IMG/VR virus record: IMGVR_UViG_3300049215_000467
Span: 1-41,229 of that record
DNA: 41,229 nucleotides
Origin: a virus
Reading direction: 5' to 3' (one strand)
The notes beneath the pieces were generated by a model. The model saw only the letters and a program-made list of their open reading frames with translations, ran no database searches and was not told the DNA's origin. The translations under genes were made by a program, and so were the position numbers. Shown here one piece after another: positions 1 to 41,229 of this stretch (positions within the stretch are counted from its first letter, which is position 1; every line of letters starts with the position of its first letter).

Positions 1-94
1 ATCGACATGGGAGACATTATGGCACACGAACAATTTAAAGAAAAGAGGCACGCTAACCCAGTCCTAAAGCACGGGGTTTGCGCGTGTCCAAAGG
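1..94 (-). mobile_element. IS200/IS605-derived small element, copy D (right part)
   Basis: Right-hand 94 bp of a 270-bp element whose other part is at 41079-41229. It is identical to positions 14198-14291 of copy A. It includes the terminal hairpin AACCC...GGGGTT and ends at 94, followed by ATCAA (95-99), the complement of the target-like pentamer TTGAT. The element therefore lies in minus orientation if TTGAT marks its left end, as in ISDra2-like IS605 elements. No transposase is encoded. Confidence 0.8.
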
Positions 95-277
95 ATCAAA
101 CTCATTGCTCCCCCTCAAAACGCCTTAATCCTCGATCCATTCGCGGGATCTGGAACCACGATTCTAGCGGCAAAACGATTAGGAATATCCGCGGTTGGCA
201 TTGAAAAAGATGCGGCTTACGCAGAAATATCTAGGAAAAGGATAAATGCTGAAACAGGCCCAAAAAGCCATTGCTAA
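95..277 (+). pseudogene. DNA methyltransferase, C-terminal fragment
   Basis: The reading frame from ATC at 95 to TAA at 275-277 encodes the SAM-binding motif of a beta-class amino DNA methyltransferase: LDPFAGSGTT followed by a GIEKD acidic turn. The catalytic half (DSPYG) is at 40550-41078, on the other side of the mobile element that spans the window ends. Removing the element joins MEYL to IKLIAPP in frame, the order expected of this family. The fragment has no start codon of its own. The upstream half also lacks an internal block, so the gene is probably inactive. Confidence 0.8.
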
Positions 278-328
278 ACATTTCCACAAACGTATAATGA
301 AATGAAAAGCTCAACTTAGAGGTATACA

Positions 329-547
329 ATGAGCGGACGGAAAATAAATGATCACGCTAGCTTTTGCGGATCTTCGGGAGCATATCCCCTCCCAACAGGC
401 AACAAAATGAAATCTTATAAATCCGCGGAAGGCGCAGGGCATCTTGACGGCATGTATCACGACACCTCAGAAGAGATCCACAGCGATCAGATGGCTAGTG
501 ATTCCAAGGTCAAGTCGCATAAGATGAAGCCTGGATATCGCTATTAA
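329..547 (+). CDS. Small hypothetical protein (72 aa)
   Basis: ATG at 329 is preceded by an AGAGG ribosome-binding site about 8 nt upstream. The product is hydrophilic, rich in Ser, Lys, His and Gly, with no membrane segment. I do not recognise a family. It sits between the methyltransferase remnant and a structured intergenic RNA, on the same strand as the two small paralogous genes that follow. It may belong with the portal-to-capsid block as a minor virion protein, but that is only positional. Confidence 0.6.
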   Translation: MSGRKINDHASFCGSSGAYPLPTGNKMKSYKSAEGAGHLDGMYHDTSEEIHSDQMASDSKVKSHKMKPGYRY

Positions 548-561
548 GGTTTAGCCCCTAG

Positions 562-684
562 CTCCGAGGCGGAGTTCCGTAGCATAAACGGAGGATGTGC
601 ATGAAAATTGCACATGGCATTAGCTATCGGTCCTGTAGCTCAGCAGTGAGAGCCATGGAGCGTGGGTGCAATTCCCATCAGGAC
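562..684 (+). ncRNA. Structured RNA with tRNA-like fold lacking an anticodon arm
   Basis: Three perfect hairpins follow each other: CTCCG/CGGAG (562-574), TCCGT/ACGGA (576-592) and ATGTGCA/TGCACAT (595-615). They lead into 630-684, which folds like a small tRNA. Its acceptor stem is GTCCTG/CAGGAC (630-635 with 679-684), its D-arm GCTC/GAGC (638-653) and its T-arm GTGGG/CCCAT with loop TGCAATT (662-678). Only 8 nt separate the D and T arms, so there is no anticodon arm and it cannot be an ordinary tRNA. It could be a decayed tRNA, a tRNA mimic, or a structured leader for the genes at 748-1249. No CCA end is encoded. Confidence 0.5.
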
Positions 685-747
685 GTTGTGAGGGAGTACA
701 AATAGCCCTCGCAGTTAGCACGCAAAACTGTGTTGAAGTAGGTGTAT

Positions 748-1014
748 ATGTCTATCAATGATAAGTCGGGTTTCCACGATCCAATCGCGGTCAAGAATCC
801 AAAACCAGCGTTTAAACCACACAACGGCAGCAAATCCCCTTGGGACTTCACCTGTCCAACTTACGATCAGCGAACCAGCTCCTTCGTCAATGCGGGAACG
901 CATTATGGGGTGGGTCACAGACAGCCTATTGGACATTCTGGAGATCCAAAAACCCATTCTCCATGCCTTCCATTCGGTCGATTCAAAACGATGAAGATCG
1001 ATGAAAAGGGGTAG
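748..1014 (+). CDS. Small hypothetical protein, paralogue of the next gene
   Basis: I place the start at ATG 748 rather than GTG 742, behind AGTAGGTG. The product (88 aa) has the pattern PWDF-x4-YDQR-x5-NAG-x2-YGVG-x3-PIG, which recurs in the next protein at 1001. The shared spacing shows a tandem duplication. No membrane segment, no recognised domain. The last 14 bp overlap the next start, suggesting translational coupling. Possibly a minor virion protein by position. Confidence 0.65.
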   Translation: MSINDKSGFHDPIAVKNPKPAFKPHNGSKSPWDFTCPTYDQRTSSFVNAGTHYGVGHRQPIGHSGDPKTHSPCLPFGRFKTMKIDEKG

Positions 1015-1249
1015 AGCTGGAGTTTTTAACCAACCGATCGTCCCTAAGTCGAAGAAAGGTCAGCCTGCTGATCCTTGGGACTTTCAACCCTCACACTACG
1101 ATCAGAGAGCGGCTCCCTCCGCAGCAGCTGGCGATTACTACGGAACTGGCTTTAAGGCGCCGGTGGGAAGGATTCGGGACGTTTCGAGTCCTGGGGTGAA
1201 TCCAGTGAGCAAGCAGAATCTTGGGAAGCCGCCGAAGTCTCTTGCGTGA
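1001..1249 (+). CDS. Small hypothetical protein, paralogue of the previous gene
   Basis: 82-aa product with DPWDF-x4-YDQR-x5-AAG-x2-YGTG-x3-PVG, aligning residue for residue with the upstream protein over about 40 positions. Its start lies inside the preceding gene, with no strong ribosome-binding site, so it probably depends on coupling. The C-terminal tail differs completely from the paralogue. Function unknown. Confidence 0.65.
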   Translation: MKRGRAGVFNQPIVPKSKKGQPADPWDFQPSHYDQRAAPSAAAGDYYGTGFKAPVGRIRDVSSPGVNPVSKQNLGKPPKSLA

Positions 1250-1264
1250 TGTTAGGCGGGGAGG

Positions 1265-1738
1265 TCATAGGGAAGAACGGCACTTCCTAAAATTCGCATC
1301 TAATGATATTTCTGTGTAAATCTTTGCAATCTCATCATCGTTGAGATCATCCTCCTCTTTAGCCTCAAGCTTGGCCCGATTGTGCGTAAAGTCATCGATG
1401 CTTTCGCAAACAGTCTTATTCTCCGTTAGCATCCCTTTTTTATACTGCGACCACATTGCTCTATCTGGAATCATCCAGATTATCTTAATCAGATCTGTAC
1501 CAGGATAGGCCTTGAACAGCATGCTATTGGTCTGGGCTTGAGGTTTTGTCAATCTAGGCTGCCAGATAATCGTTTTTGTGACTCCATCATCTAGAGTCCT
1601 CGCGTGGGCGAAGATGTAGAATGGATGATTGCCAAACGGTCGTTTATTCACAAGATCTTGGCAGCAAGCCGAAATATCGAAGTCTTGCTTTGTGAAGTTC
1701 TGCAAACGATCGTGAGCTTCAAGAGGGTTAATTTTCAT
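1265..1738 (-). CDS. Conserved-looking hypothetical protein (157 aa)
   Basis: Minus-strand gene with AGGAG upstream of its ATG at 1738. It starts 18 nt after the stop of the scaffold-like gene, so the two form an operon. The product is a mixed alpha/beta soluble protein with an acidic stretch (EAKEEDDLNDDE) near the C-terminus. I do not recognise the family. Its coupling to a scaffold-like gene suggests a role in head assembly, which is inference from position. Confidence 0.65.
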   Translation of the reverse strand: MKINPLEAHDRLQNFTKQDFDISACCQDLVNKRPFGNHPFYIFAHARTLDDGVTKTIIWQPRLTKPQAQTNSMLFKAYPGTDLIKIIWMIPDRAMWSQYKKGMLTENKTVCESIDDFTHNRAKLEAKEEDDLNDDEIAKIYTEISLDANFRKCRSSL

Positions 1739-1756
1739 TAAGCTCCTATGGAATTT

Positions 1757-2437
1757 CTATACGGCTCGGCGACCCTTAATGAGTTCTTGCATCTTCTGGT
1801 AAGCGTTTTTCTGTCCGCCCTCGGAGTAATCGCCGGCGGATGAATATGGGGGCGTATTTCCTCCGGATGGCTGGTAGTAGGGAGACCGGCGATTTGCATC
1901 GATCTTCTGTTGTATAGTTTGCTGAGGTACTGGCGGCTTGTGAACGCCAGAGAGCTTGATATTCTGATACAACAGCTTTTGCCGAGCGAAATTGTCGGGC
2001 ATTTCGAGCATCGGCTCTGCGATATCAGGGTGTTTCTCCGCAAACTTCTTGATGTTGTCTAAGTCTAGAATCTCTTTGAAATCGGGGTTGGCACGCAGAA
2101 ACGTCTGTTGACGCTCTTGTTCAATCATGCTTCGAGCCTTTTCTTCAGCTTTGGAATCTACCTTCTTCTCGAAATCCGATGCAAAACGGCTTAATTCCTT
2201 TTTTAGAGACTTGCGATCGACGTAGGGCTCATCGCTCCGATCGTCTTCATCTTCTTCCCTAAAACGTTTGTTGGCTCGTTCCTCTCGCTCTCTCTTCAGC
2301 TCCTCTTGCAACTGTAAACGTGCGTTACGTTCTTCTTCTAGCTGCCGTGCAATTTGTCGCATGTTCACTTCTTTTGAATTGTCTTTTTGTGTTTCCTGAG
2401 CGGAATTTGCTTGATTTTGGTTGGTTTCTGCGGTCAT
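1757..2437 (-). CDS. Putative capsid scaffolding protein
   Basis: 226 aa, ATG at 2437 with GAAGG upstream. Residues about 25-120 are a highly charged helix rich in Glu, Arg and Lys, predicted coiled coil. They are followed by a helical region with FLRANPDFKEIL and a Pro/Gly/Tyr-rich tail ending in a short basic helix. A low-complexity, charged helical protein with a basic C-terminus beside the major capsid gene is typical of phage scaffolding proteins, whose basic tail binds coat protein. It is on the opposite strand from the capsid gene, which is unusual. No sequence motif proves the function. Confidence 0.6.
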   Translation of the reverse strand: MTAETNQNQANSAQETQKDNSKEVNMRQIARQLEEERNARLQLQEELKREREERANKRFREEDEDDRSDEPYVDRKSLKKELSRFASDFEKKVDSKAEEKARSMIEQERQQTFLRANPDFKEILDLDNIKKFAEKHPDIAEPMLEMPDNFARQKLLYQNIKLSGVHKPPVPQQTIQQKIDANRRSPYYQPSGGNTPPYSSAGDYSEGGQKNAYQKMQELIKGRRAV

Positions 2438-2502
2438 GATACCTTCATTTGTATAGTGGTTCTTACCAACTGTTTGTACTAAATTTTTTAATTGACATCA
2501 AC

Positions 2503-2745
2503 ATGAATAGACATCCAAGAATTGACCTTGAAGTACTAATGAGAGACTGGAAGCCTTACAAAAGCCCGTGCTCCTGCTGCGATCATGATGGAGAGATGGA
2601 TGATTCTTCGTCGGGAGAAAGAACTAACGAGCTCTTTGGCATGGTCAGGAAGGTGGCGGATTGCTTAACCAGGCTGGAAGAAGAAAACAGACAACTTGTG
2701 GCAGAACTAGAAGACATCTGTAAGCGAATCAATGGTATAGAATGA
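2503..2745 (+). CDS. Small protein with Cys-rich motif and coiled coil
   Basis: I prefer ATG 2503 (80 aa) over upstream near-start codons; no clear ribosome-binding site is visible. The product has CSCC about 20 residues in, then an acidic linker and a C-terminal amphipathic heptad helix (LTRLEEENRQLVAELEDICK). It is transcribed divergently from the scaffold-like gene and just upstream of the capsid leader. Function unknown. Confidence 0.5.
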   Translation: MNRHPRIDLEVLMRDWKPYKSPCSCCDHDGEMDDSSSGERTNELFGMVRKVADCLTRLEEENRQLVAELEDICKRINGIE

Positions 2746-2975
2746 AAATCGGCGACGTGTTACGAATTTGGAGCTGGTAAATCTTTTTTTTGATATAAGT
2801 TAAATTACGCTAGTCCGGCGTTAAGGACGTCGCGTATCGCCGCTCGCAATGGCTGTCGTATTTGCCCCTTCGCAATGGGCATAACCCACTTCTTTTGGGT
2901 TGATCGAACAGCGTATATGGTTCGCTACCTGATCCACTTATATTGAAGGATGAACTTCGAACCATAAGGTTTCGA
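2746..2975 (+). other. Long structured leader of the major capsid gene
   Basis: About 180 nt separate the promoter-like motif at 2786-2810 from the capsid ATG. The stretch contains no convincing gene. It has a hairpin AACCCA/TGGGTT near 2900 and two similar short segments, CTCGCAATGG and CTTCGCAATGG, near 2850 and 2869. It may be a regulatory leader; no known riboswitch was recognised. Confidence 0.35.
2786..2810 (+). promoter_or_regulatory. Putative extended -10 promoter of the capsid gene
   Basis: TGATATAAG (2791-2799) is a good extended -10 element, preceded by a run of eight T. The 25-nt segment ending in ATTACGC matches 20 of 25 positions at 7586-7610, just before another virion gene. 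The repetition supports a shared regulatory site. No good -35 is visible. Confidence 0.4.
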
Positions 2976-5900
2976 ATGTCGATTACTACAACTGGGAATC
3001 TCGGACCCATGATCTTGCAGTCGCTTGCGCCTGCAATGCTCTACGTTCCGACCCCAACCATATGAATTTGTGGTTGTAAAATCTCCTCTGATTGAGGTGG
3101 AAACCTATATTATACTTACCTACGTATTAATAGGCAACACTGCGGAAGCGAAAGCACCGTAATCGACTGAGCGAGGAGACCCTGAAGGGATGCGACAGTC
3201 AGGCCTCGGACCATAAATAAAATCCGAGAGGACGATTCGAAGAAATTGTCCCGCCGATAATTAATAGCAATTAATCGGTCATAAAAGTAACAGAAACGGA
3301 ATTACATCCTGGTATGTGACAAGGTGTCCATGCCTGCAAACGGGGGAACGACTTGCCGCTTTATGCGTGCAAGAGCCCTCGCACCGCCAACTATCCAGTT
3401 GGGTAACTCGGGGATTGATCCCCCAGCACAAGTGCCACAGCGTAGATTGTTTGCGCTGTATAAATCTTCTCTGATAGACTTGGAACTCGCAGCGTAAAGA
3501 CGGCGGCAACAAGGTCGAACTTTTTTAGGAACCACGGGTGTTTAGATGTTTCATCTGCTCATAAAGACTCAAGCGAAGATCGAAGGTTTCCTTCGTGAGA
3601 AATCGCTCGCGCTTAGCAAATGTTTCTCTGAATCTAATGGCTGCTTGACAGCGTTCTTTTTTGATGACGAGAAAAGGGTGAATGTCTTTAAGGAATTGCA
3701 ACATTTGAGGTCTTCGGACTTCCCAAATATATTGCTGTTTCCAATGTGGGTTAGCTTTTCTGCTGGGTGCGTTCATTTCATAGAAATGACCTCCAAAGTT
3801 TTTAAAAAGCCATTCCATGAGGCATTTATCGGTTGTAGAAACGTTTACACGAAGGTTGAATTGTCCTCTCCTAGATGGATCAATTTCGCTCTTCCAAAGC
3901 ATGATACTGCCCTCTCCGTCAATAATTCCTGCGAGATAGGCCAATTTTTCCCGATGATTCATGGTGTCCATAATGTTTGAAAGCAAAAATGATACCAGAT
4001 TGCGTACGTCGCAGTCAACTAGAAAAGACGATGAACGAAGCAAGCGAGAAGACTCACAAAATATTGATGAATGGTTAAGAAGTCCCGACAGCAAAGAAGA
4101 AATTGTCGAATTAGGGACTTGTTCTGGGATTCGTTTCATGACTTCCGAAGGTGAAAAAAGAATGGAACCAGGAAAAAGATATGACCAGAACCTCAATGAA
4201 TTGTGAGATGCGGTGCTCTGAACACGACAGTAATGTCGTGAGGGAAGTGCGATAGGCTTCCTCGCCATCATGGCGTTAGCTTTAACGATATGATGGTCAT
4301 GAAAGTAACAGAATGGACATAATTGATGCGCCAACGGCGTTTTTTGGAACTGGCTGTATTATAAATGAGCAAGTTATATTACAGGACCAGGAAGGAGTTT
4401 TGGCTTGGGTGTCCGAGCGTCTGGCTTAAAAAGCGATGGCCAGAAAAGCTTGTTTCAAATAAAATATTTAAGGTCGCTATGAGACAAGCCGAGGATTAAC
4501 GGAAATAAGTCCTCGATAAACCGACTCTAATTGACTTGGAAGCCCGACAGGGTAACAAGGGGCAAACGAAAGTAGCCTGAACGACTTAACGAGACGGGCC
4601 GAAAGGCATGCGAAAGTCTGAACTCGGACTATAAATAAAATCCGAGAGAGAATGCCGAAGAGCTTCTCCGCCTCATATGAGGTCATAAAAGTAACAGAAT
4701 GCTTATCCTCCGCGACTATATCCTCTCAGCTGCGTCGCAGATCAATGCAGGCGGCGGATCGAACGGCGACAATCCTACAAATTTAGGTGTGTCGGATTTT
4801 AGCCTCGTAGCTGCAACACTCGATAAACTTTGTGTCGAGTATAAATCTTCGATAATTGACTTGGAGTTCCTCGCTGCATAAGCAGACGGATAACAAGGGG
4901 CAAGCAATGTAAAGCTGTTTTACATGTGCAGCCTGAGAGACTAAATTCGAAGACCCGAAAGGGATGCGATAGTCCAATCTCCATAGAGATATGGAGAGGC
5001 GGCAGAAATGACCGCCCGCTTAAATAGATTGGTTAAGATGACGAACTTTTTGATAGATGATCTCTCTTCCGGATTTTTCACCAGAAAGAATCAACTTTCT
5101 AAGTTCAATCATCTGCTCGCAAATTGGTTTTTTGTGAACAAGGTAAGGTCGGATACCAACAAGAATAGGATCGAGTTGAAGATTTGCAATTCTCCAGATC
5201 ATTTGGTTTCTACAATTATGAAGATGGCTTTTATCAAGGAAATGAAATTGTCCTCCAAATTTTTTAGAAGCCCAATAGAAAAATGGAGATTTAGTGTTGT
5301 TGCATTGCAACTGCGCTCTATAAGATGGATTTTTCCCTCTTTTTTGTGTAGTTTTGCTAATGTCCAGACTGCACTCCGCATCAACGAACCCAGCAAGGTA
5401 TGCATAGTCCATATCAGAAGGCATGCAAGTGTCTCTGTTAGACTCTATGTCTTTTTTCAGAGAATGTGGAATAAGATAAGATTCCTCTTTGAGGATTTTC
5501 ATAGCTTTCAGGAGAGAAGATCTATCTTCTCGAAAGTTAGGACTTCTGAATTTGAGGAAAACATCACATTCTTGACCTTTCTCAATAAGAAAAGGTTTAA
5601 TTCTGGGAAGAAATCCGTATCCATCCTTGGAAAACACAAAATGATAAGATGGAACTCTATTTTTCTGACGAGACTTTTTGACATTTATACTTCCGTCAAA
5701 ATGACTCTGAAACCATTCGATATTATCGAAATGGGTAGAAATAATAGAAAAAGTGTCTTGGAAAAATGGAGAAGTTTTGGTTTCTCCAATATAAAAGCAA
5801 CCATCTCCATCGATATATCCAGCTGCGTAGGCCAACCAAGTCTCATTCATGCTTAAATGATTGCATGTATGGGTTATTTAAGTCAATAAGTAATAGGAAG

Positions 5901-6371
5901 ACAAACAACGCCTACAAATTCATGTCGGGCATTGAAGGTATGGATCGATTCGGCACAGGTCCAGTCCGGTCAGCATATTTCATGCTGTCCTCGACCGAAC
6001 TTCAACCGGATTTTGATGGACTCACCGGCTCAGGCTTCCTTAGCCAGTGGGCATACCCCACCAACGCGTCTGGGCTTAATTCGGAGTACGGGTCTGTCTA
6101 TAACATCCGTATCCTGTGCAGCTCGGAAGCACCTGTAGCGCGTGCAGCGTCTGCTAACTCTCGCGACGTGTATTACAATACCGTCGTTGGAAAGCAAGCG
6201 ATCACGCACATCAATCAGGACGGATACTCAATGAACTTGATTTATCGAGATCCATACTATTCTGGAATGTTGGCGCAAAACGCGACCTTAGCGGTCAAGT
6301 TTGCCCAAGCGCAAGCAATCACCCAGGATACGGCTATTAGAAACCTACTCTGCACACGCAGCGGTAACTAA
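2976..6371 (+). CDS. Major capsid protein (N4-gp56-like), split by four group I introns
   Basis: Exons reconstructed from coding similarity and from P1/P10 pairing are 2976-3061, 3299-3443, 4316-4496 (with an insert near 4424-4478), 4702-4824 and 5901-6371. The ATG at 2976 has AAGG 7 nt upstream. Joined, they give about 319 aa with landmarks of N4-gp56-type coat proteins: GNLGPMILQSLAPAM at the N-terminus, MPANGGTTCRF and LAPPTIQLGNSG, MRQAED-LILRD, then FGTGPVRSAYF and SEYGSVYNIRI. The protein forms the icosahedral shell. Each splice junction restores the frame exactly. The third exon holds a TAA at 4427 and changes frame before MRQAED, so the mature protein needs recoding there, unless the sequence is in error. 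Confidence 0.8.
3062..3298 (+). ncRNA. Group I intron 1 in the capsid gene (no ORF)
   Basis: 237 nt. The 5' exon end CAACCAT pairs with the internal guide GTGGTTG (7 bp, with the hallmark U-G wobble at the splice site), and the 3' exon start GAATT pairs with the AATTT just upstream of the guide (P10). The core shows GACTG...CAGTC (P7-like) with GGGATGCGACAGTC, the same S-type motif as introns 3 and 4. The intron ends in G after AACAGAAAC. Splicing joins AT to G to make an in-frame Met codon. Confidence 0.85.
3444..4315 (+). ncRNA. Group I intron 2 in the capsid gene (carries endonuclease gene)
   Basis: 872 nt. The exon end ACAGCGT pairs with the guide GCGCTGT, again with the U-G pair, and is followed by ATAAATCTTC as in intron 4. 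The intron ends GTAACAGAATG, matching intron 3. The 3' core (GTGCGATAGGC) is a weaker match to the P7 motif of the other three, so this may be a different subtype. It contains a LAGLIDADG gene on the antisense strand. A plus-strand frame at 3976-4206, rich in Lys and Glu, is open but unsupported. Confidence 0.75.
3525..3971 (-). CDS. LAGLIDADG homing endonuclease, single motif, antisense in intron 2
   Basis: 148 aa. The motif LAYLAGIIDGEGSI lies at residues 10-23, with the acidic residue E20 in the catalytic position. One motif means the enzyme should act as a homodimer. The start is taken at ATG 3971, just before the motif; the open frame extends further upstream but that part does not look coding. 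The gene lies wholly inside group I intron 2 but is transcribed on the opposite strand, so it cannot be translated from the capsid transcript and needs its own minus-strand promoter. Expected role: cut intronless capsid alleles to spread the intron. Confidence 0.8.
   Translation of the reverse strand: MDTMNHREKLAYLAGIIDGEGSIMLWKSEIDPSRRGQFNLRVNVSTTDKCLMEWLFKNFGGHFYEMNAPSRKANPHWKQQYIWEVRRPQMLQFLKDIHPFLVIKKERCQAAIRFRETFAKRERFLTKETFDLRLSLYEQMKHLNTRGS
4424..4478 (+). other. Short frame-breaking insert in the capsid coding sequence
   Basis: Coding reads through ...SERL (CTG 4421-4423) and GCT, then stops at TAA 4427. It resumes in another frame at ATG 4479 (MRQAED). Taking out 46-52 nt restores a capsid sequence of the expected spacing. 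A GCT codon occurs both directly before the stop and directly before ATG 4479. CTGGC (4421-4425) can pair with GCCAG (4439-4443). This resembles the T4 gene 60 translational bypass (matched take-off and landing codons, stop after take-off, hairpin). The new frame is also open from 4425, so a +1 frameshift or a sequencing error adding about 16 residues is possible. Confidence 0.5.
4497..4701 (+). ncRNA. Group I intron 3 in the capsid gene (no ORF)
   Basis: 205 nt. The exon end CGAGGAT pairs with the guide GTCCTCG, with U-G at the splice site. The core has AACGACTTAACG and GGCATGCGAAAGTC (P7 strands GACTT/AAGTC) and shares ACTCGGACTATAAATAAAATCCGAG-type P9 sequence with intron 1. It ends GTAACAGAATG; splicing joins GAT to CTT (ED-LILRD). 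P10 pairing is poor at the first exon base. Minimal intron without endonuclease gene. Confidence 0.85.
4825..5900 (+). ncRNA. Group I intron 4 in the capsid gene (carries endonuclease gene)
   Basis: 1076 nt. The exon end ACTCGAT pairs with the guide GTCGAGT (7 bp with U-G), and the 3' exon ACAAA pairs with TTTGT beside the guide. The core has GAGACTAAA and GGGATGCGATAGTCC near 4940-4975 (P7 GACTA/TAGTC), so most of the catalytic core lies before the endonuclease gene. Splicing joins LVAATLD to TNNAYKF in frame. A TGTAAAGC...TTTTACA inverted repeat lies at about 4908. Confidence 0.85.
5020..5850 (-). CDS. LAGLIDADG homing endonuclease, two motifs, antisense in intron 4
   Basis: 276 aa with two motifs, LAYAAGYIDGDG (residues 6-17) and YLAGFVDAEC (151-160). 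The catalytic acids are probably D16 and E159. The double motif predicts a monomeric enzyme with two pseudo-symmetric halves, the usual length for the class. The ATG at 5850 has no strong ribosome-binding site. The gene is antisense to the host intron and the capsid gene, like the unrelated-length enzyme in intron 2. It should promote intron homing into intron-free capsid genes. Confidence 0.88.
   Translation of the reverse strand: MNETWLAYAAGYIDGDGCFYIGETKTSPFFQDTFSIISTHFDNIEWFQSHFDGSINVKKSRQKNRVPSYHFVFSKDGYGFLPRIKPFLIEKGQECDVFLKFRSPNFREDRSSLLKAMKILKEESYLIPHSLKKDIESNRDTCMPSDMDYAYLAGFVDAECSLDISKTTQKRGKNPSYRAQLQCNNTKSPFFYWASKKFGGQFHFLDKSHLHNCRNQMIWRIANLQLDPILVGIRPYLVHKKPICEQMIELRKLILSGEKSGREIIYQKVRHLNQSI
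5901..6371 (+). CDS. Major capsid protein, last exon
   Basis: Largest exon (156 codons). It starts with ACA AAC AAC GCC TAC directly after intron 4 and has no start codon of its own. FGTGPVRSAYF, GFLSQWAYP and SEYGSVYNIRILCSSEAPV match the C-terminal half of N4-gp56-type coat proteins. The frame is also open upstream into the intron, so an automated call could wrongly extend it to 5766. Confidence 0.85.
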   Translation, partial: TNNAYKFMSGIEGMDRFGTGPVRSAYFMLSSTELQPDFDGLTGSGFLSQWAYPTNASGLNSEYGSVYNIRILCSSEAPVARAASANSRDVYYNTVVGKQAITHINQDGYSMNLIYRDPYYSGMLAQNATLAVKFAQAQAITQDTAIRNLLCTRSGN

Positions 6372-6382
6372 GGAGAAGTATT

Positions 6383-7510
6383 ATGGCTGAATATTCTAGA
6401 ATCGCTCGCGGTAGTTTCACGACTGCTGCTAGTCCTGTTACCCAAGTAGTTAACCTACCATTCCAGCCTCAACGGGTGGAACTGATTAACTACACCGCTT
6501 ACAGCGCGCCAGCTCAATACGCGACTTCCACAGCAGTGTGGGATATCGCAATGGGCCAAGGCTTCGCTGCATTAGAATACCTTGAAGCTGCTTCCGCACC
6601 TTGGATTCTGGCTGCTGACTATGTTCTTACCGGTGGTATCAACACATTCTCTGCTGGTCTATCGTTGCAGTATGGAGCTCAATTGCAGATCTCTGGAATT
6701 ACAAAAGCATCACCTGCCGTTGTAACTACAGCATCTGCGCATGGTTTGTCTTCAGGGAACGTAGTAATTCTCGAAGGTTTGTATCAGTCTGCGACCACCG
6801 GTATGCCGCAAATCAGCGGAATGCCGTTTGTCATCACTGTGACCGGATCGACGACATTTACTATCCCTTGGAACACCAACCAGTCGAATTACACTGCGTT
6901 GAGCGGGTCTCCTACAGGAGCCTTCGTTCGACAAGTTCTATACCCATGGCTTTATCTCCCTGGAGTGAACTTCGTCAGTGCAATCACTACTGGAACAACC
7001 ACTACCGTTACTACTACGTCGAATCACAACTTTGTCGTTGGACAAGAGATTGCGTTCAGGATTCCATCAGGTTATGGAACCACTCAGCTCAACTCATTGC
7101 CTAACGTTCTTATCCCAGGTCAACCGATCTATGGATATGTGACCTCGATCACTAGTAACACAGTCTTCGTTTGCAACATCAACTCTACGGGATTTACCGC
7201 CTTCAACAGCAACCAAACGGTTGCGTCTGTTCCTGGCTTAAATCTCCCACAAGTTCTTGCTGTAGGCGATGTGAATAGCGGCGGAGCTGCTTATGCTGGC
7301 GGTGCGTTGTATCCTAGCCCTTCCTTCCCAACGTTTTCGGGCGGAGCGGCTACGATCAATGGCCCTGCTATCAGCGGCGCTTATGTCAACAACACAAGCC
7401 AAGGCTTTACAGTCGGTCTAGGCGTAGGAAACGTGCAGTCAAATGCACTGTTGCTTACGGCTTCTTCGCTGTATGTCTGGACTGCGTTCCTTTACGACAT
7501 CTCAAATTGA
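6383..7510 (+). CDS. Virion protein with FCCH-like repeats
   Basis: 375 aa, AAGGAG 9 nt before the ATG, 11 nt after the capsid stop, so it is co-transcribed with the capsid gene. Two modules of the type often labelled E1-FCCH in phage structural proteins are visible. One has ISGITKASPAVVTTASAHGL (about residue 104). The second, around residue 195, has TTVTTTSNHNFVVGQEIAF. The second module is copied in the next gene. Composition (Thr, Ser, Gly, Asn; few charges) is that of a beta-rich virion surface or tail protein. A terminator follows the stop. Exact position in the virion is unknown; a decoration or head-completion role is possible. Confidence 0.75.
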   Translation: MAEYSRIARGSFTTAASPVTQVVNLPFQPQRVELINYTAYSAPAQYATSTAVWDIAMGQGFAALEYLEAASAPWILAADYVLTGGINTFSAGLSLQYGAQLQISGITKASPAVVTTASAHGLSSGNVVILEGLYQSATTGMPQISGMPFVITVTGSTTFTIPWNTNQSNYTALSGSPTGAFVRQVLYPWLYLPGVNFVSAITTGTTTTVTTTSNHNFVVGQEIAFRIPSGYGTTQLNSLPNVLIPGQPIYGYVTSITSNTVFVCNINSTGFTAFNSNQTVASVPGLNLPQVLAVGDVNSGGAAYAGGALYPSPSFPTFSGGAATINGPAISGAYVNNTSQGFTVGLGVGNVQSNALLLTASSLYVWTAFLYDISN

Positions 7511-7517
7511 TGATCGG

Positions 7518-7543
7518 CCCGGGGTTAGTCCCCCGGGTTTTTT
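7518..7543 (+). terminator. Rho-independent terminator after the capsid operon
   Basis: Perfect 7-bp stem CCCGGGG/CCCCGGG with a 6-nt loop followed by six T, 7 nt after the stop of the preceding gene. Confidence 0.9.
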
Positions 7544-7545
7544 GA

Positions 7546-7610
7546 TGTAAAGCGGCTTTACATTAAAAGAAGTGTGCTATACTTATTTTTTGAAAATAGG
7601 TACATTACGC
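7546..7610 (+). promoter_or_regulatory. Inverted repeat and putative promoter
   Basis: TGTAAAGC-G-GCTTTACA (7546-7562) is a perfect 8-bp inverted repeat, operator-like. It is followed by TGTGCTATACT (extended -10 at 7578-7583) and the 25-nt segment at 7586-7610 that resembles 2786-2810. AAAAGAAGTGTGCTA here is nearly repeated at 28697. Together these suggest a regulated promoter for the genes from 7613. Confidence 0.45.
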
Positions 7611-7612
7611 AC

Positions 7613-8056
7613 ATGAGTGAATACTTTGGCCCTCCTATCGCCCCAGAGCGAAACCCTCCCATAGTACCGCAGTATTACGCTCCATCCGTCTACCAAATAA
7701 CCAACATCTCACTAGGAAGAAGCACGACGGTGACGACCGCCGTAGCTCATAACTACGTCATAGGCCAACAGGTGCGGCTCTATATCCCACCAACGTATGG
7801 AACCTATCAACTAAATCAGGCGCAAGGCTACGTAAACTCGATTCCATCTTCCACCCAAGTAGTTGTCGGCATCAATTCAGTAGGGTTTAACCCCTACAAC
7901 GCATCGCCATCCTATTCGATCACTTTTCCCCAGATAACAGCTATCGGCGATGTAAATACAGGAACAATTAACGCGACGGGACGTGCCTTCAACGGGACTA
8001 CAATTCCAGGCGCATTCAAAGATATTTCACCAACAGAGGGAACATGGTTCAATTAA
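7613..8056 (+). CDS. Virion protein with FCCH-like module
   Basis: 147 aa from ATG 7613. Residues about 35-125 (ITNISLGRSTTVTTAVAHNY...VGQQVRLYIPP...YGTYQLN...GDVNTG) are a paralogue of the second module of the protein at 6383, which has the same order of landmarks, ending GDVNSG. The duplication suggests that both bind the same kind of site in the virion. The stop overlaps the next gene by 13 bp. Confidence 0.75.
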   Translation: MSEYFGPPIAPERNPPIVPQYYAPSVYQITNISLGRSTTVTTAVAHNYVIGQQVRLYIPPTYGTYQLNQAQGYVNSIPSSTQVVVGINSVGFNPYNASPSYSITFPQITAIGDVNTGTINATGRAFNGTTIPGAFKDISPTEGTWFN

Positions 8057-8598
8057 GCAAGGATCTGCAAAAAGCTTCAGAAAAATGCGACGCATTCGAA
8101 AACCAAGTGAAAGGACTTACCAAAGATGAGACTGCAAAAGCTCCAATTCTGGAGGCAGAGCAGCAAACTAAGATTTCTCAAAAGGAAATCGACAGAACCG
8201 ATGGAGTGTACCTGAAACCGGAACGATCGATTTCTTGTTCACCAAAGGATACGTTCAATGAAAAATGGCGAGACGACTACAACTACCGAAAAGAATACGT
8301 CCGGTTCATCGCTGAAAACAAAGAAGTCATCGGCGACTCCATCGAAAAGTGGACTCGTCCCTTCCCAGGAATGCCAGCGGAGTTCTGGAGAGTCCCGACT
8401 AACAAGGTCGTTATTGGCCCTAGATATCTTGCTGAAGAAATATCTAAGTGCGCGTACACGAGACTTGTAATGGAAGACAGACCCACTGGAAGTTCTAGTG
8501 AAGGCACTTATTACGGACAATTGGTAGCTTCCAACAGAATCCAAAGATTGGACGCTAAGCCGGCAGCTGGATTTAACAAGAGAGCGAGTGCGTTCTAA
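8044..8598 (+). CDS. Hypothetical virion-associated protein (184 aa)
   Basis: Starts inside the preceding gene, implying coupled translation. Lys- and Glu-rich N-terminus (about residues 1-50), then an aromatic region (NEKWRDDYNYRKEYVRFIAENKEVIG) and WTRPFPGMPAEFWRVP. I do not recognise the family. Its position between FCCH-like proteins and the connector protein points to a head-to-tail or virion role. Confidence 0.65.
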   Translation: MVQLSKDLQKASEKCDAFENQVKGLTKDETAKAPILEAEQQTKISQKEIDRTDGVYLKPERSISCSPKDTFNEKWRDDYNYRKEYVRFIAENKEVIGDSIEKWTRPFPGMPAEFWRVPTNKVVIGPRYLAEEISKCAYTRLVMEDRPTGSSSEGTYYGQLVASNRIQRLDAKPAAGFNKRASAF

Positions 8599-8648
8599 TG
8601 GAAAGAAACATGGGAAAATATAGGTGAGATATTAATCTTTTATCCGAT

Positions 8649-9824
8649 GTGATTACTTATATAAGGCGAATTGTAAAGACTCCTAGCGATTCAGCTTTAT
8701 CGGACAATCTTATTATCGACTACATCAACCGCTTTTGGTTGATGGATGTTGACGCACGCGCCCAACTCTATGACTTCCGAACTAAATACACATTCCAAAC
8801 CATTCCCGGCGTCGCCGATTACAACATGCCCATGTACTCCGTGCAAACGGAACCTGGCGCGCAGAAGATCGCTCCATTTCCTGTGTACCAGGGTTTTTTT
8901 GGTCCTGCATATGTAGATGGGATCGAGATTCCATTTTATAACCAACGTGATCCATTCTGGAAGATTTGGCCTAACTATATCCAACCACTGCAAGATGTGG
9001 TCACTGGGGATGGGGTTACAACGACATTTCAGCTAAACTTACCTTACTTTCCGGCGATTCCCGCCCACATCGACATCACCGGCATTATAGCTCAATACAA
9101 CGTATCTACATCGATTCAAGATCCAATCTTCTCAAACACACTAAATCTGAACGCGGCCGGCAATTGGGTCGTTCCAACTACGAGCGTAACTCCAGGAGTA
9201 ACAATAACCTACACGGATGTGGATGGAAATAATGTGGTCTTCATTGATAGTGGCCAGTTTTTGACAGGCAATACGGGTGGTCAGTTGTACGGTCTTCTCG
9301 TACAACAGAACTACACCTACCCGAACGGTTTGTCTCCTCTGAACGGGGGATACAGCACAACTGTAAATACGGTTAACTACAACACGGGCGTTGTGAATAT
9401 CACCTTCCCCAATGCCCCTCCGGCAGGTACGCCTATACAGGCGGAGTGCTATTACTACCAGTCAGGAATTCCAAGAGCGGTGTTGTTCTTCAACAATACT
9501 ATGACGATCAGACCTCCTCCAGATACGCAATATACCTTCGATATCAATGGATATCTAACACCAGCGGCGTTTCTATCGAGTAGTCAAGCCATCCAATTCG
9601 GCTACATGTGCGAATACATAGCTCGGGGCGCAGCACAGAAGATTCTGAGCGATACGGGAGATTGGGAGCAATATGATCGATATGAGCCTTTATTCCTGAA
9701 GCAAGAGCTTTTGGTATGGAAAAGAAGCCAGAGGCAGATCACGGCAACCCGGACTGGAACTATCTTTAGCGATCTCCAGGGGCCCCAAAGCAATCTAACT
9801 AACCTTGGTCAAGGAGCAACCTAA
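8649..9824 (+). CDS. Head-tail adaptor / tail-tube-like protein
   Basis: 391 aa, GTG start, weak ribosome-binding site. The N-terminus (RRIVKTPSDSALSDNLIIDYINRFW) and C-terminus (helical, YIARGAAQKILSDTGDWEQYDRYEPLFLKQELLVWKRSQRQ) have the pattern of adaptor proteins of the T7 gp11 / P22 gp4 type, in which such helices pack against the portal. A beta-rich insert occupies the middle. It is followed by overlapping tail genes. The assignment rests on pattern and order, not on a diagnostic motif. Confidence 0.6.
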   Translation: MITYIRRIVKTPSDSALSDNLIIDYINRFWLMDVDARAQLYDFRTKYTFQTIPGVADYNMPMYSVQTEPGAQKIAPFPVYQGFFGPAYVDGIEIPFYNQRDPFWKIWPNYIQPLQDVVTGDGVTTTFQLNLPYFPAIPAHIDITGIIAQYNVSTSIQDPIFSNTLNLNAAGNWVVPTTSVTPGVTITYTDVDGNNVVFIDSGQFLTGNTGGQLYGLLVQQNYTYPNGLSPLNGGYSTTVNTVNYNTGVVNITFPNAPPAGTPIQAECYYYQSGIPRAVLFFNNTMTIRPPPDTQYTFDINGYLTPAAFLSSSQAIQFGYMCEYIARGAAQKILSDTGDWEQYDRYEPLFLKQELLVWKRSQRQITATRTGTIFSDLQGPQSNLTNLGQGAT

Positions 9825-10351
9825 TGACATATCCCGTAAACGGGTCAATTCCAGGACCCAATCAATTACTCTCTCAATCACAGGGTGATATTCAAGTCAA
9901 TTTCGCGAATATAATCGGCTGGTCTGCGGTAGATCATATCGAATACGGAGCCGTAAACGCAGGAACCCATGAACAAGTAACGATCATAACACCACAATCG
10001 GCTCCAACTGCCACATCAGCGGAAGGGGTAATTACTACACAGACGGTGACAAATAGCGAATTGTTCTTTACGAATGCTTCTAAAAACATTCAGATAACCA
10101 ATTCTTCTTTCGCGCCAGCCTCAGGCCAGGGATATTTGCCAGGAGGATTGCAAATAAGAGCGAGTAGTGGAACTGCTAATAATGCGAATATTGCTTTCTC
10201 CCCGGTATTTCCGACGGCACTTCTAAGCGTGGTCGCCACCATAGTTTCATCTGCCGCTACAAATTTGCAAATAACAGCTCAATCCAAGAATGGATTTTCG
10301 GCAAGCGGCCCCGGAAGTCCTACAATTAACTGGATCGCCATAGGCTACTAA
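9824..10351 (+). CDS. Putative tail/fibre-associated protein
   Basis: 175 aa; its ATG overlaps the previous stop by one base, and its own stop overlaps the next start. Ser/Thr/Asn/Ala-rich beta-type composition. The C-terminus INWIAIGY resembles the end of gp53-like fibre C-terminal domains, which close with W-x-AIG. It probably forms part of the tail between adaptor and tube proteins. Confidence 0.6.
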   Translation: MTYPVNGSIPGPNQLLSQSQGDIQVNFANIIGWSAVDHIEYGAVNAGTHEQVTIITPQSAPTATSAEGVITTQTVTNSELFFTNASKNIQITNSSFAPASGQGYLPGGLQIRASSGTANNANIAFSPVFPTALLSVVATIVSSAATNLQITAQSKNGFSASGPGSPTINWIAIGY

Positions 10352-13293
10352 TGCCAGACAAGATATTCATCGGCAATATTTCGAAGGGCCTCGAGCAGTT
10401 TTACTTGCCTTTCAATATCGACAATGATGCCCTTCCTACGCTCTACAATGCTTACTCATGGAGAGGTAGGATCAAAAGAAAGCGCGGCACCGTGACACTC
10501 GGGCGTTTGGAAATTCAACTCAAATCCGTCGCAGATTCAACGCCTCCTCTAAATTATCAAATAGGACAGCTTGCAACACTCTCTGGCGCCGGAGCTGCGT
10601 CGTTCAATATTCTTAGCAGTCCTATAACAGGAATCACTAACGCAGTGAACGCAGTGGTCACCGTGCCGCACAATCTATTTGCTCTTGAAACTCCGGTGAC
10701 GTTTTCTGGCGTTGTAGGAATGACGCAGATCAACGGCCTCACTGGAACTGTCATCGCTAGAAACATTGCCTCTAAAACCATCACAGTCAACATAAATTCT
10801 AGTGGATTTTCTTCGTATACGAGCGGAGGGACGGTGTCGATTGTTTCGAATGGAATCACCCCCGGATCAATTGAGTTGTACGACGGAACAAATACATATA
10901 CTGAACACTCCCCTCCAAACGGAACTCTAATAGGATCTCCCGCGGGCAGTGGAACAATAAATTATGAGAGTGGAGCGATTACAATATCCGCGGGGGCTGC
11001 CAATGGGGTTGTGGTTGGCGTAGCATCTGGAGCTACATACTCTTATTATCCCGGCCTCCCAGTAATGGGACTCAGGAATCTGACGGTCGGCGTTACGAAT
11101 TCTCAATACCCATTAAGCATCGCTTTCGACACAACATTTGCCTATGAATTGAATCCTAGTGGAATGGGATATTATGACATAAGTTATTACAAAAGCAGCA
11201 ATAACCCCGTAACTTGGACTGGACTAAATTATCAACAGTTTTGGACGTCTAATTATCAAGGATCTCTTTGGGCCACGAATAATGTGCCGGGCATGAGAAA
11301 TGCTTGGGTTCATGCTTGCGCCGATCAGACAGGTACTACTATTACGATGACGTTGTATAATCAGGCAGACAGCGCGCCTCTTACGACTCTTCTTGTAGAC
11401 GATTATCTTTGGTTTAATGAAGGGACTGGAACCACCTTTTCTCCGAATGGACAAACGGGATACATCTCCGACGCAAGCGGCAGCGCGAGCGGAATCTATG
11501 TAGTAACATTTACCGCTTCACAGACTGTATCTTCATATAGTGCCGATACAGCACTAGCCCAACTGCTCACGAGTCAGGCAACAGGTACTGGGGATGGGAT
11601 CCGATGGTTTGATGGAGACCCAACCGGAGGCACTGGAATACCATTGGGTGGGAATATCACTGGATGGGTCAATTTCGCCCCTCCGCTGACCGCTGGGATA
11701 ACCTCGATCGATGACGAGACTCCGAAAAAATATTACCTCGTTGGTGCACTAGCAATCGTTCCATTCAAAGATAGGCTGCTTTTTTTCAGTCCCTGGATTC
11801 AGGCGTCCGCTAAAAACAATACGCCTACCCCCATTCAGCTAAATGATGTAGTAATCTGGTCTTGGAACGGAACCCCCTATTACTCTTCATTGGCTCCGGT
11901 TAACGAAACATCTGTCGTTACTGCCTATTATACTGATCAGACTGGTTTTGGAGGCTGGCTCTCGGCGGGGATTAATCAAAATATCGTATCTGTCTCCAAC
12001 AACGAAGACGTTCTTTTGGTAGGTTTCACTGGAAAGCAAACTCGCTTCATCTACACTAGTAACGATCTTTATCCATTTTTCTTCTTTATCATCAACTCCG
12101 AGCTTGGAACTTCTGCAACCTTTTCTAGTGTCACCTTGGATCGCGGCGCAGTCTCTTTGGGCCAATATGGTCTAATCCTTACCGCACAAACCGAATGTCA
12201 GAGGATTGATCTTCAGATTCCAGACCAGATCTTCCAGCTTAATGGAATGAATAATTCCGTCCAGAGATTGAGTGCTGGTAGGGATTTTTACCATGAATGG
12301 ATTTACTTCACTTTCGTCCCGACTTCTTCTCAATGGGAATTTCCTACACAAACACTGCAGTACAATTATCGGGAAGAATCCTGGGCCATCCTGTATGAGA
12401 ATTTCACCGCTCACGGTGCGTTCCGGAGTCAGAGTGGGTATACGTGGTCAAATAACCCTTGGAATGCTTCATTGACCCCATGGGCAGGAATCAATGAATC
12501 GTGGAACTCTGGGGTCGCAAGTCCTCTTTTCCCAAGCGTCATAGCTGGAAATCCTCAGGGGTTCGTGGTGACAAAAGGAACAGGAACAGGAGAGGCTCCA
12601 ACAGGGGCTATCTCTCAAATTCTGAATAATGGCGGCCTAACTCAAATTTATTCTAGCAATCATTGCGTCGCAGAAAACGACTATCTCTATTTTAGTGCGG
12701 CCATTGGATCAACTTATCTCAATGGACAAATTGGACAGGTTGATACGATCATCGACGCAAATAATTTTACCGTTGATATCCCTTATCAATCTGGAACCTA
12801 TCTTGGTCTTGGGGTTTATGCGAGGCTGAGCCAGCCGCTAATTCAGACCAAGCAGTTCCCAGCTTATTGGAATGAGGGAAGGAAGGTAAGACTTGGGGCT
12901 CAAAAGTATCTTCTGGATTATACAGATGAGGGTCAGGCAACACTGAATATCTCTCTTTCGCAAGATCCTACAGATGCATGGAATAGAGGGCCTATCGTTC
13001 CCAATAACCAATCTACAAACAGCTCACTGATCTACTCGCAAACTCTTTTCACCTGTCCAGAATCGACGAATATAGGTCTTACTCAATTCACTCAGAGCGT
13101 CAACAATCCAAGCCCAATAGCAGAGTATCAATATCAAATCTGGCATCGAGTCAATACATCTCTCATCGGCGATACATTCCAGGTTGGCATTACTCTAAAC
13201 GACGCTCAGATGAGAAATCTTACCTACGCCATCAGCGAGATTGCGATTCATGCAATGCAATTCGACATAGACAGAGGGCCTAGTTTAGCGTGA
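10351..13293 (+). CDS. Large tail protein (tail-tubular-B / P22 gp10-like)
   Basis: 980 aa. The N-terminus (DNDALPTLYNAYSWRGRIKRKRGTV) has the basic 'names-of-position then KRxG' pattern of tail tubular protein B families. An FCCH-like module (VNAVVTVPHNLFALETPVTF...GMTQINGLTG, about residues 98-135) is inserted early. The remainder is beta-rich with repeated aromatic and Gly/Asn turns, consistent with a propeller-like tail nozzle. Starts at TAATG with the previous stop. Assigned as nozzle or stabilisation protein by size, order and N-terminus. Confidence 0.65.
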   Translation: MPDKIFIGNISKGLEQFYLPFNIDNDALPTLYNAYSWRGRIKRKRGTVTLGRLEIQLKSVADSTPPLNYQIGQLATLSGAGAASFNILSSPITGITNAVNAVVTVPHNLFALETPVTFSGVVGMTQINGLTGTVIARNIASKTITVNINSSGFSSYTSGGTVSIVSNGITPGSIELYDGTNTYTEHSPPNGTLIGSPAGSGTINYESGAITISAGAANGVVVGVASGATYSYYPGLPVMGLRNLTVGVTNSQYPLSIAFDTTFAYELNPSGMGYYDISYYKSSNNPVTWTGLNYQQFWTSNYQGSLWATNNVPGMRNAWVHACADQTGTTITMTLYNQADSAPLTTLLVDDYLWFNEGTGTTFSPNGQTGYISDASGSASGIYVVTFTASQTVSSYSADTALAQLLTSQATGTGDGIRWFDGDPTGGTGIPLGGNITGWVNFAPPLTAGITSIDDETPKKYYLVGALAIVPFKDRLLFFSPWIQASAKNNTPTPIQLNDVVIWSWNGTPYYSSLAPVNETSVVTAYYTDQTGFGGWLSAGINQNIVSVSNNEDVLLVGFTGKQTRFIYTSNDLYPFFFFIINSELGTSATFSSVTLDRGAVSLGQYGLILTAQTECQRIDLQIPDQIFQLNGMNNSVQRLSAGRDFYHEWIYFTFVPTSSQWEFPTQTLQYNYREESWAILYENFTAHGAFRSQSGYTWSNNPWNASLTPWAGINESWNSGVASPLFPSVIAGNPQGFVVTKGTGTGEAPTGAISQILNNGGLTQIYSSNHCVAENDYLYFSAAIGSTYLNGQIGQVDTIIDANNFTVDIPYQSGTYLGLGVYARLSQPLIQTKQFPAYWNEGRKVRLGAQKYLLDYTDEGQATLNISLSQDPTDAWNRGPIVPNNQSTNSSLIYSQTLFTCPESTNIGLTQFTQSVNNPSPIAEYQYQIWHRVNTSLIGDTFQVGITLNDAQMRNLTYAISEIAIHAMQFDIDRGPSLA

Positions 13294-13763
13294 TTAATAC
13301 AATCCAACTAAGTCCATATTTACGAGTCCAAAGAACATTTCCAGCAGACTCCCAATCGCTTTCCGTCGAGCTGAGCAAAAGTTATGTGGATATTGCAAGC
13401 GCAGTAAACAACCGAACCATAGGGATTTTCGCCGTTAATTTTCCGATAGCGACTGGGGAAAATTGGTTCGTTAATGGACAATCCGGAAAGCAGCAAACCC
13501 TTCGCCAGGTCTATACATTCACTGGAGCAGGCAGCATTCCACATGGGATCATCCTACCCAATATATCGGGATTCACACGCATTTACGGAACCTTTACGGA
13601 CGGAACGAACTGGTTCCCCCTTCCATATGTCAATCACCTAGCAGCGAATAATCAGGTGGATATTTACGTCAGCCCGACGAATATCGTGATCACCGCAGGA
13701 GCTGGCGGCCCTCCAACGATAACGTCGGGTTATGTTGTGTTGGAGTGGTTGAGTCAGGTTTAG
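13290..13763 (+). CDS. Virion structural protein (157 aa)
   Basis: Overlaps the large tail gene by 4 bp (GTGATTA start), so it is coupled. Beta-rich, with a Gly/Thr-rich C-terminus ending VVLEWLSQV. No recognised domain. Last gene of the tail block before an AT-rich gap, so probably a tail component. Confidence 0.65.
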   Translation: MINTIQLSPYLRVQRTFPADSQSLSVELSKSYVDIASAVNNRTIGIFAVNFPIATGENWFVNGQSGKQQTLRQVYTFTGAGSIPHGIILPNISGFTRIYGTFTDGTNWFPLPYVNHLAANNQVDIYVSPTNIVITAGAGGPPTITSGYVVLEWLSQV

Positions 13764-13888
13764 GTTTTCTTATTCTGTGTAATCTTTACTTTAATTTTAT
13801 GTTAATTATTTTTTTTAAAAATAATATTTGACTTAATTCCATTATTCATGACATTGTCTCCTCTTTTAACTAACCAAGGAGAAATTTA
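13764..13888. promoter_or_regulatory. AT-rich intergenic region, possible promoter
   Basis: Contains a 9-bp AT-only inverted repeat (13805-13825) and TTGACT at 13828 with only a poor -10 17 nt downstream. Probably drives the genes from 13889; no good terminator is visible for the tail operon. Confidence 0.3.
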
Positions 13889-14021
13889 ATGGCCGTAATC
13901 GCTGAACAACTTCCTCGCGCAGCTAACATCCACCAGCTAGAACCGATCGAGATCGTCAGATACACAAGATTGAAGAGAGCATGTACTGCCGTAGTCAGAG
14001 AAAGATATGATCTTAATAACG
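13889..14021 (+). pseudogene. 5' part of a gene split by mobile element copy A
   Basis: AAGGAG precedes ATG 13889. 44 codons (MAVIAEQLPRAANIHQ... ERYDLNN) look like a real N-terminus. The frame then runs into the mobile element, which adds unrelated residues until a stop at 14300. The rest of the gene continues at 14292. Removing 271 bp (14021-14291) joins NN to IKFEPDLDK in frame; removing 270 bp leaves one extra base. The full protein would be about 210 aa. Confidence 0.7.
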
Positions 14022-14291
14022 TTGACATCCTCCCCTTCCTAAAGGAAGGAGATTCCTACGGCGTCTTGCAGGTTTTGCAAAATCGCTTCGGTAGGTACTT
14101 TCGACCCGTTAGGAATTATCCTAACCTTTCGCCAGGCACTCATGTCGGGAGTATTGCCTGTGGGAACTTGCTTTACGAAATCGCGATATCCTCGCGCATC
14201 GACATGGGAGACATTATGGCACACGAACAATTTAAAGAAAAGAGGCACGCTAACCCAGTCCTAAAGCACGGGGTTTGCGCGTGTCCAAAGG
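14022..14291 (-). mobile_element. IS200/IS605-derived small element, copy A
   Basis: 270 bp bounded by TTGACATCC and GG-ATCAA. The left has hairpin CCTTCC-TAAA-GGAAGG; the right has AACCC/GGGGTT. Internal stems include GTTAGGA/TCCTAAC, a nested CAGGC-ACTC/GAGT-GCCTG and CATGTCG/CGACATG. On the minus strand an open frame ends LQNLQDAVGISFL at the hairpin, as the tail of TnpB genes often does. This suggests a shrunken tnpB element that keeps its ends and a structured guide-RNA-like region. TTGAT flanks the inferred left end, the target type of ISDra2-like elements. No transposase. Confidence 0.75.
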
Positions 14292-14789
14292 ATCAAGTTT
14301 GAACCAGACCTAGACAAGATCAACTTCGAGCAAATGAGTCTATCTGCCAGAGTTAAGAAATTATCTTCAAACCACAAAGACGCAGCCAAACCGATGATGG
14401 AGTCGATGGAAAAATCTTTGAAGATTCTCGACGATGCTTTGTATAACAAGAAAGAAGATCTTGCAAAGACAGTGATGGACGGTATTTTCAAAGGTGTTGC
14501 AGCGGGAATGGTGGGAGATGCGATTGGAAAGATCACGGAGAGTACTCCACCGAATCAACAAACGTACGCGGAATACCAAGACAGCATCGCATCAGGACAC
14601 ATTGCTTACTACAAACAGTATTGCCGGCACAACGATGATCCAGAAACGAGAGTATGGGATATTATTGAGCACATAGGAAATCGTGAATTCGGAGATGCTG
14701 CCAGAGATCTCATGGACAATGATACTTTCAATGACGCTGTTCGAGACGCTCTGGAAACGATTGGCAACGAAATTTTAAAGGAAGACTAA
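14292..14789 (+). CDS. 3' part of the split gene (hypothetical, helical)
   Basis: Coding continues from ATC 14292 (IKFEPDLDKINFEQ) to TAA 14789. An internal ATG at 14334 could give a separate 151-aa product. It is alpha-helical and acidic, with SMEKSLKILDDALYNKKEDLAKTVMDG and a Gly/Ala segment GVAAGMVGDAIG. Function unknown. Its place before the small membrane protein and the ejection-type proteins suggests a virion or lysis role. Confidence 0.6.
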   Translation: MKFEPDLDKINFEQMSLSARVKKLSSNHKDAAKPMMESMEKSLKILDDALYNKKEDLAKTVMDGIFKGVAAGMVGDAIGKITESTPPNQQTYAEYQDSIASGHIAYYKQYCRHNDDPETRVWDIIEHIGNREFGDAARDLMDNDTFNDAVRDALETIGNEILKED

Positions 14790-14793
14790 GCTT

Positions 14794-14955
14794 ATGATGG
14801 ACATAATGGAACGGTTCCTGAATTGGTCAGGAGGTGCGATCATTGGTTCCCTATTCATCGAATGGGGTCTGTCTCGCATGCAGAATAGGCCATTTGCTCG
14901 CAAATGGTTTCTATCGATCTTGATAATAGCCGTAGGCGTTAAGCAAATACTTTAA
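14794..14955 (+). CDS. Small membrane protein (53 aa)
   Basis: ATG 14794, four bases after the previous stop, with AAGGAAG upstream. Two hydrophobic stretches, GGAIIGSLFIEWGL and WFLSILIIAVGV, flank a basic loop (RMQNRPFARK). This gives a predicted two-pass or one-and-a-half-pass membrane topology. Size and topology fit a holin-like or ejection-associated membrane protein; neither is proved. Confidence 0.6.
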   Translation: MMDIMERFLNWSGGAIIGSLFIEWGLSRMQNRPFARKWFLSILIIAVGVKQIL

Positions 14956-15002
14956 TCCCAAAAATCCGGACAAAGAGTATCTTGAAAAGAAAGAGGTACT
15001 TT

Positions 15003-15572
15003 ATGTCAACACCCACCATTACAAAACTAGGTAATACCGGACGAAGTCTGGTCAGTGCTTCCCGTTTAGACCCAGGACAGAGGGATATGTTTAATCGTCT
15101 TCGCGGCGGTTTGGAAGGAGGAATTGGGCCCGGACTCGATCAGATATCTAGTTTAGCTGGCGGAGGCACTGAGGAGCAATGGCGACAGCTAGAGGCACCG
15201 GCTTTTCGTCAATTCAATCAGATTCAGGGAGATCTTGCTTCCAGATTCTCTGGGGCGGGCACCGGAGCGCGTAGATCTAGTGGATTTCAGAATGCTTCCA
15301 GCGGCGCTGCTGCCGATCTAGCTGAACGGCTCCAAAGTAAACGGCTAAGCATCCAGATGTCCAGCCGAGATCAATTGCTAGACTTGTATTCGGAACTTTT
15401 GGGAATGGATACTCAGCGCACTTGGGGCATCGAGAACAAGCGCAAGAATTCATGGGGGGGGGCTATAAGCGGGGCTACTTCAGGAGCATTGGCTGGGTCT
15501 CCGTTTGGGCCGTGGGGAACTGCGGCAGGGGGATTAATTGGCGGCGTTAGCGGATTTTTTGCAGGGAGATAG
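15003..15572 (+). CDS. Putative ejection protein with glycine zipper
   Basis: 189 aa; ATG 15003 with AAGAGG upstream preferred to TTG 14982. The middle (SRFSGAGTGARRSSGFQNASSGAAADLAERLQ) and the C-terminal Gly/Ala run (GGAISGATSGALAG... GGLIGGVSGFFAGR, a glycine zipper) resemble podovirus internal or ejected proteins that enter the cell envelope. It is followed by two more genes in tight array, matching the usual three-gene ejection cassette. Confidence 0.6.
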   Translation: MSTPTITKLGNTGRSLVSASRLDPGQRDMFNRLRGGLEGGIGPGLDQISSLAGGGTEEQWRQLEAPAFRQFNQIQGDLASRFSGAGTGARRSSGFQNASSGAAADLAERLQSKRLSIQMSSRDQLLDLYSELLGMDTQRTWGIENKRKNSWGGAISGATSGALAGSPFGPWGTAAGGLIGGVSGFFAGR

Positions 15573-15575
15573 GAA

Positions 15576-16181
15576 ATGGCATATGAAGGAAGTTTGGACA
15601 GACCAGAGACTCAAGGCGAAAGATTCTTGAAAGAGTTTTCTCAAGCAGGAAAGACTTTTTATGGAATCCATCGAGATAATCAAGCTGATAAATTGGCAGC
15701 ACAAAAAAATGAAGATCCATATAAACAACTTCAGCAGACAAGACTTGATAGAGATAGCAAATATAAACAGTACTCTGGGTTTATCAAAGAAGCTGACGCG
15801 TTACTTAAGGGCGATTCTTTGTATCCATTTAGGCCAGGGGAAAAAGAAGCGCTCAGACTTCAAAGAGATCAAATGGCCAAACACAGAGACCGGTTGATCG
15901 CTTTGAGTCAATCTATGGGTCTCCCAAGTCCTGCAGAACAAGAAACTCCTGAAAATGAAGGAACGACGCAAACATCTGCTCCACAAGATATGGAAGAGGA
16001 AAATCCTAAGCCCAGATCCAGTTCTTATTTTGAAAAGAGACGTGCCAAGAAAAAAAATAAACCTAAATTCAATCCAAAAAATAAAGATCACGTGGCGAAG
16101 TTCGATCAACTCCACGGTAAATTTGGAGCAGATGAAAAGAAAATAAGGGAAGTTTTGTCAAAAGAATTTGAGTTAGACTGA
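15576..16181 (+). CDS. Charged hypothetical protein, probable ejection cassette member
   Basis: 201 aa, ATG 4 nt after the previous stop. N-terminal and central helices rich in Gln, Lys and Asp (coiled-coil-like), then an acidic Pro-rich linker (about 118-150), then a strongly basic segment (KRRAKKKNKPKF) and a C-terminal helix. No family recognised. Its position between the glycine-zipper and 1371-aa proteins suggests it travels in the virion. Confidence 0.65.
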   Translation: MAYEGSLDRPETQGERFLKEFSQAGKTFYGIHRDNQADKLAAQKNEDPYKQLQQTRLDRDSKYKQYSGFIKEADALLKGDSLYPFRPGEKEALRLQRDQMAKHRDRLIALSQSMGLPSPAEQETPENEGTTQTSAPQDMEEENPKPRSSSYFEKRRAKKKNKPKFNPKNKDHVAKFDQLHGKFGADEKKIREVLSKEFELD

Positions 16182-16182
16182 T

Positions 16183-19100
16183 ATGGCAAAATCAGAATTC
16201 GGGGAATTCTTTAAATCACGCACTCAACCTCAACCAACTCCCGAAGATACATCCGAATCATTCACAGACTTCTTGCAGTCTAAAACCTCTCCAAAAGAAG
16301 AAGTCACACCACCAAAAGAAGAAAAGAAAAGTTTCTGGGACACATTTGGCCAGGGACTTGTATATCAAATGAAGTCCGGCGGCCCTGCTGGCGCTCCATC
16401 GCTATCCCCAGAACAAGCTAAAAAAGTCGCAGTCGACGTAGGTACGCAGGCCGCAGTCAGCGGTGCATTCGCTCCTCTAAAATATCTAGCCTCTCTATCT
16501 CCTTACGCACCCCGAGCATTACAATTCATCACCGGCCTCACCCAAGCCGGAGCGACTGGAGCAGCTATACCAGCGGCCGAAGCCTTGGTACAGGGGGAAG
16601 AACTTCCTTCTCCAGAAGAATTGCTTAAAGAAGGAGCTCTCTGGGCTGGGATTGATCTTGTCTTGCAGACTTTGCATTTAGGTACAAGCTTTGCTGGATC
16701 GGTTAACAAGTTAGCTAAAGAAGCCGGGATAAGTAGAAGAGAAACTGTTTCTAGGATTTGGAAGGGCGCTAAAAGTTATTACGGATGGGGTGAGCCAAAA
16801 GTTGATCCCGAAACAGGAGTAAAGATAATCCCTCCTGAGCAAATCGAGGCGATGACAAAATTCGCAGAACGCGAAATTGAGACGTTATCGGGAGAAGCTG
16901 AAAGAATTCAAGAAGCGCCGCTTGAGCCTGCAATTCCGGCAAAAAAAGACATTTTAACGGATCTATTTCAAGAAAAAGCTAAAGGTGTAACTTCAGTTCC
17001 ATCAAAAAAAATTTCAGGGGAATATTTTGAAATAAACCCAAAGTTTTATGAAATGGGATATTTACCAGGAGAACAAAAAACTCATCTTAAATGGAGAGAA
17101 GATGGTCAGAACTTTTTATCGGAATCAACAAAGAAAAGCTATAAATCAATTCCAAAAAATGCTCTCAATCAACTGAAAAAAGAATGGACATTTTTTTTAC
17201 CACCTCAATATTTTGATAAATTTTATACTTCTTTGCCTGCAAAAAGCCCGATTTGGTCTTCGTCTTCCACCACCACAGAAGATTATTCTAAATGGTATGA
17301 ACCAGTATTTTTAGGAACGGTAAACGATTTGATAAAAGATGAAAATATCAGAAACTTTTTAAGACCCATTCTGTACAGAAAAGTTTACAAAATGTCTCGA
17401 GCCGAAGAGCATTATAGATGGAACAGAGCTGCATTTTATGATTCTGCAAGAAAAGAAATTCATCTTTCCAGTGGTTATTCTCCATATTCTGTTTATTCTT
17501 CATTAATGCATGAAGCTTTTCATGCATTGCAAGATGAACACAATGTCCTTAATCAACCCCACAGAAGATATATCCCCCGTCCGAAAGAGAGATATGATCA
17601 TAAAAAATATTTAGAAAGCGATATCGAAAGAGAAGCGAGAAGTTTTCAAAGGATCGTGGAAGCGAAAATTGATCGGTATAGGAGATCTTTAAAAAAATCC
17701 CAATCAGTGATGCAAGAAAAAGAGCGTAAAATAAGACTTGCCAGACTTGACGCGGAACATGAGGCATCTGCGAAAGACGCGGCCTCGCGAGAAGAACAGA
17801 AAAAAATATCTCCCGAAAGGATTTCTGTAACTGGGAAAAAAACAGAACTTTCCCCAAAGCAAATTCAAGACAGAAAGATCGCTGAAGCAGAACAAAAAAA
17901 GATCAAGGAACACAACGCTGCTGAGCTGAAAGAGCGAAAGTCACAAGCAGAAAAAGAGCGTGTAGTCGCTTTCAAAGCTATCGGTATAGGCCAAGCAAAA
18001 GAAGCCGCCCCCGAAGTGAAGTCCGAAATCATTCCGGATAATCAGGATGGTACCGAATTGGAAGAAACCCTCGAAGAAACTCTATCGCCAAATGATACCC
18101 TTCGCGCTCAGGCTATGGCTGAAGCGCAGCATATGCGAGATAAGATCGTAGGCAAGTTGAGTGGAGTGTGGGCTAAATTCGATGTAGAGGCGCCTTTTAA
18201 ATCCGTAGACGCTCCAAAGACAGGCAAGGCAGTCAAACTATTCTACGACACCAAGAACGCGTACTTAGAAGAGGCTAAGGGTATAGTTAAGGATCTAAAG
18301 GGACTTAAGCTTTCGAAAGATCAACTGTGGGATTCTTTCTTGGCCGCAGAATCGGGCTCTCAATTGCCAACTCCAGAAATGAATAAAGCTCGTGATATAT
18401 TCCGAGACTACTTCGATCAGTCCTACGACAAGCTGAAGAAGGAAGGGGTATTAACCCTTCCCTGGCCGCAAAGCGCGATCGCTCGCCTTGAGCAAACGAT
18501 TTCCGATCTCAAGACGAAATTAACGATGCCTAATATCAAAAAACAGGCTCAGGGTAAGATAGGACGAGAAATACAAGAAATCCGTAAGACGATTGCTTTG
18601 TTAAAAGAGTTAAAGTATATCCCCAAATCGGCTTCTTTAATCACTCAAGCCCTTGCGGAAGTATTACCCGATCTTCAGCCGAAAACACTACGTAAATTCG
18701 CTATCGCGGCTCACAAGAAACGAACGAGCGGGGCCTTGGCCGATTGGATAGCTACGCAGCCACAGATAAGAGAAGTCCTGCATCCTTACGATTTCCTGGG
18801 TAATTACGCCAATCGTAAAGGCAGCGATATAGCATTGCTTAGAATCGCGAATGGAGCAATTGACGAGGGACTAGCCTCTAAAGGAGAACGTCTGGGATTT
18901 AAGATGCAGCCGGGGGAATTCCCTGCGCTAGAAGGATATTACCTACATCCCGCCTTATATGAATACCTGAAGAATCTCACAAACCCCGTGCCATTTAATG
19001 CCTATGATAAAATATCTCGTTGGGCAAAAGCATCAATCGTATTCGATCCCACATATCTGGGGACTCTATTACCTTATTTTAGGACTTTGATTCAAAACCC

Positions 19101-20298
19101 CACAAAGTTGGCCAAGCTCCCAAAATACTGGAAAAAATCCCTTTACGACATGCTTAACAAAACTCCAGCCTATGTAGAGTTCATAGAGAATGGAGGAGCG
19201 AGCAATCCTTACCCAGAAGTGCAAGATTTTCAGACTTGGTTAGAGGTAGAGAAGCTTAAGAATGGATCGCCAGAACAACTTTTATTTCAACAGTTCCTGA
19301 CCAAGGAAGGAGCGGTCGATCTCTTCAATAAGATGGCCAATTTTTCCTGGATGGTGGATCGATTAGCTAGAATGGCTTATTACAATCTTATGATAGACAA
19401 GGGATTTTCCGTGCCAGACGCAGCAAAATTGGCGGCCGAGAACTTTGTGGATTATAATAAGTTGCCCGCCAAAACCAGGCGCTGGATGGGGCGTCTCTTC
19501 TTCGCACCTGCCACACAGGTATTAAGCATAATTCAAGATGTGGTTATGGCGGCATCTCCTTTCCGGTTAGCCGCCAAATTTTTCAAAGACAAGAAATCCT
19601 ATAAGAATGATAACATTAACAAAGAACGAATGAGACTTTTAGCTGGTACTATCATAGTTTTGGGCGCTCTATCTCAGTTAATGAAATCATGGGGATTTAA
19701 AGAAGAAGAGTTTGGCACTCGGTATGTAGCCGAGTATGAAGATGAAAATGGCCGAAAAAAAGAATCAGTCAACAACCTGGCTCATCCTTTGAATTACTCT
19801 CTCCGATGGGTAAATACCTTCTGGCGAGGATTTGGGCCCGGGGAAACATCTCCTAGTCAAAAGTTATGGGGACGGTTAACCGGTCAATTAGGCCCAGTGC
19901 CAAATATGATTCGAGAGCTGGGAGATAATCAGGATAGGAACGGCAAGAAAATTTGGGATCCCATAGGTGATAGCTATTCAACCGCATTTTGGAAGATAAA
20001 TAAATATATTCTTAGCCGAATCGAGCCGTTTGGACTTCAAAAGTTTCATACCACTGACGATAAGAAAGAAGCTCGCACAGCCGTAAAGAATCGAATGGGA
20101 TGGGCTGAGTGGTTCATGGACAGCATCCAATTCCTCTATACCCGAAAATCCGAGCCAGAAAGAATTGCTTCCAGGATTCGGTCTCTAAAATCTCAGATGA
20201 AAAAGCTAGCTAAAACCGGAGAATTAACCCCGGACGCTCAAAAACGATACGAAGAAGCTATCGAGGAATTAGCTTCTAGCATGTCAAACAAACGTTGA
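16183..20298 (+). CDS. Large ejection-type virion protein with HExxH motif
   Basis: 1371 aa. Residues 1-60 are charged and Pro-rich; 60-190 are Ala/Gly-rich helix. HEAFH at residues 443-447 is a zincin-type metalloprotease signature, followed by a basic region and a long Lys/Glu coiled coil (about 490-610). The C-terminal third, with RLARMAYYNLMIDKGFSVPDAAKLAAENFVDY, resembles the large polyvalent-protein-associated domains of phage ejection proteins. Likely injected with the genome, possibly processing host proteins. The stop codon (TGA 20296) is supplied by mobile element copy B, so the natural C-terminus may have been longer. Confidence 0.65.
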   Translation: MAKSEFGEFFKSRTQPQPTPEDTSESFTDFLQSKTSPKEEVTPPKEEKKSFWDTFGQGLVYQMKSGGPAGAPSLSPEQAKKVAVDVGTQAAVSGAFAPLKYLASLSPYAPRALQFITGLTQAGATGAAIPAAEALVQGEELPSPEELLKEGALWAGIDLVLQTLHLGTSFAGSVNKLAKEAGISRRETVSRIWKGAKSYYGWGEPKVDPETGVKIIPPEQIEAMTKFAEREIETLSGEAERIQEAPLEPAIPAKKDILTDLFQEKAKGVTSVPSKKISGEYFEINPKFYEMGYLPGEQKTHLKWREDGQNFLSESTKKSYKSIPKNALNQLKKEWTFFLPPQYFDKFYTSLPAKSPIWSSSSTTTEDYSKWYEPVFLGTVNDLIKDENIRNFLRPILYRKVYKMSRAEEHYRWNRAAFYDSARKEIHLSSGYSPYSVYSSLMHEAFHALQDEHNVLNQPHRRYIPRPKERYDHKKYLESDIEREARSFQRIVEAKIDRYRRSLKKSQSVMQEKERKIRLARLDAEHEASAKDAASREEQKKISPERISVTGKKTELSPKQIQDRKIAEAEQKKIKEHNAAELKERKSQAEKERVVAFKAIGIGQAKEAAPEVKSEIIPDNQDGTELEETLEETLSPNDTLRAQAMAEAQHMRDKIVGKLSGVWAKFDVEAPFKSVDAPKTGKAVKLFYDTKNAYLEEAKGIVKDLKGLKLSKDQLWDSFLAAESGSQLPTPEMNKARDIFRDYFDQSYDKLKKEGVLTLPWPQSAIARLEQTISDLKTKLTMPNIKKQAQGKIGREIQEIRKTIALLKELKYIPKSASLITQALAEVLPDLQPKTLRKFAIAAHKKRTSGALADWIATQPQIREVLHPYDFLGNYANRKGSDIALLRIANGAIDEGLASKGERLGFKMQPGEFPALEGYYLHPALYEYLKNLTNPVPFNAYDKISRWAKASIVFDPTYLGTLLPYFRTLIQNPTKLAKLPKYWKKSLYDMLNKTPAYVEFIENGGASNPYPEVQDFQTWLEVEKLKNGSPEQLLFQQFLTKEGAVDLFNKMANFSWMVDRLARMAYYNLMIDKGFSVPDAAKLAAENFVDYNKLPAKTRRWMGRLFFAPATQVLSIIQDVVMAASPFRLAAKFFKDKKSYKNDNINKERMRLLAGTIIVLGALSQLMKSWGFKEEEFGTRYVAEYEDENGRKKESVNNLAHPLNYSLRWVNTFWRGFGPGETSPSQKLWGRLTGQLGPVPNMIRELGDNQDRNGKKIWDPIGDSYSTAFWKINKYILSRIEPFGLQKFHTTDDKKEARTAVKNRMGWAEWFMDSIQFLYTRKSEPERIASRIRSLKSQMKKLAKTGELTPDAQKRYEEAIEELASSMSNKR

Positions 20299-20564
20299 CA
20301 TCCTCCCCTTCCTAAAGGAAGGAGATTCCTACGGCGTCTTGCAGGTTTTGCAAAATCGCTTCGGTAGGTACTTTCGACCCGTTAGGAATTATCCTAACCT
20401 TTCGCCAGGCACTCATGTCGGGAGTATTGCCTGTGGGAACTTGCTTTACGAAATCGCGATATCCTCGCGCATCGACATGGGAGACATTATGGCACACGAA
20501 CAATTTAAAGAAAAGAGGCGCGCTAACCCAGTCCTAAAGCACGGGGTTTGCGCGTGTCCAAGGG
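20295..20564 (-). mobile_element. IS200/IS605-derived small element, copy B
   Basis: Same length (270 bp) and structure as copy A. It differs by at least two bases near the right end (GGCGCGC and CCAAGGGATCAA), shared with copy C. Flanked on the right by ATCAA (20565-20569). It lies exactly at the 3' end of the 1371-codon gene and about 17 bp from the stop of the minus-strand gene at 20582. Confidence 0.75.
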
Positions 20565-20581
20565 ATCAAAGCATCCATCTT

Positions 20582-20782
20582 CTACTTATCTCTTCTTTCG
20601 ATCAGCCTTTCAATAGTCTGAATGTATCTCTCTTCTAAAGTACACAGTCTCCCATGAAACTCTTTAGATTCTGCTTCCCATCTACGAGCGTCGGCTCGCG
20701 CTTCTGATCTATTCCAAAAGAACATCGGAAGAGTCCAAGCTGCGTTCCCCAAAATAATTCCTAAAACATGTGACCATTCCAT
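20582..20782 (-). CDS. Small membrane-anchored protein (holin- or spanin-like)
   Basis: 66 aa, strong AAGGAG before ATG 20782. One N-terminal hydrophobic segment (HVLGIILGNAAWTLPMFFW) followed by a charged helix (RSEARADARRWEAESKEFHGRLCTLEERYIQTIERL). This is the topology of Rz-like spanins and some holins. No endolysin is recognisable nearby, so the lysis role is tentative. Confidence 0.65.
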   Translation of the reverse strand: MEWSHVLGIILGNAAWTLPMFFWNRSEARADARRWEAESKEFHGRLCTLEERYIQTIERLIERRDK

Positions 20783-20795
20783 TATCTTTCTCCTT

Positions 20796-20929
20796 CTACT
20801 CCGGCAACCAATTTTCGTCTAAAACCTGTTCTTTCACAAACGGACACTCGCTCGGAAAGTCTTTAAGAAAAGCTGGGCATTCCCCCATTCATAAAAGTCT
20901 TTGTCGTATGACACTTCTCGAATGCTCAT
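20796..20929 (-). pseudogene. Small gene with apparent frameshift in a G run
   Basis: GGAGG lies 5 nt upstream of ATG 20929. The first frame reads MSIREVSYDKDFYEWG. One extra G in the run of five G would continue it as GECPAFLKDFPSECPFV... WLPE, ending at TAG just before the ribosome-binding site of the gene at 20782. Without the extra base it stops early. It looks like either a homopolymer error or a frameshift mutation in a real 44-aa gene with two Cys. Confidence 0.45.
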
Positions 20930-21065
20930 ACATACCTCCTATTTGTATATAAATATGCCAAAACTCACCTATTCCACGTAAGTCCTAATCATTATTTTAA
21001 TCTCTTTCAACAAATGTCTCTGTCAAGTAAATTCTTTTTTAGACACACAATCCTCAGGAGTCCTT

Positions 21066-21875
21066 ATGTCAGCCCCATCTAATCCAGGCGCAGAAGTCTA
21101 TACCCAGTCCTTTGGAAGCGCTTCTCTTAGCGCTCTAGGCATCATTCCGGTATTGGCGACCTACGCGCCCGCTAGCAGCAACATCCAAGGCCCATCAGGC
21201 CCCTTTAAATTGGGCCAGATCTGGATAAACACTTCTAACGGCAATATCTATCAGCTGGGCGCCCTCTCTTCATCTGGGGGCAAAGTAACCGCTACCTGGA
21301 CTCAGAGCGGCGCTGGCACAGGGATTCTGATTGAATTGACTCCTGGTGCAGGAACTTCCCCTGTCTTTCCTGTAGCGGGCAATATTAGCATCCTAGGAAC
21401 TGCAAATCAGATTACCACCACAGGTACGGCCGGTACGGTCGCCATTTCATTGCCATCGGCAATAACAGCCCCAGGTTCATTAGCAACCACTACCACCCTA
21501 ACCGCAGGCACTGGCCTCACAGCAACCACCGGAGCAATCACCGCCGCCAACGGAAATCTGGTATTAGGTACAGCTGGCAACAAGATCGTCAGCACCAGCG
21601 TAGGAACCACAAGCGCAGCAGGTGCCAACTCTTTTGGATCGGTCGCTTTAGCGGCAGGCGCTGCAACGGTTTCGACTACAGCCGTTACAGCAAATTCTCT
21701 AATTATTTTATGGAGACAATCGATCGGCGCTACTGGCTCAGCTGCTTTGGGACTACCTACCGTAGGCACTATTACAGCAGGCACCTCTTTTTCGATCGGG
21801 TCACTAAGCGAAACTAACGCAACTGCACTTGTTGCAACTGATGTATCTATAATCGGTTGGATGATAATTAACTAA
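21066..21875 (+). CDS. Putative tail fibre protein (269 aa)
   Basis: TCAGGAG precedes the ATG. The N-terminus (GPFKLGQIWINTSNGNIYQLGA) is the type seen in fibre attachment regions; LGQIWINT recurs as VGQRWIDT in the fibre at 27099. The rest is Thr/Ala/Gly repeats (LTAGTGLTATTGAITAANGN) of beta-helical fibre shafts. First gene of a fibre operon of seven. Confidence 0.7.
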   Translation: MSAPSNPGAEVYTQSFGSASLSALGIIPVLATYAPASSNIQGPSGPFKLGQIWINTSNGNIYQLGALSSSGGKVTATWTQSGAGTGILIELTPGAGTSPVFPVAGNISILGTANQITTTGTAGTVAISLPSAITAPGSLATTTTLTAGTGLTATTGAITAANGNLVLGTAGNKIVSTSVGTTSAAGANSFGSVALAAGAATVSTTAVTANSLIILWRQSIGATGSAALGLPTVGTITAGTSFSIGSLSETNATALVATDVSIIGWMIIN

Positions 21876-21886
21876 CGAGGCTTACT

Positions 21887-22249
21887 TTGAGCAATAGTCA
21901 AACTGTACAAGTCGAACCTCTACGTTCTTTAGCTGAGGGTAGCATTACTACCAGCTATGCGGCCGTGGGAACGCCATTTCTTAATCCCATCCGGATCATG
22001 TGTATCACCAACAATACGGATGGTGATATGATCTTCAGTATAGATGGAGTTAATGCCCATTTTTTCCTTCCCAAATCATCCTTTCGTCTCTATGACTTCA
22101 CCACTAATAAGAAACTAGTCGATCAACTCTTTGCCATCAGTCAAGGCGTGCAAATCTATGTAAAATATAGCACAATGCCATCGACCGGTTCGGTCTATGT
22201 TGAGGCAATCTATGGAAGTACTCCAAATCCAAAACCAGGCGGTCTATGA
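21887..22249 (+). CDS. Small beta-rich fibre-operon protein
   Basis: 120 aa, TTG start after ACGAGG. Contains NNTDGDMIFSIDGVNAHFFLPKSSF, a beta-sandwich-like pattern. It overlaps the next gene by 4 bp. Probably a fibre connector or capsid-surface protein; no family recognised. Confidence 0.6.
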   Translation: MSNSQTVQVEPLRSLAEGSITTSYAAVGTPFLNPIRIMCITNNTDGDMIFSIDGVNAHFFLPKSSFRLYDFTTNKKLVDQLFAISQGVQIYVKYSTMPSTGSVYVEAIYGSTPNPKPGGL

Positions 22250-23118
22250 CAGATCAGGAAAAATTTGATTTTTTGGACAAAAAAATTGCCGCATTCGCCA
22301 ACAGGATAGCTCGACTAGAAGCTTCTTTAGATGCTTCCAAGCAACAAATCGAACAATTCTCATCCCTTCGACAGGATTTCCAGGCTGAACAAACCAAAAC
22401 ATCTGAATCTCATGCGTCACTCGTTTCAATGTTTGCCGCGAGGGATTCTAAAAGAACCCAAGATCATAATTTTTCCGTTGAAAATCGATTAAGGATTGAT
22501 GAACTCGAGAAGTTCATCAAGTCTTTCGAATCATTAATGTCTTCTAGATTTCTTTCTCACAACCAATCCATTCATGATTTGGCTTTCGTTTTAAAAGAAA
22601 TAGAAAAAGATGTTGTGAAAAAACAAGACCTGGATTCTTTGAAGATTCAACATGAAGAAAGGATTTCCTCTGCCGAATCCAACCTACGTTCTGCTAGATC
22701 CAATCACGAAAGTCTCAGTGGTAAAGTCTCCGAATTTATTACCCATTTATCCAACGACATTGTGAACTTACGAAAAGAACATGCCGAATTTATTAAAACC
22801 ATCCAATCGTCTTTTTCTAACTCTTTATCCGATGTGAATAAGAAAATCACAGATATGGGACGAGAAAACTCATCTAGACTATATCTAGTCAACACACTGA
22901 TAGAATCATTATCTAAAGAGTTTGATCAGAAGCTAGTCTCATCCCCATCCTCACTTGGTGCGGCTAAAGAGGAGATCTATCAAAAGTTCAAGATCGCGGA
23001 GCTAGATGCTTCTAATTCCCTATTGAAGTCTCAGAACAATGAACAGCACATAAAGATCTTAGAAAGGAAGTTGGAAAGCGCTTTGCTTCTAATCAAGAAA
23101 TTTGAGCTGAACCAATAG
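22246..23118 (+). CDS. Coiled-coil protein of the fibre operon
   Basis: 290 aa, ATGA overlap with the previous gene. Almost entirely heptad-patterned helix (FDFLDKKIAAFANRIARLEAS... ILERKLESALLLIKKFEL) with Ser/Lys/Glu richness. It probably forms a trimeric coiled-coil rod or a fibre assembly chaperone. Confidence 0.7.
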   Translation: MTDQEKFDFLDKKIAAFANRIARLEASLDASKQQIEQFSSLRQDFQAEQTKTSESHASLVSMFAARDSKRTQDHNFSVENRLRIDELEKFIKSFESLMSSRFLSHNQSIHDLAFVLKEIEKDVVKKQDLDSLKIQHEERISSAESNLRSARSNHESLSGKVSEFITHLSNDIVNLRKEHAEFIKTIQSSFSNSLSDVNKKITDMGRENSSRLYLVNTLIESLSKEFDQKLVSSPSSLGAAKEEIYQKFKIAELDASNSLLKSQNNEQHIKILERKLESALLLIKKFELNQ

Positions 23119-23125
23119 GGGGCTC

Positions 23126-24448
23126 GTGAGTCAATCAGGCCCACTAAACATCCTGAACTCGGGTGACACAGTCACCTCAGCGACTGGTGTATCTCCTATT
23201 CTGGTTAATGGCGTCTCAGGAGTTGCTGAAACCGGCGCGATCACTATTTCTATTGCGTCGGGCGGCGACGTTGTCTCAATTACCGCGACTGCCCCTATTA
23301 CCGCGAATGGAGTTTCTGGAACGCCGGAGGGTGGAACGGTTACAGTGGCTCTCACTACACCTGTCTCCGCGGCCTATGGAGGAACAGGAGCTGCTACTCT
23401 TACTGGGGTGTTGATTGGGAATGGGACGAGTGCCGTTACCGGCAATGCGATTACTCAGCATGATGTTCTTGTAGGGGGAGCGAGTAATGCGATTACATCC
23501 GTTTCTCCATCGACATCGGGATTTGTCCTGACATCCAACGGAGTGGGAAGCGATCCTTCATTTCAGGCTGCGAGTCCTTCTGGTGCAGTTACCACCCTTG
23601 ATGGAAATTCTGGGAGCGCTAGTCCATCCGCAGGGGTAATAACAATCAGCGGTGGGAGCACCGGACTAACTACTTCCGCCTCCGCATCCACTATGAACCT
23701 TACGGGAACTTTGATCTTGGCTAATGGGGGTACAAGTGCGTCTCTAACAGCTTCCAACGGGGGAATATTCTATTCTACAGCGACAACGGGCGCTATCCTA
23801 GCTGGAACAGCCACCGCCAGGCAGATGCTACAGTCTGGCTCTTCTACGACACCAGCTTGGTCCACGGCAACCTATCCCGCCGCGACTACCGTTAACCAGA
23901 TTCTGTACAGCTCTTCGTCTAACGTAATCGCTGGGCTTGCGACGGCGGTGCAGGGGGTTTTGACAACAGGGACGGGGGGTATTCCTGTCATCACTTCATT
24001 GGCCGCTAATGGACAGCTTATCATAGGATCGACCGCTGGAGCGCCAGCAGCCGCTACCCTTACAGCTGGCGTAGGCATATCAATTGTTAACGGGTCTAAC
24101 AGCATCACAATCGCGGCCGCTGGGTCAGAAATGGTGTGGACCGATGAGGCTATCAGCTTCAATGCGGCGGCTGGAAATGGATATTTTGTTACGGCGGCCG
24201 CTACAGCAACATTGCCAGCCTCCCCTACTCAAGGAACCGAAATCGCATTTGCGGTTGACAATGACGCCGCTATATTGACAATACAAGCAAACACAGGACA
24301 GATCATTAGAGTGGGTACTGCCGTATCTGCTTCGGCGGGAACGGGTGTAAGCAACAAAAACGGAGACTCAATATGGCTGATTTTCAGAAGTTCAGACAAT
24401 TCGTGGATCGCTGTCGGGGCGCCGCAAGGGACGTGGACTATTACATGA
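23126..24448 (+). CDS. Putative tail fibre protein (440 aa)
   Basis: GTG start behind AGGGGG. Low-complexity Ser/Thr/Gly/Ala repeats (AAYGGTGAATLTGVLIGNGT, ILANGGTSASLTASNGG) typical of fibre shafts in environmental phages. The C-terminal domain with TLPASPTQGTEIAFAVDNDAAILTIQAN is a common fibre end module. Similar AYGGTG/GGGTGAASFTA modules occur in the next gene. Confidence 0.7.
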   Translation: MSQSGPLNILNSGDTVTSATGVSPILVNGVSGVAETGAITISIASGGDVVSITATAPITANGVSGTPEGGTVTVALTTPVSAAYGGTGAATLTGVLIGNGTSAVTGNAITQHDVLVGGASNAITSVSPSTSGFVLTSNGVGSDPSFQAASPSGAVTTLDGNSGSASPSAGVITISGGSTGLTTSASASTMNLTGTLILANGGTSASLTASNGGIFYSTATTGAILAGTATARQMLQSGSSTTPAWSTATYPAATTVNQILYSSSSNVIAGLATAVQGVLTTGTGGIPVITSLAANGQLIIGSTAGAPAAATLTAGVGISIVNGSNSITIAAAGSEMVWTDEAISFNAAAGNGYFVTAAATATLPASPTQGTEIAFAVDNDAAILTIQANTGQIIRVGTAVSASAGTGVSNKNGDSIWLIFRSSDNSWIAVGAPQGTWTIT

Positions 24449-24511
24449 TGAGGACAAGATGGGTTTAACCGCAGCAACAGTTCAGTATTTTAACCTAGTG
24501 GGATTGATCTG

Positions 24512-26716
24512 ATGCCAGCAACACCCGCAAACGCAATCAATGAGTCTGGGGCCAGCGGTCTGGTTAATTTTGACGGCACAGCTACCTTTAGCACGACACC
24601 CGCTGCTATTTACAACGTTGTCTCTGGTGCTGGTGCGAATACTATCCACAATATCGTGCCTACCGCAACCTCTGGCGTACCTATTATTTCGCAAGGAAGC
24701 GCGGCTCAGCCTATTTTTGGTACAGCTGTAGTTTCGGGGGGTGGCACGGGAGCGGCGTCTTTCACCGCCTATGCGCCGCTTTGCGGAGGGACCACAACTA
24801 CGGGGATATTGCAGAGCGCCGCAACTGGAATCGGAACGTCGGGGACAGTTTTGACGAGCAATGGCGCTGCGGCTCTCCCTTCATTCCAGGCGCTGAGCGG
24901 TTTGGCGGTCACATCGATTACCGGAACCGCAAACCAGATCTCTGCGAGCGCAAGCACGGGTGCGGTTACCCTTTCAATTCCGACAACGGTGGCGATTGGA
25001 ACGTCCAACACAGTGTCTACCTCTACGCAAATCACCCACAACGCAACAGCGGCTTACAATACTAGTCTTGTCGGTACTCAAACCTCGTTAGACGTAAACA
25101 GTATTCAGCTGGGCCTAAATATCAGTAACATCTTCCAGCCAGCCAGCGATTCCACCTATTCCGCAGCTGTTTCTATTTCCGCAGATATGGCACCAGCTTC
25201 TGGCAGAACGATTTCAACTAGCTTTGGGATTCTAGTGAATCCGACATTTGGAAATAGCGGAACAGTGGATTCGTATTACGGCGTGTATACCAATTTTGCC
25301 AACGGAACCACCGGATCATTGACCTCTATCTACGGCGGATTTTTCAGTAACCCTTCGTACGGATCGGGAATTAATGTCGCCCTCTACTCCGATGATGTTT
25401 CTGTAGGGTATGAAAGCGCCGCCCCAACGAATGGGTTGATCGTTAGCGGCATCTCTGGATTTGGAACGTCATCGCCCAATTCGGTTTCTCAAGTAACAGT
25501 CTCGTCGACATTGGCATTCAATATTTTAATGAATGGGATTCAGGCCGCTACGGATTCTGGAAATTCCGGTGGGTTAACCGTGGGCCTGAACGTCTCTCCC
25601 ACATTCCGACCGACTCCTGGAGCGGGAAATGCCATTGGTTTGTACAGCTCATGCACATTCGCCGCTCTGACCTCTAAGACTATTTCTACAGCAGCAGCGA
25701 TGTTGATTTATAACAATTATGGTGGAAACGCCGGAACGATTACAACTGCATATGGAATTTTTGTAAATACTGGAGGCGCCGGAGCGGGGACAATCACCAC
25801 ATCGTACGGTTTATATTGTAGCGCCCCAACAGCTGGATCTACTAAAATTGCGATGTACACTGATAATCTTGCTGTAGGATATGCAGGTGTCGCTCCACCC
25901 AGCTCTGGAATGATCGTTAGCGGTCAGGTTGGTATTGGAACATCTGCACCAAATTCAGGCGCCGTTCTTCATATCCAAGGAACTGTTAATAATCAGTACG
26001 CCTATCCTCTACTGGTTAATACGAATTTAACTCCATCAGGAGCAGGCGGTCAACAATTCGCGATCGCTAGCGAGCCAAAGTTTATAGCGGCCAGCGCCCA
26101 AACCATTACCGCAGCTTGTGGACTGTATGTATTCAACACAGTAAGCAGCAATGTCGGGACTATCTCCACTTTATATGGGATTTTGATAGACACAACTAGT
26201 TCAGGAGCCGGAACCATTACAAACGCATATGGGCTATACTGCAATACTCCTATCTGCGCTACCAACAACTATTGCGCATATTTCCAGGGAAATGTAGGAA
26301 TTGGAACGCCGTCTCCAACATACGCTATCCACGTTGTAGGAACGCAGGGATCGACCACCTCAACCCTATGGACGCTGATTTCCGATGCCGCGATCAAAAA
26401 AGACATAGAGAACGTAGAAGAAGCTCTCCCGATCATCAACTCACTTATACCTAGAAAATTCAGGTATACACAGGAGTGGTTTGACAACCACGACGGCCAT
26501 CCCGAAGACAAGATTTACTACGGGTTAGTAGCTCAGGAAGTAGAAAAGGTGATTCCATCGTGCATTCCTGTGCGCCGTCAAACTGTAGGTAATCGCACGG
26601 GCTTGAAATCGCTGGACATGCACAACATCAACATCCTGCTCATTAAGGCCGTCCAAGAACTTAGCGCAGAAATCAAAGAACTAAAAGGAAAAATATGCCA
26701 GACCCAACTTTTATAA
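24512..26716 (+). CDS. Tail fibre with S74 self-cleaving chaperone domain
   Basis: 734 aa. Shaft repeats with GVYTNF, YGLYCSAPTAG and GIGT motifs. The C-terminal domain begins SDAAIKKDIENVEEALPIIN and contains YYGLVAQEVE, the signature of the endosialidase-type intramolecular chaperone (peptidase S74). S624 and D625 form the expected cleavage dyad; the domain trimerises the fibre and is then released. The C-terminal 8 codons overlap the next gene. Probably the main receptor-binding fibre. Confidence 0.85.
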   Translation: MPATPANAINESGASGLVNFDGTATFSTTPAAIYNVVSGAGANTIHNIVPTATSGVPIISQGSAAQPIFGTAVVSGGGTGAASFTAYAPLCGGTTTTGILQSAATGIGTSGTVLTSNGAAALPSFQALSGLAVTSITGTANQISASASTGAVTLSIPTTVAIGTSNTVSTSTQITHNATAAYNTSLVGTQTSLDVNSIQLGLNISNIFQPASDSTYSAAVSISADMAPASGRTISTSFGILVNPTFGNSGTVDSYYGVYTNFANGTTGSLTSIYGGFFSNPSYGSGINVALYSDDVSVGYESAAPTNGLIVSGISGFGTSSPNSVSQVTVSSTLAFNILMNGIQAATDSGNSGGLTVGLNVSPTFRPTPGAGNAIGLYSSCTFAALTSKTISTAAAMLIYNNYGGNAGTITTAYGIFVNTGGAGAGTITTSYGLYCSAPTAGSTKIAMYTDNLAVGYAGVAPPSSGMIVSGQVGIGTSAPNSGAVLHIQGTVNNQYAYPLLVNTNLTPSGAGGQQFAIASEPKFIAASAQTITAACGLYVFNTVSSNVGTISTLYGILIDTTSSGAGTITNAYGLYCNTPICATNNYCAYFQGNVGIGTPSPTYAIHVVGTQGSTTSTLWTLISDAAIKKDIENVEEALPIINSLIPRKFRYTQEWFDNHDGHPEDKIYYGLVAQEVEKVIPSCIPVRRQTVGNRTGLKSLDMHNINILLIKAVQELSAEIKELKGKICQTQLL

Positions 26717-26937
26717 ATGACGCTGTTTTTGTGTCTGTCTATAACAATTACAGTACTTATTTAGGGTACATGCAACAGTGGGCAAATTCTGTGTCTCTGG
26801 TCGGTCAGCAGATACAAAATGATCCTAACTTCGCCGTCGGATTGCTTCCCTCAGAACAACAGGGCGTGCAAACGGCTGTAACTGCGGCGAAAGCATTCTT
26901 GAAAGCCGTCCCGATAACTCTCTTAACACCAATCTAA
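26695..26937 (+). CDS. Small fibre-operon protein (80 aa)
   Basis: Starts inside the S74 fibre gene with AAGGAAAAAT upstream. Helical, mildly hydrophobic C-terminus (AKAFLKAVPITLLTPI). No domain recognised. Possibly a fibre assembly factor, judged only by operon position. Confidence 0.6.
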   Translation: MPDPTFINDAVFVSVYNNYSTYLGYMQQWANSVSLVGQQIQNDPNFAVGLLPSEQQGVQTAVTAAKAFLKAVPITLLTPI

Positions 26938-26949
26938 AAAGGATAAAGA

Positions 26950-27102
26950 ATGAAAAAAATCTTAGAAATCACCGAAGAAGTAGAAAAACACCTGATCGCC
27001 GTTTTCGATGCCGCCCTCAAAAGCGGAGGAATGAATCTTTTACCATCCATCGATCGGATCAGATCCCTTATCGTTCAACAACAAGACCCAGGGCAAAAAT
27101 GA
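26950..27102 (+). CDS. Small helical protein (50 aa)
   Basis: ATG 26950 with AAAGGATAAAG upstream, stop in ATGA with the next start. MKKILEITEEVEKHLIAVFDAALKSGG then SIDRIRSLIVQQQ: two amphipathic helices. Conserved spacing and overlaps argue for a real gene. Function unknown. Confidence 0.6.
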   Translation: MKKILEITEEVEKHLIAVFDAALKSGGMNLLPSIDRIRSLIVQQQDPGQK

Positions 27103-28322
27103 CCTACCCCACCCCAACCAACAACTATGCAGTTTCAGTAGGAGCGGCCTCAACCGCTCCTTTTATCACGATCATCGAGAACCGTGCTCCTACGGGTAAC
27201 GATGGGCCTACTCAGCATTATCTCGTTGGCCAGAGGTGGATTGATACATCAACTAATAGCAACGAATATTTCTTGCTTAACTACACCTCCTTAGGGGGTG
27301 TAGTTCAGGCCAACTGGGTTCAAATCGCAGGTGGATCTAATCAGATCATCAACATTGACGGAGACACAGGTTCAATCACTGGATCTACTGTGACAATCTA
27401 CGCAAACAATGCTGCCCTGAACTGTGGAGAATCTGTTTCTTTTGTTAATTCTGGAACGGTTTCTACGCTCAATGTAACCGATGTGAATAATAATACTATT
27501 ATCGGGAAGGGCTCTGGTAAATCGGGAATGACAGGGACTCTAAACACTTGCCTGGGATACTTATCGGGATCTTCTCTAACTGGCGGTAATTACAATATTT
27601 TAATCGGAAATCTGTCAGGGAACAATCTAACAACAACCGAAACCGGAAATATCTTAGTTAACAACGCGGGGGTCAACGCAGAAAGCCATACAATCCGCAT
27701 TGGAACACAGGGATCTACCGGTTCGGAACAGAACGCATGTTACATCGCGGGTATCTATGGAAATTCACCCGCAGCACCACAAATGGCCACGGTTAATTCA
27801 ACAGGTCAAATGGGGAGCCAAGCAATTCCCGCTTTGAATCTAGTTCAAACCGTAACTGGATCGGGATCAGCTTCACTTTCTGTAACTTCTGGACTATCTT
27901 ATAAGATATTGTTCATGGAATTCTCCGTTCTTGTTGGAACCGCAGGGGCTAACATACTATTGCAAACATCCACTAATGGAGGATCGACATGGACAACGAC
28001 AGGTTATGCATCCGGAGTAAATTCTAATCCTTATAATTCAGCCGCCATTACTAACACCAATGCAACTTCTGGAATTATTGTAGTTCCGGATGCGCCTACA
28101 ACTGGTGGATGTTCCGGATATGCATGGGCTATGGATTTCTCAAACGCCGGTGGAGTAACAAAATTTAACGGTCAATCCACTTATGATGATAATGCGAGCG
28201 GGACTTGGTCATTTGCATCTTTTGGTGGGCAAAACCCTGCATCGGGAGTAAATGCAATAAGACTTATTGCGTCCACTGGAACTATTACCGGGTCATTTTC
28301 AGTGTATGGATTAACAAACTAG
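27099..28322 (+). CDS. Putative tail fibre / receptor-binding protein (407 aa)
   Basis: N-terminal attachment-like segment (HYLVGQRWIDTSTNSNEYFLL) as in the gene at 21066. Then a repeat region with hexapeptide-like turns (GKSGMTGTLNTCLGYLSG, NILIGNLSGNNL, HTIRIGTQGSTGS, CYIAGIYG), then a globular beta C-terminal domain. The lack of an S74 domain distinguishes it from the fibre at 24512. It could be an alternative fibre tip. Confidence 0.7.
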   Translation: MTYPTPTNNYAVSVGAASTAPFITIIENRAPTGNDGPTQHYLVGQRWIDTSTNSNEYFLLNYTSLGGVVQANWVQIAGGSNQIINIDGDTGSITGSTVTIYANNAALNCGESVSFVNSGTVSTLNVTDVNNNTIIGKGSGKSGMTGTLNTCLGYLSGSSLTGGNYNILIGNLSGNNLTTTETGNILVNNAGVNAESHTIRIGTQGSTGSEQNACYIAGIYGNSPAAPQMATVNSTGQMGSQAIPALNLVQTVTGSGSASLSVTSGLSYKILFMEFSVLVGTAGANILLQTSTNGGSTWTTTGYASGVNSNPYNSAAITNTNATSGIIVVPDAPTTGGCSGYAWAMDFSNAGGVTKFNGQSTYDDNASGTWSFASFGGQNPASGVNAIRLIASTGTITGSFSVYGLTN

Positions 28323-28351
28323 TAGATTCTTGATCCAATGGAGTACATCGG

Positions 28352-28447
28352 ATGGTCTTTCTCCATTTTCTTATCCTTGTGATGGCCATCATATTTGTGG
28401 TATCACTTCTGCTTTACTGCCTCCCCTACGATGAAGATACGCCCTAA
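28352..28447 (+). CDS. Tiny membrane protein (31 aa)
   Basis: MVFLHFLILVMAIIFVVSLL then an acidic tail: a single transmembrane helix with cytoplasmic-type charges at one end. It overlaps the zinc-ribbon gene by 17 bp. No good ribosome-binding site. Could be a pinholin-like or toxin-like peptide; modest support. Confidence 0.4.
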   Translation: MVFLHFLILVMAIIFVVSLLLYCLPYDEDTP

Positions 28448-28622
28448 ATGTACAAGAAAATCCCCTTTCTTAGTTGTCCGACCTACCTTCTGTTGCCCAA
28501 AATGTAAGATCCATTTCTCCAAAAAAAGATTCACGGTCCTTTGGCATGACGTCGTTGAGTGCTCTGATTGCGGACACATCTGGGTTGCACTTAGCTACGA
28601 CGAGCTCAAGAAATACCTTTAA
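28431..28622 (+). CDS. Small zinc-ribbon protein (63 aa)
   Basis: I prefer ATG 28431 to the GTG at 28395. Cys pairs CPKC (22-25) and CSDC (44-47) separated by 18 residues form a zinc-ribbon signature, with basic residues between. Probably binds nucleic acid. It is the last gene before a long intergenic region. Confidence 0.65.
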   Translation: MKIRPKCTRKSPFLVVRPTFCCPKCKIHFSKKRFTVLWHDVVECSDCGHIWVALSYDELKKYL

Positions 28623-28900
28623 ATGGCCTAGGGTTCATTATCTCGGTTAAATCGACCTCGGACAAGGGTCAAATGGCGTTAAGCGATCCTAGGCCAAAAG
28701 AAATGTGCTAGAGTTTTTTACGGATTATCTTTAGTCTGGTCTAGAAAAAGAGAAGCCACTGCAGGAACAGTGGCCTCAAGGTCTTCGCTGGTTGTGAAGA
28801 TCTTAAATCATACCTAAGATCGAATTTAAGTACATCTTAAGAAAAGATTTGATAAGAGGCAAACATTCCTGCAGCGGCTCCTAAACCATAGGAGTTTCCC
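28623..28900. other. 278-nt intergenic region with large inverted repeats
   Basis: GGCCTAGG (28625-28632) and CCTAGGCC (28688-28695) can close a hairpin of about 70 nt. GCCACTG/CAGTGGC (28755-28774) is a perfect 7-bp hairpin with a 6-nt loop, followed on the minus strand by a T-rich stretch. AAAAGAAATGTGCTA near 28697 repeats the promoter-like motif at 7566. No gene is evident. It separates the fibre operon from the replication genes and may hold terminator and promoter functions, or a small RNA. Confidence 0.4.
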
Positions 28901-29671
28901 ATGCAAAATCCACCCCGTGACTTTAAAGGAATCTGGATCTCAAAAGAGATTTGGCTCCATCCCGAACTATCAATCGAAGAAAAGGTTCTACTCGCAGAAA
29001 TCCATAGTCTTGATGGAGAAGATGGATGCTTCGCCTCAAATGAATATTTCATGAAATTCTTTGGATGGAAGAAAAGGAATCTCCAAGATCGACTATCGCG
29101 TCTCAAGAAATTAGGCTTCATACAACAAGAAAGTTTCGATGGCCGTACGAGAATATTAAGATCTTATGCAAAAACTACATATGAAAAATTTAGCACCTCA
29201 CAGGTGCAAAATCCTGCACCTCCGAGATGCAAAATCCTGCACCCCTCGCTCATAGGGAAGCCCATAGAGCGGGAGAACAAAGAGGAGAACAAAGATAAGA
29301 TTCCTCCTCCTCCCTCCTCATCATCCCCCGCAAAAGAGGAACAACCCACAAAAGAGGAGGAGGAGGAACTTTCCATTCGATTAAAAGAGAGACCCAAAGA
29401 ATATCCTCCAGTAAAATGTTTGGATAAGTGGAAGAGAGCGGCCCTTGAGAAGATCCGAAAGGACTCTGTGGCAAAGAAAGTGGATTCTCTGCGTATTGTG
29501 AAAAGACGATCGGCAGCCATGAAGTTCGACGCCTTACCGTGGCCTAAAGACAAAGACTTCAAAGTGTGGGCGTTAGCGGATCATGTAGAATTTGTTTATG
29601 GTTCACAAATAATTACGGTTAGATATGATGTTTCAGATGAAGAATGGGAGAAAAAGACCGGATGGAAGTGA
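28901..29671 (+). CDS. Winged-helix protein, putative replication initiator/organiser
   Basis: 256 aa, AGGAG before ATG. Residues 1-90 (WISKEIWLHPELSIEEKVLLAEI... LQDRLSRLKKLGFIQQ) form a winged-helix DNA-binding domain of the HTH_36 type found in phage replication proteins. A Pro/Glu/Lys-rich linker (about 125-165) leads to a small C-terminal domain with WALADHVEFVYGSQIITVRYD. Gene order (next to recombination functions) fits replication initiation. No helicase or polymerase is visible, so the phage must use host machinery. Confidence 0.7.
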   Translation: MQNPPRDFKGIWISKEIWLHPELSIEEKVLLAEIHSLDGEDGCFASNEYFMKFFGWKKRNLQDRLSRLKKLGFIQQESFDGRTRILRSYAKTTYEKFSTSQVQNPAPPRCKILHPSLIGKPIERENKEENKDKIPPPPSSSSPAKEEQPTKEEEEELSIRLKERPKEYPPVKCLDKWKRAALEKIRKDSVAKKVDSLRIVKRRSAAMKFDALPWPKDKDFKVWALADHVEFVYGSQIITVRYDVSDEEWEKKTGWK

Positions 29672-29718
29672 CTCAACAAGAAATGCACGAGAAATATAAA
29701 GCGTAAAAGGATCAAAGA

Positions 29719-30003
29719 GTGCAGATTCTTAATTACCAAGAGCAACCCCCGACAGGCTCCGTTGCAGCCATCTTCAGCCTATACATCGAAGGCTTCGGAA
29801 TGACTTTTCACAAGATGAAGCTGATCAGAACCAAGAAAGGCGCCCTGATGGTCGTGTTCCCCTCTTTCTCGAATCCTAAAGACGACGGAACCAAAACTTG
29901 GCATTCGTTAGTGGAATTGTCCGAGAACAGGAAGACTGAGTTCAACAAGAAGGTAATGGAGGCCCTCAATCCATTTCTAAAGGGCCCAGATTTTGTGGTT
30001 TAG
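29719..30003 (+). CDS. Small protein, weakly SpoVG-like
   Basis: 94 aa, GTG start after AAAGGATCAAAGA. The pattern GSVAAIFSLYIEGFGMTFHKMKL-IRTKKGALMVVFPSF resembles the SpoVG fold (strand, strand, then a FV-x-MPS-like segment), a nucleic-acid-binding domain. Its stop overlaps the minus-strand nuclease gene tail to tail by 4 bp. Assignment tentative. Confidence 0.55.
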   Translation: MQILNYQEQPPTGSVAAIFSLYIEGFGMTFHKMKLIRTKKGALMVVFPSFSNPKDDGTKTWHSLVELSENRKTEFNKKVMEALNPFLKGPDFVV

Positions 30004-30851
30004 GTCACTCGCCAAGATTCTCGACCTGGCTTGCGATACTTCTCAAGATCCACACCGTTCAGCTCAGGAATAGAGCTGTAATCGACAGATCCCTTTGAAA
30101 AGAACTTAGTCACCACCACGCCGGCCCCTTCGCAGCTTTCCTCGCCAGACATCCTGATCAGATCCTGCCTAGCTTCATCGTAACGGCGTTGAACAATCTC
30201 CAAATTGTCCGTTGCCAAGATCATTTCTGCCGCGGCCTTCGACCACTCCTCATCATTTCTCTCCTTCCAGTCCCCTTTCTCTAGCTTGGGAGGAATCATC
30301 TTCATCACGTGCTCTCGCCAGAAAACCTCTTCTTCACTGATCAGATCCTCGATCATGTATGGATCCGAAGGAATTTGCACCTGAAACCCTATCTTTCCAT
30401 CTGAGACGTAAAGAATGGCTTTCTTGGCCATCGGGAAGCAAAGCTGATGCTGTACTTGCCACTGCCACATTTCAGGGATCTGGAATATATCACCTACCAG
30501 CATCGATTGTAGCTTTTGAGCAGACGTGGTCTTTATCTCCAAAACCGTACCATCCTCACTTAATCCATCGAAGCTGCACATCATCCACGGATACTGCGGG
30601 TGAACCTGCACGCATGAAGGGAATAATTGTCCCGTTAGTTTCTCCACCTCTTCTCTGATCTTGCTCTCAAGGTTGACGCCTCTCTGCATAGCTAAATTCA
30701 TCGGCTGCTCTTCCCCCAAAACCTTTTCCCGCCACAGTTTGTATCGGGTTTTGTAGGGAGAAGATCTCATGATAACAGGAGCGTCGCTACTTCCTATGTG
30801 CGTACGTCTGGCTTGCTTCCATTCGTCGCTTCTTTGGTCTTGTGTAATCAT
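30000..30851 (-). CDS. YqaJ-type viral recombinase (exonuclease)
   Basis: 283 aa. RSDEWKQARRTHIGSSDAPVIM (7-28) is the family N-terminal signature. E62, D95 (SFDG) and E105-x-K107 (LEIKTTS) form the PD-(D/E)XK catalytic set; Q-rich WQWQVQHQL follows. Such enzymes resect dsDNA 5' ends to give 3' single strands. It starts in a 4-bp overlap with the Erf stop, so the two form a recombination pair: exonuclease plus annealing protein. Transcribed opposite to most of the genome. Confidence 0.88.
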   Translation of the reverse strand: MITQDQRSDEWKQARRTHIGSSDAPVIMRSSPYKTRYKLWREKVLGEEQPMNLAMQRGVNLESKIREEVEKLTGQLFPSCVQVHPQYPWMMCSFDGLSEDGTVLEIKTTSAQKLQSMLVGDIFQIPEMWQWQVQHQLCFPMAKKAILYVSDGKIGFQVQIPSDPYMIEDLISEEEVFWREHVMKMIPPKLEKGDWKERNDEEWSKAAAEMILATDNLEIVQRRYDEARQDLIRMSGEESCEGAGVVVTKFFSKGSVDYSSIPELNGVDLEKYRKPGRESWRVT

Positions 30852-31453
30852 CGGTTCTTCAAAGCCTCCATGATAAATTTGTATTGGTTAGAAGGGATAT
30901 CCTTCAATGATAGCTTCTTGTTGAGCTGCAATATCTTGTTCAAGAAAGCAATGTCTTCGCCGATCAACCCTTCGATCTCAGCGACTTGTTGCTCAGAAAG
31001 GTTCACTGATTTAGGAGTTTCGATCTGTTTAACATCTTGATGCGGAATATTTAAAGGAACTTTCACTTCAGGGGCTTCCCCTTCGTCTTCGTCAGCTACA
31101 AGGCTTAACATAGAAACCAACGCATATCTTCTCATGTACGTTATTGCAGCACCGAGCTGCTTATGATCAACGTTAGGAGAAATTCCTAGACTCACTGAAT
31201 TAGAAATATACTGGCCGCTGTTATGCAAAAGAGTTGTGTTGAGGTTAGACCCATCAATCATCTGGATAACCGAAAGACCGCATTCCCCCAATGGCTTGCG
31301 GATCACACCCCAAATCGCCGAAAGATCGGCATAAGAGAATTTCCGGCCCGAATATGATACGGTTTTATTGGTTGTTATGGTCTCAATGCGTCTATGAAAT
31401 AAAGCCAACGCGGTCGCAAGATCTTCTAATTTTTCACTCATCATTTGATTCAT
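30848..31453 (-). CDS. erf: Erf-family single-strand annealing protein
   Basis: 201 aa from ATG 31453, 7 nt after GGAG; a longer frame through mobile element copy C is open but not natural. The sequence contains KFSYADLSAIWGVIRKPLGECGLSVIQMIDG, TTLLHNSGQYIS, and KQLGAAITYMRRYALVSMLSLVADEDEG, the core of the Erf superfamily. It should coat and anneal single strands made by the YqaJ nuclease. Copy C begins only 24 bp upstream, so the natural promoter region has been displaced or replaced by the element. Confidence 0.85.
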   Translation of the reverse strand: MNQMMSEKLEDLATALALFHRRIETITTNKTVSYSGRKFSYADLSAIWGVIRKPLGECGLSVIQMIDGSNLNTTLLHNSGQYISNSVSLGISPNVDHKQLGAAITYMRRYALVSMLSLVADEDEGEAPEVKVPLNIPHQDVKQIETPKSVNLSEQQVAEIEGLIGEDIAFLNKILQLNKKLSLKDIPSNQYKFIMEALKNR

Positions 31454-31476
31454 CTTCATACTCCTTTTCTTTTGAT

Positions 31477-31722
31477 CCCTTGGACACGCGCAAACCCCGT
31501 CCTTTAGGACTGGGTTAGCGCGCCTCTTTTCTTTAAATTGTTCGTGTGCCATAATGTCTCCCATGTCGATGCGCGAGGATATCGCGATTTCGTAAAGCAA
31601 GTTCCCACAGGCAATACTCCCGACATGAGTGCCTGGCGAAAGGTTAGGATAATTCCTAACGGGTCGAAAGTACCTACCGAAGCGATTTTGCAAAACCTGC
31701 AAGACGCCGTAGGAATCTCCTT
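31477..31722 (+). mobile_element. IS200/IS605-derived small element, copy C (right end lost)
   Basis: Opposite orientation to the other copies. Begins after TTGAT (31472-31476). Its first hairpin is a perfect AACCCCGTCC/GGACTGGGTT with one mismatch pair, better preserved than in copies A, B and D. It follows the consensus up to AATCTCCTT (31722) and then lacks the last 24 bp, including the right hairpin and GATGTCAA end. A terminator starts 2 bp further on. Without its right end it should be immobile. Confidence 0.75.
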
Positions 31723-31724
31723 TT

Positions 31725-31755
31725 ACCCCGGGCGGTTCACCCGGGGTTTTTTTTT
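31725..31755 (+). terminator. Strong rho-independent terminator next to element copy C
   Basis: 8-bp stem ACCCCGGG/CCCGGGGT with a 7-nt loop followed by nine T. It would end plus-strand transcripts running through the element and insulates the repeat-promoter region downstream. Confidence 0.85.
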
Positions 31756-31761
31756 ATCCAC

Positions 31762-31848
31762 TTGACAGTAACGATATCCAAATCGTAACATTTTGGAATA
31801 TTTACGTCAAATCGTAACATTTTGCAATATTTACGTCAAATTGTAATA
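31762..31848 (+). promoter_or_regulatory. Promoter overlapped by 29-bp tandem repeats
   Basis: TTGACA (31762-31767) with TAACAT 18 nt later is a plausible sigma70 promoter. Its -10 lies in the first of two 29-bp direct repeats (31781-31809 and 31810-31838, one mismatch), each starting AATCGTAACATTTTG. A partial third begins at 31839 (AATTGTAATA). Exact 29-bp phasing suggests operator sites or iterons, probably bound by the small DNA-binding protein encoded at 31864. Confidence 0.65.
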
Positions 31849-31863
31849 AATAGGAGAGAAGAT

Positions 31864-32049
31864 ATGCACCCTCAAGACTGGATCAGTCTATCGCAATTCG
31901 TTGAAAGATATCCAAACTTTGGACCGATCCATTCACTTAGGTGGATGATCAAAAAGCATCATGATAAAGAATTTATTAGCAAAAAAGGCCCTAAATCGAC
32001 AAGGATTAGTCCTTCCAGATTCTTCGAATGGTTGGCTAAAAATGACTAG
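31864..32049 (+). CDS. Small DNA-binding protein, excisionase/helix-turn-helix-like
   Basis: 61 aa, AGGAGAG 8 nt before ATG. WISLSQFVERYPNF... SLRWMIKKH... STRISPSRFFEWLAKN has the winged-helix pattern of excisionase/AlpA-like regulators. It follows immediately after the tandem repeats, so it may bind them and control its own operon or act at a replication origin. Confidence 0.65.
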   Translation: MHPQDWISLSQFVERYPNFGPIHSLRWMIKKHHDKEFISKKGPKSTRISPSRFFEWLAKND

Positions 32050-32194
32050 AAGACCCTATTGGATACCGACTCTGATTATTGGCTCTATTTCGGGAATATT
32101 TGGCCTTCCCTTCGACGAGTGGCAGAGAGTAGTTATAGCATCTCTAACATCATTCATATTGACGTGCGTATGGATACAGATCAAATCACCGTGA
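32042..32194 (+). CDS. Small membrane protein (50 aa)
   Basis: ATG 32042 overlaps the previous gene by 8 bp. Two hydrophobic segments (WIPTLIIGSISGIFGL and [16 protein letters not shown]) flank a short acidic loop, a hairpin membrane protein. Overlap with rusA on the other side suggests coupled translation. Holin-like topology but within the early region. Confidence 0.6.
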   Translation: MTRRPYWIPTLIIGSISGIFGLPFDEWQRVVIASLTSFILTCVWIQIKSP

Positions 32195-32580
32195 CCCTAT
32201 CAGGGCCGCCAGTTCCTTGGACACCGTCCAGAGTGGTCAGGGGTAAATATGCCTTTTCTCCCAGATATCGAGAAAAGCAACATCATCAATGGGAAGTTAA
32301 ACAGCAATATACATCGGAACCGATTAATGAACCAGTCGCACTTAAAATTGAACTATACATGCCAGTACCCTCATCCGCATCTAAAAAGCAGCGAGAAAAG
32401 ATGTTGGCGAATATCATTCCGCACACGAAACGTCCCGATTGCACAAATATGCAGAAATACGCTGAAGATTGTCTGGTTGGCATAGTTCTAAAAGATGATT
32501 CCCAAGTTATCTGGGTTCGAACACAAAAACAGTATGCAGAAATCCCGAAAACCGTAATATCGATACTAAAATGGGAGTAA
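32170..32580 (+). CDS. rusA: RusA-family Holliday junction resolvase
   Basis: 136 aa from ATG 32170. [16 protein letters not shown] (88-103 approx.) and KDDSQV (108-113) are the RusA metal-binding signature; D90, D100, D109 and D110 are the acidic candidates. The enzyme dimer resolves branched DNA before packaging. N-terminal [12 protein letters not shown] also fits. Overlaps the membrane protein gene upstream. Confidence 0.88.
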
Positions 32581-32584
32581 TCAG

Positions 32585-32740
32585 ATGCCCCTCAAAAAAG
32601 GCTCGTCAAAGAAAGTTATCAGCGAAAATATTAGAGAGATGCGTCATTCGGGCCATCCCGAAGCTCAAAGCGTCGCGGCCTCCCTATCCCAAGCCAGAAA
32701 ATCAGGTGCAAAAATCCCAAAACCCAAAGGTAAAAAATGA
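32585..32740 (+). CDS. Small conserved basic phage protein (51 aa)
   Basis: [23 protein letters not shown] then A-rich helix and Lys-rich tail. This PLKKGSSKK-x-I-S-x-NI pattern recurs in many phage small proteins of unknown function, often near recombination or packaging genes. Starts 4 nt after rusA. An 11-codon frame starts in its ATGA stop; I do not call it. Confidence 0.65.
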
Positions 32741-32792
32741 AGAAGCCAGAACCAAAACCACCAAAAAAATAGTCCTCTCCTCCTTTTGTTAG

Positions 32793-32822
32793 AAAAAAGG
32801 CCCCTCTATTCGAGGGGTTTTT
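32793..32822. terminator. Bidirectional terminator
   Basis: CCCCTC/GAGGGG stem with TATTC loop, six A on the left and five T on the right, so it works in both directions. It ends the rusA operon on the plus strand and the convergent small gene on the minus strand, whose stop codon lies within the hairpin. Confidence 0.85.
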
Positions 32823-33030
32823 CTTCAACGACTTCTATGAAGCTAGTGAAACCACGAACACCCCCTACTATCCTTCCATTTATCCTGAAATAGATACCCG
32901 ATTGATCTAATACGACCTCATCAGCTGAGTAAATCTCAGAGTAATACTCCTGTCCCGCAGAAGTTTTTACCTCATAAATACGAAGTGGGGATTTTTTAGG
33001 TTCGTTGAACTTAGGTTTTATTCTTGCCAT
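32806..33030 (-). CDS. Hypothetical protein (74 aa)
   Basis: GAGGT before ATG 33030. Basic N-terminus, then a small beta-type domain (SAGQEYYSEIYSADEVVLDQSGIYFRINGRIVGGVRGFTSFIEV). Its stop TAG lies inside the shared terminator. Divergent from the terminase operon; possibly regulatory, but no family recognised. Confidence 0.65.
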   Translation of the reverse strand: MARIKPKFNEPKKSPLRIYEVKTSAGQEYYSEIYSADEVVLDQSGIYFRINGRIVGGVRGFTSFIEVVEEKPLE

Positions 33031-33059
33031 TTGACCTCAATTGGTTGATATAGTATCAT
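33031..33059 (+). promoter_or_regulatory. Sigma70-type promoter of the packaging operon
   Basis: TTGACC (33031-33036), 17-nt spacer, TATCAT (33054-33059): five of six matches in each box, ideal spacing. The first gene starts at 33082. Confidence 0.7.
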
Positions 33060-33081
33060 TTATGTCTAAAAAAGGGTAAAA

Positions 33082-33282
33082 ATGCAACAATTTGATCTCT
33101 ACGAACAGACCGTCATCAGCAAGCTCGCTCGCCTCGAAAAGTGGATGTCACGCATCCAAAAGCAAATGGCCGCCGCTCAAGACGATCTCTATTTACTCAA
33201 GACGGGCCATCCTCCGCGCCCACGCATAAAACGTGCTCAAGATCACTCCAAGATCACTCAAATCGACATGTTCGGCACATAG
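33082..33282 (+). CDS. Small coiled-coil protein (66 aa)
   Basis: AAAGGG before ATG. Helix with heptad pattern (YEQTVISKLARLEKWMSRIQKQMAAAQDDLYLL) and basic tail ending in ITQIDMFGT, which resembles a sliding-clamp-binding motif (Q-x2-M/L-F). First gene of the packaging operon. Function unknown. Confidence 0.65.
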   Translation: MQQFDLYEQTVISKLARLEKWMSRIQKQMAAAQDDLYLLKTGHPPRPRIKRAQDHSKITQIDMFGT

Positions 33283-33373
33283 ACGAAAATAGCTCCCCCC
33301 ATCATTGTCCTTCCCATAAATTAAAGAAATTGCTTTACTAAACTAGTAAGAAATATTTACAAGTTGGAAGCAA

Positions 33374-33508
33374 ATGGACAAATCTTACAAGAAGCTCATC
33401 AAAGAAGAAAAGCACCTAGAGAAAGACACCAAGAAAGTCCTCTCCAAAGACAAAGCCCGAGACAAATTAGTTGAGAAGGGCAAGAAAGCGATGAAGAAGG
33501 GCCGATAA
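33374..33508 (+). CDS. Lysine-rich small protein (44 aa)
   Basis: About one third Lys, with alternating acidic residues; a single charged helix (KKLIKEEKHLEKDTKKVLSK). TAATG overlap with the next start supports translation. Probably a nucleic-acid-binding or virion-packed basic peptide. Confidence 0.55.
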   Translation: MDKSYKKLIKEEKHLEKDTKKVLSKDKARDKLVEKGKKAMKKGR

Positions 33509-33690
33509 TGGTCATCACCGTTAAAGTCTCGAATTCAGAACGCGCCCTCAAAGAAAAGCACCTCATGATAGGAGCTAAAATACTGGCGGATCATAGCGAT
33601 CCAACTCTCCTGAAACTTGTCGAAGATGCGATTAAATCCTTCGGACAAGGTCACGAAGATGTTCAACTAATCATAAGCATGACATGGTAG
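33508..33690 (+). CDS. Small hypothetical protein (60 aa)
   Basis: One-base overlap with the previous stop, and 7-bp overlap with the terminase small subunit start. MVITVKVSNSERALKEKHLMIGAKILADHSDP: a mixed helix/strand protein. No family recognised. Confidence 0.55.
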   Translation: MVITVKVSNSERALKEKHLMIGAKILADHSDPTLLKLVEDAIKSFGQGHEDVQLIISMTW

Positions 33691-34184
33691 CTGCTCTAGG
33701 TAATAATTACGCAACGAAGCTCAAAAATCCAGAAGCCCGTCAAAGAGCTTATCAGGCCTATTGTGATTGGTTGGCTAAGGGTAAAACAAAAAAGTCATTC
33801 ACTTTTGTTGAAGATGATTTAATGTGTTGCTGGGCTACTATAGAAAGTTATATAAAAGAAGCACCACAAGATTTTGACCCCTTAAAAAAAGAAATAGCAT
33901 ACGCCAGGGGATGTGCATTCTGGGAAGACGCTGTTGACGAGACCGCCCTAGGTATCAGAAAAGAAACTTCAGTTCCCACCCTTAACATGGTCATGCGAAA
34001 TAAATACAAGTGGGACACCGTCGAGCACTCTAATGACGTTCAGGAAAAGACTGCGGATCTTCGCGCGCTTTCTCAAGACATGAAGGCAGGGCGCGCCGAA
34101 CGTACTGGAGCGCAACCAGCAAGTCATAGTGCGAAACCGGCAGATTCAGATGTTCAGCCTCCATGCCCTCATAGATTTGAATAA
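33684..34184 (+). CDS. terS: Terminase small subunit
   Basis: 166 aa directly upstream of the large terminase. N-terminal helical region (NPEARQRAYQAYCDWLAKGKTKKSFTF) resembles the helix-turn-helix that recognises the packaging site; VPTLNMVMRNKYKWDTVEH is typical of terS proteins. The C-terminus is Ala/Pro-rich and disordered. Recognises phage DNA and regulates TerL. Assigned from pattern plus position. Confidence 0.7.
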   Translation: MVAALGNNYATKLKNPEARQRAYQAYCDWLAKGKTKKSFTFVEDDLMCCWATIESYIKEAPQDFDPLKKEIAYARGCAFWEDAVDETALGIRKETSVPTLNMVMRNKYKWDTVEHSNDVQEKTADLRALSQDMKAGRAERTGAQPASHSAKPADSDVQPPCPHRFE

Positions 34185-34233
34185 ATCTATCTAGATCTTC
34201 CATTTTACTCCCAAATAGTTCATAATAAAATTA

Positions 34234-35478
34234 ATGCTATCACATAAACAGCAAAAGTTTATAGATGAATCTACAGCGAAAATCAATATCGCTCATGGTT
34301 CTGTTCGTGGCGGAAAGACTTTTTCGACTTCTGTTCGCTTTGTGGAGCTTGTGATTGATTGCCCAAATAGCGAAATCATCATGATCGGTAACTCGTTCTC
34401 AACGATCAAGGCGAACGTTGTGGATTTACTGCTTAACGGGCCCTACCGTGGTTACTGTACTTGGAGTGATAAGAAACTAATATTTGGAGACAAGAAGATA
34501 CGTGTGATCGGTGCCCACGACGAAGGTTCAGTACGAGCTATCCAGGGCAACACACATTCTCTTGCATACGTTGATGAACTTACTACTATTCCTTGGGGTT
34601 TTGTGGATATGCTCACGACTCGCCTATCTCACCCGTGGTCCAAAATGATAGCTACCTGCAACCCGAATTCACCGGTACACCCGGTAAAGGAGAAGCTTAT
34701 CGACTGCAATGACCCAAAATACTGCTACTCCCTCCATTTCGAAGTAGACGACAATCCTACTCTTACCGAAGAATACAAGAACGACCTGCGAACCAAGTAC
34801 TCAGGACTGTTCTATAAGAGATATATTTTGGGTGAATGGGTAGCCGCGGAAGGAGCGATTTACAGTGACTTTTCAAGAAAAACTCATGTTCTGGATCGCC
34901 CTCCTCATTATTCAGACAATTACTTTTGCGGTGTTGATTACGGCATCAATAATGCTTTTGCCGCTGTACTTATTGGACAGAATAACACATACTCTCCGCA
35001 TCTGTGGGTGGAAAAAGAGCTCTATTGGGACTCTGCCAAGACCTTTCGACAAAAACTAAATTCAGAACTAGCAGATGATCTTCAGCAATTTTTGGATGGC
35101 TATAATGTGCGTGGGATTTACCTTGATCCTAGTGCTGAAAGCTTTGAGGTAGAGCTGAAGAGAAGGCATATGCGCGTGATTCAGGCAAAGAATGACGTTT
35201 ATCCCGGGATTACCTTCATGGCTAATCTCATTGCCAATCACGAGCTAAAGATCGTAAAAGACTGCCCCAATACCATCGCTGAGATGGAGATGTATGTGTG
35301 GGATAGCAAGAAGTCAGCACGAGGCATAGAAGAGCCTGTAAAGAAGCGTGACCATTGCATGGACGCACTGAGATATGGTGTATTCACACCATTTGGATTA
35401 AAGAAAAACTTACGATGGGGAGATCTAACAGATGACGGAAGAGCGCTCGGAAGCGGGCCAAGAACAAGCAGATTTTAA
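34234..35478 (+). CDS. terL: Terminase large subunit (PBSX type)
   Basis: 414 aa. Walker A GSVRGGKT (22-29), Walker B LAYVDE (110-115), and a C-terminal RNase H-like nuclease with CGVDYGINNAFA, YLDPSAESF and KKRDHCMDALRYG. The Asp residues of these three segments are the metal ligands. It pumps DNA through the portal and cuts concatemers. All catalytic motifs are present, full length. A 44-codon gene overlaps its end. Confidence 0.95.
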   Translation: MLSHKQQKFIDESTAKINIAHGSVRGGKTFSTSVRFVELVIDCPNSEIIMIGNSFSTIKANVVDLLLNGPYRGYCTWSDKKLIFGDKKIRVIGAHDEGSVRAIQGNTHSLAYVDELTTIPWGFVDMLTTRLSHPWSKMIATCNPNSPVHPVKEKLIDCNDPKYCYSLHFEVDDNPTLTEEYKNDLRTKYSGLFYKRYILGEWVAAEGAIYSDFSRKTHVLDRPPHYSDNYFCGVDYGINNAFAAVLIGQNNTYSPHLWVEKELYWDSAKTFRQKLNSELADDLQQFLDGYNVRGIYLDPSAESFEVELKRRHMRVIQAKNDVYPGITFMANLIANHELKIVKDCPNTIAEMEMYVWDSKKSARGIEEPVKKRDHCMDALRYGVFTPFGLKKNLRWGDLTDDGRALGSGPRTSRF

Positions 35479-35566
35479 GAAAGAGTTAACGAAGATCTAT
35501 TCCAGAATAGGAGATATTGAGTCGCATTTGGTGAATCTCATTCATCCAAAGTGTACCCAAATTTGA
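35432..35566 (+). CDS. Small coiled-coil protein overlapping terL
   Basis: 44 aa, ATG inside terL in another frame. EEERSEAGQEQ-type acidic start, then ELTKIYSRIGDIESHLVNLI heptads. Overlap suggests coupling to terL translation. Possibly a packaging accessory; no family recognised. Confidence 0.5.
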   Translation: MTEERSEAGQEQADFKKELTKIYSRIGDIESHLVNLIHPKCTQI

Positions 35567-35694
35567 AGAAGAGAAGGTCACAAAAGAGCCGAAGAACAAA
35601 CTACGTCGGCGCCGGTGAAGAGGAAAATATAACTTCATTATGGGTAAGAGAGTGCAAAAACGAAGAAATAAAGCCAGAATAAGGTAAGGAAAAT

Positions 35695-35922
35695 ATGCTA
35701 AATATCGACTATCCCCCAGGTTACCTGCCGAAAACCGAACAAATCGCTGTTTACAAATTCCCCCCTGAGGAGGTTGATGAAGAGGACGAATTCATCCTCA
35801 ACATGATTGAGGGAAAATCTCGAGTAATTTGTTGCATTCCATGCAGTAATGGAATGGTCCTTGTTGTTAGAGAGAGTGAAGAGGGTGAAGCAAACTACCC
35901 ATTTACATTAATCGAAAAATAA
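35695..35922 (+). CDS. Acidic hypothetical protein (75 aa)
   Basis: AAGGTAAGG before ATG. Acidic segment PPEEVDEEDEFIL and a beta hairpin around CCIPCSNGMVLVVRESEEGE. Ends four bases before the pentanucleotide array. Function unknown. Confidence 0.6.
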   Translation: MLNIDYPPGYLPKTEQIAVYKFPPEEVDEEDEFILNMIEGKSRVICCIPCSNGMVLVVRESEEGEANYPFTLIEK

Positions 35923-35925
35923 ACC

Positions 35926-36624
35926 TTGCCACGCCTCGCCATGCCACGCCTTGCCTTGCCAAGCCTCGCCATGCCACGCCAGGCCATGCCGAGCCTTGCC
36001 GCATTAAAGAGCTCGCGCCCACATAAAACCATGCCACGCGTTGCCTTGCCGTGCCGTGCCACGCCATGCCTTGCCTGGCCATGCCCCTCCAAACCATGCC
36101 TGGCCGTTCCAAATTAAAGAGCTTGCGCCCACATAAAACCATGCCACGCCTTGCCAGGCCATGCCACGCCAGGCCGTGCCAGGCCGTGCCTGGCCTTGCC
36201 ACGCCATGCCGAGCCTTGCCAAATTAAAGAGCTTGCGCCCACATAAAACCATGCCACGCGTTGCCTTGCCTTGCCTTGCCGTGCCACGCCCTGCCAGGCC
36301 TCGCCATGCCACGCCAGGCCTTGCCTGGCCTCGCCATGCCACGCCAGGCCATGCCGCATTAAAGAGCTTGCGCCCACATAAAACCATGCCATGCCACGCC
36401 TCGCCATGCCTGGCCAGGCCACGCCTTGCCCTGTAAAATTAAAGAGCTTGCGCCCACATAAAACCATGCCACGCGTTGCCTTGCCGTGCCGTGCCTGGCC
36501 TTGCCTGGCCCTGCCCTGCCGTGCCTGGCCATGCCGCATTAAAGAGCTTGCGCCCACATAAAACCTTGCCAGGCCATGCCAGGCCATGCCACGCCATGCC
36601 TGGCCGTGCCTGGCCATGCCTTGC
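35926..36624. repeat. Pentanucleotide NNGCC array with six 30-nt interspersed units
   Basis: About 700 bp made of 5-bp units ending in GCC with variable first two bases (ATGCC, ACGCC, TTGCC, AGGCC, GTGCC, TGGCC, TCGCC, CTGCC). Six near-identical 30-nt units (ATTAAAGAGCTTGCGCCCAC and 10 more bases) start at 36003, 36113, 36223, 36358, 36438 and 36538. Their spacings are 110, 110, 135, 80 and 100, all multiples of five but not of three. The whole array thus keeps 5-bp register, and the long open frames through it are not under coding constraint. Strong strand asymmetry (C-rich on plus). Confidence 0.9.
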
Positions 36625-36637
36625 AGTTAGTATTTCT

Positions 36638-37225
36638 TTAATGTTCTTTAGATTGTGAAAAACTCAATAGCTTAAACCTGCCGAAACCGATCTTTCGACC
36701 GTCTCCAATTCCTTCAAATAATCCTGCATTTTCGATGCAAGCCTTCATGTCTTCTTTCGATACTGCTCGATCGTCCCAGCTCAAGGTAGCGTTCATCTTC
36801 CAGCCTTCCTTCGCACCGATCCGGTATCTCAAGTTTCTTCCTTTCGTCATGGGGTTGACAACGCTTCGAACGTCCAAATAGACTAACTCATCAGGTTTCC
36901 TCAAAAGCTCGCTATCTAATGGCACGAATCGATCTATAAGCAAAACCTGGTCGTCTAAAACCTCCAGAGTGGCTCCCACCTTCTTGGAAAGGTTACCCTT
37001 CCCAACCTTGATATGCTTCCCTCCTCCCACGATCGAACCAACCAAATAAGTGTTGTAAACGTAAAGATTTCGGTCTGAGGTCATAAGTACAGTCTTCTTC
37101 CACGACTCTTCATCATTACCCGTCGTACCACTCTTTGATTTAGAGGAAGAAAGAGTGTCAATTGGAAATGTGTTGAATAGAATTTGTTTGACGCCTTCAA
37201 TAGAAATGTCGTAATAAATTTTCAT
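36638..37225 (-). CDS. RAMP/Cas7-fold-like phage protein
   Basis: 195 aa from ATG 37225 (GGAG 5-6 nt upstream; an earlier in-frame ATG is less likely). It matches the pattern of a widespread phage family: N-terminal ferredoxin-like strand YYDISIEGVKQILFN, a central Y-x-P-x-like segment replaced by YLVGSIVGGGKHIKVG, and NPMTKGRNLRYRI. The C-terminal glycine-rich loop EGIGDGRKIGFGRF (171-184) is the RAMP-superfamily hallmark. Likely binds nucleic acid. No CRISPR genes accompany it. It is the only minus-strand gene in this part, facing the pentanucleotide array. Confidence 0.6.
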   Translation of the reverse strand: MKIYYDISIEGVKQILFNTFPIDTLSSSKSKSGTTGNDEESWKKTVLMTSDRNLYVYNTYLVGSIVGGGKHIKVGKGNLSKKVGATLEVLDDQVLLIDRFVPLDSELLRKPDELVYLDVRSVVNPMTKGRNLRYRIGAKEGWKMNATLSWDDRAVSKEDMKACIENAGLFEGIGDGRKIGFGRFKLLSFSQSKEH

Positions 37226-37450
37226 AATCTCCTTTTGAAATTTAAAAACATTCCAATGTGATATCATAAGGTGGAATTTAAGAACAGAGGATTCTCAAAA
37301 TCAGGGAAGGTAATTTTATTCATTATAGTTTTTATTTTAAATTGCCGCCAAAATGTCCGGAATGGCATAGTTTCCGTTGACAGATCTTGGGCCGCCAGCT
37401 TGAGCAAGAAGATGTTTTTCGGGTGGCCCCATTTAGGAGTAAGAGGATGT

Positions 37451-37654
37451 ATGGACGGTTGGATTAGCGTTAAGGTTAGATTGCCGGAAGAAGACGACAC
37501 GGCTTGTCTGGTATACGATATTGGATCGAATCGAACCCCGGTGGTCGCTTGGTATGAGTTTGATGGCGTACCTGCTGGATTTTATACGAAAGAGACCCAT
37601 TTCAGGATTATTGTAACTCACTGGATGCCGTTACCAAAGGCTCCAAGTGAGTGA
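37451..37654 (+). CDS. DUF551-like small protein, first copy
   Basis: 67 aa from ATG 37451, AGAGG upstream. WISVKVRLPEEDDTACLVYD at the start and HWMPLPKAP at the end are the DUF551 signature. The longer frame from 37271 contains a hydrophobic stretch but lacks a ribosome-binding site. Function of the family unknown. Overlaps the second copy by 8 bp. Confidence 0.75.
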   Translation: MDGWISVKVRLPEEDDTACLVYDIGSNRTPVVAWYEFDGVPAGFYTKETHFRIIVTHWMPLPKAPSE

Positions 37655-37865
37655 ATGGATAAGCGTTAAAGAACGAATTCCCGTCGACAATGAGTATGTA
37701 TTGGCGCTTGCTAGGTTGATGAAGGATGGCACGGGAGTGGAAACGCCGATTTTGGCTCAATTTAATCGATGCTTCGGGTGGGTTTTATGCAATAAAATGA
37801 TATCAAATGATATCTTATCCTCTGTGAGATACTGGATGCCGTTACCCGAGTTCCCAAACGTCTGA
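37647..37865 (+). CDS. DUF551-like small protein, second copy
   Basis: 72 aa, GTG start inside the first copy. EWISVKERIPVDNEYVLALA and YWMPLPEFP repeat the family landmarks. Tandem duplication of the upstream gene with strong divergence between. Function unknown. Confidence 0.75.
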   Translation: MSEWISVKERIPVDNEYVLALARLMKDGTGVETPILAQFNRCFGWVLCNKMISNDILSSVRYWMPLPEFPNV

Positions 37866-37950
37866 TAATACTACTTATGTTACTTAAAATTTGCTTGATC
37901 AGCAGGTTTTTCACGAAATGTCAAGAATCAAGTGAACTAGGTTTCCTACG

Positions 37951-38304
37951 ATGAAAAAGAATTATCCTCTAAAGGCCTGTCCCTGGTGCGGAATTACTCC
38001 CAAATTTAACATGTCCACCCCTCTCGACCAAACGTGGCTCCCAATAATTCAATGTAACAACCCCGATTGCCCCGTCCAGCCCAAGACCAAGTACATTCCT
38101 ATTCGGAAAAAGCAACGGGGCGATTGCCTAACCATGATGATAAAGATCGACAAAATAGTTTCCCGTTGGAATTCGGGGAACCTACCCTATAACAACGAGG
38201 GGTTTAGATTGGACTTTGAATTGATAGCCAGACACTTCGAAGAAGGAACTATTGGGCTGCCAGGATATACACAGGCGTGGCCGTCCGATTCTGTTTGCAA
38301 GTAA
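37951..38304 (+). CDS. Lar-like zinc protein (restriction alleviation type)
   Basis: 117 aa. CPWCG (10-14) and CNNPDC (35-40) form a four-Cys zinc site, followed by SRWNSG, the order seen in Lar-like proteins (C-x2-CG ... C-x4-C ... WN). Lar reduces type I restriction of incoming phage DNA; whether this homologue does so is inference. It carries a 50-residue C-terminal extension. Confidence 0.7.
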   Translation: MKKNYPLKACPWCGITPKFNMSTPLDQTWLPIIQCNNPDCPVQPKTKYIPIRKKQRGDCLTMMIKIDKIVSRWNSGNLPYNNEGFRLDFELIARHFEEGTIGLPGYTQAWPSDSVCK

Positions 38305-38343
38305 AAATTTTAATGGTATCTTCCTCATAAAAAGAGGTGTACC

Positions 38344-40470
38344 ATTTCTTTTTACTATCCCCCTTGGAACGCAGACGTCGAGCCCTCCCAAGTGAATGTT
38401 CGCCAATGGCTCGATAATCTCTACAGCAAGTTCCAGCCCATCGAACAAGCCCGATGGAACCAAAGCAATATCGACACTCTATTTTACGCAGGTTCACAGA
38501 CATTCATCAATCGATATTTTAATTTCACTCCATCATTCAGCTACCAGAACTTCTACTTCAACCTGATCCAGCAACCCGTAAATATGGTCACTGGCTATCA
38601 ACGCCAACACCGCAAAAACATCAATTACATCCCCTCTGAAGGTGCTGACCCAAATACGACCGACCAGTACACTCGCCTCGTTACTCACATTTCCAACACA
38701 GAAGGGATCAATGAGCAATTTTCTAAAGCGTGTGAATTGGCAGCGGTTAGCGGAATGGTTCTTCTTCAGCCTTACTTGGATTATACTGGGGACGATCCTG
38801 CTCAAGGGTCACTGCGGCTCAAGATATGGGAATACAACGCATTCCTCGTTGATCCATACTTCCGAAACCCCGATATGTCAGATGCTCAGTTCGTCTGGTG
38901 CCAAGAATACATCTCCAAGAAAGAAGCTGAGGCAAGATTCCCCGATAAGATCGGAAACATTTCCCCAATGGCCGGCACTCCGCAGCGTTACGGATCATTT
39001 TACTTCTTGCCCGAAAACTACAACATGGCTCGTAACGACCTCATGGTCTTATCCTACGTGTGGTACAAATGGAAAAAGAAGAAAAAGCGATTGTATTCTG
39101 CCCAAAGAAATCAATTTTTCGACTTCGGAGGCGGCGAGCCGCAACTCGACCAGATCTTATATCATATCCCTGACCTGGAAGTTGTAGAAATTGAAGTACC
39201 AACATGGAAATTAGCAACAGTCCTGAATGATCAACTTATGTTCCAAGGGGACAATCCCCTGGGTTTTGACAGTTGTCCCTTCATACCGGTCTTCTGGAAC
39301 TACGAACCCCATATTAATTATTACGATCTTCGGGTTCGTTCTCTTATTAAGACAATGCGAGACCCACAATTTCTTTTGAATCGTAGAATCATCCTCAATC
39401 ACGATATCAGCGAATCTTCGATCAACACGGGATATAAACGAAAGGTTGGGGCGGTTGGAAATGAAGACAACCTGAAGAAGTCTGGCCAAGGCTGGGATAT
39501 CTTAATCAACGAAGGTTACGAGATGACCGACGTAGAGAAGATTATTCCTAACGCCGTTCCCCCCTCGGACATGGCTTTAGCCGATCAGCTCACGAATCTC
39601 ATCTTCAGCGTCTCCGGCATCAATATGGAGAGCTGGACTGGAGATGATCAAAAACAGCTGTCTGGTCTTACTCTGATGTTGAAACAAGCGGCTAATCTCA
39701 CCATCCTGCAAAAGTACTTCGATCAATGGGATTTCAGCCTAAAACAGCTGGGAGACAGGATTCTACAGATCATTCTCAATGGGTGGAATGCTCAGAAAGT
39801 AGGCCTTATCATAGGCGAAGAGCCAAGTCCTCACTTTTTCTCACGTATATTTGCCAAATACCAAGTGATAGTGGAAGAGGGAGCGAATACTCCAACTCAG
39901 CAAGCCGCCCAGGCTCAGCAATTACTCGAGATCAATCAGATCTACGGACGAGAGGTGTTTCCGCCATCGTTCGTGATCAAGAACATGAATCTATCGGGCA
40001 AAGCAGAGGCGATGGAGTTCTTGCAGCAGCAAGAGCAACAAGCGTCGTCACAAGCGGAACATGCGCAGATGGTCGCGGGTGCGCTTGAAGAAGCTAAACT
40101 CAAAGAGCTGTATTCTAAGGCTGTCAGCAACATCGCTACCGCCCGCGAGAAACATGGTCGTGCCGAGAGCAACATAGGGTTATTTGAGGAAAGATTATCG
40201 ATGATCGGGCGCAACAACAGCATGAGCGCAAAAGCTAAAGCTGAAGCTCTCGAGAAGCTCGTTGAAGTGACCCATCGCTATGGTGAGCTCGAGGCTCATC
40301 TCAAGATGAACGAACTTGAATCGATCGACAATCAGGAAGAGAACAAGGAAGCGATGGCGAAAGCCGACGCTAAACGAACTTCGATGGCGAACGATTTTGT
40401 CGCACAGATGCTGGCAGGTGGTATGAGTGGTCAGCAGGTTCAAGAACAGGGTCAAATGCAAGGGCAATAG
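38344..40470 (+). CDS. Portal protein (P22-type), probable ATT start
   Basis: NLIQQPVNMVTGYQRQHRKNI, RNPDMSDAQFVWCQEYISKKEAEARFPDKI and the Gln-rich helical C-terminus are typical of P22-like portals, the dodecameric ring through which DNA enters and leaves. A GTG exists at 38392. Upstream, however, the same frame reads ISFYYPPWNADVEPSQ from an ATT at 38344, 5-6 nt after AGAGGTG, and that peptide looks like the real N-terminus. An ATT start would give about 708 aa. Stop at 40470. Confidence 0.85.
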   Translation: MSFYYPPWNADVEPSQVNVRQWLDNLYSKFQPIEQARWNQSNIDTLFYAGSQTFINRYFNFTPSFSYQNFYFNLIQQPVNMVTGYQRQHRKNINYIPSEGADPNTTDQYTRLVTHISNTEGINEQFSKACELAAVSGMVLLQPYLDYTGDDPAQGSLRLKIWEYNAFLVDPYFRNPDMSDAQFVWCQEYISKKEAEARFPDKIGNISPMAGTPQRYGSFYFLPENYNMARNDLMVLSYVWYKWKKKKKRLYSAQRNQFFDFGGGEPQLDQILYHIPDLEVVEIEVPTWKLATVLNDQLMFQGDNPLGFDSCPFIPVFWNYEPHINYYDLRVRSLIKTMRDPQFLLNRRIILNHDISESSINTGYKRKVGAVGNEDNLKKSGQGWDILINEGYEMTDVEKIIPNAVPPSDMALADQLTNLIFSVSGINMESWTGDDQKQLSGLTLMLKQAANLTILQKYFDQWDFSLKQLGDRILQIILNGWNAQKVGLIIGEEPSPHFFSRIFAKYQVIVEEGANTPTQQAAQAQQLLEINQIYGREVFPPSFVIKNMNLSGKAEAMEFLQQQEQQASSQAEHAQMVAGALEEAKLKELYSKAVSNIATAREKHGRAESNIGLFEERLSMIGRNNSMSAKAKAEALEKLVEVTHRYGELEAHLKMNELESIDNQEENKEAMAKADAKRTSMANDFVAQMLAGGMSGQQVQEQGQMQGQ

Positions 40471-40549
40471 CGAGTCAAATTGGATGGGATCGTCTCAAGA
40501 AATAATATCGGTAGGTACATTAAGCATTTTACAATTGAAAAGGCAATAA

Positions 40550-41078
40550 TTGAACTGGGAAATATTAGAGGGCGATTCTCTTGAAATAATGAGAAAGTGG
40601 CCTGACAACCATTTTAGTGCTATTGTAACAGATAGTCCTTATGGAATTTCTTTCCTCGGGAATGGTTGGGATCGTGATATTCCCCCGATTGAGTATTGGA
40701 AAGAAATGCTGCGTATTTTAAAACCTGGCGGTCATCTTATTGCGGCTGGGTTGCCCAGAATGATGCACCGCTTAATTTGCGTGATAGAAGATGCAGGATT
40801 CCAAATTCGAGATCTAGGGAATATATGTGGATTATAATGATTTCGGTTATGAAAGAGGAATAAAAGACTCCGGCGGAGCATCCCGTTTTTTTTATTTTCC
40901 TAAAGCTTCGAGGCGAGAGAGGAACGAGGGATTGGACGAATTGCCGGACACTAAATGTCAAACTGGTTGCGGTGGCGCAATGCCAATTGACGATGATGGG
41001 AAAGAAAGGGATCGATTTAAGAAGATTGCCAAGAACCATCATGCGACGGTTAAGCCCCTAAAACTCATGGAATACCTC
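40550..41078 (+). pseudogene. DNA methyltransferase, N-terminal part (internally deleted)
   Basis: TTG start (AAAGG upstream). DSPYGISFLGNGWD is the catalytic motif of a beta-class N6-adenine type methyltransferase, and LKPGGHLIAAG and MMHRLICVIEDAGFQIRD follow as expected. The frame stops at 40837. From 40827 a different frame encodes DSGGASRFFYFPKASRRERNEGL and HHATVKPLKLMEYL, later parts of the same family. The normally 100-150-residue block between them is absent, so a deletion with frameshift has occurred. The gene is then split by mobile element copy D. Confidence 0.8.
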
Positions 41079-41229
41079 TTGACATCCTCCCCTTCCTAAA
41101 GGAAGGAGATTCCTACGGCGTCTTGCAGGTTTTGCAAAATCGCTTCGGTAGGTACTTTCGACCCGTTAGGAATTATCCTAACCTTTCGCCAGGCACTCAT
41201 GTCGGGAGTATTGCCTGTGGGAACTTGCT
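41079..41229 (-). mobile_element. IS200/IS605-derived small element, copy D (left part)
   Basis: Begins TTGACATCC and matches copy A from 14022 to 14172 exactly. The next base of the consensus would be 14173, while window base 1 corresponds to 14198. Circular closure therefore implies a missing 25 nt. Inserted between MEYL and IKLIAPP codons of the methyltransferase. Confidence 0.8.

Follow-up and report, generated by a model that had tools for sequence, protein, structure and literature searches.

The window analyzed here, positions 1–41,229 of viral record IMGVR_UViG_3300049215_000467, contains a capsid gene (MCP) interrupted by five inserts. Alignment to intronless relatives placed the insert boundaries, using a small tie-break bonus for T and G and none for P1 pairing. 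Once the five inserts are removed, the gene restores a 319-aa protein that matches the major head protein phrog_1357 (E 1.3e-17). Only 960 of the gene's 3396 nt are coding, in agreement with an earlier sequence-based note that had put the coding share at about 28%. The features are listed below; exons were placed by alignment to intronless relatives (exon 1 by spliced alignment) and introns by alignment plus the evidence indicated.

2976–3061, + strand: MCP exon 1
3062–3298, + strand: intron 1, full group I, at an early site in phase 2 (covariance model 140.2 bits)
3299–3443, + strand: MCP exon 2
3444–4315, + strand: intron 2, full group I, ORF-interrupted (covariance 52.7 bits for the 3' half, 17.2 bits for the 5' half)
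3525–4001, - strand: antisense ORF stretch in intron 2 with one LAGLIDADG-type motif (Pfam LAGLIDADG_1, E 0.034, below the cut-off)
4316–4426, + strand: MCP exon 3a
4427–4472, + strand: core-less satellite intron of 46 nt (P1/P10 pairings; no covariance match)
4473–4496, + strand: MCP exon 3b, a micro-exon of 24 nt
4497–4701, + strand: intron 3, full group I, 205 nt (covariance model 164.9 bits)
4702–4824, + strand: MCP exon 4
4825–5900, + strand: intron 4, full group I (covariance 128.5 bits at 4842–5052)
5020–5850, - strand: double-motif LAGLIDADG homing endonuclease gene, antisense, in intron 4 (Pfam LAGLIDADG_1, E 1.9e-8, two stretches)
5901–6371, + strand: MCP exon 5, up to the stop codon

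The four long inserts had been read as group I introns, an assignment that our analysis supports and that predicts GTP-dependent self-splicing. The covariance model scores listed above come from a model built without the window, which finds all four introns at the boundaries defined by the intronless relatives. As the earlier note had observed, each has a P1 with a U.G pair, and introns 1, 3, and 4 share a recognizable P7 motif. Intron 2 has a variant of it. Each long intron also has a final G and the core helices P3–P8 with the P7 pseudoknot. Both-side changes occur in 31 of the 35 predicted core pairs, and 95.7% of cells are paired (99.3% in P7) compared to 68.3% in shuffles. The covariance check proposed earlier, a search with Rfam, returned no group I match at the gathering score, nor at E<=10 within positions 2900–6500, whereas the family-specific model matches all four introns. 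Rfam alone would therefore have produced the refuting outcome named in the note, and the family-specific model overturns it. A match to a public Rfam model is not a defining structural feature of group I introns. Three chance Rfam matches (E 1.7–4.2) were disregarded.

The claim that all joins are in frame proved wrong in exon 3, which contains the fifth insert, missed by the earlier note. This 46-nt sequence (4427–4472) carries an in-frame TAA; the 319-aa protein is whole only if the 46 nt are also removed. The insert has a P1 with U.G, a P10, and a final G; the catalytic core is absent, and the covariance model built without the window finds no match. Its guide and tail elements are as follows.

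4432–4443, + strand: guide of the satellite intron, comprising the P10 strand (4432–4437, pairs with 4473–4478) and the IGS (4438–4443, pairs with 4421–4426, U.G at the splice site)
4448–4457, + strand: tail of the satellite, paired to exon positions 4480–4489 directly before the P1 of intron 3

The minimum-energy fold of the satellite displays the P1 and tail helices. The same site is also occupied in three relatives (L024, L028, and L136) by inserts of other sequence with compensating pairings.

Inserts of this type recur in related capsid genes. After merging of identical C-terminal regions had reduced 162 loci to 111 genes (two of them, L017 and L052, cut by contig ends), we found 40 core-less inserts, excluding coding-length differences of 15 nt at amino acids 247–251 from the insert counts. 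The model for L013 (site 81) is misplaced, and the ends for L079 and L104 (site 144) and L015 (site 69) deviate by a few bases. Of the 40 small introns, 38 entered alignment A1; whole-record scans covered 50 of the 54 insert-free loci and 49 of the 56 insert-bearing loci plus the window. Core-less inserts measure approximately 30–80 nt, or up to about 1 kb when they carry their own homing endonuclease; the eight inserts of 325–987 nt at site 104 gave no match to the covariance model. All 40 have a T.G P1 plus a P10 (shuffle p <= 0.015 each). Furthermore, every one of the 40 has a full group I intron as the next insert downstream, compared to a mean of 17.5 and a maximum of 28 such cases in across-gene permutations. 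This order could stem from the tag function described below alone rather than from a splicing dependence. The tail pairs just upstream of the next intron's P1, and the pairing covaries between genomes. It reached p<0.05 in 31 of the 40 inserts and was not significant in the other nine, in a test relative to the next intron that was designed after part of the data had been seen; an initial test against the near 3' exon had given poor results at site 91 and mixed results at site 104. The tail pairing measured 7.74 with its own exon versus 6.03 with the exon of other genomes (p 9e-7).

Reading of the unspliced message into these inserts yields C-terminal ends resembling degradation tags. In the window, read-through of intron 2 ends in ...SLIDLELAA (stop 3495–3497) and that of intron 4 in ...SIIDLEFLAA (stop 4879–4881), both with the in-frame C-terminal -(L)AA of ssrA-like tags. 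Introns 1 and 3 have immediate stops (PTPTI-stop at the early site and QAED-stop, respectively) and no tag of their own. The satellite upstream of intron 3 reads ...VSERLA (stop 4427–4429), a weaker form (LA rather than AA) of the ERLAA-stop of its relatives. Across the family, Ala-Ala immediately before the stop (AA-stop), typically as Leu-Ala-Ala like the ssrA degradation tag, ends the read-through of 36 of 40 core-less inserts and of 41 of the 46 full introns that lie past codon 66 and are not directly preceded by a core-less insert. The same ending is found in none of 18 early introns and in only three of the 40 full introns that follow a core-less insert (Fisher tests for contrasts among the insert classes, 3e-15 and 9e-12). 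The pattern holds after clustering (core-less 18/22, late full 20/24, after core-less 0/16, early 0/11), and the background is 180 of 51,866 stop-ended frames (0.35%). There are exceptions: L029 lacks both a core-less insert and a tag on its late intron, and AA-stop is also absent in L107, L134, L110 (site 122), and L061 (site 90). Some divergent MCP introns end in VVAFS, VVALS, or VAIS before the stop.

The tag-like ends are kept in frame with the capsid exons. The 80 AA-stop ends are encoded by 49 different nucleotide strings and stay in frame at both phase 0 and phase 2 sites. Scanning for the intron sequence with LAA codons, without regard to exon frame, returned 84 matches. Of these, 82 lay in loci with an MCP match, and all 69 testable ones were in the frame of the MCP exon. 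In a sample not selected for LAA, in which P1 and exon frame were usable for 41 of 79 introns, [AV]A-stop ends occurred in 15 of 22 MCP introns (five of these rows also found by the LAA scan) versus one of 19 introns in other genes (p 6e-5). Cultured phages provided further examples: read-through of the MCP intron of mycobacteriophage LittleE ends in ...WNSVATAAA-stop and that of the tail intron of mycobacteriophage BAKA in ...LSDDLAAAAA-stop. Capsid exon 1 (55 aa) of lactococcal phage Tuc2009 has no tag.

We consider it likely, from these sequence patterns, that introns of capsid genes tag the products of unspliced messages for degradation and that core-less satellites supply the tag where the next intron has none. 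All five inserts would be removed at the RNA level. Ribosomes entering an unspliced insert would produce a protein with a C-terminal -LAA or -AA peptide, and host proteases that act on ssrA-type tags, such as ClpXP and its relatives, would degrade it. The proteases of this phage's host may differ in tag preference from the ssrA-type -LAA. Degradation of the tagged, truncated capsid fragments would prevent them from poisoning assembly. The satellite, having no ribozyme, may borrow for its splicing the core of the group I intron that follows, with the tail tying both together, and would provide the tag for an untagged neighbor such as intron 3. Such a supply requires that the satellite be removed after, or together with, the downstream intron. 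The stronger, two-part version, in which the next intron's ribozyme splices the core-less satellites, all inserts carry programmed tags that condemn the truncated product of every unspliced capsid mRNA, and removal of the neighbor always precedes that of the satellite, strikes us as evenly poised between true and false. If this is true, no earlier natural example is known to us in which a group I core works for other introns, themselves core-less, of the same transcript. It would also describe introns adapted to protein quality control, because tagging the products of unspliced messages lowers the parasite's cost in a shell-protein gene. The presence of as many as six insertions in strongly expressed capsid genes, whose fragments are expected to be dominant-negative, would also be explained.

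The core-less inserts could instead be self-sufficient miniature group I introns whose position only reflects the need for a tag, an option we regard as unlikely. The small 'degenerate' introns (63–75 nt) of Phialophora SSU rRNA also have a P1 with G.U, a P10, a mid-intron pairing with the 3' exon, and a core that is mostly absent (PMC3160393). One of them, PaSSU (67 nt), has the same three pairings as the core-less inserts and splices in vitro (PMC3160393). In the window, the mid-intron pairing joins 4448–4457 to 4480–4489. However, the Phialophora introns have a final U, keep P7, and reside in rRNA, whereas the capsid core-less inserts end in G, code for tags, and pair beside a second, complete intron. 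The place of the tail pairing is fixed relative to the next intron and not to the insert, and a full intron follows in every case. If inserts were removed early and independently, moreover, fragments ending at the next intron would carry no tag. Much less probable is that the LAA ends arise from intron structure as a by-product with no tag role. The tag codons of full introns do fall in the P5 loop, and one reading frame of the conserved core string GCAGCNTGA yields a share of the AA-stop ends. Yet early introns and introns after a core-less insert have the same core and lack, or rarely have, these ends, and core-less inserts have them without any P5. The diversity of codings, the retention of frame at both phases, and the absence of a tag-like end in 18 of 19 introns of other genes also argue against a by-product.

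Translational bypass, with ribosomes hopping over the inserts, accounts for their short length, the in-frame stop at or near the 5' side, and the adjoining hairpin. The T4 gene 60 bypass element is, similarly, a stop-containing insert of about 50 nt in a phage gene and is not known to have group I splice-site pairings. In the core-less inserts, by contrast, take-off and landing codons do not match (in none of the 34 phase-0 cases listed do exon and insert end in the same three bases), and bypass leaves the P10, final G, and tail pairing unexplained, which makes it very improbable. We give the least credence to a decay scar or assembly error in a dead gene. The 46-nt insert does break the reading frame and lies near QM to PT changes in exon 3, but the remainder of the capsid gene is intact and the three relatives occupied at the same site, with different sequence and compensating pairings, argue against a scar.

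The preferred reading, tag-encoding introns served by satellites, has partial parallels in known systems. RT-PCR demonstrated splicing of the LittleE capsid and BAKA tail group I introns, which resemble those of the window in group I type, U at the 5' exon end, G at the intron end, location in a capsid gene, and an antisense LAGLIDADG-like gene (PMC3706429). The window differs in having four introns plus one core-less insert. The available part of that report makes no mention of the read-through tags that we found in both phages (PMC3706429). Spliceozymes, which are engineered trans-acting group I ribozymes, remove a core-free intron with one core, as is proposed here for the satellite, except that their guide is in the ribozyme and not, as here, in the insert (PMC4094466). 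The ssrA-like tag of the mycobacteriophage BPs repressor differs in that it is removed by DNA integration rather than RNA splicing and regulates lysogeny (PMC4557955). In the open-access literature, we found no description of intron-encoded degradation tags or satellite group I introns.

The proposal that the introns spread from one to another within the window gene was not supported. When the last 110 nt were compared, the nearest neighbor came from a different genome for all but two of 104 long introns: 87 of these neighbors occupied a different site and 15 the same site. The remaining two lay at a different site of the intron's own gene. The common GTAACAG end of introns 1–3 is real, but it is a family-wide feature that most of these introns have in other phages. 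A search of a phage collection returned no MCP relative, and a search of plasmids found none either. The sole phage-collection match, of 33 nt, was to an intron of Desulfovibrio phage 7757 in an ORF that by eye resembles ribonucleotide reductase; its read-through ends in PNPSTWAR-stop. The 3525–4001 stretch in intron 2 is the C-terminal part of an antisense ORF (3525–4334). In introns 2 and 4, the earlier note had overlooked the antisense LAGLIDADG-type ORFs and the read-through into -LAA.

The window spans a complete virus record from IMG/VR (41,229 bases) and carries at 2976-6371 a gene for the major head (capsid) protein, whose spliced product matches phrog_1357 (E 1.3e-17). Relatives of this gene are plentiful in viral metagenomes (196, 195 and 181 confirmed matches in separate searches, with 80 retained from each set); none was found among the 50,697 phage records searched. 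Six related loci come from genome bins and, because the bin labels span several unrelated phyla, we assigned no host. Downstream, at 6383-7510 and 10351-13293, the window encodes two structural proteins with a Pfam E1_FCCH-type domain.

For this work we wrote a spliced aligner that compares protein with DNA and places no limit on insert length or phase. An intronless relative served as the reference, and the runs covered 162 loci, which represent 111 distinct genes. Fifty-four of the distinct genes lack inserts and 57 contain 144 inserts in total. Five are in the window's capsid gene, and two of these hold antisense genes. The read-through ends listed are those of peptides translated from the exon into the unspliced insert.

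Inserts in the capsid gene of the window (spliced alignment to an intronless relative)
3062-3298, intron 1; read-through end ...PTPTI
3444-4315, intron 2; read-through end ...LIDLELAA
3525-4001, minus strand, weak LAGLIDADG-type gene (E 0.034) antisense to intron 2, which holds it
4427-4472, core-less satellite; read-through end ...SERLA
4497-4701, intron 3; read-through end ...QAED
4825-5900, intron 4; read-through end ...IIDLEFLAA
5020-5850, minus strand, LAGLIDADG-type gene (clear double-motif enzyme) antisense to intron 4, which holds it

Taking out all five inserts restores an unbroken 319-aa protein in the gene model. The earlier note had proposed four introns in this gene, and all four are right because the aligner gives them and the exons agree with intronless relatives at each junction; the note overlooked a fifth insert of 46 nt in exon 3, which contains an in-frame TAA. 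In four relatives (L013, L015, L046 and L053), 1- and 4-base length changes near amino acids 82 and 96 (e.g., GATCGATTAAGGCGCAA) lie 3' of the site-69 intron and break the frame locally.

The long inserts belong to the group I class of introns. A structure alignment of 38 small introns, all from genomes other than the window, gives helices P3, P4, P5, P6 and P8 together with two 3' helices; of the 35 pairs, 31 show both-side changes. With P7 added, 95.7% of cells are paired versus 68.3% in shuffles. The proposed group I identity gained nothing from an Rfam scan, which gave no group I match in the window, and was borne out by the family-specific model from this alignment, which was built without the window sequence and found all four long introns. 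The 46-nt insert had no match to this model.

Core-less inserts have group I splice-site pairings without the catalytic core. Thirty-two are 30-79 nt long and eight, all at one site, are 325-987 nt. All 40 combine P10 with a P1 that has T.G at the splice site (p <= 0.015 each versus dinucleotide shuffles), and the exon strand of P1 changes together with its guide (CTGGCT/GGCCAG in the window, TTGGCT/GGCCAA in the relative L024). The long core-less inserts examined have sense ORFs within the P1 loop, namely a 74-aa ORF in L063 and two endonuclease genes:

L009:2055-2924, sense, LAGLIDADG endonuclease in the P1 loop of a site-104 core-less insert
L046:4695-5573, sense, LAGLIDADG endonuclease in the P1 loop of a site-104 core-less insert

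These site-104 inserts, each with a homing endonuclease gene, amount to mobile elements that lack a ribozyme of their own. Core-less inserts are also found in remoter capsid genes (~40-49% identity; L213, L292 and L180), where pairings were judged by eye.

The next insert after a core-less one was a full intron in 40 of 40 cases, versus a mean of 17.5 (maximum 28) in across-gene and 24.7 (maximum 34) in within-gene permutations. The tail, which follows the guide on its 3' side, base-pairs to exon sequence immediately 5' of the next intron's P1; this is seen for seven different downstream sites, and the pairing usually ends 8-11 nt 5' of that intron's 5' splice site. Tail-pairing scores averaged 7.80 versus 4.50 when shuffled (p<0.05 in 31/40), and fell from 7.74 to 6.03 when exons were swapped between genomes (38 cases, p 9e-7). 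The window's satellite tail lies at 4448-4457 and its exon partner at 4480-4489; P1 and this tail helix are exactly what the minimum-energy fold of the region shows. Core-less satellites may thus borrow the catalytic core of the next intron, a proposal that rests on pairing and position. Self-sufficient splicing of the core-less inserts, without the downstream core, is a live rival because tiny group I-like mini-introns described in Phialophora can splice given exon context (PMC3160393).

The C-terminal ends produced by translation from exon into insert obey a rule. Introns before codon 40 gave AA ends in 0/18 cases, with stops immediate or at random. Full introns past codon 66 without a core-less insert just before them gave AA ends in 41/46 (typically LIDLELLAA), and core-less inserts in 36/40, the remaining four being three VA ends and the window's LA. 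Full introns directly after a core-less insert had AA ends in 3/40 and, in many cases, an immediate stop. Clustering by site and sequence left 0/11 early, 20/24 late full, 18/22 core-less and 0/16 after core-less. The background rate is 0.35%, the ends are coded variously (49 strings among 80 cases) and their frame is maintained whether the site is phase 0 or phase 2.

The tags added by ssrA end in LAA, and ClpXP recognises such ends. Strong statistics underlie the reading that the capsid-gene introns encode degradation tags for unspliced products. The introns would mark these products for destruction and core-less satellites would supply the mark upstream of introns that have none; splicing with the satellite last is a prediction that would make the tag useful. 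Among phages, the BPs repressor has a documented ssrA-like tag that the phage itself encodes (PMC4557955). Exceptions to the tag reading are the window's weaker LA end, rule-breaking introns and VVAFS-type ends. The clearest rule-breaker is a late full intron (L029, site 120) with an immediate stop and no preceding core-less insert. Divergent capsid introns in L272, L292, L314, L317 and L327 end in VVAFS*, VVALS*, AVANS* or VAIS* and may represent a further type of tag.

When we looked for the intron string with LAA codons, leaving exon frame out of account, 84 matches came up; 82 of them lie in loci with a major capsid protein (MCP) match, and the frame was that of the MCP exon in 69/69 testable matches. 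Scanning without the LAA requirement, we found [AV]A ends in 15/22 MCP introns versus 1/19 in other genes (10/17 versus 1/19, p 8e-4, minus five loci common to the LAA scan). Portal-gene introns of the same family (L166-L177), which lie close to the gene start, carry no tags: none had an AA end in an exon-fitting frame, some of these frames being uncertain. The window's own portal gene (38392-40470) is P22-like and intron-free. A related group I intron without a tag is present in the unannotated record of Desulfovibrio phage 7757 (L379, OR395405), within an ORF resembling ribonucleotide reductase. Related introns of cultured mycobacteriophages lie in the LittleE capsid and BAKA tail genes, and their splicing was shown by RT-PCR (PMC3706429). 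Their read-through ends are WNSVATAAA* and LSDDLAAAAA*, respectively, and the two introns are 91.7% identical across 85% of the BAKA intron.
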